The notes under the pieces were generated by a model that was not told where the DNA came from, made no database searches, and saw only the letters and a list, made by a program, of their open reading frames with translations. From Pseudomonas paralcaligenes (GTDB taxonomy: Bacteria > Pseudomonadota > Gammaproteobacteria > Pseudomonadales > Pseudomonadaceae): a stretch of 64,000 nt of DNA. This document shows positions 1-64,000 of this stretch, piece after piece; the stretch's first letter is position 1; each line of letters begins with the position of its first letter. The stretch covers positions 82,082 to 146,081 of the forward strand of contig NZ_BPFX01000009.1 in assembly GCF_019655855.1 (NCBI RefSeq), read 5' to 3'. The position numbers were made by a program, and so were the translations under genes.

Positions 1-390
1 GAGATCACCGAGGCCATCCTGTCGGGCGCTGAACCAGTCGATGCCGTCCAGGCTTTTGATCAACTGTTCCAGGTGGCGCGGCTCTTTCAGGCGCGTTTGC
101 GCGTCGGCGTAGATGGCTGCAATCAGCGGATCTTCGTTCTTGCCCAGGTCGAGCAGCATCTGCCGGTAGTGATCGAGCAGGTTGAGGCCGGATCTACCCG
201 CCAGATCCGGCCAGCGCGCGCCCTCGGGCAGCTTGTGGGCGAAGCTATCGTTGTTCTGCACCTGCTCGTATTCCATCTTTATAAACAGCAGGAGCACCAG
301 CTCGGTGACGTAGTCGCTGTAGTTGATGCCGTCGTCGCGCAGCACGTCGCAGAGGTTCCAGAGCTTCTGGACGATATCGGAGTTGGTCAT
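1..390 (-). CDS. hsdM: Type I restriction-modification methyltransferase subunit HsdM, N-terminal 130 residues (runs off the edge)
   Basis: The reverse strand from 390 reads without stop to the window edge and begins MTNSDIVQKLWNLCDVLRD, typical of the helical HsdM_N domain that precedes the SAM-dependent N6-adenine methyltransferase domain. The catalytic domain (FxGxG and NPPF motifs) would lie to the left and is not visible. With HsdR (1,737-5,213) it forms a type I RM system, but the specificity subunit is not in view. It follows the Abi_2 gene by 73 bp, and that gap holds a strong hairpin. The Shine-Dalgarno before the ATG is weak. Identity is firm for the family; completeness cannot be judged. 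Confidence 0.85.
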   Translation of the reverse strand, partial: MTNSDIVQKLWNLCDVLRDDGINYSDYVTELVLLLFIKMEYEQVQNNDSFAHKLPEGARWPDLAGRSGLNLLDHYRQMLLDLGKNEDPLIAAIYADAQTRLKEPRHLEQLIKSLDGIDWFSARQDGLGDL

Positions 391-416
391 GGAGTGTTCT
401 CTAATTGGCTCATGAC

Positions 417-447
417 GTGAGCCGAATACATCTGCTATTCGGCTCAC
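417..447. repeat. Perfect 11-bp inverted repeat between the Abi_2 gene and hsdM
   Basis: GTGAGCCGAAT (417-427) and ATTCGGCTCAC (437-447) are perfect inverse copies separated by 9 nt. The hairpin lies 16 bp past the Abi_2 stop and 27 bp before the hsdM start. No T-run follows on the reverse strand, so it does not look like a standard intrinsic terminator. It may be an RNA processing or translational control element, or a small RNA. Confidence 0.7.
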
Positions 448-463
448 GGGGAAATAGGGAGAC

Positions 464-1462
464 TTAGTCGGGTGTTTGCCAGAAAGGGTCGTTCTGCCAG
501 TCGGGCGGAAAGCCCATGGCCCGTAGGTTGGTCTCTGGAAACTCTGCCAATAACTCGTGTAGACGTCTGTCCCAGCTGGTATGCGGGCTGACCTGGCGCA
601 TCAGGAGGTTGAGGATGCACAGTACGGTGAACAGGCGGGCATGTTGTCCGGGTTGTTGCAGGTGTTGTGGCCAGGGGAAATTGACCGTCCTGGGTAGCTC
701 TGGACGGATGCCCAGCTCGCGGTTCCATAGGCGTGCGTGATGCGCGCAAATATTGCGGATGGTGGTCAGGGTGTGCAGCCAGGATTGCAGCAACGGGGCG
801 GGCAGCTTCAGGCGTTTGGCGATGGCCTTTTTGTCGGCATCGCGGGCCAGACCCTTGAACAGGTGCGAGAGATCGCCCAGGGTGATTTCTTCCATGGCCG
901 CCCAGGCTGGCATTAGCTCGGGGGTGTTGTACGTCAGGGCGTAATGACGTGCGTAGCTTTCCTTGGCGCGCATGCTCTTGAGTTGCTCTTTGCGGGTGTC
1001 AGACGCGTGGGAGGCGTCGATGCGCTGGCATTCGCGCAGATGATCCTGGAATGCCTTGTCCTGCTTGCTACGGATGCTGTCGAGCAGCGCATGGTGCCGA
1101 AAGCTGCGCTGGAAGAACTTTGGCTCCAGATACCAGTGCGAGCCATATTGCGGCCCCATGTGGTTGCTGATAACGGCTCTGGCCGCGACTTCTATGCGCT
1201 CGATGGCATCTATGACCAGCAGGCGTAGGCGGCGGTCGAAGTCATACAGGCGGGTGAGTGCCTGCAGGCGGGTGCCGGGTTTGAAGCCGTGGTCAGCATC
1301 TTCCGAAAGCTGGAATGGGCGCATGTAGGGCGTGAGGCGGAAGAAGCTGACCGCTTCCAGAAAGCAGTGCGCCTTAGCTTCGTCCTGGATGGTAAGCCCA
1401 CGCTGTTTGAGCAGGGCCAGCTGCGCAGGAATATCAATGGCTGGCTTACTGAAAGGCTTCAT
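464..1462 (-). CDS. Abi_2 (AbiD/AbiF-like) abortive-infection protein with a HEPN motif
   Basis: The 332-residue protein starts with the Abi_2 signature: KPAIDIPAQLALLKQRG, then a FLxxVSFFRLTPYMRPF segment at about residues 32-50. This matches the AbiD/AbiF family of phage-exclusion proteins. Near residue 238 it carries RNICAHH, which fits the R-x4-H HEPN ribonuclease motif, and RAVISNH at about residues 95-101 may be a second basic/His patch. The HEPN assignment implies an RNA-cleaving toxin activated during infection; this is inferred from the family. The gene lies between hsdR and hsdM on the same strand, so it is embedded in the RM locus. The upstream 274 bp holds a long hairpin. The Shine-Dalgarno before the ATG is poor. 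The C-terminal 60 residues have no motif I recognise. Confidence 0.85.
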   Translation of the reverse strand: MKPFSKPAIDIPAQLALLKQRGLTIQDEAKAHCFLEAVSFFRLTPYMRPFQLSEDADHGFKPGTRLQALTRLYDFDRRLRLLVIDAIERIEVAARAVISNHMGPQYGSHWYLEPKFFQRSFRHHALLDSIRSKQDKAFQDHLRECQRIDASHASDTRKEQLKSMRAKESYARHYALTYNTPELMPAWAAMEEITLGDLSHLFKGLARDADKKAIAKRLKLPAPLLQSWLHTLTTIRNICAHHARLWNRELGIRPELPRTVNFPWPQHLQQPGQHARLFTVLCILNLLMRQVSPHTSWDRRLHELLAEFPETNLRAMGFPPDWQNDPFWQTPD

Positions 1463-1736
1463 GCGGAAAAACTACCGGGCATAAAAAACCCGCTCAATTT
1501 GTGCGTAGCTGCCGAAGCAACCATAGGCATGGCGGGTGTGTTGCGTGAGAGGTTATGCATCACTGCATCGTTTTGCAAGGGATTTGGCACTGTAATGATG
1601 AGCGGATTGGCGTGCTTGGTTGTCTGTGGGTGAGGCTGGTTGCCCATATACAGCGAGTGACTGGCTTCGAGCGCAGGTGTCCTCTGTCCTGGGACCGAGG
1701 ACACCTGCTGTCGGGAAATCAGCAGGGAGTCAATGA
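1463..1736 (-). other. Intergenic region upstream of the Abi_2 gene; possible leader or small RNA
   Basis: This 274-bp spacer separates hsdR from the Abi_2 gene. It holds the long inverted repeat at 1,674-1,707 and a second short one (CTGCTG 1,705-1,710 with CAGCAG 1,720-1,725). A 98-codon reading frame on the reverse strand (1,459-1,755) has no recognisable features and runs into both flanking genes, so it is not called. Some AbiF-type HEPN toxins have been reported with a neighbouring non-coding RNA antitoxin; whether this spacer encodes one is inference. Confidence 0.4.
1674..1707. repeat. Long imperfect hairpin between hsdR and the Abi_2 gene
   Basis: CAGGTGTCCTC (1,674-1,684) and GAGGACACCTG (1,697-1,707) are perfect inverse copies. 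The 12-nt interval is itself nearly self-complementary (GTCC..GGAC), giving about 15 paired bases with one mismatch. It starts 30 bp after the hsdR stop. No T-run follows in the direction of transcription, so a processing or regulatory RNA role is as likely as termination. Confidence 0.75.
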
Positions 1737-4700
1737 TCATCCAACTGCCGACCACAGGTTGTCATTCAACGCTTCCAATACCCGTTCCAGGTTGCCGCCT
1801 AGGTTACGATCCAGGGCTTTGAGGCCGCCATCGTTCCGGAAGGCGTCGTTGACCTGCTGCGGATCAATGACCACCTCATGCACCAGTTGCTTGGCCAGAC
1901 GATCCAGCCATTTGCGTTGCACGGGCGTCCAGGGTTGCAGGGCGTAGATGGTCTGCATGGCCTTGGCCACACGTTGGTCGAAGGGTAGCAGGGCTTCGCC
2001 GATGGCCGCCTGGCGGATATAGCCGATGATGCTGGCGGCGATTTCCTGGTTGGTCTGATTGCGCCAGGCGCTTTTCAGGCTGGCTTCGCTGAAACCATGC
2101 TGGTCGAGCAGCAGGCGGACTTCGCGCAGTTGCTCGCGGGTTAGGTCCTTGGGGCGGTTGACCACCACGCCAAGGGCCGCTGACTGGTTGAGCTGGGTGC
2201 GAATAAAGTCGTTGAAGCTTTCCAGGTAGTCGGCCGGTTTCTGGTTTTGCCCGTAGTTCTGTTCGCGCACCAACAGTTCGTCGCTGTGGGTGGAAATAAC
2301 CGGGTAGTTCTCCGAGCCGAGCAGGGCGCTGACGGCGGCCAGTTGGTTGAGCAGCTGGCTGTGCTGGCGGACGAAGTTGGCCGCTTGTTGCGGGCCAAGG
2401 TTGTGCAGGTGTTTATGTAACTGGGCCGGCTCAACGCCCCACGCTTCTTGCAGCTCATCGAGCTTTTCCTTCAGCGTGGGTTTGTCCTCGGCCTTGTGCT
2501 GGGCCTTGCGCAGGATACGCATCACGCGCTGGCTCAGCTGGTCGAGCACGTCATGGGCGTGGCTGCTGTCGTCCTGGCTGCCAGGGGCATCATGGCTGGC
2601 TCCGCTGGTGAGTTCGCTGACCAGTTGCTCCAGGCTGATGTTGGGGTTCTTCACCAGGGGCTTCATGGTGTCGACCGCTTCCAGGCTGGCGTAGAGGTCG
2701 ACGGGGTCATAGATGCGGAATACGGTTTTGCCGATTTCGTCGCAGCGGCGCGTGGCACGGCCTTTCATCTGCTCATAGAGGATGCGCGAGCGCACCCGGC
2801 GCATAAACACCAGGTTGCAGATCTTCGGTACGTCGATGCCGGTGGTGAGCAGGTCGACGGTGATGGCGATATTGGGTGTGGGCTCGTTCTTGTAGCGGCG
2901 AATCAGCGTTTCAACCTGGTCGCTCTGGCCGGTGATGATTTCCACGGCGGCCTGGTTGTACTGCTCGCCGTAGGCTTCTTTGAAGGCTTCATCGAGTAGG
3001 TTTTTGACTCGCTCGGCATGGGCCTGGTTGACGCAGAAGATCATGGTCTTCTCTTCGCCAAACGGGTCCAGCTCCTTGGCCAGTTCATCACAGATGACCT
3101 TGTCAAAGGCCGGGGTGATCACGCGGCGGTTGAACGACTCGATGTTGAAGCTGAGTTCATCTTCCAGCTCGGCTACGTCGACTTCGCCGGTTTGGGTGTT
3201 GATAACGCTGACCGACTCGCCTTTCTCGAAGCGGATGCCGTGCTTGCTGAGCTGGGTTTCGTAGCGGATCGGTGGTTCGTGATCCACCAGCCAGTCGTCG
3301 GCGACTGCTTCGCGGTAGCTGTAGGTGAATACCGGTTTGCCGAAAATTTCGCTGGTGTGCTTGGCCGGGGTGGCGGTGAGGCCGATGCGGCAGGCGTCGA
3401 AGTGGTCGAGCACGCGGCGGTACTGCGAGAGGTACTGGCTGTGATCACGCACGGCCAGTTCGCCTTCGGTCATTTCCTGGTCGAGGGTATAACCCCGGTG
3501 GGCTTCGTCGACGATGATGCAGTCGAACTCGCCCACGGGCGGCGGGTTATCCGAGCGGAAGATGCGGCTGACCATGGCTTGCACGGTGGCGACCTGGATG
3601 CGCGTTTCTGCCTCGGCGGCCATATCGCCCAGCTCTTTGATGTCGTAGATCTGCGCCAGGGTGTGGTTCTGCTCAAGCGTGGTGTCGTTGAACGCGTCGA
3701 TGGCCTGCTGGCCGAGGGCGCTGCGGTCAACCAGAAAGAGGATGCGTTTGAAGCGTTCGGCCTTCAGAAAACGGTACATCAGGCCAATGATGGTGCGGGT
3801 TTTCCCGGTACCGGTGGCCATGGCCAGCAGGCAGTCACGCTGATTGTTGGCCAGGGCCTGCTCCACGGCCTGGATGGCTTTTTCCTGGTAGTCGCGCAGC
3901 TTGAGGTAGGCGAAGCCTTCGGCCTTGAGCTTGGTTTCGGCGTCTGCCTGGCTGCGTTTGAGCAGGTCGAGCAGGTCATTCGGGGTGTGGAAGTCAGGCA
4001 GCGGCCTGCGCGTGTTGGCCGGGCTGCGCAGGTCACGGAACCAGGTGCCGGACTGTTCGGCGAGCTGCTTGATAAAGGGCCGGCCGTTGCAGGCGAAGGC
4101 AAAGGGCACGCGGAAGTGGCCACCCTGGCCATCGTTCCAGGGTTGCGTTTGACCCGCTAGCAGCCAGGGCTGCTGATGCTCTGTCGCCAAGTTGAACTCA
4201 CGGGCATAGCGCTCGGCCTGGGGAATGCGGTCGGCGATATTGATGCGCTTACGCTTGGCTTCAACGATCGCGATTGGCGTAAGACCGGCGAACAGTACGT
4301 AGTCGGCGCAGGCTTTGGGGCTGCTGGTGGGCCACTCGGCGATGGCCTTGTTCTTGCCCCTCTCCGGACGTGCACCCTTGCCGTAGGTGAGGTCGAGGGA
4401 GTCGGCCTCCCAGCCGGCGTCGATCAACTGCTGGTCGATCAAGATGCGAGTCAGGTCTTCGGATAGGTCGAAGCTGCTGCTGGCCTGCTGAGTCAGCTTG
4501 GCGACCTGCTGGCTGGCTTGTGGCTGGGCTGCCAATTGCTGCTGCAGAGCTTTGAGGCTTTGCTCGTGCTCACTGCGCAGCTTTTGCAATGCGGCTTCGT
4601 GTTCGGCGGCTAGCTGCTTATGGCTGCGTGATTCGGCATCCATCTGCTCGGCAAGCACGGCGTATTCTTCGGCTTCCTGCTTGAGCAGGTCAGCCAACTT

Positions 4701-5213
4701 CTGGTTGCTCTCCAGTTGCTGGCTGGACTCGCTGAGCTGCGTCTTGAGCTGTTCGATCTGACTTTGCAGATCGCGCAGCGGAGCGCTGGGATCTTCGGGG
4801 GTGACGAAGGGGCCAGGTTTGAACGCATGAGCATTCTTGCCGAACGACTGGTGATACCAGATGGCCAGAGCACGGGCGACCTTCAGCCCATCCATGGCCT
4901 CACGGTGCTGGGTGCGGAACTCGTGGGTGGCCTTGTTGCCCTCGACGCGCAGGGTATGGAACAGGCTACGGATGTTCTGATCCAACTGGATCTCGCGGCT
5001 GAGCTTGTAGAGCAGGTCGGACTGCGTGGTGGTGGCATCGAACTCGATGCCGGCACGGCTGGCCAAGTCTTGAGCCAGGGCCTCGCCGAGTTGGCGTAGC
5101 TTGATCAGTGTGGTGTTGGGGTCGCTGGCGAATACCTGCTCGGCTGTGCTCGCAAGCTGCAGGAAAACCGGGTCGTGTTCCTGGAGAAAGGCGAAGTTAC
5201 TGCTGGCTGCCAT
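1737..5213 (-). CDS. hsdR: Type I restriction enzyme, HsdR (ATP-dependent translocase/endonuclease)
   Basis: The 1,158-residue protein has the HsdR architecture. An N-terminal helical DUF4145-like region (about 1-120) is followed by a Glu/Gln-rich coiled coil (about 145-240). The nuclease core reads DYVLFAGLTPIAIVEAKRKR (D...E-x-K). Next come two RecA-like helicase domains with Walker A MATGTGKT, DEAHRG, GLTATP and a motif VI region with GRATRR, then a helical C-terminal domain. It cleaves DNA after ATP-driven translocation when complexed with HsdM and HsdS. I chose the ATG at 5,213 (MAASSNF) because it has an AAGGA 7 nt upstream; the frame stays open to 5,342 but that extension has no homology-like character. 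The length is at the upper end for the family. Confidence 0.95.
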   Translation of the reverse strand: MAASSNFAFLQEHDPVFLQLASTAEQVFASDPNTTLIKLRQLGEALAQDLASRAGIEFDATTTQSDLLYKLSREIQLDQNIRSLFHTLRVEGNKATHEFRTQHREAMDGLKVARALAIWYHQSFGKNAHAFKPGPFVTPEDPSAPLRDLQSQIEQLKTQLSESSQQLESNQKLADLLKQEAEEYAVLAEQMDAESRSHKQLAAEHEAALQKLRSEHEQSLKALQQQLAAQPQASQQVAKLTQQASSSFDLSEDLTRILIDQQLIDAGWEADSLDLTYGKGARPERGKNKAIAEWPTSSPKACADYVLFAGLTPIAIVEAKRKRINIADRIPQAERYAREFNLATEHQQPWLLAGQTQPWNDGQGGHFRVPFAFACNGRPFIKQLAEQSGTWFRDLRSPANTRRPLPDFHTPNDLLDLLKRSQADAETKLKAEGFAYLKLRDYQEKAIQAVEQALANNQRDCLLAMATGTGKTRTIIGLMYRFLKAERFKRILFLVDRSALGQQAIDAFNDTTLEQNHTLAQIYDIKELGDMAAEAETRIQVATVQAMVSRIFRSDNPPPVGEFDCIIVDEAHRGYTLDQEMTEGELAVRDHSQYLSQYRRVLDHFDACRIGLTATPAKHTSEIFGKPVFTYSYREAVADDWLVDHEPPIRYETQLSKHGIRFEKGESVSVINTQTGEVDVAELEDELSFNIESFNRRVITPAFDKVICDELAKELDPFGEEKTMIFCVNQAHAERVKNLLDEAFKEAYGEQYNQAAVEIITGQSDQVETLIRRYKNEPTPNIAITVDLLTTGIDVPKICNLVFMRRVRSRILYEQMKGRATRRCDEIGKTVFRIYDPVDLYASLEAVDTMKPLVKNPNISLEQLVSELTSGASHDAPGSQDDSSHAHDVLDQLSQRVMRILRKAQHKAEDKPTLKEKLDELQEAWGVEPAQLHKHLHNLGPQQAANFVRQHSQLLNQLAAVSALLGSENYPVISTHSDELLVREQNYGQNQKPADYLESFNDFIRTQLNQSAALGVVVNRPKDLTREQLREVRLLLDQHGFSEASLKSAWRNQTNQEIAASIIGYIRQAAIGEALLPFDQRVAKAMQTIYALQPWTPVQRKWLDRLAKQLVHEVVIDPQQVNDAFRNDGGLKALDRNLGGNLERVLEALNDNLWSAVG

Positions 5214-5374
5214 GGTCGATCCTTCGGTTGCGTTCCACTCATTACGCCAAACGGGCTCTATTACGCGTAAGTGGCAGCAGCTTAACGAAGGTGAGCCGAG
5301 TTTGGCCATGGCATGGGCCACTGAGTGTTCAGCTTTGACCATGCGCCAGGGCTAAGGGCTTTCTCAGCCGTGCT

Positions 5375-5713
5375 TCACTTTGCGCTCCAAACCTCATAGC
5401 CCTGGCGTGCTATTTCTTTCTGCGCTAGGTCGTTTCTAGCGCCGCCCAGTTGTCGCAAGGTCAGCAACATTTCCAGCAGTACGCCATCCATGCCTTGCAG
5501 GCCGTTACTGCCTTGGGGCTCTCCAGGTGCCAGATCTGTCATCCGCTCGACTGCTCGCCTGAGCATCTGCAACTCATCCATGACGGCATCTTCGCGTTCC
5601 AGCCGGTTGCGTAGGTAGGTGCTCAGCGGTAGCTCTGCTGCCATCGCCTGGGCCTCGTACAGCTCTCGTTTTTCCACCGTCAGGCGGAGTGGTATTGCGT
5701 CCGCTAGTCTCAT
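5375..5713 (-). CDS. Small ribbon-helix-helix protein, MobC/NikA-like
   Basis: The 112-residue product begins MRLADAIPLRLTVEKRELYE and continues with LPLSTYLRNRLERED. This pattern (beta strand, two helices, Leu/Ser-x-x-hydrophobic-Arg-Arg) is typical of RHH DNA-binding proteins that accompany relaxases or act as island regulators. The rest is a helical, Leu/Arg-rich tail. The ATG at 5,713 has a GGAG 5-8 nt upstream and is preferred over an in-frame start at 5,818, which would add an unconvincing Cys-rich leader. It sits between hsdR and the repeat-rich putative origin, which would be a natural target. Without a relaxase in view a mobilisation role is only inferred. Confidence 0.6.
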   Translation of the reverse strand: MRLADAIPLRLTVEKRELYEAQAMAAELPLSTYLRNRLEREDAVMDELQMLRRAVERMTDLAPGEPQGSNGLQGMDGVLLEMLLTLRQLGGARNDLAQKEIARQGYEVWSAK

Positions 5714-5998
5714 GTCTCTCCGTAGTCGCCTCCGTATACAGCTATATCCCTTTAGAATAGGGTTTCCAGCTTGGTGTGTAGTCGTCTCGCAATACAAAAA
5801 AAACAATAGATTTTCCAAAAAACCTTTTTAAATCAATATGTTGCGCGCGCCTGCAAGGTGCGTATGGTGTATAGCAAAAAAGCTGTGTTTTAAGGGTGGC
5901 CACGATCCCTAGAACACCTCGATTTTTAAGGGGAATTGCTACCAAGAGGGTCTGTTTAATCCCCAACGGCTTGTCCGTTGGCCGAGGTAGCTCAAAAG

Positions 5999-6059
5999 TA
6001 GCAATCGGGTAGCAGTTGAATAGCAGCTCAGTAGCAGTTCGGTAGCAACAAAGAAGCAG
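5999..6059. repeat. Array A: six 11-bp repeats centred on TAGCA
   Basis: TAGC occurs at 5,999, 6,010, 6,021, 6,032 and 6,043, with a variant AAGC at 6,054, so the step is exactly 11 bp each time. The flanks are partly conserved (consensus about GGTAGCAGTTN). Equal spacing of one helical turn places all copies on the same DNA face. Confidence 0.8.
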
Positions 6060-6100
6060 GTCACGCTTTTGTTAGGCAGGGATGATGCGAAAATCATCCA

Positions 6101-6144
6101 GATATGATGCAGATATGATGCAGATATGATGCAGATATGATGCA
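6101..6144. repeat. Array B: four perfect tandem copies of GATATGATGCA
   Basis: Identical 11-bp units start at 6,101, 6,112, 6,123 and 6,134. Degenerate relatives flank the block (GATGATGC near 6,081 and TTGATGCAAATC near 6,168). Perfect identity suggests recent expansion or strong selection as a protein-binding array. Confidence 0.95.
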
Positions 6145-6205
6145 GGTTGGGCATAAATCATTCAATTTTGATGCAAATCACTCCGGTCAGAGAGGAATAC
6201 ACTCT

Positions 6206-6322
6206 GAAGACAGAAAGAAGACAGTTAGAGAACAAAAAAGATACAGCTAGAGAACACTTAGAAGACAGAAAAGCAACAGTAGGCAACTGAAAGACAACTG
6301 GGAGACAACAAGAAAGCAACAG
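6206..6322. repeat. Array C: A-rich degenerate repeats of about 11 bp
   Basis: About eleven units resembling GAAGACAGAAA follow one another (for example at 6,206, 6,217 and again near 6,261), drifting to GCAACAG/GACAACTG types at the 3' end. The strand is strikingly purine/A-rich. The period stays near 11 bp with a single-base slip near 6,281. This could be a DNA-unwinding element or a lower-affinity extension of the initiator sites. Confidence 0.7.
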
Positions 6323-6347
6323 TCTGGTGCTGCGCTGAATACAAAGC

Positions 6348-7181
6348 CTACCTCCTGCCGCTAACTACCATCGCCTTAAGCTGGCTTCTTGCGAGCGTGG
6401 CTGCTGTTTTTGCTCCTTGGGTAGTCGGGACAAAGTCGCCGCTACGATGGCGCTGTAGGAGCCCATGAAAATACTGAATGGGCGACTGAGTTATGTGCCC
6501 AGGACGCGCCATCGCTTTGGACAGCTCGGCCAGTAGAAATCGTGCTTCCTGATCCGGTGTGTTGCGTAGCAAAACGCTAATTTGCTCCCGCTCGCCTGTG
6601 GATAACTGCCCAAGTGGCTCGGGCTCCGGTGTAGTAGGGTTAGAGTTATAGTTACTGTTAGTGTTAACCCGCCCCCTATCGATAGGGTATGGATAGGGTA
6701 TCGATACCCTATCTGTGGAGCCTTCATCGACTGCCGATGAAGGGCTAAAAGCGTTGGAGACGAGCTCTCGGAGCTCGCCGTTGTCGGGGAGCCGTTGGAT
6801 CAGGTCATCGGTGTAAAGCGTGCGCCATTGCTCGGGTAGCTCCCGAATCTGGTTGAAGGTCTTTTGCCTAAGCGTGGGCCCTAGCGCCATGCGCGGGGAG
6901 TTGTGATCCCAACAGATGTGAACCCACACGTAGCTCTGCTCTGGCTCGTATTCGATGAAGCCTGCATCTTGTAGTCGGCGCAAAATCGGCATGAACTGGG
7001 ATTCGGTATCCCAGCCCATCTCAGACGCAGCAATGCGCGGAACAATCTGGTAAGCGCCAATGATGTTGCTGAAGGGGCAGGTCAGCAGATAGGTGAGCGT
7101 CGACCGGTCTTCCTGAGTCCTGCCAGCCATTTTGGGCGACCGCCAGAATGCAGAGTCATTGATTGTGCGTTGCCTGCTCAT
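6348..7181 (-). CDS. Putative replication initiation protein (winged-helix type)
   Basis: The 277-residue protein opens with MSRQRTINDSAFWRSPKM and contains a predicted winged-helix block: YQIVPRIAASEMGWDTESQF, then LRRLQDAGFIEYE. This resembles the N-terminal DNA-binding domain of phage and island replication proteins (replisome-organiser/DnaD-like). A low-complexity Asn/Pro/Thr linker at about 175-190 separates it from a helical C-terminal part. The ATG overlaps the stop of the upstream HTH gene (ATGA), so the two are translationally coupled. Repeat arrays of origin type begin right after its stop. No catalytic motif (primase, helicase) is visible. Function is inferred from the fold pattern and context; it could instead be a regulatory protein. 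Confidence 0.5.
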   Translation of the reverse strand: MSRQRTINDSAFWRSPKMAGRTQEDRSTLTYLLTCPFSNIIGAYQIVPRIAASEMGWDTESQFMPILRRLQDAGFIEYEPEQSYVWVHICWDHNSPRMALGPTLRQKTFNQIRELPEQWRTLYTDDLIQRLPDNGELRELVSNAFSPSSAVDEGSTDRVSIPYPYPIDRGRVNTNSNYNSNPTTPEPEPLGQLSTGEREQISVLLRNTPDQEARFLLAELSKAMARPGHITQSPIQYFHGLLQRHRSGDFVPTTQGAKTAATLARSQLKAMVVSGRR

Positions 7182-7402
7182 GCGCTGGCCTCATCAATCA
7201 ACCGCGCAATGCCTTGAGTTTTGAAGTAAACACGGCGACCGATTTTAAGCCGGGTATCCCGCAGTTTTTGGGCGAGCTCAGAGTTGCCAGACAGAGTTAT
7301 GCGTAATCCATCTTTGCTTCGATGAAGAATATCTGCGACTTGTTCAATTGAAAGTAGAGGTGAGCCTTGAAATTTATCAAGTAGTAGTTGTTCAGTGCTC
7401 AA
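7178..7402 (-). CDS. Small HTH (excisionase/AlpA-like) DNA-binding protein
   Basis: The 74-residue product contains LLSIEQVADILHRSKDGLRI in the middle and ends with RLKIGRRVYFKTQGIARLID, the helix-turn-helix plus wing pattern of MerR/excisionase-type proteins common in islands. Translation starts at a TTG with AGGAG 8 nt upstream. The gene overlaps the putative rep start by 4 bp. An imperfect palindrome at 7,442-7,465 just upstream is a candidate operator. By context it could be an excisionase or a regulator of rep; the sequence does not decide. Confidence 0.6.
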   Translation of the reverse strand: MSTEQLLLDKFQGSPLLSIEQVADILHRSKDGLRITLSGNSELAQKLRDTRLKIGRRVYFKTQGIARLIDEASA

Positions 7403-7441
7403 TTTATATTCTCCTGAAACTTTATTTAGAATAATTTCGTT

Positions 7442-7465
7442 ATCTAACGATTATGTTCGCTAGAT
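7442..7465. promoter_or_regulatory. Candidate operator: imperfect palindrome upstream of the HTH gene
   Basis: ATCTAACGA (7,442-7,450) and TCGCTAGAT (7,457-7,465) are inverse copies with one mismatch, separated by 6 bp. The site lies 40-63 bp before the TTG start of the HTH-rep pair in the reverse direction, which fits a repressor or autoregulatory site. No clear -35/-10 pair could be fixed. Confidence 0.4.
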
Positions 7466-7719
7466 GAAGATGGCTTCAGGTTACTTTGCGCTTTTAGATT
7501 TGGTCAAATCAGAAAAGTCAAATAGTATTTACAAGTGTTGACAAAAAACGGTGTGATTCTGCAGTTTTCTGTTTCGGCTTTCTGGCTATCTTATTGTTTT
7601 AATTGAAATTTAATATTTTGCTATGGTTGCATTTTGTTACTATTTGATTTTTTATTTTCTACTTTTGGTCGCCTGGCGGTTGGGTTTTGAGGCTAAAGCT
7701 TGGTTGTGAACTAGGTCGG
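7466..7719. other. AT-rich intergenic segment without a recognisable gene
   Basis: This part of the integrase-HTH spacer is the most AT-rich in the window. No reading frame of useful length with a ribosome binding site is visible. It presumably holds promoters for the HTH-rep pair, and possibly integrase-binding arm sites; no specific motif is claimed. Confidence 0.5.
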
Positions 7720-7761
7720 CCTCCATTTTTTGCGTGGACTTGTCCACGCAAAAAATGGAGG
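7720..7761. repeat. 42-bp palindrome with perfect 20-bp arms
   Basis: The arms at 7,720-7,739 and 7,742-7,761 are perfect inverse copies separated by TT. The core is GCGTGGAC/GTCCACGC, flanked by T6 on the left and A6 on the right. Because the T-run precedes and the A-run follows the core on both strands, it lacks the geometry of an intrinsic terminator; the A/T tracts extend the stem. It starts 27 bp beyond the integrase stop. It could be a cruciform-forming site, a recombination or replication signal, or a strong RNA hairpin at the end of int mRNA. Confidence 0.9.
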
Positions 7762-7788
7762 AATTTCTTTGCTTGGGTCTCTTGCAGT

Positions 7789-8859
7789 CTACGGTTTGGT
7801 TTGCTCAGCCATTCTGTCCAGCTTGCCTACAAGGTCTTCGGCCCGTAGGTGTGTGTAGCGCTTCAGCATCTGCATCGACTTGTGGCCGCTGATGGCGGAA
7901 ACCTCCTGGTCGGATAGGCCGCCCTCGACCAGCCGGCTGACTGCTTCATGGCGCAGATCATGGAAGCGCAGGTCAGGCATGCCGAGTTTCTTCTTCAGTA
8001 GCCCCCAGGTCTTGGTGAAGGCATAGGGGCGGCGTTTATCGTCCTTTCCCGGTTCTCCAAAGAACACCAGGTTGCAGTCCTTGGGGCGAGCGGGGTTCTC
8101 CAGGGCTGCCTTGAAAGTCTCAGTGGCCAGCTTGGTGAGGGGTACGGTTCGTGCGCTGTCGTTCTTGGTGTCAGCAAGGCGCACCACACGTTTTTTCAGG
8201 TCGACCTGTTGGCAGCGTAGCCCGGTAATCTCTGACGAGCGCATGCCGGTCTCCAGGGCGATGCGGACGATCCAGCCCAGCATGGGGTTGCTGTGGTTGT
8301 TCACTGCGGCGAGCAGGTGTCTTTCCTCTTCGGCGCTTAGTCTGCGGTCGCGCCCATCACCAGGGCTTGGTTTGCGGATATTCAATACTGGATTGAAGGT
8401 GAGCCCCAGGCCCCACTCCTGAATCGCCACGGTGAATAAGTGGCTAAGCAGGGCAAGCTCCAGGCGCACGGTGTTGTTGCTGGTAGGGGCGCCGCGCTTG
8501 CTCAGGGTGCCTAGGCGGGTGTCGCGGTAGTTGGCGATGATCTCGGCGGAGAGGGCGGCCAGGGAGTATTTGCCCAGATGCTGGATCAGCTGCTTGGCTT
8601 TGGTGGCTTCAGCCTTGCGCGTGGTGGGTTTCTTGCTGGGCGTCACCTCGGCCAGATAGCGTTCAAGGGCCTTCTCCAGAGTCATGCGCTCGGAGCCGCT
8701 GCGCTGGATGTACACGCCCCTGACCATTTCATCTTCGGTGCGGCGCGCCCAGTCTTCGGCATCACGTTTGGTTCGGAAGGTTTTAGTGTTGGTCGGCCAG
8801 CCAGTTTTGCGCACCAAGGCTTTCCAGGTGCCGGCTTCGGTTTTGACAATCGTGGCCAT
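7789..8859 (-). CDS. int: Tyrosine recombinase integrase of the island
   Basis: The 356-residue protein has an N-terminal arm-binding/SAM-like region (about 55-160) and a C-terminal catalytic domain. Catalytic residues are visible: Arg in ALETGMRSSEI, HDLRHEAVSRL (H-x-x-R), GHKSMQM (second His) and the nucleophile Tyr in LKRYTHL. It catalyses integration and excision, here at the adjacent tRNA gene. The ATG at 8,859 has GGAG 9 nt upstream; a TTG at 8,874 is less likely. The gene faces away from the tRNA, with its start about 125 bp from the tRNA 3' end. It appears intact. Confidence 0.95.
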   Translation of the reverse strand: MATIVKTEAGTWKALVRKTGWPTNTKTFRTKRDAEDWARRTEDEMVRGVYIQRSGSERMTLEKALERYLAEVTPSKKPTTRKAEATKAKQLIQHLGKYSLAALSAEIIANYRDTRLGTLSKRGAPTSNNTVRLELALLSHLFTVAIQEWGLGLTFNPVLNIRKPSPGDGRDRRLSAEEERHLLAAVNNHSNPMLGWIVRIALETGMRSSEITGLRCQQVDLKKRVVRLADTKNDSARTVPLTKLATETFKAALENPARPKDCNLVFFGEPGKDDKRRPYAFTKTWGLLKKKLGMPDLRFHDLRHEAVSRLVEGGLSDQEVSAISGHKSMQMLKRYTHLRAEDLVGKLDRMAEQTKP

Positions 8860-8955
8860 GTTTTTGAGCTCCAAAGGCGTGCGGCTGTACCGGCACTGTA
8901 CCGAATTTGTACCTTTGGACTATAGGACTGTTTCGCAGCGTTGCGCTGCAGAAAG

Positions 8956-8981
8956 TAAAAAGCCGCGCAGTGCGCGGCTTT
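8956..8981 (-). terminator. Intrinsic terminator downstream of the tRNA
   Basis: GCCGCGC (8,962-8,968) pairs with GCGCGGC (8,972-8,978), and on the reverse strand the stem is followed by TTTTT. It lies 6 bp after the tRNA CCA end and before the integrase start, so it also insulates int from tRNA transcription. Confidence 0.85.
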
Positions 8982-8986
8982 GAAGG

Positions 8987-9063
8987 TGGTGGGCCCACAC
9001 GGACTCGAACCGTGGACCAAAGGATTATGAGTCCTCTGCTCTAACCGACTGAGCTATAGGCCC
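8987..9063 (-). tRNA. tRNA with CAU anticodon (elongator Met or Ile2)
   Basis: The reverse strand folds as a cloverleaf. The acceptor is GGGCCTA with TGGGCCC, the D-arm contains AGCTCAGTCGGTTAGAGC, the anticodon loop is CTCATAA, the T-arm contains GGTTCGAGTCC, and CCA is encoded. The TTGGTC variable region resembles bacterial tRNA-Ile2, whose CAU is modified to lysidine-AU, more than elongator Met, but the sequence alone does not settle this. It is the integration target of the island. It starts only 17 bp after the rmcA stop, so its promoter must lie in the end of that gene or be shared. Confidence 0.95.
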
Positions 9064-9080
9064 TCAGAAGGAGCGGCGGA

Positions 9081-12000
9081 TTATACCGGCGCCTTTTCCG
9101 CGCTGCCAATCGGCAGGGGGCCGAGAAAGTTGGTGGCGAAGGATTCGGCCGAGAGCGGGCGGCTGATCACGTAGCCCTGGATCTGTTCGCAGCCCTCGCT
9201 GGCGAGGAAGGCTTCCTGGGCCTTGGTTTCCACGCCTTCGGCGATCACCGACATCTGCAGGCTGCGGCCCAGCGCGATGATTGCGCGGGTGATGGCGACA
9301 TCGTCCGGGTCGCCGGGAAGGCCGAGGACGAAGGATTTGTCGATCTTGAGGATGTCCAGCGGCAGGCGCTTGAGGTAGCTGAGGGACGAGTAGCCGGTAC
9401 CGAAGTCATCGATGGCCAGCTGCAGGCCCAGCGACTTGAGTTCGTGGAGTACCAGCAGCGCTTCCTCGGCCTGGTTCATGATGAAGCTTTCGGTGATCTC
9501 CAGTTGCAGGCAGCTGGCCGCCAGGCCGAAGTCGTCGAGGGTGCCGGCGATGCGCTCCACCAGCTTGGGCTGGCGCAGCTGGCTGCCGGACAGGTTGACC
9601 GACAGCGGGCCGAACGGCGCGTGGCTTTCCTGCCAGGAACGCATCTGCCGGCAGGCTTCCTGCAGCACCCAGTCGCCTAGCTGGAGGATCATGCCGTTGT
9701 CTTCGGCCAGCGGGATGAAGCGATCCGGCGGAATCTCGCCGAACAGCGGATGGTGCCAGCGCAGCAGGGCTTCCGCGCCGACCAGGGTTCTGCTGGTCAG
9801 GCACAGCTTCGGCTGGTAGTAGAGGCTCAGTTCGCCGCGCTCGATGGCGCGGCGCAGCTCCAGCTCCAGGGTCATGCGCTCGGTGGCCTGGAAGGTCAGG
9901 TTGCGGGTGTAGAACTCGACTCGGTTGCGGCCCTTGGCCTTGGAACTGTACATGGCCGCGTCGGCGTTCTTGACCAGGGTGGCGACGTCCTCGCCATCCC
10001 TCGGGTACAGGCTGATGCCGATGCTGGCGCTGATGAAGAATTCGCTGTCCTCCGCATGGAAGGCCGTGTTGAAGCAGTTCAGCAGCTTGGTCGCCACCCG
10101 TTCGGCGTCGGCGGGCAGCTGCAGGCCGGGCAGCAGCACGATGAACTCGTCGCCGCCCTGCCGCGCCACCGTGTCGATGTCGCGCAGCTGGCCGCGCAGG
10201 CGCTGGGCGATGCTCTTGAGCAACTGGTCGCCGACCGGGTGGCCGAGGCTGTCGTTGATGTGCTTGAAGCGGTCCAGGTCGAGGAACAGCACGGCGCCCT
10301 GGCCGCGCTCGGTGCGGGCCTCCTGCAGCGCCTTGTCCAGGCGGTGTTCGAACAGTGCGCGGTTGGGCAGGCCGGTGAGTGGGTCGTGGTGCGCCTGGTA
10401 GTCCAGCCGTTCCTGGGCCTGCTTGAGCGAGCTGATGTCGGCGAACACACCGACGAAGTGGGTGATCTGCCCGTCCTGGCCACGCACGGCGCTGATGGTC
10501 AACCATTCGGGGAACTCCTCGCCGTTCTTGCGCCGGTTCCAGATCTCGCCCTGCCAGTGCCCTTCCTCGTTCAACTGGCGCCACATGTCTTTGTAGAAGG
10601 TCCGGTCATGCCGTTCGGAGGCGAGCAGACCGGGCTTCTGGCCGAGTGCCTCGGCCTCGCTGTAGCCGGTGATCTCGCTGAAGGCGCGGTTGACCGCAGT
10701 GATGCGCTGCTCCAGGTCGGTGATCATCACCCCCTCGGCCGTGCTCTCGAAGACGGTGGCGGCCAGGTGCAGGCGTTCTTCCATCTGCTCGCGGTCGGTG
10801 ATGTCGCGGGCGATGGTAAGCAGGCAGGGTTCGTCTTCGATCATGATCGCCTGGACCGAGAGTTCGCCCAGGCGCAGCCTCCCGTCGCAGGCGTTGAGCC
10901 AGGCGCGGAAGTCGCGCAGGCCCCCATGCTGGCGTACCGCCTCGACCATACGCAGGCGGTCGTCCGGGTTGGCCCACATGTTCAGCTCCCGGGTGGTGTG
11001 TCCGAGCGCCTCGGTGATGTCGTAGCCGGTGATCCGGGTGAAGCCCTCGTTGGCCTCGAGGATCAGCCCGTCGCGCGAGCGGGTGATCAGCAGGCCATCC
11101 GGCGAGGCGTGGAAGGCCTTGGCGAACTTCTCTTCGGACAGGCGCTGGGCCTGCTCGATGCGCTTGGCCTCGCTGATGTCGACCATCAGGCCGTGCAGCA
11201 GCGGGCCGTCGTCGCCCGGCATCGGCGTGACGATGTCGCGAATCCACACGGTGCGGCCGTCGGCCGCCAGCATGCGGTAGTCGAAGCCGGCCTGGCCCTC
11301 GCCCTGGATGTGCCGGTGCGCATGCTCGGCGTCGTCCGGGTGCAGGTGGCGCTGCCAGAAGCCCGGCTCCAGCCATTCGTCCAGGGGATAGCCCAGCAGT
11401 TTTTCGGCGTGCGGCGAGACGTAGGTGAAGCGCTGTTCCTTGAGGCGCATCTGCCAGGCCACCGCGCTGAGGCTCTCGATGAGGCCTCGATAGTGCTGTT
11501 CGCTGCTGCGCAGGCGCTCTTCCAGGCTTCGGCCCCTGCGCATCTCCTGGCGCAGCCGCTGGTTGATGCGCAGCACGGTGGCCAGTATCAGCAGGGCCAG
11601 CAGGAAGACGGGGATGCCATAGGGGAGGGCGCGGAGCCAGGCGTCACGCTCGTCCAGCACGCCGCCGACCCAGGGCTCGCGCAGCTTGGCGATTTCCTTC
11701 TCGGTCAGTTCGGCGAACAGCTTGTCGAGGATACCGATCAGCGGCGTGTTCTGGTGCGGCGCGGCCATCGCCAGCTGGTAGCGGTAGGGGGTCTCGCCGG
11801 TGATGCTGAGGCCGTCCAGCTTCAGCTCGCGCAGGCTCCAGACACTGGAGGCGAGGTCGCCGATCATCGCGTCGGCCTGGCCCGTGGCGAGGGCCTGCAG
11901 CGCGGCCTCGACGCTGGGCAACGGCAGCAGGTTGAGGTCGGGGTGGCGGTTGCGCAGGATGACGTGGGGCGCGTAGTCCAGCACCACGGCGATCTTCAGG

Positions 12001-12428
12001 CCGTACAGCTGGTCCAGCCTGCGCGGCTGCGGGCCGCTGCGGTGGGCGAGGATGACGATGGGGAAGTCGAGGTAGGGGCGGGTGAAGGCCAGGTCGCGCT
12101 GGCGCTCGGGGGTCGACATGATGCCTGGCAGCAGGTCCACCCGGCCTTCCTGGGCGCGGGCCAGCACCTCGCTCCAGTCGTTCGAGGCCACCGGCTGCAT
12201 CCGGACCTTGAGGCGCTCTTCGATCAGCCTGACGTAGCTGGCACTGAGGCCGCTGTAGCGGCCTTGTTCGTCGCGGAACTCGAAGGGCGGCCAGGAGGGG
12301 TCGATGCCCAGGCGCAGCTGTGGGTGATCGGCCAGCCAGGCCTGTTCCTCCGGGCTGAGCTCGAGCGCCGCCGCCGGGAGCGCCCAGCACGCCAGACACG
12401 ACAGGAGAATGGCCAGCAGACGCGACAT
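9081..12428 (-). CDS. rmcA: Membrane GGDEF-EAL protein, RmcA-type c-di-GMP enzyme
   Basis: The 1,115-residue protein has a signal peptide (about 1-23), a periplasmic SBP_bac_3 (venus-flytrap) domain to about 260, a TM helix (about 270-290), three PAS domains, a GGDEF domain and an EAL domain. Both active sites look intact: GGDEF in RQGGDEF with the inhibitory site RDID five residues before it, and EALLRW, NLSG, ESFIM, DDFGTGYSS and DKSFV for the phosphodiesterase. It sits next to rpoD as RmcA (PA0575) does. RmcA is known to respond to cellular redox state and to degrade c-di-GMP. From memory the P. aeruginosa protein has one more PAS domain, so this one is probably shorter. The start was set at the Met before the signal peptide. 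Confidence 0.9.
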   Translation of the reverse strand: MSRLLAILLSCLACWALPAAALELSPEEQAWLADHPQLRLGIDPSWPPFEFRDEQGRYSGLSASYVRLIEERLKVRMQPVASNDWSEVLARAQEGRVDLLPGIMSTPERQRDLAFTRPYLDFPIVILAHRSGPQPRRLDQLYGLKIAVVLDYAPHVILRNRHPDLNLLPLPSVEAALQALATGQADAMIGDLASSVWSLRELKLDGLSITGETPYRYQLAMAAPHQNTPLIGILDKLFAELTEKEIAKLREPWVGGVLDERDAWLRALPYGIPVFLLALLILATVLRINQRLRQEMRRGRSLEERLRSSEQHYRGLIESLSAVAWQMRLKEQRFTYVSPHAEKLLGYPLDEWLEPGFWQRHLHPDDAEHAHRHIQGEGQAGFDYRMLAADGRTVWIRDIVTPMPGDDGPLLHGLMVDISEAKRIEQAQRLSEEKFAKAFHASPDGLLITRSRDGLILEANEGFTRITGYDITEALGHTTRELNMWANPDDRLRMVEAVRQHGGLRDFRAWLNACDGRLRLGELSVQAIMIEDEPCLLTIARDITDREQMEERLHLAATVFESTAEGVMITDLEQRITAVNRAFSEITGYSEAEALGQKPGLLASERHDRTFYKDMWRQLNEEGHWQGEIWNRRKNGEEFPEWLTISAVRGQDGQITHFVGVFADISSLKQAQERLDYQAHHDPLTGLPNRALFEHRLDKALQEARTERGQGAVLFLDLDRFKHINDSLGHPVGDQLLKSIAQRLRGQLRDIDTVARQGGDEFIVLLPGLQLPADAERVATKLLNCFNTAFHAEDSEFFISASIGISLYPRDGEDVATLVKNADAAMYSSKAKGRNRVEFYTRNLTFQATERMTLELELRRAIERGELSLYYQPKLCLTSRTLVGAEALLRWHHPLFGEIPPDRFIPLAEDNGMILQLGDWVLQEACRQMRSWQESHAPFGPLSVNLSGSQLRQPKLVERIAGTLDDFGLAASCLQLEITESFIMNQAEEALLVLHELKSLGLQLAIDDFGTGYSSLSYLKRLPLDILKIDKSFVLGLPGDPDDVAITRAIIALGRSLQMSVIAEGVETKAQEAFLASEGCEQIQGYVISRPLSAESFATNFLGPLPIGSAEKAPV

Positions 12429-12482
12429 GCGGCAGTTCCGGGAAGCGTTGGATACTCTTGTCAGTGTAGCCGGCGCAGAAGC

Positions 12483-12509
12483 AAAAACCCCGGCGGGTGC
12501 CGGGGTTTT
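12483..12509 (-). terminator. rpoD terminator
   Basis: CCCCGGC (12,488-12,494) and GCCGGGG (12,499-12,505) form a stem with a 4-nt loop, followed on the reverse strand by TTTTT. It lies right after the rpoD stop. Confidence 0.9.
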
Positions 12510-12513
12510 GCCA

Positions 12514-14358
<1,845 letters not shown>

Positions 14359-14425
14359 AGCACCCTATCCACTGAAGGTCTTGGCGGGCTGAAAATAAGC
14401 CGAGGATTATACCCGATTTGGCGCA

Positions 14426-16420
14426 TCACGCGCCAGTTGGGCTCTCGCTGTCGGTCGATGGAGCGTGACTGAAGTGCTCTCTCAATAGAGCCTTTTCCTC
14501 GTCGCTCAGTTCGCTGGGGCTCTTGTGCATGACGCTCCGCAACAGTTGATCGCGGCGTTTCTTCAGCTGGCCGTGGGTAAGTGTAGTAATGGTGTCGAAG
14601 AACTGCTTTTCAAGATTGTCGCCTTCGATCAGCCACTCCTTTTCCGCCAGGGCGCGCAGCAGGCGGCCCTGTTCGGTGCCGTGCCAGCGGGCGATCAGCT
14701 GCAGCGAGCGTAGCTTGGGGCTCTTCTGCAGGGTGCCGACCAGGGCGACCAGCAGCTGGGCGTAGGTGTCTTCTTCGTCGGCGAAATGGCTGACATCTTC
14801 GACTTTCTGCGCCAGTTGCGGGTGGTGCAGCAGGGTGCGCAGCGCCGTCAGGGTTGGCGTTTCCACATGCACCGGCTTGCGCGGCGGGGCGCCGTCGCGC
14901 GGGCCTTTCTTCCAGTCGCCGCCCTTGCGCCACTCGCCATCCTTCTTCCAGGCCTTGCCTTCGCCCTTCTGCCAGTTTTTCTTCGGCTCGTAGGCTTCGG
15001 CGGGCGGCTCTATGTGGTTGGCGTAGTCGGCGACATCGCCATAGTCCGGCTGTGCGTCGTAGTAGTGGCCATAGTCCGTCGGCGGCTCGTGGCTGGCGCT
15101 GGGGGCGGGTGGCGCACTCTGCGCGGCCTGCTGCAGCATCTCGCCGCTGAGCCCGGTGATTTCCGAGAGGCGCTGGCGCATCAGGGCGCGCAGGTGGTTG
15201 CCGGGAATCTTGTCGATCAGCGGCGCAGCCAGGGTCACCAGGTGCGCCTTGCCTTCCAGCGAGCGCGGGTCGGCTTCTTCCGACAATTGCTGGAAGAAGT
15301 AGTCGGCCAGCGACTGGGCGTGCTGGTTGATGCGGGCTCGGAAGGCGTCGGTGCCTTCCTGGCGCACCAGGGTGTCCGGGTCCTCGCCCTCGGGCAGGAA
15401 CAGGAAGCGTGCGCGGCGGCCGTCCTGCAGGTTCGGCAGGGTGGCCTCCAGGGCGCGCCAGGCGGCCTTGCGCCCGGCGCCGTCGCCATCGAAGCAGAAC
15501 AGCACGCTGGGCACCAAGCGGAACAGGCGCTTGAGATGTTCCTCGCTGGTCGCCGTGCCGAGGGTCGCGACGGCGTTGCGCAGACCCTGCTGGGCCAGCG
15601 CGATGACGTCCATGTAGCCCTCGACCACCATGATCTCGTCGAGGTCGCGGTTGCTCTTGCGCGCTTCGTAGAGGCCGTACAGTTCCTGGCCCTTGTGGAA
15701 CACCGGCGTTTCGGGCGAGTTCAGGTACTTGGGCTTGTCGTCGCCCAGCACCCGGCCGCCGAAGGCGATGACCCGGCCCCGGCTGTCGCGGATGGGAAAC
15801 ATCACCCGGTCGCGGAAGCGGTCGTAGCGCTTGCCGCTCTCGGCGTTCTCGATCAGCAGGCCGGCGTCGATCATCGCCTTCTGCTGCATGCCGTCGCCGC
15901 CCAGGTGCCTGAACAGGTTGTCCCAGCCCGGCGGGGCGAAGCCCAGGCCGAAGTCGCGGGCGATCTCGCCGGTCAGGCCGCGGCCCTTGAGGTAGTCCAC
16001 CGCGGCCTTGCGCGTCGGGTGGCTCTTCAGGGCCTGGCGGTAGTAGTCAGCGGCGGCGGTGAGCAGCGGGTAGAGCGGCGAGTCGGTCGGCTGGCGCGGC
16101 GTGCGGCCGCGACCGCTGTCCTCCCGCGGCACGTCCATGCCGGCGCGCTTGGCCAGGTCCTCGACGGCCTGGGGGAAATCCAGGCTGTCGTGGTCCATGA
16201 CGAAGCCGAGGGCGTTGCCGCCCGCGCCGCAGCCGAAGCAGTAGTAGAACTGCTTGTCGGGGCTGACGCTGAAGGAGGGAGTCTTCTCCTTGTGGAACGG
16301 GCAGCAGGCCGTGTAGTTCTTGCCGGCCTTCTTCAGTTGGATGCGCGAGCCCACCACCTCGACTATGTCGGTGCGGTTGAGCAGGTCATCGATGAAGGAT
16401 TGCGGGATCAGGCCGGCCAT
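14426..16420 (-). CDS. dnaG: DNA primase DnaG
   Basis: The 664-residue protein has the N-terminal zinc-binding domain (CPFHKE...YYCFGCG), the RNA polymerase/TOPRIM core (EGYMDVIAL, CFDGDGAGRKAA) and a C-terminal helicase-binding domain. It synthesises RNA primers for replication forks with DnaB. A Tyr/Trp/Lys-rich low-complexity linker at about 440-510 joins core and C-terminal domain. It is separated from rpsU by 152 bp with two terminator-like hairpins. The yqeY-like gene found here in P. aeruginosa is missing. Confidence 0.98.
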   Translation of the reverse strand: MAGLIPQSFIDDLLNRTDIVEVVGSRIQLKKAGKNYTACCPFHKEKTPSFSVSPDKQFYYCFGCGAGGNALGFVMDHDSLDFPQAVEDLAKRAGMDVPREDSGRGRTPRQPTDSPLYPLLTAAADYYRQALKSHPTRKAAVDYLKGRGLTGEIARDFGLGFAPPGWDNLFRHLGGDGMQQKAMIDAGLLIENAESGKRYDRFRDRVMFPIRDSRGRVIAFGGRVLGDDKPKYLNSPETPVFHKGQELYGLYEARKSNRDLDEIMVVEGYMDVIALAQQGLRNAVATLGTATSEEHLKRLFRLVPSVLFCFDGDGAGRKAAWRALEATLPNLQDGRRARFLFLPEGEDPDTLVRQEGTDAFRARINQHAQSLADYFFQQLSEEADPRSLEGKAHLVTLAAPLIDKIPGNHLRALMRQRLSEITGLSGEMLQQAAQSAPPAPSASHEPPTDYGHYYDAQPDYGDVADYANHIEPPAEAYEPKKNWQKGEGKAWKKDGEWRKGGDWKKGPRDGAPPRKPVHVETPTLTALRTLLHHPQLAQKVEDVSHFADEEDTYAQLLVALVGTLQKSPKLRSLQLIARWHGTEQGRLLRALAEKEWLIEGDNLEKQFFDTITTLTHGQLKKRRDQLLRSVMHKSPSELSDEEKALLREHFSHAPSTDSESPTGA

Positions 16421-16462
16421 GGGTTCGTCAGCGTGCGGATGCCAGAGGCGGGAGCATAAACG

Positions 16463-16500
16463 AAAAAACTCCGGTCATTCGCCGGTCGGCGAAGCGGAGT
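16463..16500 (-). terminator. Terminator/attenuator between rpsU and dnaG
   Basis: On the reverse strand ACTCCG...CGGAGT encloses an inner TTCGCC/GGCGAA stem and is followed by six T. It sits 43 bp before the dnaG start, matching the position of the rpsU-dnaG terminator known in enterobacteria that limits primase expression. Confidence 0.75.
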
Positions 16501-16512
16501 CGGGTGGAGCCT

Positions 16513-16541
16513 GAAAATGCAAAGCCCGGCCGGAGCCGGGC
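16513..16541 (-). terminator. rpsU-proximal hairpin
   Basis: GCCCGGC (16,524-16,530) and GCCGGGC (16,535-16,541) form a 7-bp stem, followed on the reverse strand by a broken T-rich stretch. It lies about 30 bp after the rpsU stop and is the first of two tandem hairpins. Confidence 0.65.
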
Positions 16542-16572
16542 ATCGCGGAAGCCTAGCGGCGCGACTGATAAC

Positions 16573-16788
16573 TCAGTACAGGCGCTCGCGGCGACGCTGT
16601 TCGCGCTGCACTTTCTTGGCGTGGCGCTTGACGGCGGCTGCGGCCTTGCGCTTGCGCTCGGTGGTGGGCTTCTCGTAGAACTCGCGGCTGCGAACTTCGG
16701 CCAGTACACCGGCTTTTTCGCAGGAGCGCTTGAAACGACGCAGAGCTACGTCGAAGGGTTCGTTCTCTTTAACTTTGACGGCTGGCAT
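16573..16788 (-). CDS. rpsU: 30S ribosomal protein S21
   Basis: The 71-residue basic protein begins [20 protein letters not shown], has the conserved [20 protein letters not shown], and ends in an Arg/Lys-rich tail. S21 binds the 30S subunit near the anti-Shine-Dalgarno region and helps initiation. It heads the rpsU-dnaG-rpoD arrangement. Two hairpins follow it, which would keep its expression well above that of dnaG. Divergent to tsaD. Confidence 0.98.
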
Positions 16789-16992
16789 CCAGGTCGTACC
16801 TTCACTGTTTTACCGAATGGACGACGCGATCCGGCAAGGGCACGGGAGTACGTCGGTTTTCAAGGGCTGCGGATATTAACGCCTCACGCAGCGGAATGCA
16901 AAGCCTCTGATCGAAAAGCGCTGGCCCGGTCAGGGGGCGGCGATTATCATGCGCGCCTTCTTTTTTAGCCAGTGTTGAAGGTTTTAATCCCC

Positions 16993-18018
16993 ATGCTAGT
17001 GCTGGGCCTGGAAACCTCCTGCGACGAGACCGGTGTCGCCCTCTACGACAGTGAGCGCGGCCTGCTGGCCGATGCCCTGTTCAGCCAGATCGACCTGCAC
17101 CGCGTTTACGGCGGCGTGGTGCCGGAGCTGGCCTCGCGCGACCACGTCAAGCGCATGCTGCCGCTGATCCGCCAGGTGCTGGGCGAAGCGGGCGCCGAGG
17201 CTGCGCAGATCGAAGCCATTGCCTACACCTCCGGCCCCGGCCTGGTCGGCGCCCTGCTGGTGGGCGCCTCCTGCGCCCAGGCGCTGGCCTTCGCCTGGGG
17301 CATCCCGGCGATCGGCGTGCACCACATGGAGGGCCACTTGCTGGCGCCCATGCTGGAAGAACAGCCGCCGGCCTTCCCCTTCGTCGCCCTGCTGGTCTCC
17401 GGCGGCCACACCCAACTGGTGCGGGTCGACGGCATCGGCCGCTACCAGCTGCTCGGCGAGTCGCTGGACGATGCCGCCGGCGAGGCGTTCGACAAGACGG
17501 CCAAGCTGATGGGGCTGAATTATCCCGGCGGGCCGGAAATCGCCCGCCTGGCCGAATCGGGCACGGCGGGGCGTTTCACCTTCCCGCGGCCGATGACCGA
17601 TCGTCCCGGCCTAGACTTCAGCTTCAGCGGCCTGAAGACCTTCACCCTGAATACCTGGCAGCAGTGCCGCGAGGCGGGCGACGCCGGCGAGCAGACCCGC
17701 GCCGACATCGCCCTGGCCTTCCAGGACGCGGTGGTCGACACATTGACCATCAAGTGCAAGCGCGCGCTCAAGCAGACCGGCCTGAACAGCCTGGTGATCG
17801 CCGGCGGGGTGAGTGCCAACCAGGCTCTGCGCCGCTCGCTGGAAGGCATGCTGGCCGGGCTCAAGGGCCGGGTGTTCTATGCCCGCCCGCGCTTCTGCAC
17901 CGACAACGGCGCGATGATCGCCTACGCCGGCTGCCAGCGACTGCTGGCCGGTCAGCACGATGGACCGGCCATCCAGGTGCAGGCGCGCTGGCCGATGGAG
18001 CAGCTGCCGGCCATATGA
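16993..18018 (+). CDS. tsaD: tRNA N6-adenosine threonylcarbamoyltransferase TsaD
   Basis: The 341-residue protein has the ASKHA fold motifs of TsaD (Kae1/Gcp): [11 protein letters not shown] at the N-terminus and the metal-binding HHMEGH at about 110. It transfers threonylcarbamoyl to A37 of ANN-decoding tRNAs together with TsaB/TsaE. The ATG at 16,993 starts MLVLGLETS; an in-frame TTG 21 nt upstream is less likely. It is divergent from rpsU, as in other pseudomonads. Confidence 0.97.
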
Positions 18019-18037
18019 GTCCGGCTCAGGCCGACTA

Positions 18038-18607
18038 TTAGAAATGCCGTTCGCGTCCGGCCATCAGGTCGCGTAGATTGCTGCGGTGGCGCCACACGAT
18101 CAGCCCGGTCAGCACGCACATCGGCAGCAGCGCCTCGGGGCGTTGCCAGGCCAGCAGCGGCAGGGTCAGCGGGGTGGCGATCAGCGAGGCCAGCGAGCTG
18201 GTGCGGGTGAGGAAGAAGGTCAGCGCCCAGGCGGCGAGGGCCAGCAGGGCGGACGGCGGGTAGAGGCCGAGCAGCATGCCGGCGGCGGTCGCCACGCCTT
18301 TCCCGCCACGGAAGCGGAAGTACAGCGGATAGAGATGGCCCACCACGGCGGCCAGGCCGATCCAGGCCTGTTGCTGGATGTCGAGGCCGGCGAGGTAGGC
18401 GACCAGCACCGGCAGCAGGCCCTTGAGCAGGTCGCCGAGCAGGGTCAGCACGGCCAGTTTCCTGCCGGCCACCCGCAGCATGTTGGTGGCGCCGGGGTTG
18501 CCCGAACCGCTGGCGCGCGGGTCCGGCCCGCCGCTCAGGCGACTGAGCAGGATGGCGAAGGACAGCGAGCCGAGCAGGTAGGCGAGCAGTGCCAGCAGCC
18601 AGAACAT
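18038..18607 (-). CDS. plsY: Glycerol-3-phosphate acyltransferase PlsY
   Basis: The 189-residue polytopic membrane protein has the PlsY motifs [12 protein letters not shown] and [12 protein letters not shown]. It transfers acyl groups from acyl-phosphate to glycerol-3-phosphate, the first step of phospholipid synthesis. It is convergent with tsaD. The start at 18,607 (MFWLL) has a GGAA 8 nt upstream; an ATG three codons earlier is possible. Confidence 0.95.
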
Positions 18608-18682
18608 GGTAACCATTCCGGGGCGAGGGAGCCCCGATTCTAGCGGCGGGACAAGGGTCTTGTCGTCCAGCGGAGACGAGGT

Positions 18683-19036
18683 TTGGACAAGGTTTTCATC
18701 GAGGGGCTGGAAGTCGACACCCTGATCGGCGCTTACGACTGGGAGCGGGGCATTCGCCAGTGTCTGCTGCTGGATCTGACCTTCGCCTGGGACATTCGTC
18801 CGGCGGCGGCCGGGGACGACCTGAGCAAGGCGCTGGACTACGCCGAGGTGAACCAGCAGGTGCAGGCGTTCGCCGCCGCCGTGCGCTTCGAGCTGGTGGA
18901 GACCTTCGCCGAGCGCCTGGCCGAGCTGTTGCTGGAGCGCTTCGGCCTGTCCTGGCTGCGCCTGCGGGTGACCAAGCCTGGCGTCAACGCCGCGGCCCGT
19001 GCGGTGGGTGTGGAAATCGAGCGCAGCCGGCCATGA
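18683..19036 (+). CDS. folB: Dihydroneopterin aldolase FolB
   Basis: The 117-residue protein begins [21 protein letters not shown] and carries [11 protein letters not shown], both typical of FolB/FolX. It converts dihydroneopterin to 6-hydroxymethyl-dihydropterin in folate synthesis. Translation appears to start at a TTG preceded by GGAGACGAGG; no better ATG is in frame. It overlaps folK by 4 bp. Confidence 0.93.
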
Positions 19037-19563
19037 CTCCCATCTTCCTGGGACTGGGCAGCAACGTCGACCGCGAGCTGCGCCTGGCCGCCGGCCTGGA
19101 TGCGCTGGCCGGCTTTCTCCACGATCTGCGCTGTTCGCCGGTATTCGAGAGCCGGCCGGTGGGCATCAAGAGCGGCAACTTCTACAACCTGGTGGTCAGC
19201 GCCCGCACCGACCTGCCGCTGCACGAGCTGGATCGCCGCCTCAAGTTCATCGAGGCCGACAACGGCCGCTATGCCCCGGAGCGCAAGGGCCTGCCCCTGG
19301 ATATCGACGTGCTGCTGTACGACGACCTCATCGGCAGCTTCGATGGCCTGGTGCTGCCCCGAGCGGAAATCCTGAAGAACGCCTTCGTGCTCTGGCCGCT
19401 GGCCCTGTTGGCGCCCGAAGCCGTCCATCCCGAGGCGGGGCGGACGTTCGCCGAGCTGTGGGGCGAGGCGCGGATCGACCAGCAGTTGTGGCCGGCGCCG
19501 TTCCAGTGGCGTGGCGCCGAGCTGACGCCGGCCGAGTTGATCGGGGCCTATCCCGCGCCGTAA
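19033..19563 (+). CDS. folK: Hydroxymethyldihydropterin pyrophosphokinase FolK
   Basis: The 176-residue protein starts [15 protein letters not shown] and contains FYNLVV and the diagnostic [12 protein letters not shown]. It phosphorylates the FolB product before DHPS. The ATG overlaps the folB stop (ATGA). Pseudomonads often carry a second folK near panB, so this may be one of two copies. Confidence 0.9.
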
Positions 19564-19602
19564 TCGCTTCGTGAGGGCCCTGCCTGCACCTTGCGGGGCT
19601 CC

Positions 19603-19623
19603 GGTGCGCATGGCGCACCCTAC
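19603..19623. repeat. Dispersed inverted repeat GGTGCGC...GCGCACC + CTAC
   Basis: GGTGCGC and GCGCACC form a small palindrome followed by CTAC. The sequence overlaps the last codons of cca. The same core (GTAGGGTGCGC) occurs at 53,292-53,336, which marks it as a dispersed intergenic repeat. Confidence 0.6.
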
Positions 19624-20858
19624 GTTGGCGTGTCTTGCCGGTCTTTCTTGTAGGCATTGAGCGCTTTCAGGCGTTCGCGCTTGAGCGCTTCGCCCAGTTC
19701 GGCCCCCTTGAATCCCCGCTCGACCAATGGCTGCACCGCCACTGCGCGGGCGGCCTGCATGGCGCCGCGCAGGTAGTCGGCCTGGGGATAGTCGCGCTGC
19801 TCCAGCCCCTGACGGCCGCGGGCATCCATTTCGCAGGCGGCGAGGAATTCCTCGAAGCGCTGGGGGCGGCGGTACACGTCGAAGCGCTGCAGCAGCTCCA
19901 GCAGGGTGGTCGGACGCAGCTCCAAGGCCCGATGGCCGTGGGTATGGTATTCGCCGACCAGCAGAGCCAGCTCGGCGCAGTCGCGGGGCGCCTTGCAGCG
20001 CTGGTTCACCGCGTCGATCAGTTTTAGCCCGCGCACTTCGTGGGCGATGTGGCGCGGCCACTCGCTTTCCGGCGTGCGCCCCTTGCCCAGGTCGTGCAGC
20101 AGGCAGGCCCAGCGCACGGTCAGCGGTTGTCCGTGCTCGGCGCACTGGCGTAGCACCATCAGGCAATGCACACCGGTATCCACTTCCGGATGGTGCGCCT
20201 CGGGCTGTGGTACGCCGAACAGCGCGTCCACCTCCGGCAGCAGCTCGGCCAGGGCACCGCAGTCGCGCAGCACCTGGACGAACACGTCCGGCCTCGGCTC
20301 CATCAATGCGCGGGAAATCTCCTTCCAGCTGCGTTCGGGCGTCAGCGCCTGCAGCTCGCCGGATTCCGCCAGTTGGCGCATCAGCGCCAGGGTCTCGTCG
20401 GCCACTTCGAAGCCCAGTGGCGCGTAGCGCGCGGCGAAGCGGGCCACGCGCAACACGCGCAACGGGTCTTCGGCGAAGGCGGGGGAGACGTGGCGCAGCC
20501 GCCGCGCTTGCAAGTCCCGCAGGCCGCCGTAGGGGTCGATGACCTGCCCGTGTTCGTCCTCGGCCATGGCGTTGATGGTCAGGTCGCGGCGGATCAGGTC
20601 TTCTTCGAGGGTGACGTCCGGGCTGGCGTGGAAGGTGAAGCCGCCGTAGCCCTTGCCAGATTTGCGCTCGGTGCGGGCGAGGGCGTATTCCTCGCCGCTG
20701 GCAGGATGCAGGAAGACCGGGAAGTCGCTGCCCACCGGGCGATAGCCTTCGGCCTGCATGGCTTCGGCCGTGGCGCCCACCACCACCCAGTCGATGTCGC
20801 TGACCTCGCGCCCGAGCAGGCGGTCGCGCACGGCGCCGCCAACCTTGTAGATCTGCAT
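19620..20858 (-). CDS. cca: Multifunctional CCA-adding enzyme
   Basis: The 412-residue protein starts [24 protein letters not shown] (class II nucleotidyltransferase, with D-x-D) and has [10 protein letters not shown] plus the [19 protein letters not shown] segment. A C-terminal HD domain (LLHDLGKG) adds phosphohydrolase activity. It repairs the CCA end of tRNAs. The chosen ATG has GGAGGA 6 nt upstream. Convergent with folK; its stop codon lies within a dispersed repeat. Confidence 0.96.
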
Positions 20859-20937
20859 GTCGATTCCTCCGTTGCGGCGGAGGATAAGCGAAAACGCCAC
20901 AGCGGGCTCCGCTCTGTGTGAGCAGGGCCCGCTTCCG

Positions 20938-22503
20938 CTAGATCGGCGGTATCGCCAGATCCAGGCGCGGGTATTCGTTGTCGCTGTCCTGCTCGGTGCG
21001 GGGTGGCACGTGCTGCACGCCGATGATCTGTTCGCCGCGCATGCTTTCTAGGTGGATGTCGAAGCCCCACAGGCGGTGCAGGTGCTTGAGCACTTCCTGG
21101 GTGGAGTCACCCAGCGGCTTGCGGTCGTGCTGCTGGTGGCGAAGGGTCAGTGACCTGTCGCCACGGCGGTCGACGCTCCAGATCTGCACGTTGGGCTCGC
21201 GGTTGCCCAGGTTGTACTGGGCGGCCAGGGTCTCGCGGATCTGCCGGTAGCCCGGCTCGTCGTGGATGGCGGGGATCAGCAGCTCGTCCTGCTGGTCGTC
21301 GTCGAGCACGCTGAACAGCTTGAGGTCGCGGATCACCTTGGGCGAGAGGAACTGCAGGATGAAGCTCTCGTCCTTGAAGTTCTGCATGGCGAACTTGAGG
21401 GTGGAGAGCCAGTCGCTGCCGGCGATGTCCGGGAACCAGCGCTTGTCCTCCTCGGTGGGGTGTTCGCAGATGCGGCGGATGTCGCTGTAGATGGCGAAGC
21501 CCAGGGTGTAGGGGTTGATGCCGCTGTAGTAGGGGCTGTCGAAGCCGGGCTGGTAGATCACCCCGGTGTGCGACTGGAGGAACTCCATCATGAAGCCCTC
21601 GGTAACCAGGCCCTCGTCGTACAGGTCGTTCATCAGGGTGTAGTGCCAGAAGGTGGCCCAGCCCTCGTTCATCACCTGGGTCTGGCGCTGCGGGTAGAAG
21701 TACTGGGCGATCTTGCGCACGATGCGTACCACCTCGCGCTGCCAGGGCTCCAGCAGCGGCGCGTGCTTCTCCAGGAAGTAGAGGATGTTCTCCTGTGGCT
21801 CGGCGGGCCAGCGCTTGTTGTCCTGCTCGTGGCCCTTGCTGGCGCTCTTCGGGATGGTTCGCCAGAGGTCGTTGATCTGCTTCTGCAGGTGTTCCTCGCG
21901 GTCCTTCTGCCGGCGCCGTTCCTCCTCGGCGGAGATGGGGTAGGGGCGTTTGTAGCGGTCCACCCCGTAGTTCATCAGGGCGTGGCAGGAGTCCAGCAGT
22001 TCCTCCACCGCGTCGATGCCGTGGCGCTCTTCGCACTGCATGATGTACTGCTTGGCGAACACCAGGTAGTCGATGATCGAGCTGGCGTCGGTCCAGGTGC
22101 GGAACAGGTAGTTGCCCTTGAAGAAGCTGTTGTGGCCATAGCTGGCGTGGGCGATCACCAGCGCCTGCATGCACATGGTGTTCTCTTCCATCAGGTAGGC
22201 GATGCAGGGATCGGAGTTGATCACGATCTCATAGGCCAGGCCCATCTGCCCGCGTGAGTAGCCCTTCTCGGTGGCCAGGAAGTGCTTGCCGTAGGACCAG
22301 TGGTGATAGCCCAGCGGCATGCCCACCGAGGCGTAGGCGTCCATCATCTGCTCGGCGGTGATCACTTCGATCTGGTTGGGGTAGGTGTCCAGCGCGTAGC
22401 GCTCGGCGATGCGGGCGATCTCGCGGTCGTAGGTGCGGATCAGGTCGAAGGTCCATTCCGATCCGGTGGAGATCGGCTGGCGTCTTTTCTCGGCTGCGCT
22501 CAT
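20938..22503 (-). CDS. SpoVR family protein (YcgB)
   Basis: The 521-residue protein matches SpoVR/YcgB, with the motifs [10 protein letters not shown] and [14 protein letters not shown]. The molecular function is unknown. The family is genetically linked with YeaG/PrkA and YeaH in stress and nitrogen-starvation responses in proteobacteria. It is the last gene of a three-gene unit, 10 bp after yeaH. Confidence 0.93.
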
Positions 22504-22513
22504 GGTGCTGCCC

Positions 22514-23785
22514 TCAGGTGACCAGGCGGCGCTGGAACAGCTCGCGGAACACCGGGTAAATGTCCGCGGCGGAGACCAACTGCTGCTGGGCGAAGGATTT
22601 GGCGAAGGATTCGCCGACCTGCTCGTACTCGTACCACAGCGCCTGGTGTTCGCGCGGGGTGATCTCGACGTAGGTGAAGTACTGCATGAACGGCATGATC
22701 TGGTTGATCAGAATGTCTCGGCACACCGGCGAGTCGTCGTTCCAGTTGTCGCCGTCCGAGGCCTGGGCGCCGTAGATGTTCCACTCGTTGACCGGGTAGC
22801 GCTCAGCCATGATCTCCTGCATCAGCTTGAGCGCGCTGGAGACGATGGTGCCGCCGGTCTCGCGGGAGTAGAAGAACTCCTCCTCGTCCACTTCCTTGGC
22901 GCTGGTGTGGTGGCGGATGAACACCACCTCGATGCGTTCGTAGTTCCGCTTGAGGAACAGGTACAGGAGGATGAAGAAGCGCTTGGCGATGTCCTTGGTG
23001 GCCTGAGTCATGGAGCCGGAGACGTCCATCAGGCAGAACATCACCGCCTTGGAGCTGGGGTTCGGCTGCTTGACCAGCAGGTTGTACTTGAGGTCGAAGG
23101 TGTCGAGGAACGGGACGCGGTGGATGCGCGCGCTGAGGCGCTCGATTTCCGCCTCGATTTCCTGGATATCGCCGAAGTTGTCCGGCTCCTCGCGCTTGAG
23201 GCGCTCCAGCTCGGCCTTGGCCTCGCGCAGTTTGCCGCGGCTGGAGCCGGACAGGGCGATGCGCCGGGCATGGGCCGATCTCAGGGTGCGGACGATGTTG
23301 ATGCGCGAAGGGTTGCCCTCGCTGCTGATGCCGGCGCGCACCGTCTTGAAGGTGTCGGCGCCGGTCAGGTGGCGCTTGATCAGGTTGGGCAGCTCCAGGT
23401 CCTCGAACATGAAGTCGAGGAACTCTTCCTGGGTGATCTGGAAGACGAACTCGTCCATCCCCTCGCCGGAGTTGCTCGCCCGCCCGGAGCCGCGCCCGCC
23501 GCCACCGCCCTGGGGGCGCTGCACCCGGTCGCCGGCGTTGAATTCCTTGTTGCCCGGGTGAACGATGGTCTGCCGCCCGCCGCGGCCGTGATGCAGCACC
23601 GGCTCGTCGATGTCGCGACCGGGGATGCTGATCTGTTCTCCGTGCTCCATGTCGGTGATGGAGCGCCGGCTGACCGCCTCCTCGACGGCCTTCTTGATGT
23701 GTTCGCGGTAACGCCGCAGGAAGCGCTGGCGGTTCACCGTGCTCTTGTTCTTGCCGTTCAGACGCCGGTCGATGACGTAGCTCAT
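22514..23785 (-). CDS. yeaH: DUF444 (YeaH) von Willebrand factor A-like protein
   Basis: The 423-residue protein begins [22 protein letters not shown] and has a Gly/Arg-rich segment at about 85-105. Its central MIDAS-like motif is [12 protein letters not shown] (D-x-S-x-S), which suggests a metal-dependent protein-binding fold. It lies between prkA and spoVR, and works with the kinase PrkA by known genetic association. The biochemical role is undefined. Confidence 0.93.
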
Positions 23786-23877
23786 GAATGCTCCTCAGGG
23801 CCTGGCACATGCGGCTGGGCCGGCACGGACCCGACGGCGACCGGCGCCGCAGGGACCGCTGCGGCGCCGATGGCAGA

Positions 23878-25800
23878 CTACTGCGACTTGCGAACCCGCA
23901 GATACCATTCGGACAGCAGGCGTACCTGCTTCTCGGTGTAGCCGCGCTCGACCATGCGTTTGACGAAGTCGTTGTGCTTCTGCTGATCCTCCTTGCTGGC
24001 CTTGGCGTTGAAGCTGATGACCGGCAGCAGGTCCTCGGTGTTGGAGAACATCTTCTTCTCGATCACCACGCGCAGCTTCTCGTAGCTGAGCCAGGTGGGG
24101 TTCTTGCCGTTGTTGTTGGCCCGGGCGCGCAGCACGAAGTTGACGATCTCGTTGCGGAAATCCTTCGGGTTGCTGATGCCGGCCGGTTTCTCGATCTTCT
24201 CCAGCTCCTCGTTGAGGGCCACACGGTTGAGGATCTCGCCGGTCTCCGGGTCGCGGTATTCCTGGTCCTGAATCCAGAAGTCGGCGTACAGCACATAGCG
24301 GTCGAAGATGTTCTGGCCGTACTCGCTGTAGGACTCCAGGTAGGCGGTCTGGATTTCCTTGCCGATGAACTCGATGTAGCGCGGTGCCAGGTATTCCTTG
24401 ATGTAGCGCAGGTAGCGCTCGCGCACCTCGGCGGGAAACTGCTCCTGCTCGATCTGCTGCTCCAGCACGTAGAGCAGGTGCACCGGGTTGGCGGCGATCT
24501 CGTGCGGGTCGAAGTTGAACACCTTGGACAGGATCTTGAAGGCGAAGCGGGTCGACAGGCCGTTCATGCCCTCGTCGACGCCGGCGCTGTCGCGGTATTC
24601 CTGGATCGACTTGGCCTTGGGATCTGTGTCCTTGAGGTTCTCGCCGTCGTAGACGCGCATCTTCGAGTAGATGTTGGAGTTCTCCGGCTCCTTCAGGCGC
24701 GACAGGGTGGAGAACTGGGCGAGCATCTTCAGGGTGTCCGGCGCGCAGTGGGCGTTGGCCAGCGAGCTGTGGGTGAGCAGCTTGTCGTAGATCTTGATCT
24801 CGTCGGTGACGCGCAGGCAGTAGGGCACCTTGACGATGTAGATACGGTCGATGAACGCCTCGTTGTTCTTGTTGTTGCGGAAGCTATGCCACTCGGATTC
24901 GTTGGAGTGGGCCAGGATGATGCCGCTGTAGGGCAGGCCGCCGAGGCCCTCGGTGCTGTTGTAGTTGCCTTCCTGGGTGGCGGTCAGCAGCGGGTGCAAC
25001 ACCTTGATCGGCGCCTTGAACATCTCGACGAATTCCATCAGGCCCTGGTTGGCCCGGCACAGGGCGCCCGAGTAGCTGTAGGCGTCGGCGTCGTTCTGCG
25101 GGAATTCCTCCAGCTTGCGGATATCGACCTTGCCGACCAGCGCGGAGATGTCCTGGTTGTTCTCGTCGCCCGGTTCGGTCTTGGCGATGGCGATCTGGTT
25201 GAGGATCGAGGGGTGCAGCTTGACCACGCGGAACTTGCTGATGTCGCCGCCGAACTCGTTGAGGCGCTTGGTGGCCCAGGGCGACATGATCGAGCTCAGG
25301 TAGCGCTGCGGGATGCCGTATTCCTCTTCGAGGATCCGGCCATCCTCGTCGGCGTTGAACAGGCCGAGGGGCGACTCGAACACCGGCGAGCCCTTGATTG
25401 CATAGAAGGGAATATGCTCCATCAGTTGCTTGAGCTTCTCGGCCAGGGAGGACTTGCCGCCGCCCACCGGGCCCAGCAGGTAGAGGATCTGCTTCTTCTC
25501 TTCCAGGCCCTGGGCGGCATGGCGGAAGTAGGACACGATCTGGTCGATGCACTCTTCCATGCCGTGGAAGTCGGCGAAGGCCGGATAGCGGCGGATCACC
25601 TTGTTGGAGAAGATCCGTGACAACCGCGGATCGGCCGAGGTGTCCAGCAGCTCGGGCGAGCCGATGGCCATCAGCATGCGTTCGGCCGCCGTGGCATAGG
25701 CGCTACGATCCGCTTTGCACAACTCAAGGTATTCCTGCAGGGAATATTCTTCCTGCCGAGTCGCCTCGAATCGTTGCTGGAAGTGGCTGAATATACTCAT
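23878..25800 (-). CDS. prkA: PrkA (YeaG) family serine protein kinase
   Basis: The 640-residue protein has the N-terminal AAA domain with Walker A GPVGGGKSSLAEKL and the C-terminal PrkA kinase domain. The ATG at 25,800 (MSIFSHFQQRFEATRQ) is the family start; an upstream in-frame extension to 25,899 is not family-like. It heads the prkA-yeaH-spoVR operon, with 92 bp to yeaH. E. coli YeaG is a starvation-responsive kinase. The 275-bp region upstream holds a possible TTGACC -35 near 25,988 but no certain promoter. Confidence 0.95.
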   Translation of the reverse strand: MSIFSHFQQRFEATRQEEYSLQEYLELCKADRSAYATAAERMLMAIGSPELLDTSADPRLSRIFSNKVIRRYPAFADFHGMEECIDQIVSYFRHAAQGLEEKKQILYLLGPVGGGKSSLAEKLKQLMEHIPFYAIKGSPVFESPLGLFNADEDGRILEEEYGIPQRYLSSIMSPWATKRLNEFGGDISKFRVVKLHPSILNQIAIAKTEPGDENNQDISALVGKVDIRKLEEFPQNDADAYSYSGALCRANQGLMEFVEMFKAPIKVLHPLLTATQEGNYNSTEGLGGLPYSGIILAHSNESEWHSFRNNKNNEAFIDRIYIVKVPYCLRVTDEIKIYDKLLTHSSLANAHCAPDTLKMLAQFSTLSRLKEPENSNIYSKMRVYDGENLKDTDPKAKSIQEYRDSAGVDEGMNGLSTRFAFKILSKVFNFDPHEIAANPVHLLYVLEQQIEQEQFPAEVRERYLRYIKEYLAPRYIEFIGKEIQTAYLESYSEYGQNIFDRYVLYADFWIQDQEYRDPETGEILNRVALNEELEKIEKPAGISNPKDFRNEIVNFVLRARANNNGKNPTWLSYEKLRVVIEKKMFSNTEDLLPVISFNAKASKEDQQKHNDFVKRMVERGYTEKQVRLLSEWYLRVRKSQ

Positions 25801-26046
25801 GACTGCACCTCGCTCGCTTGCAATGAGCCGGCGCGGGGCATTCGGGCGGGTGCGCGCAAGGGGGCCGTACAGCCTTTGGAAATCCCCCAGACACCGCAAA
25901 GACGCTACCGATGGCCCGGAACCGGTGTGCCGGCTCTCCCTTCTGGATGGCCTTGGCTTAAGAGTAGTTCGGTTTCGGTGGGGTCAAGCGTGGCGAAAGG
26001 GTGACAAAGGGTTGCCATTCGTCGACAGGCACCCTGCAGGCCGGGT

Positions 26047-26065
26047 GTGGCGCGGCTTGCGCCAC
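26047..26065. repeat. Hairpin after glpE
   Basis: GTGGCGC (26,047-26,053) and GCGCCAC (26,059-26,065) pair with a 5-nt loop, 11 bp past the glpE stop. There is no T-run in the glpE direction; the T7 lies between stop and stem. It may end the long lptD-glpE unit. Confidence 0.5.
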
Positions 26066-26075
26066 GCGAATTTTT

Positions 26076-26405
26076 TTACTCGACCTCGCCTCGGGATACC
26101 TGATCGGGGTACTGGCCGTGCCACAGCTCGAAACCACCGTCGAGGCTGTAGACCTCGGAAAAGCCCTGATGTGCCAAATAGGCGGCAGCGCTCTGGCTGG
26201 AATTGCCATGGTAGCAGGTGACGATCAGCGGCTGGTCGAAGTCGGCGGCGGCGATGAAGGCGGCCAGGCTGTGGTTGTCCAGGTGCCGGGAACCGCTGAT
26301 GTGGCCGTTGGCGAAGCTCTGCGGGTCGCGGATGTCCACCACCACGGCGCCCTGTTCGCGCAGGGCCTGGGCCTGTTCCGGGGGAATGCGTTTGAATTCG
26401 CTCAT
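26076..26405 (-). CDS. glpE: Thiosulfate sulfurtransferase GlpE (single-domain rhodanese)
   Basis: The 109-residue protein starts [15 protein letters not shown] and carries the active-site loop TCYHGNSS with the catalytic Cys. It transfers sulfane sulfur from thiosulfate to cyanide or thioredoxin. It overlaps apaH by 4 bp (ATGA) and is the distal gene of the lptD-surA-...-apaH cluster. Confidence 0.95.
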
Positions 26406-27223
26406 TTCTGCTCCTCGCAGCTGCACAGGTGGCGCTCGCCGCTGTCGACGTTCATCAGGGTCATGCTGCCGCCCCACACGCAGCCGCTGTCCAGGGCGGA
26501 CAGGCCGGGCTCGTCGCACTTGCCTTCCAGCGCCGCCCAGTGGCCGAAGATGATCTTCTGGCCGCGGGTCTTGCGCTGGGGCCAGCTGAACCAGGGCGCG
26601 TAGCCGGGCGGGGCGCTGTCCAGGCCTTCCTTGCTCTTCAGGTCGAGGGCGCCGTCTTCCGTGCAGAAGCGCATGCGGGTGAAGTAGTTGGTGATCACCC
26701 GCAGGCGGGCCGCGCCTTGCAGGTCGCTGTCCCAACGGGTGGGTTCGTTGCCGTACATGCCGTCGAGGAACAGCGGCAGGCGGGCGTCGTCCCGCAGTGC
26801 TTCCTCGACTTCGGCGGCGCGCTTGAGCGCCTTCTTCAGCGTCCACTGCGGCGGGATGCCGGCATGCACCAGGGCGATGTCGCGCTGCTCGTCGTGGTGC
26901 AGCAGTTTCTGCAGGCGCAGCCACTCGATCAGGTCGCCGCGGTCCGGCGCTTCGAGGATTTCCCGCAGGGTGTCGCTCTTCTTCAGCCGCTCGATGTTGT
27001 GGGCGGCGGCCAGCAGGTGCAGATCGTGGTTGCCCAGCACGCAGACCAGCGAGTCGCGCATGGCGTAGAGGAAGCGCAGGGTTTCCAGCGACTGCGGGCC
27101 GCGGTTGACCAGGTCGCCGACCAGCCACAGTCGATCCCTGACCGGGTCGAAGGCGACCCGTTCCAGCAGGCATTTCAGGGGCTGCAGGCAGCCCTGCAGG
27201 TCACCCACCGCATAGGTCGCCAT
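26402..27223 (-). CDS. apaH: Diadenosine tetraphosphatase ApaH
   Basis: The 273-residue protein has the metallophosphatase motifs [14 protein letters not shown] and GNHDLH. It hydrolyses Ap4A to two ADP and can remove Np4 caps from RNA. The start codon overlaps the apaG stop. Confidence 0.97.
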
Positions 27224-27603
27224 CAGTGCAGCGCCCCCGGCACGGCCAGGCGGAACGGCGCGATCGGCGCATCGAAGCGTTTGCCGTCGTCGGCCAGCAT
27301 CTGATAGCTGCCGTGCATGTTGCCGACCTTGGTCGCCATCACCGTGCCGCTGCTGTAGGTATGGCTCTGCCCCGGCTCCAGGTGCGGCTGCTGGCCGATC
27401 ACGCCGGCGCCGCGCACTTCCTGCACGCGGCCGTCGCCGTCGGTGATGATCCAGTGGCGGCTGAGCAGCTTGGCCGCCTGGCTGCCGCTGTTGAGGAGGG
27501 TGACCTTGTAGGAGAAGGCGTAGCGGTTCTGCTCCGGCGTCGACTGCTCCGGCAGGTAGCGGGTTTCGACGCTGACGTCGATCTGGTAACGCGAATCGGC
27601 CAT
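27223..27603 (-). CDS. apaG: ApaG (CorD) protein
   Basis: The 126-residue beta-rich protein has the ApaG motif [21 protein letters not shown]. Function is poorly defined; linked to Mg/Co resistance and pyrophosphate binding in homologues. It lies between rsmA and apaH in the order conserved across gamma-proteobacteria. The Shine-Dalgarno is weak. Confidence 0.95.
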
Positions 27604-27634
27604 CGGGATGAACTCGGCGGGCTGGAAAGGCAGT

Positions 27635-28447
27635 TTAGTCCGTTTGGCCAGAGGCCTGTCGTTCGGCCAACTGGTCGGCCAGGCGGACGAACGCCGCCAG
27701 GTCCAGCTGCTCGGGGCGCAACCCGCCATCCACGCCGGCGGCTTCGATGGCTTCATTCGGCAGCAGCTGCTTGAGGGTATTGCGCAGGGTCTTGCGGCGC
27801 ATGTTGAAGGCCTCGCGCACCACCCGCTCCAGCAGGCGATGGTCCCTGGCCGGGTGCGGCAGGGTCTCGTGCGGGACCAGGCGGACGATGGCCGAATCGA
27901 CCTTGGGCGGCGGGTTGAAGGCGCCCGGACCGACGTTGAACAGATGCTCCACCCGGCAATGGTACTGGACCATGATCGACAGCCGGCCCCAGTCACCGCC
28001 ACCCGGTTCGGCGGCCAGGCGCTCGACCACTTCCTTCTGCAGCATGAAGTGCATGTCGCGGATCAGCGGCGCGTTGTCCAGCAGGTGGAAGATCAGCGGG
28101 GTGGATATGTTGTAGGGCAGGTTGCCGACCACCCGCAGGCTGTGGGGCGTGGCGTCCAGGCGGGTGAAGTCGAACTTCAGCGCGTCGCCCTGATTGAGGC
28201 GGAAGTTGGGGTTGCTACCGAACCTGGCCTGCAGGATGGGGATCAGGTCGAGGTCCAGTTCGATCACGTCGAGCTGCGCGCCGCTGCCCAGCAGCCCCTC
28301 GGTCAGCGCGCCCTGGCCCGGGCCGATCTCCAGCAGGCGCTCGCCTTCCTTCGCGTGGATGGCGCGCAGGATGCGGTGGATCACCCCGGCATCGTGCAGG
28401 AAGTTCTGGCCGAAGCGCTTGCGCGCGCGGTGTTGGTATTCGGACAT
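27635..28447 (-). CDS. rsmA: 16S rRNA dimethyladenosine transferase RsmA (KsgA)
   Basis: The 270-residue protein begins [19 protein letters not shown] and has the SAM motif [13 protein letters not shown] and the catalytic NLPYNIS. It dimethylates two adjacent adenines in helix 45 of 16S rRNA during late 30S assembly. The name rsmA here is the methyltransferase, not the CsrA-type regulator. An upstream in-frame extension to 28,552 has no family character. Confidence 0.97.
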
Positions 28448-28582
28448 CGGTACGGCTCCAGGCCTTGGGCTGGCGCCCGCGGCGGACAAGGCGAAAGGGG
28501 CGCAGTTTAACAGGGAAAGCACGGGCAAGCCCCGGCCGGTAGCCGGGTGCAATCCGGGCGGCCGTGCATCCAGGCTATGTTT

Positions 28583-29581
28583 CTATGCCTGGCGCCGGCT
28601 GGCAGCCATCTGGTAGGCGGTTTCTAGGGCCACCTGCAGGCTGCCGGTATCGACCTTGCCGCTGCCGGCCAGGTCCAGGGCGGTGCCGTGGTCGACCGAC
28701 GTGCGGATGATCGGCAGGCCCAAAGTGACGTTGACCGCCGCGCCGAAGCCCTTGTACTTGAGCACCGGCAGGCCCTGGTCGTGGTACATGGCCAGCACCG
28801 CGTCGCAGTGTTCGAGATGCTTGGGGGTGAACAGGGTGTCGGCCGGCAGCGGGCCGATCAGGTCGAGGCCCTCGCCGCGCAGGCGCTCCAGGGGCGGTTC
28901 GATCACCTCGATCTCCTCGCGGCCCAGGTGGCCGCCTTCGCCCGCATGGGGGTTGAGACCGCAGACCAGAATGCGCGGGCGGGCGATGCCGAACTTCTCC
29001 ACCAGATCGGTGTGAAGGATGCGTGCGACCCGCGCCAGGCGCTCGGCGGTGATGGCGGCGGCCACGTCCTTGAGCGGCAGGTGGGTGGTCACCAGGGCCA
29101 CGCGCAGGCCACGGGTGGCCAGCATCATCACCACCTGCTCGGTGTGGGTCAGCTCGGCAAGGAATTCGGTGTGGCCGGAGAAGGGGATGCCGGCCTCGTT
29201 GATCACGCCCTTGTGCACCGGAGCAGTGATCATCCCGGCGAAGGTGCTGTCGATGCAGCCTTTGCCGGCGCGGGTCAGGGTTTCCAGTACGTAGGCGGCG
29301 TTGGTCTTGTCCAGCCGGCCGGCGGTCACGGGGGCTGCCAGCGGCGTGTCCCAGACGTACAGGCTGCCGGCTGGTGCGGGCGCCTCCGGCCAGATCCCGG
29401 GGCCGACCTCGCGCAGTTCGATGCTCAGGCCCAGTTGCTCTGCGCGCTCGGCCAGCAGGGCGCGGCTGGCAATGGCCACCAGCGCTTCGGGCTGGGCCTC
29501 GCGGGCCAGCAGCAGGCACAGGTCCGGGCCGATGCCGGCGGGCTCGCCGGGGGTGAGGGCAAACAGGCGGGGTGCGGTCAT
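28583..29581 (-). CDS. pdxA: 4-hydroxythreonine-4-phosphate dehydrogenase PdxA
   Basis: The 332-residue protein has the PdxA motifs [12 protein letters not shown], the metal-binding [10 protein letters not shown] and [16 protein letters not shown]. It oxidises 4-phosphohydroxythreonine in pyridoxal phosphate synthesis. A terminator separates it from surA upstream, so it probably also has its own promoter. Confidence 0.97.
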
Positions 29582-29632
29582 GGGCGGCCTCGTTGGGAGT
29601 GCTGGCGGTGGCTGGCGTATCTTACGCCCAAG

Positions 29633-29655
29633 AAAAAGCCCGGCGGTGCCGGGCT
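29633..29655 (-). terminator. surA terminator
   Basis: AGCCCGGC and GCCGGGCT form an 8-bp stem with a 3-nt loop, followed on the reverse strand by TTTTC. It lies 20 bp past the surA stop. Confidence 0.85.
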
Positions 29656-29675
29656 CCTTCGGATCGATCAGGCCG

Positions 29676-30974
29676 TCAGAGCTTGATCTCGACGTAGGCC
29701 TCGTCGCGGATCTGGCGCAGCCAGGCCTGCAGTTCCTCGTCGTACTTGCGGTTGCGCAGGACGTTCATCGCCTGCTGCTCGCGGTACTGCTCGCTGCTGT
29801 CGGTGGCGCGGCGGCCGAGCACTTCAAGCACGTGCCAGCCGTAGGGGCTCTTGAACGGCTCGGACAGCTGGCCGCTCGGCGTCTTCGCCATCACTTCGCG
29901 GAATTCCGGCACCAGGCTGTTGGGGTCGATCCAGTTGAGGTCGCCGCCGTTGAGCGCCGAGCCCGGGTCTTCGGAGAAGTTCTTGGCCAGGGTGGCGAAG
30001 TCCTCGCCGGCGACGATGCGCTGGTAGAGGCGCTCCACCAGGCGGCGGGTCTCCTCCTCGCTGCGCACCTCGTTGGGCTTGATCAGGATGTGGCGCACAT
30101 GCACTTCGTCGCGCACCAGGGTGTCGCCGCCGCGTTTCTCCAGCAGCTTGACGATCATGAAGCCGCCAGGGGTGCGGACCGGCTCGGTGATGTCGCCGAC
30201 CGACAGGCCGCGGATCATCTCCGCGAAGGCCGGCGGCAGCTGGGCGGACTTGCGCCAGCCGATCTCGCCGCCTTCCAGGGCGTTCTCGCTGGCGGAGCTG
30301 GACATGGCGGTCTGAGCGAAGTCGGCACCGCCACGCAGGCTGTCGTAGACCTGGGCGGTCTTCTGCGCCGCGGCACGGATCTCGTCCGGCGAGGCTGCTT
30401 CTGGTACCGGGATCAGGATGTTGGCCAGGCGGAATTCCTCGGACAGCTGGATCTGCCCCAGGTCGGAGGCGAGGAAGTTCTGCACCTCCTGATTGGTGAC
30501 CTGGATGCGCTCGGCCACCCGGCGCTGGCGCACCCGGCTGATGACCATCTCGCGGCGGATCTGCTCGCGGGCGTCCTCGAAGGACAGGCCGTCGCGGGCG
30601 AGGGCGGCGCGGAACTGGTCGAGGGTCAGGCTGTTGCGCTCGGCGATGCTGGCCATCGCCTGGTTCAGTTCCTCGTCCGTGATGCGGATGCCGGAGCGAT
30701 CGCCGATCTGCAGTTGCAGGTTCTCGACGATCAGGCGTTCCAGCACCTGCTGTTGCAGCACGTCCTGCGGCGGCAGCTGGCTGCCACGCTTGCCGATGGT
30801 CTGCTCGACCTCGCGCAGGCGCTGGTCCAGCTGGCTGTACATGATCACGTCGTTGTCGACGATGGCGACCACGCGATCGAGGGACTGGAACTGCGCCTGG
30901 GCGCCGGAAGCGAGGAGCACTGCGCCCAGCAGCAGCGGGCGCAGACAATCAGAAAGCTTGATCTTCACGTTCAC
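29676..30974 (-). CDS. surA: Periplasmic chaperone/peptidyl-prolyl isomerase SurA
   Basis: The 432-residue protein has a signal peptide ([15 protein letters not shown], cleaved near residue 28), a SurA N-terminal domain starting [12 protein letters not shown], and two parvulin PPIase domains (second one [13 protein letters not shown]). It escorts beta-barrel proteins, including LptD, through the periplasm. Its start overlaps the end of lptD by 26 bp, so the two are coupled. Confidence 0.97.
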
Positions 30975-33717
30975 GATAACCTTGAATGCCTTGCTCGAGG
31001 AAACTGTCGGTCTTGCCGCCCAGCACGTTGCCGAGGCCCTTGAGGACGATCTGCAGGAAGATGCCGCGGTCCGGCTCTTCGTTGGTGTCCGGGTTGAGAC
31101 TGGTTTCGTCGTAGTCGATCCAGTAGCGGTTGATCAGGCGCAGCTTCCAGCAGCAGCTGTCGTACTCGAAGCCACCGAAGGCTTCCAGCGTGCGGCTGCG
31201 GGCGTAGTCGTGCTGCCAGCGGGCGATCACGCTCCACTGCGGCACCACCGGCCAGATGACCGAGAAGTCGTGCTGCTGGACCTTGTAGTAGTCCTTGATG
31301 TAGTTCGGACTGCCCGGCTTGCCGAAGTCGCTGCCGTAGGTCCAGGTACCGCTGGCCTGGTCGTAGCGGATGGTGTCGTTGCGGTAGCGGTAGCCGGCGT
31401 TGATCACCTTGTTCGGGTTGTCTTCCGGCTGGTAGTGGAACATCAGGCTGCCGGAGCGGGTGGTGTGGGTTTCACCATCCCAGTTGAAGTCCGAGGTCAG
31501 GTGCCAGTCGCGGTTGAAGCGGTACATGTACTCCAGCGCGTAGGGCGACAGGTCGGCCGTGGCGTCGTCGCGGGTGCGGTAGTCGATGCCCGGCATCTGC
31601 ACCTTGCGGTCATCGAAGTAGATGGCCTGGCCGATGCTGAAGCGCTGGCGCTCGAAACCGTTGTTCTCGATCCAGCGGCTGGTCACGCCCAGCGACAGCT
31701 TGTTCTCGTCACCGATGCGGTCCCGGCCCGAGAAGCGGTTGTCGCGGAACAGCGAGGCGTAGTTGAAGGTGTTCTCGCCGGTGTCGAACACGGGAATTTC
31801 TTCCTGGTCTTCCTTCGGCACGTACAGGTAGTAGGCGCGGGGCTCCAGGGTCTGGCGGAAGGCGGTGCCGAACAGCTGGGTGTCGCGGTCGAAGTACAGG
31901 CCGCTGTCGATGCTGGCGATCGGCACGCTGCGGTCAGGCGAGTCCTCGTAGCTGCCGCCGACCTGAGCCTTACCGGTGGAGTCCAGCTTCAGGTCGTACT
32001 GGGTGTAGGCGTACTTGAGCGTCGGCTTGACGAAGCCCCAGGTCCATTCCATGGGCAGGCTGATGGCCGGTTCCAGGTGCAGGCGGTCGCCAGTGGCGCG
32101 GGCGAGGCCGCGTACGTTGTTGTCGTACCAGGGCTCGACGTTGCCGTCCTTGTCGACGAAGTTGCCGCTGCGCAGGTCGCGGTCGAAGCGGACGTATTCG
32201 GTGCTGTAGGACAGGCGCAGTCCGGCCGGGTTGAACGGCAGGCGGCCGTCCAGGGTGAGCTGCGGCAGACGCTCGTACGGCGTGACGTCGATGACGCTGG
32301 TCGGCTCGTAGGCGTGGGCGTTGAGGCGGGCGGTGAAGCTGTCGCCGCGCCAGGTCAGGGTGCCGCGCTGGTTGAGGAAGTCGGGCGTGCTGAGGTTTTC
32401 CAGGTCGCTGCTGAGGTCCTGGAAATAGTAGGGGTCGCTGATGGCGGTGTAGTCCACCTCGGCCAGCAGGCGATCGTTCAGGCCGCCGCGGTGCTGCCAG
32501 TTGTACATCCAGCGCTGGTCTTCGTAGTCGGACTGCTGCTCGCGCTCGTCTTCCTTGTCGTCCAGCCATGCGCCGCCGACCTGGCCCTCGGTGTTGCGGG
32601 TCAGGTAGCGGAACTCGCCTTCCATCAGCAGGCCGCGCTTGGCCATGTAGGTCGGATAGAGGGTGGCGTCGTAGTTGGGCGCCAGGTTGAAGTAGTAGGG
32701 CGTGGACAGCGAGAAGCCGGTGTCGCTGGAGGTGCTGATGCCCGGTGCGAGGAAGCCGGACTGGCGGCGATCGTCGATCGGGAAATAGATGTAGGGGGTG
32801 TAGAACACCGGAATGTCCTTCACCCGCAGCGTCACGTTGGTCGCGGTGCCGAAGCCGGTGGCCGGGTTCAGCTTGATGTTGTTGCCCTTCAGGTGCCAGG
32901 CATTGCTGCCCGGCTCGCAGCGGGTGTAGGTGCCGTCCTTGAGACGGATGATGGCGCTTTCCTCGCGCTTGGCGTAGAGCGCGCTGCCGCGCACGTGGGC
33001 CTTGTGGATCACGTACTCGGCGTTCTCGACCTTGGCTTCGCCGTTATCCAGCTGGATTTCGGCGCGGTCGCCGACCACCAGCATGCCGTTGTCGCGGATG
33101 CGCACGTCGCCCTTCAGCTCGCCGCGGTTCTCGGCCTGATGCAGGCTGGCCTCGTTGGCCTCGATCTGCATGCTCGACTGGCGCAGGACCACGTCGCCGG
33201 CGAGGGTGGCGGTCTGCTTCTCCTGCTCGTAGCGCGAGGCCCTGGCGGAGACGAACATGGGCGACTCGTCCAGCGGCGTGCCGTCGCTCATGCCCGGGCG
33301 CAGCGGCTCGACGTAGGCGCCGGCGCAGTAAGGGCCGACTTCCGCCAGCTGGGCGCTGGTCAGCTTCTCGCGCGGCACCCAGTCGAGGTGGCTGTAGTCG
33401 GCGCTGCGGCTGGTCAGGGCGCGGCCACCGCTCTCGGTGACCAGCACGGTCTGCTCGCCCTGGGCCTGGCCCTTGGCCGGCTGGGCGGCGCTGCCGTCAG
33501 CCAGCGTGCTGACGGACGAGGCGCTGTGCTGCGGGCGCGGCAGCTGGGCGGTGGCGTTGCTCTTCGGCGAGCAGGCCCAGCCGCCGGTGGCGGAGGCGGA
33601 GCAGTCATACTGCTCGGCAGCGATGACGAGGGGCGCAGCCAGGGGTTGCAGGGCCAGCAGGCCACCGGTTACCAGCAACGGGAATTTTTTACGGAACAGG
33701 GGGAGGTTTACTGCCAT
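30949..33717 (-). CDS. lptD: LPS-assembly outer membrane protein LptD
   Basis: The 922-residue protein has a signal peptide (about 1-34), an OstA/LptA-like periplasmic domain (about 135-270) and a C-terminal beta-barrel. Four cysteines fit the known disulfide scheme: [11 protein letters not shown] near the mature N-terminus and the adjacent pair YDSCCWK near the C-terminus. With LptE it inserts LPS in the outer leaflet. The ATG at 33,717 (MAVNLPLF) is used; the Shine-Dalgarno is not obvious. It is divergent to amgK, with 126 bp between. Confidence 0.96.
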
Positions 33718-33843
33718 CTTGTTAGTCCGGGCTTCCTGCGCGCCTTCGACCCGCGGGGGCCGCACGCCTCTCGATGGGCTGAAAAAGATGCTGGATAATA
33801 AAGCATGACCCGCGCAACGGCTAGCGCCGTCGGAGACCCTGTA

Positions 33844-35537
<1,694 letters not shown>

Positions 35538-35538
35538 G

Positions 35539-36315
35539 ATGCTGTGGCCGGCGACTCTGATCGGTGCCGCGGCCGGGATGGCCCTGGCCAGCATCCCCGG
35601 CGCGCTGCTCGGTGGCCTGCTCGGCCAGGTGCTGGATCGGCGCATCCGCCTGCAATCCCTCGATCACCTGCGAGAGCTGGTCGGCATTGGAAGGCGCTCG
35701 GCCCTGGACGACGAGGACCTGCTGTTCATGCTGATTGGCCGTTTGGCCAAGAGCGGTGGCCGGGTGCTCGACAGCCATATCCAGACGGCGCGCAACGAGA
35801 TGCAGCGACTCGGCCTGGACGAGGCGGCGCGGCGGCAGGCCATGCAGGCGTTCAACCGCGGCAAGCAGGCCGGCGAGAAGGAGTTGCGCACCTCGCTGCG
35901 CGCGCTGCGCAGCCGGCCCGAACGGGGCGAGGTGCTGCTGCGTACCTGCTGGCGCATGGCCTGGGCCGACGGCCGGGTGAGCGAGGCGGAGTACGAGCTG
36001 ATCCAGCGCTGGGGGCTGTGGCTGGGCTGGAAGCGCGACGCGCTGAATGCCCTGGCCGACGAGTACGAGCCGGAGCGCAAGGTACCGGAGGTCAGGACCG
36101 GTGACTACCAGGCGGCACTGCGCCTGCTGGGCGTGCAGGCGGACACCGAGCCGGCGGCGATCAAGCGTGCCTACCGCCGCCTGATCAGCCGCCACCACCC
36201 GGACAAGATTTCCGGCTCCGGCGCCAGCCCCGCGCAGCTGCGCGCCGCCACCGACAAGACCCGTGAACTGCAGGTCGCCTACGAGCTGGTGCGCCAGCGC
36301 CGCGGCTTCCGCTAG
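35539..36315 (+). CDS. DjlA-like membrane-anchored J-domain protein (TerB + DnaJ)
   Basis: The 258-residue protein has an N-terminal Gly/Ala-rich membrane segment (LIGAAAGMALASIPGALLGGLLG), a TerB-like helical domain (about 55-175) and a C-terminal J domain with the HPD motif (SRHHPDKIS). This is the DjlA layout: a co-chaperone that recruits DnaK to the inner membrane. It begins one base after the murU stop and is probably in the same operon. Confidence 0.85.
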   Translation: MLWPATLIGAAAGMALASIPGALLGGLLGQVLDRRIRLQSLDHLRELVGIGRRSALDDEDLLFMLIGRLAKSGGRVLDSHIQTARNEMQRLGLDEAARRQAMQAFNRGKQAGEKELRTSLRALRSRPERGEVLLRTCWRMAWADGRVSEAEYELIQRWGLWLGWKRDALNALADEYEPERKVPEVRTGDYQAALRLLGVQADTEPAAIKRAYRRLISRHHPDKISGSGASPAQLRAATDKTRELQVAYELVRQRRGFR

Positions 36316-36330
36316 GGGTTGGCGGGGGCT

Positions 36331-36395
36331 GTGGGAGCGGCCTTGGCCGCGATGGTTGCAGGGGGAGGGCGCTTCGCGGCCAAGGCCGCTCCCAC
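36331..36395. repeat. REP pair (inverted, Pseudomonas type)
   Basis: GTGGGAGCGGCCTTGGCCGC and its inverse CGCGGCCAAGGCCGCTCCCAC face each other across about 20 bp. The same pair occurs at 45,197 and 50,920. Such REP pairs lie between genes and can fold into long hairpins at the ends of convergent transcripts. Confidence 0.9.
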
Positions 36396-36417
36396 GCTTG
36401 GGCCTCGGCGCTGGGGA

Positions 36418-37392
36418 TTACTGCTTGTCCAGCCAGCCGCGCACGCGGCGGAACAGCTGTTCCTGCTCGGCCTCCAGGTTGCCCGGCAGCGCCTTCAGGG
36501 CGATCTGCGTATAGCTCTGGTGATCCAGGCGCTTGCTGGCCTGCTTGCGGCGCACCGCGTTGCCGCGGTCGGCGGGCTGGTCCTTGTAGAAGAAGTCCCC
36601 GGTGGCCAGCTTCAGGCCGGGGATCAGCTCCTCCAGCGGTGGCGTCTGCCCGGCCGGCAGTTGGGCCGCCACTGTCACCAGGTGCTTGATCGTCTCCGGC
36701 TGGCGCTCCTTGAGGTACAGCGCCGCCCAGTAGGCGCCGTCGCCGTGGCCGAGCAGGATAATGTGCTTGGCATCCTGCTGTTCGGCGAAGGCGATGCCGG
36801 ACTGGATGCGGGCGAAGACCCGTTCGTCCGGGTCGATCGGCTCCGGGGTTTCCGCAGGGGCGTTCTCGGCCTCGGCGGTCTGGCGCTGTTCTTCACCTTC
36901 GGCCGGAGCCGCCTCGGTATCTACGGCCACTGGCTCCGGCGGGCGCGGCAGCACCGCTTCCGGCAGGGGCGCGGCCTTGCTGTCGGGCAGGGTCAGGCTG
37001 AGGCTGCTCCAGCCCACATCGGGCAGTTTCAGGCGCAGCGGCTTGACCGCCTGCGGCCAGTCGGCGCTCTCGTCGGCGCCGGGCACCAGGATCACCACGC
37101 CCTTGGACTCGGGCGCGTTGGCCGGCTTCCACAGGGCGAGGAACGATTCGCCGCCCGCCTGCAGGGTCTGCTGCTCGTCCCGCGGCACCTGGCGTTCGAG
37201 GCCCTGCGCCAGGTCCTGACTGCGCTCCTCCAGCGGTTGGCGCGGCACCTCCACGGGCTGCGCCTCGCCCTCGGCGGCGGGTGCATCGGCGGGGGCGGGC
37301 GGGTCTTCCTCGGCCTGGATGGGCAGGGCGAGGGTCAGGCTCAGGGCCAGCAGTATCGACAGGACGGGATCGCGCATCGCGGCACTTCGCAT
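36418..37392 (-). CDS. DUF3530 family secreted alpha/beta-hydrolase-like protein
   Basis: The 324-residue protein has a signal peptide (LLALSLTLALPIQA), a Pro/Ala/Glu-rich stretch (about 30-55) and a second Ala/Glu-rich insert (about 165-200). The core has VVILVPGADESADWP and IILLGHGDGAYWA, where the nucleophile elbow position is GHGDG instead of GxSxG, so classical serine hydrolase activity is doubtful. Conserved hypothetical in pseudomonads; function unknown. Convergent with the djlA-like gene across a REP pair. Confidence 0.8.
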   Translation of the reverse strand: MRSAAMRDPVLSILLALSLTLALPIQAEEDPPAPADAPAAEGEAQPVEVPRQPLEERSQDLAQGLERQVPRDEQQTLQAGGESFLALWKPANAPESKGVVILVPGADESADWPQAVKPLRLKLPDVGWSSLSLTLPDSKAAPLPEAVLPRPPEPVAVDTEAAPAEGEEQRQTAEAENAPAETPEPIDPDERVFARIQSGIAFAEQQDAKHIILLGHGDGAYWAALYLKERQPETIKHLVTVAAQLPAGQTPPLEELIPGLKLATGDFFYKDQPADRGNAVRRKQASKRLDHQSYTQIALKALPGNLEAEQEQLFRRVRGWLDKQ

Positions 37393-37484
37393 GGAGGATG
37401 GTTCCAGCAGCCTAAGCGCTTCGCCGGGGTTTGTCAGGTAAGGTAGCGTCTGGCTTCGTCATCTCGTGGATCGTCGTGGTGCGC

Positions 37485-39857
37485 ATGGTTCGAGTGCTCT
37501 GTTGGCTGTTGTTGCTGTGCCCGCTGGTCGGCCAGGCGGCCGGACTGGATGCGGCCCAGCGCGCCTGGCTGGTCGAGCATCCGCGGCTGCGCGCGGGCGT
37601 GGTGCTGCAGGCGCCCTACGCCGAGTACCAGCGCCGCCAGCAACAGCTGAGCGGGCTCAACATCGAGCTGACCGAGGCGTTGGCCAGGAGCCTGGGTGTC
37701 GAGCTGAGCTGGCTCAGCTACCCGGACCAGGCGGCGCTGGACCAGGCCCTGCGGGCGGGGCGCATCGACTTCGCGCCCGGGCTGACTCAGACCCCCGCCG
37801 GCCTGCGCCTGTGGCAGTTTTCCGACCCCTATCTGCGCATTCCGCACCTGCTGGTGGGCGAGCGCCTGGGTGACCTGGGCGTCGAGCTGGAGAGCCTCGG
37901 CGAGCGCGAACCGATCGCCGTGCGCGAGCCCAGCGCGGTCGCCGACTACCTGCGCGGCAACTATTTCAACCTGCGTCTGCAGGCGCTGCCCTCGGACCGC
38001 GAGGCCCTGCGCGCGGTGCTGGCGCAGCGGGCGCGCTACGCGGCCATCGACCAGGCCCAGCTCAGCCGGCTGAGCCAGGAGAGCGAGTTCGCCGGGCTGA
38101 CCGTGCTGGCCGACGTCGGCCTGCCCCAGCTGCTGCGCTTCGGCACCCGGCGCGACTGGCCGCAGCTGGCGGCGATTCTCGACGTCGGCCTGCGCGGCCT
38201 GCCGGCCAAGCAGTTCGAGCAGCTGCAGCAGCGCTGGCTGACGGCCAGGACGCCGAGCCTCGGCGAGTCCCCGCTGTTCTGGCGCAACCTGAGCATCCTG
38301 CTCGGCGCGCTGCTGCTGGTTAGCCTGCTGCTGATGACGGTGCTGCGCCGCCAGCGCGGACGCCTGGAGCGGCTGCTGCTGGACTCCCGCCAGACCCTGG
38401 CCCGGCGCGAGGTGGCGGAGGAGGCCCTGCGCCTGGCCCAGTTCTCCCTCGACCACAGCACGGTCGGCATCCTCTGGGTCAACTGGGACAGCCGGGTGCG
38501 CTACGCCAACCAGGCGGTGGCCGAGATGCTCGGCTACGACAGCGGCGCCATGGTCGACCGGCCGTTGCAGGAGTTCGAGCCGGGCCTGGGCATGGACCGC
38601 TGGCTCAACCTGTGGAAGCGGGTGCGCCAGCACGAGGAGGGCGCGCTGAACTTCGAGAGCAACTGCCGGCGTGCCGACGGCAGCTGGATGCCGGCGGATG
38701 TGACCCTGGGCTTCCTGCGCTTTCGCGACGCCGAGTACCTGGTGGTCTACCTCACCGACGTCACCGAGCGCCGCCGCGCCCGCGCCGCCCTGGAGGAGAG
38801 CGAGGCGCGCCTCAAGGGCATCGCCGGCAACGTGCCGGGCCTGGTATTCCGCCTGGAGCGCCCGGTGCCCGGTGCGCCGGTGGACTTCGCCTTCATCAGC
38901 GAGGGCAGCGAGCAGCTGGTCGGCTACCCGGCGGCGACCATCATGGCGGCGGACTTCGGCATCCGCAGCTTGGTCCACCCGGACGACCGCGCCGCCTACC
39001 ACGCCACCCAGGACGCCGCCATCGAGGCGGCCAGTGACTGGCACTGGCAGGGCCGCATCCTGACCCGCGACGGCCGCGTGCGCTGGGCCGACATCAAGTC
39101 CAGCGCCCGCCAGCTGAGCGCCGAACACGTGGTGTGGGACGGCGTGGTGTGGGACATCAGCGAGAACAAGGCCATCGAACTGGAACTGGCCGAGTCGCGT
39201 GCCCAGTTGCGCGAGCTGTCCGCGCACCTGGAGAGCGTGCGCGAGGAAGAAAAAGCGCGCATCGCCCGCGAGGTACACGACGAGCTGGGCCAGGTGCTCA
39301 CCGTGCTCAAGCTGGAGACCTCCATGTGCGAGCTGGCCTACGCCGGTCTCGATGCCGGCCTGCAGGCACGTCTGGACAGCATGAAGAAGCTGATCGCCAA
39401 CCTGTTCCAGCTGGTGCGCGACGTGGCCACCGCGTTGCGACCGCCGATCCTCGATGCCGGCATCGCCTCGGCCATCGAGTGGCAGGCGCGGCGCTTCGAG
39501 GCGCGCAGCCAGATTCCCTGTCTGGTGCAGGTGCCCGAGCAGCTGCCGGCGCTGTCCGACGCCAAGGCCATCGGCCTGTTCCGGGTGCTGCAGGAGGCGC
39601 TGACCAACGTGCTGCGCCACGCCGAGGCGCATACCGTGGAGGTCGGCCTGGAGGTGCTGGGCGACGAGCTGCTGCTGCGGGTGAGTGACGATGGTCGGGG
39701 TTTCGAGGCGGGCGCGCAGCGCGCACAATCCTTCGGCCTGGTCGGCATGCGCGAGCGCGTGCTGATGCTCGGCGGCAGCCTGGCGATCGACAGCGCGCCT
39801 GGGGAGGGCACCACGCTGAGCGTGCGGGTGACACTGGATAGAGAGGTCGTAGCGTGA
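37485..39857 (+). CDS. agtS: Hybrid-input sensor histidine kinase AgtS
   Basis: The 790-residue protein has a signal peptide, a periplasmic SBP_bac_3 domain (about 20-245), a TM helix (LSILLGALLLVSLLLMTVL), two PAS domains and a HisKA_3-type DHp (EEEKARIAREVHDELGQVL, His in EVHDE). The C-terminal HATPase has DDGRGF and GLVGMRERV. By position it is the AgtS sensor, reported to control uptake of 4-aminobutyrate and 5-aminovalerate with AgtR. The ATG at 37,485 precedes the signal peptide; the frame opens further upstream. Confidence 0.88.
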   Translation: MVRVLCWLLLLCPLVGQAAGLDAAQRAWLVEHPRLRAGVVLQAPYAEYQRRQQQLSGLNIELTEALARSLGVELSWLSYPDQAALDQALRAGRIDFAPGLTQTPAGLRLWQFSDPYLRIPHLLVGERLGDLGVELESLGEREPIAVREPSAVADYLRGNYFNLRLQALPSDREALRAVLAQRARYAAIDQAQLSRLSQESEFAGLTVLADVGLPQLLRFGTRRDWPQLAAILDVGLRGLPAKQFEQLQQRWLTARTPSLGESPLFWRNLSILLGALLLVSLLLMTVLRRQRGRLERLLLDSRQTLARREVAEEALRLAQFSLDHSTVGILWVNWDSRVRYANQAVAEMLGYDSGAMVDRPLQEFEPGLGMDRWLNLWKRVRQHEEGALNFESNCRRADGSWMPADVTLGFLRFRDAEYLVVYLTDVTERRRARAALEESEARLKGIAGNVPGLVFRLERPVPGAPVDFAFISEGSEQLVGYPAATIMAADFGIRSLVHPDDRAAYHATQDAAIEAASDWHWQGRILTRDGRVRWADIKSSARQLSAEHVVWDGVVWDISENKAIELELAESRAQLRELSAHLESVREEEKARIAREVHDELGQVLTVLKLETSMCELAYAGLDAGLQARLDSMKKLIANLFQLVRDVATALRPPILDAGIASAIEWQARRFEARSQIPCLVQVPEQLPALSDAKAIGLFRVLQEALTNVLRHAEAHTVEVGLEVLGDELLLRVSDDGRGFEAGAQRAQSFGLVGMRERVLMLGGSLAIDSAPGEGTTLSVRVTLDREVVA

Positions 39858-40483
39858 TTCGAGTACTGGTGGCCGAAGACCACACCATCGTTCGCGAGGG
39901 CATCAAGCAGCTGATCGGCCTGGCCAGGGACATGACCGTGGTCGGCGAGGCGGGCAACGGCGAGCAGTTGCTGGAGACCCTGCGCCACACCCCCTGCGAA
40001 GTGGTGCTGCTGGACATCTCCATGCCCGGCGTCAACGGCCTGGAGGCGATCCCGCGCATCCGCGCGCTGGCGGAGCCGCCGGCGGTGCTGGTGCTGTCCA
40101 TGCACGACGAGGCGCAGATGGCCGCCCGTGCCCTGAAGATCGGCGCGGCGGGCTACGCCACCAAGGACAGCGACCCGGCGCTGTTGCTCACCGCTATCCG
40201 CAAGGTCGCCGCGGGCGGCCGCTACATCGACCCGGAGCTGGCCGACCGGATGGTCTTCGAGGTCGGCCTGACCGACTCGCGGCCGCCCCACTCGCTGCTG
40301 TCCGAGCGCGAGTTCTCGGTGTTCGAGCGCCTGGTGCGCGGCGAGGGGGTCAACGAGATCGCCCAGCAGCTGTCGGTCAGCAGCAAGACCATCAGCACCC
40401 ACAAGGCGCGGCTGATGCAGAAGCTCAACCTGCATTCGGTGGCGGACCTGGTGAAGTACGCGGTGGAGCACAAGCTGCTGTAG
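39854..40483 (+). CDS. agtR: NarL/LuxR-type response regulator AgtR
   Basis: The 209-residue protein has a receiver domain (VAEDH, phospho-acceptor in VVLLDISMPG, Lys in ATKDSD) and a LuxR-type HTH (LSEREFSVFERL...SSKTISTHKARLMQKL). It starts at GTG overlapping the agtS stop (GTGA), as expected for a cognate pair. It probably activates agtABCD downstream. Confidence 0.9.
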   Translation: MIRVLVAEDHTIVREGIKQLIGLARDMTVVGEAGNGEQLLETLRHTPCEVVLLDISMPGVNGLEAIPRIRALAEPPAVLVLSMHDEAQMAARALKIGAAGYATKDSDPALLLTAIRKVAAGGRYIDPELADRMVFEVGLTDSRPPHSLLSEREFSVFERLVRGEGVNEIAQQLSVSSKTISTHKARLMQKLNLHSVADLVKYAVEHKLL

Positions 40484-40523
40484 AAGGCGCCAGAGGCTGC
40501 GAGCTCCTACCTGACTTGCTGCG

Positions 40524-40541
40524 TGTAGGGCGATCCCTACA
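40524..40541. promoter_or_regulatory. Candidate AgtR operator (TGTAGGG-N4-CCCTACA)
   Basis: A perfect 7-bp inverted repeat with a 4-bp spacer lies 106 bp before the agtA start, in the only sizeable gap between regulator and transporter genes. The symmetry fits a dimeric LuxR-type response regulator. No second copy was seen in the window. Confidence 0.4.
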
Positions 40542-40646
40542 ACGCGTCGTCCGCAAGCCTTATAGCAATCTCTCATACCGCCCGATTTGCGCTGGCTCCA
40601 TGGCTTTCTAGTCTTACACCACGGCAACAAGAACAAAGGTGTGGTG

Positions 40647-41756
40647 ATGGCCGAGAATGTTTCCAGCGACGTGCTCGTCAGCTTCAAGGGCGTGCAGAAG
40701 AGCTACGACGGCGAGAGCCTGATCGTCAAAGACCTCAACCTGGACATCCGCAAGGGCGAGTTCCTCACCCTGCTCGGCCCGTCCGGCTCCGGCAAGACCA
40801 CCAGCCTGATGATGCTGGCCGGCTTCGAGACGCCCACCGCCGGCGAGATCCTCCTGGCCGGGCGCGCGATCAACAACGTGCCGCCGCACAAGCGCGACAT
40901 CGGCATGGTGTTCCAGAACTACGCGCTGTTCCCGCACATGACGGTATCCGAGAACCTGGCCTTCCCCCTCACCGTGCGCGGCATGAGCAAGACCGACATC
41001 ACCGAGCGGGTCAAGCGCGCGCTGTCCATGGTCCAGCTCGACAACTTCCGCAACCGCTACCCGGCGCAGCTCTCCGGTGGCCAGCAGCAGCGCGTGGCGC
41101 TGGCCCGCGCGCTGGTGTTCGAGCCGCAGCTGGTGCTGATGGACGAGCCGCTCGGCGCGCTCGACAAGCAGCTGCGCGAGCACATGCAGATGGAGATCAA
41201 GCACATCCACCAGCGCCTGGGCGTGACCGTGGTCTACGTGACCCACGACCAGGGCGAGGCGCTGACCATGTCCGACCGGGTGGCGGTGTTCCACCAGGGC
41301 GAGATCCAGCAGATCGCCCCGCCGCGCGACCTCTACGAGGCGCCGAGCAACACCTTCGTCGCCCACTTCATCGGCGAGAACAACCGCCTGGCCGGCGAGC
41401 TGGTCAGCCGCGATGGCGAGCGCTGCACCGTGCGCACCGCCCGTGGCGAGCAGGTGCAGGCGCTGGCGGTGAAGGTCGGCGCGCCGGGCGAGCCGGTCAG
41501 CCTGTCGATCCGTCCCGAGCGGGTACGCATCAACGGTGCCAGCGAGAGCTGCGCCAACCGCTTCAGCGGCCGGGTGGCCGAGTTCATCTACCTGGGCGAC
41601 CACGTGCGCATCCGCATGGAGGTGTGCGGCAACCCCAACTTCTTCGTCAAGCAGCCGATCGCCGAACTCGACCCCGCCCTGGGCGTGGGCGACGTGGTGC
41701 CGCTCGGCTGGCATGTGGAGCACGTAAGGGCGCTGGACCCTCTGGTCGTCGAGTGA
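40647..41756 (+). CDS. agtA: ABC transporter ATP-binding protein AgtA (PotA-like)
   Basis: The 369-residue protein has Walker A GPSGSGKTTS, signature LSGGQQQRVALARAL, Walker B LVLMDEPLGALD, and a C-terminal TOBE domain (RPERVRI...). It belongs to the polyamine/opine importer group. With agtBCD it forms a complete importer, attributed to 4-aminobutyrate/5-aminovalerate by position next to agtSR. P. aeruginosa has an additional binding-protein gene (PA0602) between agtR and agtA; it is absent here. Confidence 0.9.
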   Translation: MAENVSSDVLVSFKGVQKSYDGESLIVKDLNLDIRKGEFLTLLGPSGSGKTTSLMMLAGFETPTAGEILLAGRAINNVPPHKRDIGMVFQNYALFPHMTVSENLAFPLTVRGMSKTDITERVKRALSMVQLDNFRNRYPAQLSGGQQQRVALARALVFEPQLVLMDEPLGALDKQLREHMQMEIKHIHQRLGVTVVYVTHDQGEALTMSDRVAVFHQGEIQQIAPPRDLYEAPSNTFVAHFIGENNRLAGELVSRDGERCTVRTARGEQVQALAVKVGAPGEPVSLSIRPERVRINGASESCANRFSGRVAEFIYLGDHVRIRMEVCGNPNFFVKQPIAELDPALGVGDVVPLGWHVEHVRALDPLVVE

Positions 41757-41799
41757 CGGCGCCGCGCATTTCCAACCCTGCACAGTGGAGAAAACAACA

Positions 41800-42840
41800 A
41801 TGAGCAACATCCGCAGCATGTTCCGCCTCGGGACCCTGGCCCTCGGCCTGTTCGGCGCCTCCCAGGCGATGGCCGCCGACCTGACGGTGATCTCCTTCGG
41901 CGGCGCCAACAAGGACGCCCAGGTCAAGGCCTTCTACAAACCGTGGGAAGCGGCCGGCAAAGGCAAGATCGTCGCCGGCGAATACAACGGCGAGATGGCC
42001 AAGGTGAAGGCCATGGTCGACACCAACAGCGTGTCCTGGCACCTGGTGGAAGTGGAGTCGCCGGAGCTGGCCCGCGGTTGCGACGAGGGCCTGTTCGAAG
42101 AACTCGACCCGTCCCTGTTCGGCAACGAGGAAGACTTCGTCGAAGGCGCCATCCAGCCGTGCGGCGTGGGCTTCTTCGTCTGGTCCACCGTGCTTGCCTA
42201 CAACGCCGACAAGCTGTCCGCCGCACCGGCCGGCTGGGCCGATTTCTGGGACGTGGCCAAGTTCCCGGGCAAGCGCGGCCTGCGCAAGGGCGCCAAGTAC
42301 ACCCTGGAATTCGCCCTGATGGCCGACGGCGTGGCGCCGAAGGACGTCTACACCGTGCTCGCCACCCAGGAAGGCCAGGACCGTGCCTTCAAGAAGCTCG
42401 ACCAGATCAAGCCGCACATCCAGTGGTGGGAAGCCGGCGCCCAGCCGCCGCAGTTCCTCGCCTCCGGCGACGTGGTCATGAGTTCCGCCTACAACGGCCG
42501 CATCGCCGCCGTGCAGAAGGAGAGCAACCTGCAGGTGGTGTGGAACGGCGGCATCTACGACTTCGACGCCTGGGCCATCCCCAAGGGCGCCAAGGACAGC
42601 GACGCCGCCAAGGCCTTCGCCGCGTTCAGCGTGCAGCCCGAGCAGCAGAAGGTCTACTCCTCGAACATCGCCTATGGCCCGGCCAACAAGAAGGCTGTCG
42701 AGCTGCTCGACCCGGCGCTGCTCAAGGACATGCCGACCACCCCGGAGAACATCGCCAACCAGGTGGCCATGGACGTGACCTTCTGGGCCGACTACGGCGA
42801 GCAGTTGGAGCAGCGCTTCAACGCCTGGGCGGCGAAATAA
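41800..42840 (+). CDS. agtB: Periplasmic substrate-binding protein AgtB (PotD-like)
   Basis: The 346-residue protein has a signal peptide (LGTLALGLFGASQAMA, cleaved before ADLTVISFGG) and the SBP_bac_8 fold of polyamine-type binding proteins. The ATG has GGAG 9 nt upstream. Three hairpins follow the gene and would stabilise its message relative to the permease genes. Confidence 0.9.
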   Translation: MSNIRSMFRLGTLALGLFGASQAMAADLTVISFGGANKDAQVKAFYKPWEAAGKGKIVAGEYNGEMAKVKAMVDTNSVSWHLVEVESPELARGCDEGLFEELDPSLFGNEEDFVEGAIQPCGVGFFVWSTVLAYNADKLSAAPAGWADFWDVAKFPGKRGLRKGAKYTLEFALMADGVAPKDVYTVLATQEGQDRAFKKLDQIKPHIQWWEAGAQPPQFLASGDVVMSSAYNGRIAAVQKESNLQVVWNGGIYDFDAWAIPKGAKDSDAAKAFAAFSVQPEQQKVYSSNIAYGPANKKAVELLDPALLKDMPTTPENIANQVAMDVTFWADYGEQLEQRFNAWAAK

Positions 42841-42855
42841 GCATCCCGTGCAGTG

Positions 42856-42931
42856 CCCCTTCCCTGTGAAGGGGAGTTGGTAGGAGGGACGCTCCCGTCC
42901 CTCCTGACCCTCGCCCGACCTTGGGCGAGGG
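42856..42931. repeat. Three consecutive hairpins between agtB and agtC
   Basis: CCCCTT/AAGGGG, GGAGGGACG/CGTCCCTCC (42,883-42,904) and CCCTCGCCC/GGGCGAGGG (42,908-42,931) follow each other within 80 bp. The last is followed by GCGCTTTG, a weak terminator tail. Strong structure here is typical for transporter operons in which the binding protein is made in excess. Confidence 0.7.
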
Positions 42932-42961
42932 CGCTTTGTCCCGGTGTCTCTGGAGCCCGCG

Positions 42962-44209
42962 ATGGCCACTACCGTATCCCTCACCGAATTCGCCGGCCTG
43001 ACCCTGAAGCAGAAGCTGGCCCGCGCCGAGCGCATCAACCGGCTCAAGGCCCAGGGCCTGATCCTGCCGCTGCTGGTGTTCCTCTTCGTGGTGTTCCTGC
43101 TGCCGATCGGCATCCTGCTGTACAAGAGCGTGGAGAACCCCGAGGTGGTCGGCAGCCTGCCGCGCACCGTCGAGGCGATCGCCGCCTGGGATGGCCGCGG
43201 CCTGCCCGAGGAGCCGGTATACCAGGCCCTGGCCCAGGACCTGGCAGAGGCGCGCAAGAACCAGACCATCGGCGACCTTTCCAAACGCCTGAACATGGAG
43301 CTGGCCGGCTACCGCAGCCTGCTGGCCAAGACCGGCCGCGCCCTGCCGTTCAAGCAGGAGCCCGCCTCCTACAAGGACGCGCTGGAAAACCTCGACGAGC
43401 GCTGGGGCGACCCCGCGTACTGGCAGGTGATCCGTCGCAACGACAGTGCCTTCACCTCCTACTTCCTGCTGGCGTCCCTCGACCATCGCATCGACGACCT
43501 CGGCGAGCTGGCGTCCGCGACCCCGGACCAGGCCATCTACCTGGACATCTTCGTCCGCACCTTCTGGATGGGCGTGGTGATCACCGCCATCTGCCTGGTG
43601 CTGGCCTATCCGCTGGCCTACTTGCTGGCGAACCTGCCGACCCGCACCAGCAACCTGCTGATGATCCTCGTGCTGCTGCCGTTCTGGACCTCGATCCTGG
43701 TGCGCGTGGCGGCCTGGATCGTGCTGCTGCAGTCCGGTGGCCTGATCAACAGCGCGCTGATCGCCATGGGCGTGATCGACCAGCCGCTGCAACTGGTGTT
43801 CAACCGCACCGGCGTCTACGTGGCGATGGTGCATATCATGCTGCCGTTCATGATCCTGCCGATCTTCAGCGTGATGAAGGGCATCTCGCCGAGCTACATG
43901 CGCGCCGCCATCTCCCTCGGCTGCCACCCGTTCGCCAGCTTCTGGCGGGTCTACTTCCCGCAGACCCTGGCCGGTATCGGCGCCGGCTGCCTGCTGGTGT
44001 TCATCCTGTCCATCGGCTACTACATCACCCCGGCGCTGCTGGGCAGCCCGAACGACCAGATGATCAGCTACTTCGTCGCCTTCTACACCAACACCACCAT
44101 CAACTGGGGCATGGCCACGGCCCTCGGCGGCCTGCTGCTGCTGGCCACCATGCTGCTCTACGTGGTGTACAGCTGGCTGGTGGGAGCGAGCCGCCTGCGT
44201 CTGGGATAA
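42962..44209 (+). CDS. agtC: ABC transporter permease AgtC
   Basis: The 415-residue protein has a first TM near residues 30-50 and a periplasmic loop of about 130 residues. Then come the permease TMs with the EAA-type loop MRAAISLGCHPFASFWRVYFPQT. It pairs with AgtD in a PotB/PotC-like arrangement. The ATG at 42,962 has GGAG 8 nt upstream. The long loop after TM1 makes it larger than usual PotB. Confidence 0.9.
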   Translation: MATTVSLTEFAGLTLKQKLARAERINRLKAQGLILPLLVFLFVVFLLPIGILLYKSVENPEVVGSLPRTVEAIAAWDGRGLPEEPVYQALAQDLAEARKNQTIGDLSKRLNMELAGYRSLLAKTGRALPFKQEPASYKDALENLDERWGDPAYWQVIRRNDSAFTSYFLLASLDHRIDDLGELASATPDQAIYLDIFVRTFWMGVVITAICLVLAYPLAYLLANLPTRTSNLLMILVLLPFWTSILVRVAAWIVLLQSGGLINSALIAMGVIDQPLQLVFNRTGVYVAMVHIMLPFMILPIFSVMKGISPSYMRAAISLGCHPFASFWRVYFPQTLAGIGAGCLLVFILSIGYYITPALLGSPNDQMISYFVAFYTNTTINWGMATALGGLLLLATMLLYVVYSWLVGASRLRLG

Positions 44210-44364
44210 GAGGGTCTGCACGGCAGGCCGGCTGATGCCCCTCTCCCTCCGGGAGACGACTGCATGGATGCAGGAGGTAGGGCGACGCAGGATGCCAAAG
44301 CCGAGGGTGCCCGCAGGGCGGGTGAGGGGGCGTTGCCCCGCGAGAGATTGATTGGAGAGAACAG
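44210..44364. repeat. agtC-agtD spacer with low-order inverted repeats
   Basis: This 155-bp spacer has C/G-rich blocks (CCCTCTCCCTCC, GCATGGATGC) related in style to the repeats at 42,856 and 51,069. No gene is visible. It is long for a spacer between two permease genes of one transporter, so a repeat insertion is likely. Confidence 0.45.
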
Positions 44365-45192
44365 ATGCTGAGCCCCTACAAATCCCCCGTCGAGCGCGCC
44401 TGGTTCTGGACCCACCGCGGCCTGTGCGCGTTGGTGCTGCTGTTCCTGATTCTGCCGGTGCTGGTGATCATCCCGCTGTCGTTCAACTCCGGCAGCTTCC
44501 TGGTCTACCCGCTGCAGGGCTTCTCCCTGCGCTGGTACGAGTCGTTCTTCACCTCGGCCGAGTGGATGCGCTCGCTGAAGAACAGCCTGATCGTGGCGCC
44601 GGCCGCCACGGTGCTGGCCATGGTCTTCGGCACCCTGGCGGCCATCGGCCTGACCCGTGGCGAATTCCGCGGCAAGGCGCTGGTGATGAGCCTGCTGATC
44701 TCGCCGATGGTCGCCCCGGTGGTCATCGTCGGCGTCGCCAGCTACCTGTTCTTCGCCCCGCTCGGCCTGGGCAACAGCTATACCTCGCTGATCCTGGTGC
44801 ACGCGGTGCTCGGCGTGCCCTTCGTCATCATCACCGTGTCGGCTACCCTGCAGGGCTTCAACTACAACCTGGTGCGCGCCGCCGCCAGCCTGGGTGCTTC
44901 GCCGATCACCGCGTTCCGCCGGGTGACCCTGCCGCTGATCGCGCCGGGGGTGATCTCCGGCGCGCTGTTCGCCTTCGCCACCTCGTTCGACGAAGTGGTG
45001 GTGACCCTGTTCCTCGCCGGCCCCGAGCAGGCCACCCTGCCACGGCAGATGTTCAGCGGCATCCGCGAGAACCTGTCGCCGACCATCGCCGCCGCCGCCA
45101 CCCTGCTGATCGCCTTCTCGGTGGTCATGCTGCTGACCCTGGAATGGCTGCGTGGGCGCAGCGAGAAGATGCGTACCGCCGTACCGGAATAG
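44365..45192 (+). CDS. agtD: ABC transporter permease AgtD
   Basis: The 275-residue PotC-like permease has six predicted TM helices and the EAA loop VRAAASLGASPITAFRRVTLP. GGAGAG lies 8 nt before the ATG. It completes the agtABCD importer. A REP pair follows. Confidence 0.92.
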   Translation: MLSPYKSPVERAWFWTHRGLCALVLLFLILPVLVIIPLSFNSGSFLVYPLQGFSLRWYESFFTSAEWMRSLKNSLIVAPAATVLAMVFGTLAAIGLTRGEFRGKALVMSLLISPMVAPVVIVGVASYLFFAPLGLGNSYTSLILVHAVLGVPFVIITVSATLQGFNYNLVRAAASLGASPITAFRRVTLPLIAPGVISGALFAFATSFDEVVVTLFLAGPEQATLPRQMFSGIRENLSPTIAAAATLLIAFSVVMLLTLEWLRGRSEKMRTAVPE

Positions 45193-45196
45193 CCCA

Positions 45197-45251
45197 GTGG
45201 GAGCGGCCTTGGCCGCGAGATGGAGAGCATCGCGGCCAAGGCCGCTCCCAC
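45197..45251. repeat. REP pair after agtD
   Basis: Two facing copies of the Pseudomonas REP (GTGGGAGCGGCCTTGGCCGC and its inverse) are separated by about 12 bp. It is the most symmetrical of the three pairs in the window and sits between agtD and rpe. Confidence 0.9.
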
Positions 45252-45330
45252 GTTCCCTGACATACGACAACTGCCCCGTCCCCCGACTCAGGCTACAATC
45301 GCGCCACCGTGATAGAAGCCTGAGGCCGCC

Positions 45331-46005
45331 ATGCAACCCTTCGCCATCGCCCCGTCGATCCTGTCCGCCGATTTCGCCCGCCTGGGCGAGGAAGTCGACA
45401 AGGTGCTCGCCGCCGGCGCCGACATCGTTCACTTCGATGTGATGGACAACCACTACGTGCCCAACCTGACCATCGGCCCGATGGTCTGCTCGGCGCTGCG
45501 CAAGTACGGCATCACCGCGCCGATCGACGCGCACCTGATGGTCAAGCCGGTCGACCGCATCATCGGCGACTTCATAGAGGCCGGCGCCTCCTACATCACC
45601 TTCCACCCGGAGGCCAGCGAGCACATCGACCGCTCCCTGCAGCTGATCCGCGACGGCGGCGCCAAGGCCGGCCTGGTGTTCAACCCGGCCACCTCGCTGG
45701 ACTGCCTGAAGTACGTGATGGACAAGGTCGACATGATCCTGCTGATGAGCGTCAACCCCGGCTTCGGCGGGCAGAAGTTCATCCCCGGCACCCTCGGCAA
45801 GCTGCGCGAGGCCCGCGCGTTGATCGACGCTTCCGGTCGCGACATCCGGCTGGAGATCGATGGCGGCGTCAGCGCCAAGAACATCCGCGAGATCGCCGAG
45901 GCGGGCGCCGACACCTTCGTCGCCGGCTCGGCCATCTTCAACCAGCCCGACTACAAGGCGGTGATCGACGCCATGCGCGCCGAGCTGGCCCAGGTGCGCG
46001 CGTGA
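45331..46005 (+). CDS. rpe: Ribulose-phosphate 3-epimerase
   Basis: The 224-residue TIM-barrel protein has [39 protein letters not shown] and DGGVSAKN, all diagnostic. It interconverts ribulose-5-P and xylulose-5-P. It overlaps gph by 4 bp. Confidence 0.97.
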
Positions 46006-46808
46006 TCCACGAGCTGTTCTCAGGAAGCCTGCCGCGCCTGGTGATGTTCGACCTGGACGGCACCCTGGTGGACTCGGTGCCGGACCTGGCTGCCGCGGTC
46101 GACCGCATGCTGGTGCAGCTGGGGCGCCCGCCCGCCGGCGTCGAGCGGGTGCGCGAATGGGTCGGCAACGGCGCCCGGGTGCTGGTGCGCCGCGCCCTGG
46201 CCGGCGGCATCGACCACACCGAGGTCAGCGATGCCGATACCGAGCACGCCCTCGAACTGTTCAACGAGGCCTACGCCGGCAGCCATGCCCTGAGCACCGT
46301 CTACCCGGGCGTCACCGCGACCCTCAAGTGGCTGAAGAAGCAGGGCGTGGAGCTGGCGCTGATCACCAACAAGCCCGAGCGCTTCGTCGCCCCGCTGCTG
46401 GACGAGATGAAGCTCGGCCGCTATTTCCGCTGGATCGTCGGTGGCGACACCCTGCCGCAGCAGAAGCCCGACCCGGCCGCGCTGCTGTTCGTCATGCGCC
46501 TGGCCGGGGTGGAGCCGGAGCACGCGCTGTTCATCGGCGACTCGCGCAACGACGTGCTGGCCGCCCGCGCCGCCAGCGTGCCCTGCGTGGCGCTGAGCTA
46601 CGGCTACAACCACGGCCGGCCGATCGCCGAGGAGAACCCGGCGCGGGTGCTCGACGACCTGCGCCAGCTGCTGCCCGGTTGCGCCTCGGATGGCGCTGCG
46701 CTAATGTCGCCGGACTCTACTTCCCGCCGAGACAGCATCGTGGTGGTTGCCCGCAAACAATGGACGAATGTCTTCAAGGCCCTGGCCCGCTGGCGCTGGC
46801 GCGCCTGA
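46002..46808 (+). CDS. gph: Phosphoglycolate phosphatase (HAD family)
   Basis: The 268-residue protein starts (GTG) with a HAD domain: [20 protein letters not shown] and [12 protein letters not shown]. It dephosphorylates 2-phosphoglycolate. The catalytic domain should end near residue 228 ([11 protein letters not shown]). The last 40 residues are not typical of the HAD fold and end in [16 protein letters not shown]. This tail is encoded by the same frame as the proposed trpE leader peptide, so it may be a by-product of that overlap. It overlaps rpe by 4 bp. Confidence 0.93.
46679..46707 (+). promoter_or_regulatory. Candidate sigma-70 promoter for trpE inside gph
   Basis: TTGCGC (46,679-46,684) and TAATGT (46,702-46,707) are separated by 17 bp. 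The start of transcription would fall near 46,714, before the leader peptide and inside the gph 3' end. Confidence 0.5.
46740..46808 (+). CDS. trpL: Candidate trpE leader peptide, in frame with the gph C-terminus
   Basis: A GTG start (with GAGACAG upstream) would give a 22-residue peptide [25 protein letters not shown] (first residue Met), with three Trp codons, two of them in CGC-TGG-CGC-TGG just before the stop. A hairpin follows 10 bp after the stop, and trpE starts 73 bp downstream. Attenuation of trpE in P. putida is established (Olekhnovich and Gussin). The reading frame is that of gph, so the leader is nested in it. The exact start codon is uncertain. Confidence 0.6.
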
Positions 46809-46818
46809 CATTCCCCTG

Positions 46819-46840
46819 GCCGGCGCTCGCCGGCGCGTTT
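46819..46840 (+). terminator. Candidate trpE attenuator hairpin
   Basis: GCCGGC (46,819-46,824) and GCCGGC (46,829-46,834) pair around GCTC and are followed by GCGTTTG. The 5' arm can also pair (with one G-U) with GCTGGC at 46,789 or 46,795, which contain the Trp codons. The T-tract is short, so termination strength is uncertain. Confidence 0.5.
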
Positions 46841-46881
46841 GCCCGACATCCGTTTCACTTCCTCATACCACGAGGCAGAGC

Positions 46882-48360
46882 ATGACCCGCGAAGAATTCT
46901 TGCGCTTGGCCGCCGACGGCTTCAACCGCATTCCGCTTGCATTCGAGACCCTGGCCGACTTCGACACCCCGCTGTCGATCTACCTCAAGCTGGCCGACAC
47001 CCCCAACTCCTACCTGCTGGAATCCGTCCAGGGCGGCGAGAAATGGGGCCGCTACTCGATCATCGGCCTGCCGGCGCGCACCGTGCTGCGTGTGCACGGC
47101 CACCAGGTCAGCGTTAGCGTCGACGGTCAGGTCGTCGAGCAGCTCGACAGCGAAGACCCGCTGGCCTTCGTCGAGCAGTTCAAGGCGCGCTACAACGTGC
47201 CCACCATCGCCGGCCTGCCGCGCTTCAACGGTGGCCTGGTGGGCTACTTCGGCTACGACAGCGTGCGCTACGTGGAGAAGAAGCTGGCCCGCTGCCCGAA
47301 CCCCGATCCGTTGGGTACTCCGGACATCCTGCTGATGGTCTCGGATGCCGTGGTGGTGTTCGACAACCTGGCCGGCAAGATGCACGCCATCGTCCTCGCC
47401 GATCCGAGCCAGGCCGACGCCTACGAGCAGGGCCAGGCCCAGCTGCAGGAGCTGCTGAACAAGCTGCGCCAGCCGATCACCCCGCGCCTGGGTGTGGACC
47501 TGTCCAAGCCGGCCGGCAAGGAGCCGGACTTCGTCTCCAGCTTCAAGCGAGACGACTACGAGGCGGCGGTCGACGCGATCAAGGAATACATCCTGGCCGG
47601 CGACTGCATGCAGGTGGTGATCTCCCAGCGCATGTCGATCCCGTTCCAGGCCGCGCCGATCGACCTGTACCGGGCGCTGCGCTGCATCAACCCGACTCCG
47701 TATATGTACTTCTTCAACTTCGGCGACTTCCACGTGGTGGGCAGCTCGCCGGAGGTGCTGGTGCGGGTCGAGGACAACCTGGTCACCGTGCGCCCGATCG
47801 CCGGCACCCGTCCGCGCGGCGCCACCGAGGAAGCTGACATCGAGCTGGAGAAGGACCTGCTGTCCGACGCCAAGGAAATCGCCGAGCATCTGATGCTGAT
47901 CGACCTGGGCCGCAACGATGCCGGCCGGGTCTCTACCACCGGCACGGTGAAGGTCACCGAGCAGATGGTGATCGAGCGCTATTCCAACGTGATGCACATC
48001 GTCTCCAACGTGACGGGGCACCTGAAAGAGGGACTGAGCGCCATGGACGCCCTGCGCGCCATCCTGCCGGCCGGCACCCTGTCCGGCGCGCCCAAGGTGC
48101 GGGCGATGGAGATCATCGACGAACTGGAGCCGGTCAAGCGCGGCGTCTACGGCGGCGCCGTGGGCTATCTCGCCTGGAACGGCAACATGGACACCGCCAT
48201 CGCCATCCGCACCGCCGTGATCAAGGACGGCGAGCTGCACGTGCAGGCCGGCGCCGGCATCGTCGCCGACTCGCAGCCGGCCCTGGAGTGGGAAGAAACC
48301 CTGAACAAGCGTCGCGCCATGTTCCGCGCGGTCAGCCTCGCCGAACAGTCCGTTGAGTAA
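46882..48360 (+). CDS. trpE: Anthranilate synthase component I TrpE
   Basis: The 492-residue chorismate-binding enzyme has the tryptophan feedback site region LLES near residue 48, and catalytic motifs including PSPYMYFF-like ([13 protein letters not shown]), [10 protein letters not shown] and [15 protein letters not shown]. It makes anthranilate with TrpG. GAGG lies 8 nt before the ATG. trpG follows after only 12 bp; in P. aeruginosa this junction is the insertion site of the R/F pyocin cluster. Confidence 0.97.
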
Positions 48361-48372
48361 GGGGGACCTACC

Positions 48373-48966
48373 ATGCTGCTGATGATCGACAACTACGACT
48401 CCTTTACCTACAACGTGGTGCAGTACCTGGGCGAGCTGGGTGCCGACGTCCACGTGATCCGCAACGACGAACTGACCATCGCCGAGATCGATGCGCTCAA
48501 GCCCGAGCGCATCGTGGTCTCGCCCGGCCCCTGCACGCCGACCGAAGCGGGCGTGTCCATCGAGGCCATCCTGCACTTCGCCGGCAAGCTGCCGATCCTC
48601 GGCGTGTGCCTGGGCCACCAGAGCATCGGCCAGGCTTTCGGCGGCGACGTGGTGCGCGCGCGCCAGGTGATGCACGGCAAGACCAGTCCGGTGTTCCACG
48701 AGGACAAGGGCGTGTTCGCCGGCCTCAACAAGCCGCTGACCGTGACCCGCTACCACTCCCTGGTGGTCAAGCGCGAGACCCTGCCGGACTGCCTGGAGGT
48801 CACCGCCTGGACCCAGCACGCCGACGGCAGCGTCGACGAGATCATGGGCCTGCGCCACAAGACCCTGAACATCGAGGGCGTGCAGTTCCACCCGGAATCC
48901 ATCCTCACCGAGCAGGGCCACGAACTGTTCGCCAACTTCCTCAAGCAACAAGGCGGAGCGCGCTGA
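48373..48966 (+). CDS. trpG: Anthranilate synthase glutamine amidotransferase TrpG
   Basis: The 197-residue class I amidotransferase has DNYDSFTYN, nucleophile GVCLGHQ, and HPES (His-Glu). It supplies ammonia to TrpE. GGGGGA lies 8 nt before the ATG. Its stop overlaps the trpD start by one base. Confidence 0.97.
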
Positions 48967-50012
48967 TGGACATCAAGGAAGCCCTCAACCGGGTGGTCGC
49001 CCAGCTGGACCTGTCCACCGCCGAGATGCAGGACGTGATGCGCCTGATCATGACCGGCCAGTGCACCGACGCGCAGATCGGCGCGTTCCTCATGGGCATG
49101 CGCATGAAGAGCGAGACCATCGACGAGATCGTCGGCGCCGCCACCGTCATGCGCGAACTGGCCGCGCCGGTGAAGATCGACGCCGAGCGCCTGGTCGACA
49201 CCTGCGGCACCGGTGGCGACGGCATGAACGTGTTCAACGTCTCCACCGCCGCCGCCTTCGTGGTCGCCGCGGCCGGCGGCAAGGTGGCCAAGCACGGCAA
49301 CCGCGCGGTGTCCGGCAAGAGCGGCAGCGCCGACCTGCTGGAGGCCGCCGGCGTCTACCTCAACCTCAAGCCTGAACAGGTGGCGCGTTGCGTCGAGAGC
49401 GTCGGCGTCGGCTTCATGTTCGCCCCGGCCCATCATGGCGCGATGAAGCATGCCATCGGCCCGCGCCGCGAGCTGGGGCTGCGCACCCTGTTCAACATGC
49501 TCGGCCCGATGACCAACCCGGCCGGAGTCAAACACCAGGTGATCGGCGTGTTCAGCCAGGCGCTGTGCCGGCCGATGGCCGAGGTGCTGCAGCGCCTGGG
49601 CAGCAAGCACGTGCTGGTGGTTCACGCCAGCGACGGTCTGGACGAGATCAGCCTGGCCGCGCCGACCCATGTCGCCGAGCTGAAGGACGGTGCGGTCAGC
49701 GAGTACCGCATCCAGCCCGAGGACTTCGGCATCAAGAGCCAGAGCCTGATCGGCCTGACCGTGGAGGGCGCCCAGGACTCCCTGGCGCTGATCCGCGACG
49801 CGCTGGGCAAGCGCAAGACCGAGAACGGCCAGAAGGCCGCCGACATGATCGTGCTCAACGCCGGCGCCGCGCTCTACGCCGCCGACATCGCCGGCAGCCT
49901 GAACGAGGGCATGCAGCTCGCGCACGACGCGTTGCACACCGGTCTGGCCTGGGAGAAGCTGACCGAGCTGGCTTCCTTTACCGCTGTATTCCGCGTGGAG
50001 AACGAAGGGTGA
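48966..50012 (+). CDS. trpD: Anthranilate phosphoribosyltransferase TrpD
   Basis: The 348-residue protein has [24 protein letters not shown] and LGPMTNPA, diagnostic for TrpD. It transfers phosphoribose from PRPP to anthranilate. It overlaps both neighbours, consistent with one trpGDC message. Confidence 0.97.
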
Positions 50013-50842
50013 GCATTCCAACCGTGCTGGAGAAGATTCTTGCCCGCAAGGCCGAGGAAGTGGCCGAGCGGCGCGCCCGCGTGAGCTTCGCCGAGGTCGA
50101 GGCGCTGGCGCGCCAGGCCGACGCCCCGCGCGGCTTCGCCCGCGCCCTGCAGGAGCGCGTCGCGCAGAAGCAGCCGGCGGTGATCGCCGAGGTGAAGAAG
50201 GCCTCGCCGAGCAAGGGCGTGCTGCGCGAGCACTTCGTCCCCGCCGAGATCGCCAAGAGCTACGAGGCCGGCGGCGCGGCCTGCCTGTCGGTGCTGACCG
50301 ACGTCGACTTCTTCCAGGGCGCCGACGAGTACCTGCAGCAGGCCCGTGCCGCCTGCCGCCTGCCGGTGATCCGCAAGGACTTCATGATCGATCCCTACCA
50401 GGTGGTGGAGGCGCGGGCCATCGGTGCCGACTGCATCCTGTTGATCGTCTCGGCGCTGGACGACGTACGCATGGCCGAGCTGGCCGCTGCCGCCAAGGAC
50501 GTCGGCATGGACGTGCTGGTGGAAGTGCACGACGGCGCCGAGCTGGAGCGCGCGCTGAACACCCTGGATACGCCGCTGGTGGGCATCAACAACCGCAATC
50601 TGCACAGCTTCGAGGTGAGCCTGGAGACGACCCTCGACCTGCTGCCGCGCATTCCGCGCGACCGGGTGGTGATCACCGAGAGCGGCATCCTCAGCCGCGC
50701 CGACGTGGAGCTGATGGAAATCAACGAGGTGTACGCGTTCCTGGTCGGCGAGGCCTTCATGCGCGCCGAGGAGCCGGGTACCGAACTCAAGCGTCTGTTC
50801 TTCGCCGGCAGCCGCGTGGTGGCGGGCATCGACCCGGACTGA
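50009..50842 (+). CDS. trpC: Indole-3-glycerol phosphate synthase TrpC
   Basis: The 277-residue TIM-barrel enzyme has [24 protein letters not shown], and [12 protein letters not shown]. It is the monofunctional form without TrpF fused, as usual in Pseudomonas. It starts at GTG overlapping the trpD stop (GTGA). Confidence 0.97.
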
Positions 50843-50919
50843 TCGGGCGTCCACAAAAGCCGATCGGCGTCATGCTGTTCACTTAGGCTTTGAGTGTTGC
50901 TGGCGAGTGCCGTGACCGT

Positions 50920-50983
50920 GTGGGAGCGGCCTTGGCCGCGAAGCTTTGCTGTCAGCCCCGTTCGCGGACAAGTCCGCTCCCAC
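50920..50983. repeat. Diverged REP pair after trpC
   Basis: The left arm is a standard REP (GTGGGAGCGGCCTTGGCCGC). The right arm CGCGGACAAGTCCGCTCCCAC has changed in its centre, but with internal compensation (GGAC...GTCC), so it remains a hairpin by itself. Confidence 0.85.
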
Positions 50984-51068
50984 TGGGGTTGATTCCACCA
51001 ACAGCAGTTAACTCATCACTTAGCACCGTACGTGCTTGCCCGGGACGCGCCTAAGTGGAGAGATGCTG

Positions 51069-51118
51069 GGGGAGAGGGCGGAAACCCTGCGAGAGTGCTG
51101 GTTTCCCCGCCTCTCCCC
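51069..51118. repeat. Long imperfect hairpin between trpC and vfr
   Basis: GGGGAGAGGGCGGAAACC (51,069-51,086) and GGTTTCCCCGCCTCTCCCC (51,100-51,118) are nearly perfect inverse copies around 13 nt. It may serve as a bidirectional stop between convergent genes, though no T-run is present. Confidence 0.65.
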
Positions 51119-51186
51119 GGAAGGGCGAGGGACAGAGCGCGCGATTATTCCTTATGTGAACAGCGTTACGCCGATTGGCGGGCTCT

Positions 51187-51831
51187 TCAGCGCGTACCGA
51201 AGACCACCATGGTCTTGCCCTTCACATGCACCAGGCCCTGTTCCTCGAGGGACTTGAGCACGCGGCCGACCATCTCGCGGGAGCAGCCGACGATGCGGCC
51301 GATTTCCTGGCGGGTGATTTTGATCTGCATGCCGTCCGGGTGGGTCATGGCGTCCGGCTGCTTGCACAGGTCGAGCAGGGTGCGGGCCACGCGGCCGGTG
51401 ACGTCGAGGAAGGCCAGGTCGCCCACCTTGCGGGTGGTATTGCGCAGGCGGTCCGCCATCTGGCTGCCGAGCGCGTAGAGAATCTCGGGGTCCTGTTGGG
51501 TCAGTTCGCGGAACTTGGTGTAGCTCAGTTCCGCCACTTCGCACTCGGTCTTGGCGCGGACCCAGGCGCTGCGCTCCTTCTCGGCGCCTTCCTTCTCGAA
51601 CAGGCCCATTTCGCCGAAGAAGTCGCCCGCATTGAGGTAGGCGATGATCATTTCGCGGCCGTCGTCGTCCTCGATGAGGATGGTGACCGAGCCTTTGACG
51701 ATGAAGAACAGGGTCTCGCAACGGTCCCCTGCATAGATGATGGTGCTTTTGGCTGTGTAGCGGCGGCGGTGACAGTGCGCGAGCAGCTTGTCGATGTTCT
51801 TGATCTTAGGTGTAAGGGTAATAGCGACCAT
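51187..51831 (-). CDS. vfr: cAMP-responsive global regulator Vfr (CRP family)
   Basis: The 214-residue protein matches Vfr: cyclic-nucleotide domain ([21 protein letters not shown]), then the HTH recognition segment [28 protein letters not shown]. Vfr controls virulence, type IV pili and quorum sensing in P. aeruginosa; targets in this species are unknown. It is divergent to osmC. Confidence 0.96.
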
Positions 51832-51883
51832 GCCCGAGTCCCGAAAATGAGTAAGCCTTTGTCCAGCAGGCGAATTTCTTATT

Positions 51884-51913
51884 AGTTATCCGAACAAGTG
51901 TGCCAGTTATCCG
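51884..51913. repeat. Direct repeat AGTTATCCG x2, upstream of vfr
   Basis: Two identical 9-bp units (51,884 and 51,905) are 21 bp apart, two helical turns. They lie in the vfr-osmC divergent region, 53-82 bp from the vfr start. They may be regulator sites; on the reverse strand each contains GGATAACT. Confidence 0.45.
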
Positions 51914-52067
51914 TCGGCAGCTTAACAGACAGGTGGCCTGTGGTAATGCGTTTTTGCGACGCAGTCTGCAGCGCTTCCGACCTGCTGGCTGACCGGTGGG
52001 TCGAAAAGCTCCCGCCAGGTGCTGTGTTAAGCTGGCGGGCATTTTTCTGGCAGTTGGAGTCCTTGCG

Positions 52068-52490
52068 ATGAAAGCGCGTATTCAGTGGGCCGGCGAGGCC
52101 ATGTTCCTCGGCGAGTCCGGCAGCGGGCACGTGGTGGTGATGGATGGTCCGCCCGAGGCGGGTGGTCGCAACCTCGGCGTGCGCCCCATGGAGATGGTGC
52201 TGATCGGCCTGGGCGGCTGCAGCAACTTCGACGTGGTCAGCATCCTGAAGAAGTCGCGCCAGCCGGTGGAGAGCTGCGAGGCCTTCCTCGAGGCCGAGCG
52301 TGCCGACGAGGACCCCAAGGTGTTCACCAAGATCCACCTGCACTTCGTGGTCAAGGGCCGTGGCCTCAAGGAGGCGCAGGTCAAGCGCGCCGTCGAGCTG
52401 TCGGCGGAGAAGTATTGCTCGGCCTCGATCATGCTCGGCCGCGCCGGCGTCGAGATCACCCATGACTACGAAATCGTCGAGCTGGGTTGA
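52068..52490 (+). CDS. OsmC-like protein
   Basis: The 140-residue protein has the OsmC/YhfA fold pattern with the conserved GGCSNFDVVSILKK (Cys near 52) and KYCSASIML (second Cys). The Cys pair suggests peroxidase/thiol chemistry. GGAG lies 9 nt before the ATG. It precedes a bidirectional terminator; the speD gene found next in P. aeruginosa is missing. Confidence 0.9.
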   Translation: MKARIQWAGEAMFLGESGSGHVVVMDGPPEAGGRNLGVRPMEMVLIGLGGCSNFDVVSILKKSRQPVESCEAFLEAERADEDPKVFTKIHLHFVVKGRGLKEAQVKRAVELSAEKYCSASIMLGRAGVEITHDYEIVELG

Positions 52491-52514
52491 TCCGCACCCA
52501 CGCATGAGCCAATG

Positions 52515-52541
52515 AAAAGGGCGCCAGATGGCGCCCTTTTT
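52515..52541. terminator. Bidirectional terminator between osmC and coq7
   Basis: AAAAGGGCGCC / GGCGCCCTTTTT forms a 7-bp GC stem with a 4-nt loop, flanked by A4 and T5, so it can stop both convergent transcripts. Confidence 0.92.
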
Positions 52542-52553
52542 CATGTCCGCGAT

Positions 52554-53201
52554 TCAGATGCGGTAGGTGCTCTTGGTCATCACTTTGGACAGCAGGGTCA
52601 TGCCGAACTTGACCGGCGCCGGGAAGCGCAGGCCGCCGGCCTCCAGTGCGCTGGTCGAATGCTGCTGCTCGTCCTGGCGCATCTGCTCGAGGATGGCGCG
52701 GGTCCGGGCGTCTTCTGCTGGAATCTGCTCCAGGTGCTCGTCCAGGTGCTTGACCACCTGGTCCTCGGTGGCGGCGACGAAGCCCAGGCTGACCCGGTCG
52801 CTGATCAGCCCGGCGACCGCGCCGACGCCGAAGGACAGGCCGTAGAAGATCGGGTTGAGCACGCTGGGATGGCTGCCCAGCTCACGGATGCGCTGCTCGC
52901 ACCAGGCCAGGTGGTCGACCTCCTCGTCGGCGGCATGCTCCATGGCCTTGCGCACCTCGGGCAGCTTGGCGGTCAGCGCCTGGCCCTGGTAGAGCGCCTG
53001 GGCGCAGACCTCGCCGGTATGGTTGATGCGCATCAGGCCGGCCACGTGGCGGGCATCCTCGTCGCTCAGTTCGGACTCGTTGTGCAGGATGGCCGGCGAC
53101 GGTCGCGCCGGGGCGCCGCTGAAGGGCAGCAGGGTGCGCATGGCGGCGTCGGCCTGCATCAGCAGGCGGTCGACGGGGGAAAACTGGCGTTCGTTGGTCA
53201 T
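52554..53201 (-). CDS. coq7: 2-polyprenyl-3-methyl-6-methoxy-1,4-benzoquinol monooxygenase Coq7
   Basis: The 215-residue diiron protein has the two E-x2-H motifs: [19 protein letters not shown] and DEQQH. It hydroxylates the ubiquinone precursor at C6. The ATG at 53,201 has GGAG 8 nt upstream. In P. aeruginosa a HIT gene precedes it; here only a relic remains (53,338-53,379). Confidence 0.95.
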
Positions 53202-53291
53202 GGGGCCATCTCCGCGGAAAAGCATGCCGGCAGTTTACCTGAGCCCCCGGGCAGAAATCCGCTCGGCGACAAGAGGCTGCATGACTGCCGT

Positions 53292-53336
53292 GTAGGGTGC
53301 GCCGCGCGCACCAAGGGGACTGCCTGTGCACCCTAC
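53292..53336. repeat. Dispersed repeat with inverted ends at the HIT-gene breakpoint
   Basis: GTAGGGTGCGC at the left and GTGCACCCTAC at the right face each other. The core matches the repeat at 19,603-19,623. The right end abuts the last recognisable codon of the truncated HIT gene. Confidence 0.7.
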
Positions 53337-53337
53337 G

Positions 53338-53379
53338 AGGCTTGGTTCCGTCGATTATCCTGCAGAACAGGCAGTCCAC
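53338..53379 (-). pseudogene. Remnant of a HIT-family hydrolase gene (first 14 codons)
   Basis: On the reverse strand a GTG with GGAGAAGG upstream opens VDCLFCRIIDGTKP (initiator read as Met). This is the usual HIT/HinT N-terminus (MDCLFCKI...). After the 14th codon the frame runs into the 53,292-53,336 repeat and on through unrelated sequence to 52,882, antisense to coq7's own frame. The HIT catalytic motif H-x-H-x-H is nowhere present. Location and direction, between coq7 and the divergent ATPase, match PA0656. It is best read as a deletion that left the promoter, ribosome site and first codons. Confidence 0.75.
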
Positions 53380-53443
53380 GCGCCTTCTCCCGGCGGCTTT
53401 CGGTATTCTGTGGGCCTGGTTCGGGTGGTCTCACAAGGAGCGA

Positions 53444-54928
53444 GTGTTGAAGAACGATATCCACGACTTGGGGCTGGTGCTCGAGTCCCGGGTCAAGCTG
53501 GTGGTGATCGAGTCCTGGGACGAGCGCCGGGTGCTGGAGACGCTGACTTCGCTCGCCGTCAAGCGTGGCCTGGGCATCCACACCTGGTCGGTGACCGAGG
53601 GCCTGCAGCGCCTGGCCTTTGGTGGCGAGCCGATGGGCGAGCTGGACAGCCGCGAGCCGGAGCAGGCGCTGCGCATGATCAAGGCCGACCCGGTGCCCAA
53701 CCTCTACGTGATGTGCGACCTGCACCCGTTCCTCGGCGACAGCCCCAGGCTGGTGCGCCTGCTCAAGGAAATCGCCATGAGCGAGGAGGCGCACAAGCCG
53801 ACCCTGGTACTGGTCTCCCATGCGGTGAAGCTGCCGGCCGAGGTCCAGCGCTACGCGGCGCGCTTCAGCCTGGCGCTGCCGACCGAGGAGGAGCTGCTGG
53901 CCATCGTCCGTGAGGAGGCCGCCCGCTGGAGCGAGCGCAACCGCGGGGCTAGGGTGCGCACCGACAACCGCACCCTGCAGCAGATGGTGAAGAACCTGCG
54001 TGGCCTGACCCACGCCGAGGCACGGGCGCTGGCACGCAACGTGATCTGCGACGACGGCGCCATCACCCAGGAAGACATCCCGGAGCTGAACAAGGCCAAG
54101 TTCCAGCTGCTCGACCTGGAGGGCGTGCTCAGCTTCGAGTACGACACCGCGCGCTTCGCCGAGGTGGGCGGCCTGACCAACCTCAAGCGCTGGCTGAGCG
54201 AGCGCCAGGAGATATTCCTCAACGGCAAGGGCGCGGACATGCCCCGCGGCATGCTGCTGGTCGGCGTGCAGGGCGGCGGCAAGAGCCTGGCAGCCAAGGC
54301 GGTGGCTGGCCTCTGGGGGCTGCCGCTGCTGCGCCTGGACTTCGCCAGCCTGTACAACAAGTTCTTCGGCGAGACCGAGCGCAACCTGCGCGAGGCGCTC
54401 AGGCTGGCCAGTCAGATGGCACCCTGCGTGCTGTGGATGGACGAGATCGAGAAAGGCCTGGCCACCGGTGAGAATGACGATGGTGTCAGCCAGCGGGTGC
54501 TCGGCACCCTGCTGACCTGGATGGCCGAGCGCAAGGCGCCGGTGTTCATGGTGGCGACGGCCAACGCCATCCACCGCTTGCCGCCCGAACTGGTGCGCAA
54601 GGGGCGCTTCGATGAGCTGTTCTTCGTCGACCTGCCGGATGCGGCGGTACGGTCGGACATCTTCGCCATCCACCTGCGCCGTCGCGAGCTGGAGCCCGAG
54701 CAGTTCGACCTGGCCGAGCTGTCGCACGCCTGTGCGGGCTTCTCGGGGGCCGAGATCGAGCAGGTGGTGGTCAGCGCCCTGTACGCCGCCCAGGCGCGGC
54801 AGCAGTCGGTGGATCAGACGCTGTTGCTGAACAGTATCCAGAGCACCGCGCCGCTGTCGGTGGTGATGGCCGAGGACCTGGCGGCCCTGCGTGCCTGGGC
54901 CGATGGTCGGACGGTGAACGCCGGCTAG
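53444..54928 (+). CDS. AAA+ ATPase, Ycf46 family
   Basis: The 494-residue protein has an N-terminal domain (about 1-210) and a C-terminal AAA+ module: Walker A GVQGGGKSLAAKA, Walker B CVLWMDEIEKG, and RKGRFDELFFV as the arginine-finger/sensor region. This is the Ycf46-type ATPase of bacteria and plastids, whose substrate is not known. Start: GTG TTG AAG after AAGGAG; either GTG (53,444) or TTG (53,447) could be used, TTG having the better spacing. It overlaps the convergent SDR gene by 4 bp. Confidence 0.9.
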   Translation: MLKNDIHDLGLVLESRVKLVVIESWDERRVLETLTSLAVKRGLGIHTWSVTEGLQRLAFGGEPMGELDSREPEQALRMIKADPVPNLYVMCDLHPFLGDSPRLVRLLKEIAMSEEAHKPTLVLVSHAVKLPAEVQRYAARFSLALPTEEELLAIVREEAARWSERNRGARVRTDNRTLQQMVKNLRGLTHAEARALARNVICDDGAITQEDIPELNKAKFQLLDLEGVLSFEYDTARFAEVGGLTNLKRWLSERQEIFLNGKGADMPRGMLLVGVQGGGKSLAAKAVAGLWGLPLLRLDFASLYNKFFGETERNLREALRLASQMAPCVLWMDEIEKGLATGENDDGVSQRVLGTLLTWMAERKAPVFMVATANAIHRLPPELVRKGRFDELFFVDLPDAAVRSDIFAIHLRRRELEPEQFDLAELSHACAGFSGAEIEQVVVSALYAAQARQQSVDQTLLLNSIQSTAPLSVVMAEDLAALRAWADGRTVNAG

Positions 54929-55731
54929 GGCTGCTCGGCGTCTGCCCGCGGCAGCAGCGGGCGGACCATCTTCATGGCGATGCGCCGCACCAGTGTGCGG
55001 GGCGTCAGGCGCAACAGCTGCGGCACCAGGCGGTGCCGCCAGCCGGGGATGATGATGGCCTGGTTTCGCTCCAGCCCGCGGATGGCGAGCAGGGCAATCT
55101 CTTCCGGGCTGGCCAGTTGGCCGTGCCGGTCCAGTCCGTCGCTGCGCAGTTGGGCGCGACGGAAGAAGGCGGTGGCCACCGGCCCCGGGCAGAGCGCCGA
55201 GACCTTCACCCCGAACGGCGCCAGTTCGCTGCGCAGCGCCTCCGACAGGTGCAGCACATAGGCCTTGCTGGCGAAGTAGTTGGCCATCAGCGGGCCGGGC
55301 TGGAACGCGGCCAGCGAGGCCACGTTGAGAATCTGTCCTGAACCGCGTCGCTTCATGTCCAGCCCCAGGGCATGGCAGAGGCGGGCGAGGGCCAGCACAT
55401 TGAGTTCGATCAGTTGCTGCTCGATGGACCAGTCCTGCTCCACGAACAGGCCGGCGCTGCCGATGCCGGCATTGTTCACCAGCAGGTCGATGTGCCGCTC
55501 GCTCTGCTCCAGTTCCTGGATCAGGCCGGTGAGCTGCAGCGGTTCGGCCAGGTCGCACACGCGGAACAGCGCTTCGACGCCGAAGCGCTGGCTCAGCTCG
55601 CAGGCGATGCTTTCCAGGGCATCGCGCTGGCGTGCGACCAGAATCAGGTTACGCCCGCGCCGGGCCAGCGCCTCGGCCAAGGCGAGGCCGAGGCCGCTCG
55701 AAGCACCGGTGATCAGGGCGTAACCACTCAA
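54925..55731 (-). CDS. Short-chain dehydrogenase/reductase
   Basis: The 268-residue SDR has TGASSGLGLALAEALA (TGxxxGxG), NNAGIG, and the Tyr-x3-Lys as FASKAYV, where the usual YxxxK is read as YFASKAY with Tyr and Lys in place. The C-terminal tail is hydrophobic and basic, suggesting membrane association. Substrate unknown. It follows the DUF805 gene by 3 bp and is likely co-transcribed. Confidence 0.88.
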   Translation of the reverse strand: MSGYALITGASSGLGLALAEALARRGRNLILVARQRDALESIACELSQRFGVEALFRVCDLAEPLQLTGLIQELEQSERHIDLLVNNAGIGSAGLFVEQDWSIEQQLIELNVLALARLCHALGLDMKRRGSGQILNVASLAAFQPGPLMANYFASKAYVLHLSEALRSELAPFGVKVSALCPGPVATAFFRRAQLRSDGLDRHGQLASPEEIALLAIRGLERNQAIIIPGWRHRLVPQLLRLTPRTLVRRIAMKMVRPLLPRADAEQP

Positions 55732-55734
55732 GGC

Positions 55735-56700
55735 CTACTCTCCGGAGGGGGCTTGCTGGATTTGCTGCTGTTGTGCTTCCGCAGCGCGGTTGACGTAGTC
55801 CTGATAGGCCGGCAGGGCAATCGCCGCGACGATACCCAGGATGGGCACCAGCAGCATGGTGCAGGCCAGAGCGATGACACCGCCGCTGTTCGGTGGTGGT
55901 GGCGGACCGTAGCGGTTGGCGCCCTGATTGCCGGGGACGATGAGCATCAGTAGTGCGAACACGCTGCCGACCACGGGTATCAGGTTGAGCAGCCAGAGCC
56001 AGCCGGACCAGCCAATGTCATGCAGGCGTTGCACGCCGATCTGCACGCTGACCACGACTGCGCCGATGACCACCGGGATCATCAGGATGCCGCCGAATAT
56101 CGGCGAGGCGGCCATGATTCCGGCGGCAATGCCGTAGGCCACCAGGGAGATGAGCAGCAGCGCCATCGACCAGCCCAGATAGCGGACCCGGCCGATCCGT
56201 CCGGAAACGCTGAATACTTTGAGTTCGGCGAACTCCTCGTAGCCGTCGCCCACATCGGACTTGGGCGTGCTGTAGGGCGATGCCGCCGTCGTTGCCGGCG
56301 TGCTCTGGGCCTGCAGCGCCTGGCGGGCGAGGAACTTCTCGATGACGATGCCGCAGGCGGAGCAGGCGGTGGCCTTGGGCTGCTGGTGCCCGCACTTGGG
56401 GCACTCCATGTTCTCGTCGCTTACGGCCTTCTCTTCTTCGATATCCACCAGGCTCAGCCTGGCAGCCAGGTCCTGCTCCTTGCGCACCTGGGCGCCGGCT
56501 TGCTGGAGGGCGACCAGGTACTTGTCGGCCTCGTTCTCGGACAGGTCGCGCTTGAGCGCTACCGGGGCCCCGTTGAACAGCACGTCGATCTTGCCCGGGT
56601 CGCTCTTGAACAGGCGGGCCAGGTTGGCCTTCACCGTTTCCAGCGTCTGCTCCGGCATCAACTGCCCTTCGAATACGATCTTGTAACGTGCTTCGGTCAT
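55735..56700 (-). CDS. DUF805 membrane protein with zinc ribbon and pilin-like C-terminus
   Basis: The 321-residue protein starts with a small alpha/beta domain (about 1-75), then a zinc ribbon with CPKCGHQQ and CSACG (about 99-116), a linker, and a DUF805 block with three TM helices and the family motif QRLHDIGWSGW. After GPPPPPNSGG a last helix reads LGIVAAIALPAYQDYVNRA, close to the N-terminal helix of type IV pilins. Function unknown. It precedes the SDR gene on the same strand. Confidence 0.8.
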   Translation of the reverse strand: MTEARYKIVFEGQLMPEQTLETVKANLARLFKSDPGKIDVLFNGAPVALKRDLSENEADKYLVALQQAGAQVRKEQDLAARLSLVDIEEEKAVSDENMECPKCGHQQPKATACSACGIVIEKFLARQALQAQSTPATTAASPYSTPKSDVGDGYEEFAELKVFSVSGRIGRVRYLGWSMALLLISLVAYGIAAGIMAASPIFGGILMIPVVIGAVVVSVQIGVQRLHDIGWSGWLWLLNLIPVVGSVFALLMLIVPGNQGANRYGPPPPPNSGGVIALACTMLLVPILGIVAAIALPAYQDYVNRAAEAQQQQIQQAPSGE

Positions 56701-56795
56701 GCTGCGTCCCTGTTCGCTTTTATAAATTCGTTGAGCCTAGGGGCTTTGCCGGGCGCTCACAAGCGGCCGGCCAGGCAATTTGCACCAAATGGCCA

Positions 56796-57758
56796 CTAGC
56801 GTGGCCATTTCCCCGCCAGTTGGCTGCCCCGGCCCTGCGCAGCACGGTACTCGTCGTCCAGGCGCGCGATCAGCTCGGCCACCGTCGGCAGATCGGCGAT
56901 CCCGCCGACACCCTGGCCGGCCGACCATACGGTCTTCCAGGCCTTGGCTTCGTCGCTGATCGGCTTGAGCTTCTCGCCGTAGTCGACGTCGCCCTTGTCC
57001 TGCAGGCGCTTGAGGTCGTAGCCGGCCTTTTCCAGGCTCTGGCGCATGAAGCTGGCCGGCACGCCCGAGACCGCGGGGGTATGCACGATGTCGGCGGCGC
57101 GGGCGTCGAGGATCATCTGCTTGTAGTCGCCGTCGGCGTTGCTCTCGCGGGTGGCGATGAAGCGGGTGCCCATGTAGGCCAGGTCGGCGCCGAGCAACTG
57201 GGCGGCGAGGATCTCGTGGCCGTGGTTGAGGCAGCCGGAGAGCAGCAGGGTCTTGTCGAAGAACTGGCGGATCTCGGCGATCAGTGCGAACGGGCTCCAG
57301 GTGCCCGCATGGCCGCCAGCGCCGGCTGCCACCGCAATCAGGCCTTCGACGCCGGCCTCGGCCGCCTTCTCCGCATGGCGGCGAGTGGTGACGTCATGGA
57401 AGACCAGGCCGCCGTAGCTGTGCACGGCATCGACCACTTCCTTGACCGCGCCCAGGCTGGTGATCACCACCGGCACCTTGTGCTCGACGCACACCGCCAG
57501 GTCGGCCTGCAGGCGCGGGTTGCTGCCATGCACGATGAGGTTGACCGCGTAGGGCGCCGCGTCCGGCTTCAGGCCCGCCTCGATCTCTTCCAGCCAGGCC
57601 TTGAAGCCGCTGGTCTCGCGCTGGTTCAGGGCCGGGAAGCTGCCGACCACTCCGTCGTTGCAGCAGGCCAGCACCAGTTGCGGGGTGGACACCAGGAACA
57701 TGGGGGCCGCTACCACGGGCAGGCGCAGGCGCTGGTCGAACAGAGCGGGCAGGGACAT
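56796..57758 (-). CDS. Nitronate monooxygenase/2-nitropropane dioxygenase-like flavoprotein
   Basis: The 320-residue TIM-barrel protein has LRLPVVAAPMFLVS at the start, GLIAVAAGAGGHAG for the FMN phosphate, and AQLLGADLAYMGTRFIATRE. It is an FMN-dependent NPD-type enzyme; homologues act on nitronates or as enoyl reductases. It follows hemJ, with only 21 bp between. Confidence 0.88.
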   Translation of the reverse strand: MSLPALFDQRLRLPVVAAPMFLVSTPQLVLACCNDGVVGSFPALNQRETSGFKAWLEEIEAGLKPDAAPYAVNLIVHGSNPRLQADLAVCVEHKVPVVITSLGAVKEVVDAVHSYGGLVFHDVTTRRHAEKAAEAGVEGLIAVAAGAGGHAGTWSPFALIAEIRQFFDKTLLLSGCLNHGHEILAAQLLGADLAYMGTRFIATRESNADGDYKQMILDARAADIVHTPAVSGVPASFMRQSLEKAGYDLKRLQDKGDVDYGEKLKPISDEAKAWKTVWSAGQGVGGIADLPTVAELIARLDDEYRAAQGRGSQLAGKWPR

Positions 57759-57779
57759 GGGTCTTTCCTCTTGTCGTGA

Positions 57780-58205
57780 TCAGAAGGGTTTCACCACCAC
57801 CAGTACCACGATGGCCAGCAGGAACAGCACCGGCACCTCGTTGAACCAGCGGTAGAACACGTGGCCGCGGGCGTTCTCGCCCCGGGCGAAGCGCTTGAGC
57901 TGGGCGCCGCAGACATGGTGATAACCGACCAACAGTACCACCAGCGTCAGCTTGGCGTGCATCCAGCCCTGCTGCAGCCAGGCCGGATTGAGATGGAGCA
58001 TCCAGCCGCCGAACAGCAGTGTGGCGATCATCGAGGGATTCATGATGCCGCGATACAGCTTGCGCTCCATGACGCAGAAGCGCTCGCGGCTGGCCTCGTC
58101 CTCGGCCATGGCGTGATAGACGAACAACCGGGGCAGGTAGAACAGGCCGGCGAACCAGCAGACCAGGGCGATGATGTGCAGGGCCTTGACCCAGAGATAG
58201 AGCAT
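57780..58205 (-). CDS. hemJ: Protoporphyrinogen IX oxidase HemJ
   Basis: The 141-residue polytopic protein begins MLYLWVKALHIIALVCWFAGLFYLPRLF, with the conserved His of HemJ, and has a central YRGIMNPSM and a C-terminal RWFNEVPVLFL. It oxidises protoporphyrinogen to protoporphyrin in heme synthesis. Divergent to argC. Confidence 0.93.
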   Translation of the reverse strand: MLYLWVKALHIIALVCWFAGLFYLPRLFVYHAMAEDEASRERFCVMERKLYRGIMNPSMIATLLFGGWMLHLNPAWLQQGWMHAKLTLVVLLVGYHHVCGAQLKRFARGENARGHVFYRWFNEVPVLFLLAIVVLVVVKPF

Positions 58206-58341
58206 CGACGACTTCCTGCGCGAAATGTGTCGCCGATAGTAGAGAAAGCCATGGCCGAGCGCATCCTCGAGGTTGGCCCTGGCTGCCCCGGAGCCGTATC
58301 ATCGGCAGCCTTTCTCAACGGTCGCGCAGCGGGGGTATGCA

Positions 58342-59376
58342 ATGGTCAAGGTCGGAATCGTCGGCGGCACGGGTTACACCGGGGTGGAACTGCTGCGCCT
58401 GCTGGCCCAGCACCCGCAGGCCGAGGTGGCGGTGATCACCTCGCGCTCCGAGGCCGGGGTCAAGGTCGCCGACATGTACCCCAACCTACGCGGTCACTAC
58501 GACGACCTGGCCTTCAGCGTGCCGGACGTTGCCACCCTGGGCGCCTGCGATGCGGTGTTCTTCGCCACGCCCCATGGCGTCGCCCATGCTCTGGCCGGGG
58601 AGCTGCTCGCCGCCGGCACCCGGGTGATCGACCTGTCCGCCGACTTCCGCCTGCAGGACGCCGAGGAGTGGGCCAAGTGGTACGGCCAGCCCCACGGCGC
58701 GCCGGACCTGCTGCCCGAGGCGGTCTACGGCCTGCCCGAGGTCAATCGCGAGGCGATCAAGGGTGCTCGGCTGATCGCCGTCCCAGGCTGCTACCCGACC
58801 GCCACCCAGCTCGGCCTGATCCCGCTGCTGGAGGCCGGCCTGGCAGATTCGAGTCAGTTGATCGCCAACTGCGCCTCCGGCGTCAGCGGTGCCGGTCGTG
58901 GCGCCAAGGTCGGTTCGCTGCTGTGTGAGGCCAGCGAGAGCATGATGGCCTATGCGGTCAAGGGCCATCGCCACCTGCCGGAGATCAGCCAGGGCCTGCG
59001 CCGCGCCGCCAACGGCCCGGTCGGCTTGACCTTCGTGCCGCACCTGGTGCCGATGATCCGCGGCATCCACGCCACACTGTACGCCACCGTCGCCGACCGC
59101 GGCGTGGACCTGCAGGCGCTGTTCGAGCGCCGCTACGCCGACGAGCCGTTCGTCGACGTGATGCCCGCTGGCAGTCACCCAGAGACCCGTAGCGTGCGTG
59201 GCGCCAACGTCTGCCGCATCGCCGTGCACCGTCCCCAGGGCGGCGATCTGGTGGTGGTGCTGTCCGCCATTGACAACCTGGTCAAGGGCGCGTCGGGTCA
59301 GGCCGTGCAGAACCTCAACATCATGTTCGGGCTGGACGAGCGCCTGGGGCTCTCCCACGCTGCGCTGCTGCCCTGA
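58342..59376 (+). CDS. argC: N-acetyl-gamma-glutamyl-phosphate reductase ArgC
   Basis: The 344-residue protein has the N-terminal NADP site [18 protein letters not shown] and the active-site Cys in [11 protein letters not shown]. It makes N-acetylglutamate semialdehyde in arginine synthesis. A GGGGG stands 6-10 nt before the ATG. The two small genes that follow argC in P. aeruginosa are not present. Confidence 0.97.
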
Positions 59377-59460
59377 CCGCCATCCCGCCCGCGACAACTT
59401 GAATTCGTCGCGGGCACTCCCATCTAAACAGACAGGGACTGCGTGCCCAGCCTTCGCGCA

Positions 59461-59494
59461 ATAATTGACCAATTTGCTCGGACAAGCGGATAAT
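59461..59494 (+). promoter_or_regulatory. erpA promoter with overlapping IscR-like site
   Basis: TTGACC (59,465-59,470) and GATAAT (59,489-59,494) with an 18-bp spacer form a good sigma-70 promoter, 52 bp before the ATG. The stretch from 59,461 (ATAATTGACC...CTCGG) matches much of the type 1 IscR palindrome (YYGAC-N8-GTCRR form, right half imperfect). In E. coli erpA is an IscR target, so Fe-S-dependent repression is plausible. Confidence 0.55.
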
Positions 59495-59545
59495 CCTCGC
59501 CCGTGCAGTACGTGACATGGCGCCTGGCGCCGGGAGAACAGCAAG

Positions 59546-59896
59546 ATGAGCGTCGAGACCTTCACTCCAACCCCCCTGATCTTCACCCAGGGTGCGGCGA
59601 ACAAGGTGAAGAACCTGGTCGATGAAGAAGGCAACCCACGCCTGAAGCTGCGTGTGTTCGTCACCGGCGGTGGTTGCTCGGGCTTCCAGTACGGCTTCAC
59701 CTTCGACGAGGACGTCGCCGACGATGACACCATCGTCGAGCGCGAGGGCGTCAGCCTGGTGGTCGACCCCATGAGCTTCCAGTACCTGGCCGGTGCCGAG
59801 GTGGATTATCAGGAAGGGCTGGAAGGGTCTCGCTTCGTGATCAACAACCCGAACGCCTCGACCACCTGCGGCTGCGGATCGTCCTTCTCGATCTGA
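59546..59896 (+). CDS. erpA: Iron-sulfur cluster insertion protein ErpA
   Basis: The 116-residue A-type carrier has the three conserved cysteines in GGGCSGFQY and TTCGCGSSF. It delivers Fe-S clusters to apo-enzymes including the isoprenoid pathway proteins. Ends at a strong terminator. Confidence 0.97.
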
Positions 59897-59916
59897 TCGC
59901 TACCCAAGGGAACAGA

Positions 59917-59940
59917 AGCCGCGCCATTGCGCGGCTTTTT
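59917..59940 (+). terminator. erpA terminator (probably bidirectional)
   Basis: GCCGCGC (59,918-59,924) and GCGCGGC (59,929-59,935) pair with a 4-nt loop and are followed by T5. It also serves the convergent anmK, where AGCC..GGCT would be followed by a short T-run. Confidence 0.9.
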
Positions 59941-59947
59941 CGTTTCT

Positions 59948-62471
<2,524 letters not shown>

Positions 62472-62651
62472 GGCTCGGGGTGTTTCTTGGAAGAGTGCAT
62501 TAACTGCCTAAAATATAATCATAATTCATCATAGGCAACCCTGAAGCCAGGCTGTCTGTCGAGCGGCAGCCCCGGGCGCAGAGCTTGTAATTGGTCAGTG
62601 ATCTTGTATGGTTGGTTCCCTTTTGGTTTTGCGAGTGGCACGAGTCCTGTC

Positions 62652-63851
62652 ATGAAGTCGGTTGAAGAGCAGCTGGCGCTGATCAAGCGCGGAGCGGAAG
62701 AAGTCCTGGTCGAATCCGAACTGGTGGAAAAACTCAAGCGTGGCGAGCCGCTGCGCATCAAGGCCGGTTTCGACCCTACCGCACCCGATCTGCACCTGGG
62801 ACATACCGTCCTTATTAATAAGCTGCGCCAGTTCCAGGAGCTGGGGCACCAGGTGATCTTCCTGATCGGCGACTTCACCGGCATGATCGGCGACCCCAGT
62901 GGCAAGAGCACTACCCGTCCGCCGCTGACTCGCGAGCAGGTGCTCGACAACGCCGAGACCTACAAGACCCAGGTATTCAAGATCCTCGATCCGGCGAAGA
63001 CCGAGGTGGCTTTCAACTCCACCTGGATGGACAAGCTGACTCCGGCCGACTTCATCCGCTTGTCGTCGCAGTACACCGTGGCGCGCATGCTCGAACGCGA
63101 CGACTTCCAGAAGCGCTATGAGGGCAACCAGCCGATCGCCATCCATGAGTTCCTCTATCCGCTGGTTCAAGGCTACGACTCGGTGGCGTTGCGCGCCGAT
63201 GTCGAGCTGGGTGGCACCGACCAGAAATTCAACCTGCTGATGGGGCGTGAGCTGCAGCGTGCCTATGGGCAGTCCTCCCAATGCATCGTCACCATGCCGT
63301 TGCTGGAAGGTCTGGATGGCGTGAAGAAGATGTCCAAGTCGCTGGGCAACTACGTGGGTATCCAGGAGGCGCCGGGCGCCATGTACAACAAGCTGGTGTC
63401 CATGCCCGACTCGCTGATGTGGCGCTACTTCGAACTGCTGAGCTTCCGCTCCATGGAAGAGATCGAGCAGTTCAAGGCGGATGTGGCGAGTGGCGCCAAT
63501 CCCCGGGACATCAAGATCAAGCTGGCCGAGGAGATCGTTGCTCGTTTCCACGGCGAAGAGGCGGCGGCCAATGCCCACCGCTCCGCTGGCAATCGCCTGA
63601 AAGATGGCGAGCTGCCGGACGATCTTCCGGAGGTCGAGCTTCTATCTATAGAAGATATGCCGGTCTCCTCCGTCCTTAATAAGGCAGGCCTGGTGAAGAA
63701 CGCTGCGGCTGCACGCGATCTGCTGAGCGCCGGCAGTGTGAAGGTGGATGGTGAGGTTGTGGATCGTGGCTTCGTGTTCAAGCTGGGCTCCAGCCATGTC
63801 TGCCAGGCCGGCAAGAAGGCCTTCGCACGCATCCATCTGAAAGCCGAGTAA
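62652..63851 (+). CDS. tyrS: Tyrosyl-tRNA synthetase
   Basis: The 399-residue class I synthetase has the HIGH-type motif HLGHT, the KMSKS motif (KKMSKSLGN), and a C-terminal S4 RNA-binding domain ([18 protein letters not shown]). It is of the TyrZ-like group common in pseudomonads. The ATG at 62,652 ([10 protein letters not shown]) has no strong Shine-Dalgarno; the frame opens upstream, but that part is not conserved in type. It sits just before an rRNA operon, as in P. aeruginosa. Confidence 0.97.
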
Positions 63852-63869
63852 AAAGTTTCAGAAATCAGT

Positions 63870-63897
63870 TGACGGCCCGATTTAGGTCCTTATAATG
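63870..63897 (+). promoter_or_regulatory. rRNA operon promoter P1
   Basis: TTGACG (63,870) and TATAAT (63,892) with a 16-bp spacer, followed by a GC-rich discriminator GCGCC, are typical of a stringently controlled rrn promoter. AT-rich sequence upstream may act as an UP element. Confidence 0.85.
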
Positions 63898-63965
63898 CGC
63901 CCCACTTCCGGTGCAGGCCTCTCGGGAAACTCCTTGAAAATCAAAGAGTTGAACGAAAAAAGAGA

Positions 63966-63993
63966 TTGCAGCGGCGGCGAATTCGAGTAGAAT
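63966..63993 (+). promoter_or_regulatory. rRNA operon promoter P2
   Basis: TTGCAG (63,966) and TAGAAT (63,988), again with a 16-bp spacer and the same GCGCC discriminator, lie 96 bp after P1. The 16S gene itself must begin beyond the window. Confidence 0.8.
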
Positions 63994-64000
63994 GCGCCGG

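Follow-up and report, generated by a model that had tools for sequence, protein, structure and literature searches.

What do three unlike arrays of 11-bp repeats do side by side in a chromosomal island? The question arises from a stretch of 64,000 nucleotides of Pseudomonas paralcaligenes (G000:C9:82082-146081, hereafter the window, by which the whole stretch analysed is meant), which holds one end of an integrative island at tRNA-Met. The initial annotation took the arrays, which directly follow a putative replication protein gene in the island, for parts of a compound replication origin. We arrive at a different reading, to which we assign a probability of about 0.7 on the grounds of sequence comparison: the region would be the oriT of a relaxase-less IME that depends on plasmids of the R388/pMBUI4 kind (MOBF, TrwC), and the arrays would be StbA sites.

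The integrative nature of the element, which had been proposed from the window sequence, is borne out by the Pfam match of its integrase and by a pair of 46-bp repeats, 98% identical, which bounds the 18.3-kb island at tRNA-Met (Table 1). The probable oriT described below is not accompanied by a complete transfer system, TrwB and TrwC being unmatched, and a Pfam scan of 12 island ORFs gave no relaxase. Further left in the island (L009), the defence cargo is joined by genes for HsdM and HsdS, for a NERD protein and for a STAND-like protein of 1262 aa, whose STAND/AAA and Cap4-nuclease matches are weak and lie below curated cut-offs. Neither Pfam nor PADLOC matches a further protein of the left arm, of 432 aa; this and the 1262-aa protein (L009 1597-6784) are possible unlisted defence genes. 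Near relatives of the island occur in two other species, P. oleovorans (L017) and P. xionganensis (L018), and the L018 island adjoins the same chromosomal rpoD/GGDEF genes as that of the window.

Table 1 Features of the island and of related elements. Positions refer to the window unless a contig or locus is named.
Feature	Position	Strand	Remarks
Defence cargo	464-5342	-	AbiD/Abi_2 464-1462; HsdR 1737-5342
trwA homologue	5375-5713	-	112 aa; ribbon-helix-helix type relaxosome accessory protein
Two imperfect 19-nt direct repeats upstream of trwA	5722-5740, 5778-5796		79% identity; two copies
nic-like site GGTGCGTATGGTGT/ATAGC	5857-5875	+	Imperfect inverted repeat just ahead of site
GACCCTC box and GC-rich inverted repeat	5946-5982		Between nic and array A
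Array A	5982-6058 (about)	-	TGCTAYYNNNN, seven units; candidate pMBUI4-type stbDR
Array B	6068-6178 (about)	-	TGCATCATATC, four perfect units (6099-6145) and degenerate units on both sides; candidate R388-type stbDR
Array C	6190-6321 (about)	-	TGTYNTCTNNN, about 12 units; possible third stbDR type
rep-like gene, 277 aa	6348-7181	-	PHROG 1701, E 5e-13; N-terminal DnaD-like helicase-loader match
Iterons TACCCTAT inside rep	6677-6713	both orientations	11-12-bp spacing; candidate replication origin
74-aa HTH protein, between int and rep	7178-7402	-	Pfam HTH_17, E 9e-4, below curated cut-off
Tyrosine integrase (int)	7789-8874	-	Pfam Phage_integrase, E 7e-31
tRNA-Met	8987-9063	-	Repeat copy 1 at 8987-9032
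Repeat copy 2	G000:C9:72757-72802		18.3 kb from copy 1; 98% identity over 46 bp
Second-family loci	L075 7748-12993 and about 16000; L130 5847-11600		
T4SS-type genes in satellites	L121 1116-1952, 2687-3772; L019 8972-9637, 10033-10881; L128 5075-7046		

The three arrays are present where they had been annotated and are non-random. Read on the minus strand, which is the strand of rep and trwA, nearly every unit of A, B and C begins with TG, and the best period of each array is a lag of 11 or 22. Six-unit column scores are 52 for A, 60 for B and 51 for C, against maxima of 44, 46 and 48 in local first-order Markov sequences (2000 each; P = 0.0005 each, the floor of a test whose segments were picked because of the arrays), and mononucleotide shuffles of the whole window (n = 3) reach a maximum of 44. 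Column permutation agrees with the annotation that three distinct unit types share one step (pairwise p 0.35 to 0.62). The count of four perfect copies in B stands, A has seven units rather than the six first counted, C has about 12 rather than about eleven, and the spacing is not perfect as had been stated, since C contains one 10-bp step near 6278-6288 and the junction from B to A is a 9-bp step. Both the 11-bp lattice and the orientation of the units are kept in the window island, L017 and L018. In the two relatives, 22 bp of C and 42 bp of the B region are missing compared with the window, and array B is largely degenerate, with exact TGCATCAT only twice, 22 bp apart. The fourfold perfect B is thus specific to the window copy, and its absence (6099-6145 of the window) from two close relatives implies that the copy number of the sites changes quickly.

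Along the region, trwA is followed by nic, then by the GACCCTC box and the inverted repeat, and then by arrays A, B and C and rep. The TrwA gene, nic-like site and GACCCTC/inverted-repeat block have a matching order in pMBUI4 and pPL2, and nic, TrwA and array are placed likewise in R388. The island TrwA is 86.5% identical to pMBUI4 TrwA, 72.3% to that of pPL2, 70.5% to that of pAd12 and 37% to the R388 homologue, and has a Pfam NikA-like match below the curated cut-off; the 19-nt repeats upstream of its gene are possible TrwA sites. The nic-like sequence GGTGCGTATGGTGTATAGC differs from the R388 nic region by three mismatches over 20 bases, and we take the cleavage point within it to be the one that analogy with R388 suggests. 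The GGTGCGTAT-GT-TAT nic of R388/TrwC-type (MOBF) oriTs is found here with no mismatch, as a single site in 64 kb, and a trwA-type gene lies on its proximal side. Likewise, the window contains only one match to the nic pattern GGTGCGTATNGTNTATMGC, with no mismatch, where 0.12 would be expected at up to three mismatches; this pattern was written from the window site together with plasmid sites, and it is present in four of the 398 sampled Pseudomonas genomes, the source genome included. The arrangement of GACCCTC box and inverted repeat is common to pMBUI4, pPL2 and pPA1609-475, and the block is nearly invariant among the window, L017 and L018. An origin-like region is indeed found at this place, and its sequence indicates that the arrays are probably the outer part of an R388/TrwC-type oriT, not a replication origin. 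By analogy with R388, we infer that the arrays, rep and int would sit in the leading region; the available text of PMC3098194 describes the R388 stb genes as the first into the recipient. Two matches to the nic pattern in viral contigs (L122 and L123; two of two) lie in phage coding genes, with no arrays in the sequence examined, and we regarded them as chance matches.

In R388, two groups of five 9-bp repeats, TTGCATCAT, with 2-bp spacers lie between nic and stbA; these stbDRs are bound by StbA, for which roles in stability and transfer have been published (PMC3098194, available text). The N-terminal part of R388 StbA is represented by PDB structure 7pc1. When gaps upstream of stbA or StbA-like genes were read in 16 plasmids against a local first-order null, 13 proved to contain an 11-bp array at the floor of the test, P 0.0033; the weaker gaps are those of pAd12 (P 0.02), pHPA0118-2 (0.037) and X. 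translucens (0.11). By reading, the unit varies between StbA lineages, being TGCATCAT in R388, pHH2-227 and the stbA-less BPP5P1, TGCTAYCT in pMBUI4, pPL2 and pAd12, and TGCACCCT in NAH7, pDTG1, CIP-10 and pYKBT042, with further unit types elsewhere. Pseudomonas chromosomes and contigs are less uniform: upstream of 26 StbB loci, ten score 39-55 and 16 score 32-38, of 55, figures for which no null was computed. Arrays are thus not a universal feature of such gaps, which counts against our reading. A plasmid of Cupriavidus gilardii (L088 1396-1973) carries GTTAG units at an 11-bp step upstream of an StbA-like gene beside trbB, showing that the array habit extends past TG-start units.

The island arrays occupy the position held by stbDRs in plasmids and share their format, a 9-bp repeat and a 2-bp spacer (11-bp step) beside nic. 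Position weight matrices (PWMs) were compared by 1000 column permutations with 21 comparisons per query. Array A matches pMBUI4 (p 0.001) and pPL2 (p 0.002), and array B matches R388, BPP5P1 and the B array of pPA1609 (each p 0.001); A, B and C are mutually unlike in this comparison, and TGCATCAT of R388 occurs exactly four times in B. Both A and B thus have the unit of a known StbA lineage (p 0.001-0.002), and their sequences point to candidate StbA-binding arrays of two plasmid lineages. A lattice scan at a threshold of 46 (shuffle maximum 44) missed pAd12, X. translucens, pHPA0118-2, BPP5P1 and the B. singularis island; against local nulls, the arrays of BPP5P1, the B. singularis island, G051 and G428 exceed chance (P 0.0033 each, the floor). 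Repeats of 11 bp also occur in ParR/R1-type centromeres. We dropped this candidate, having noticed no ORFs that resemble a parM/parR pair and in view of the specificity of the stbDR match.

As judged from its sequence matches, array C has about an even chance of being an stbDR. Its best PWM matches, weaker than those of A and B, are to the G051 island (p 0.002), CIP-10 (0.003) and NAH7 (0.012), and further matches are to the Burkholderia singularis island (0.018) and the StbB locus of G428 (0.045); after simple correction for the 21 comparisons, only the G051 match survives. The G051 array sits between int and an HTH gene, in an island whose integrase is 82% identical to that of the window and in which no nic, oriT or StbA was found within 12 kb. 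Support for C as a third stbDR type comes from the B. singularis island, since it has a NAH7-like nic, a related integrase (68% identical to that of the window) and, beside the array, an StbA homologue (E 8e-13 to pMBUI4 StbA; E 2.5e-25 with NAH7 StbA as query) that has no Pfam match. Across the 398 Pseudomonas genomes, a C-type triplet pattern matched only in the window island and in G051; the reversed-pattern control matched in five genomes, so that single C-triplet matches mean nothing alone. A role of C as arm sites for the integrase was also considered.

The gene next to the arrays is of a replication type, as had been annotated. Its product also matches the NCBIfam STY4528 replication protein at E 0.013, far below the cut-off, and has 98 relatives at E <= 0.001 (two of them nearly identical to the query), with 47 genome loci; tblastn at E 1e-5 gave no match in 72,556 plasmid records and none in phages. 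A predicted fold of the 277-aa protein (mean pLDDT 72.7) retrieved nothing from the PDB at E <= 0.001 with Foldseek and was set aside.

A vegetative origin in which the arrays serve as iterons for the 277-aa Rep, the 74-aa HTH protein or both would fit the start of array C 26 bases past the rep stop codon and the layout of SGI1, in which rep is directly followed by an iteron oriV and, as here, has an HTH_17 gene ahead of it (PMC7433901, available text); a C-like array also adjoins the HTH gene of the G051 island. Our data do not, however, lend support to this assignment. Among 52 rep loci fetched, 48 have measurable downstream DNA (two of them just 175 and 272 bases, and several being near-duplicates), and A-, B- or C-type arrays follow rep in two of these, L017 and L018, both near relatives; the remaining 46 keep rep and lack the arrays, which is what the initial annotation had named as evidence against its own proposal. 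Moreover, plasmids without this rep carry A- and B-type arrays, and the repeats that do track rep are inside the gene. The arrays therefore go with oriT, trwA and stbA, since A and B types adjoin plasmid oriTs and rep has no plasmid match, and we regard a vegetative origin at the arrays as very unlikely.

The iteron cluster inside rep is the better candidate for the replication origin, because TACCCTAT exceeds the expectation from synonymous shuffling across homologues: with one mismatch allowed, 85 sites are found in 32 non-redundant rep homologues against 25.1 (maximum 36 in 200 shuffles), for a word that was taken from these same rep genes, and the repeats thus appear to be conserved beyond codon needs. 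At least one such site is present in 31 of the 32 homologues, 13 of which are individually at P <= 0.05; for the window rep gene alone the excess has P = 0.15. An origin within the initiator gene is known from phage lambda O. The iterons encode a conserved VSIPYPYP peptide, and the constraint at the DNA level is seen in beta- and gammaproteobacterial homologues.

On the far side of the arrays, rep occupies the place of stbA, and in the island tblastn gave no match to StbA, StbB, StbC, TrwB or TrwC (E 0.01; six StbA queries), for which reason the arrays are termed stbDR-like and not a complete stb locus. These queries likewise went unmatched in L017 and L018 (16.8-kb stretches), in pPA1609 (a 16-kb stretch) and in the stretches of G104 and G228; the whole of BPP5P1 gave a TrwA match and a 27-residue TrwB match (E 0.002), the latter read as chance. 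The lack of stbA goes along with stacking, defined as A and B both having at least three sites within one mismatch: with stbA labels assigned by us from annotations and searches, A and B are stacked in five of seven stbA-less elements (the window, L017, L018, pPA1609-475 and G104; the others are G228 and BPP5P1) and in none of 18 stbA-bearing ones, two of which, G058 and G441, mix other array types to a weaker degree. This tabulation leaves out pAd12, whose record starts inside the region, and pHPA0118-2, pB1122 and C. gilardii (no nic match), and the StbB loci in it are G332, G428, G441, G423 and G058 only.

The five elements with both arrays represent two element families, and in the second (P. 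aeruginosa pPA1609-475 and G104) B and then A lie ahead of the same kind of nic. The oriTs of pPA1609 and G104 are 87% identical over 338 bp, and those of pPA1609 and the window about 70% over 159 bp and 115 bp (A-to-nic, and B). Since the oriTs of the two families align, the stack may have arisen once, and its distribution is accordingly a pattern and not a statistic. The G228 element, a sibling of the pPA1609 element (integrase 95% and primase 92% identical), keeps nic and has a TGTCTGNAG array in place of B and A, which suggests that the arrays are exchangeable and swapped as modules. Members of the second family (HTH, CHC2 primase, tyrosine integrase) lie near large TpsA/CdiA-like genes, and the B-type array is found twice in the pPA1609-475 stretch.

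Because the island has TrwA, and no StbA, StbB, TrwB or TrwC was found in it, a helper plasmid would supply StbA and StbB, the relaxase, the coupling protein and the secretion channel. Once the island is excised, and possibly multiplied through the iterons in the rep gene, the StbA of the helper would land on whichever array fits on the excised circle. The circle would then be handled like the helper plasmid, with StbA keeping it positioned, StbB bringing it to the membrane, and the helper TrwC nicking at nic together with the island's own TrwA. With several array types, the range of usable helper lineages would be wider. The sequence itself shows the island, the nic-like site, TrwA, the types and positions of the arrays and the lack of a detectable stbA, trwB or trwC; binding of StbA at this site, excision, mobilization and a benefit of stacking are what we infer for the island. 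Tentatively, and at somewhat less than even odds, the proposal may be extended to a landing pad for multiple helpers, in which two or three StbA specificities beside a TrwC-type oriT, with no StbA of its own, would let the element be held and delivered by the segregation proteins of different plasmid lineages, the array type being a readable and exchangeable helper address. StbA represses transfer in R388 (PMC3098194, available text), and a borrowed StbA could for this reason also hinder the island. The source genome itself contains a resident TrwC-type relaxase and StbB (L120 3131-9604), with a gene in StbA-like position that has no Pfam match. The array of this MOBF/StbB system, TGGTTTNNNN, is weak (score 45) and differs from the island types; no matching helper is therefore known in the host, and the resident StbA/StbB (StbB by search, StbA by position) was rejected as a helper.

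The same features could be read in other ways. About 25 sites, possibly multiplied by a replicon, might titrate the StbA of a helper and so raise the helper transfer on which the island rides, in line with the roughly 50-fold rise of R388 transfer on deletion of stbA; yet, according to the same source (PMC3098194, available text), transfer is unchanged when the whole stb operon is deleted, so that the effect depends on StbB, and a single chromosomal copy of the island would titrate little. We consider such a role of the arrays unlikely. A somewhat better case, although still on the unlikely side, can be made for oriT and array A having been captured from a pMBUI4-like plasmid, with B and C as drifting, locally duplicated leftovers that have no present role. 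B ranges from four perfect to two exact copies among close relatives of the island, short tandem duplication explains exact copies, and the A and B stack may have a single origin; against this stand the 11-bp lattice and orientation, which persist in all three islands, and the second family, in which A and B are still recognisable beside an integrase 21% identical and an oriT about 30% diverged.

Nearly all units being TG-first, on the same strand and at an almost constant 11-bp step, one StbA of broad specificity, or one island protein, might recognise A, B and C alike by their common TG start and helical phase. Such a reader, however, would leave the absence of A and B stacking from all 18 stbA-bearing elements (with the weaker mixing in G058 and G441) and the differences among A, B and C beyond TG to be explained, and no stbA was found in the island; it is improbable. 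The oriT of a helper-dependent IME, with StbA sites in its outer part, thus remains our preferred reading.

Comparison with known systems places the island closest to plasmid oriTs on one side and to satellites on the other. With IncW R388 (MOBF, TrwABC, StbABC) it shares a nic-like sequence, an adjacent TrwA homologue (37%) and 11-bp TGCATCAT arrays between nic and the next gene, but unlike R388 it has no detected stbABC, trwB or trwC, carries two further array types and has rep in place of stbA. Its array A unit and position, nic region, inverted repeat and TrwA (70-86%) resemble those of pMBUI4 from an uncultured bacterium and of Pseudomonas pPL2 and pAd12; these plasmids, in contrast, have stbA, and pMBUI4 and pPL2, in which arrays were counted, have only the A-type array. 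SGI1-type islands are likewise integrated, with int, rep, an HTH_17 gene before rep and no full transfer system (PMC7433901, available text), and their oriT is served by a helper plasmid, as proposed here (PMC7433901 and PMC6414798, available texts). SGI1 differs in its integration site, its IncA/IncC helper and its oriV downstream of rep, and the term StbA does not occur in the available text of PMC7433901. The IME-like element of pPA1609-475 has B then A, the inverted repeat, the GACCCTC box and the same kind of nic (oriT about 70%), and also lacks an StbA match in its 16-kb stretch; it differs in having an integrase 21% identical, no TrwA match in the stretch, no array C and another replication gene. 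Among the matches listed from the open-access literature, judged by titles and opening lines of abstracts, nothing concerned StbA sites in mobilizable islands, subscription journals not being covered.

From sequence it is difficult to say which helper plasmid carries a given relaxase-less island. If the type of stbDR were a second lineage-specific address beside nic, the helper range would become more readable, and stacking would show how an element could keep several helpers open. The findings suggest that the StbA system, which in R388 balances stability and transfer (PMC3098194, available text), would be exploited by satellites, the cargo carried in such exploitation being, in this case, defence genes. 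Parts of a secretion channel are encoded in other elements of this kind: the G051 and B. singularis islands, which are related, encode TrbL/VirB6 proteins and proteins of the VirB5 type (Pfam T4SS). In BPP5P1, a small plasmid, annotated VirB5, EexN and T4SS genes lie beside TrwA, and there is no TrwC-type relaxase match. These satellites may replace parts of the secretion channel of the helper.
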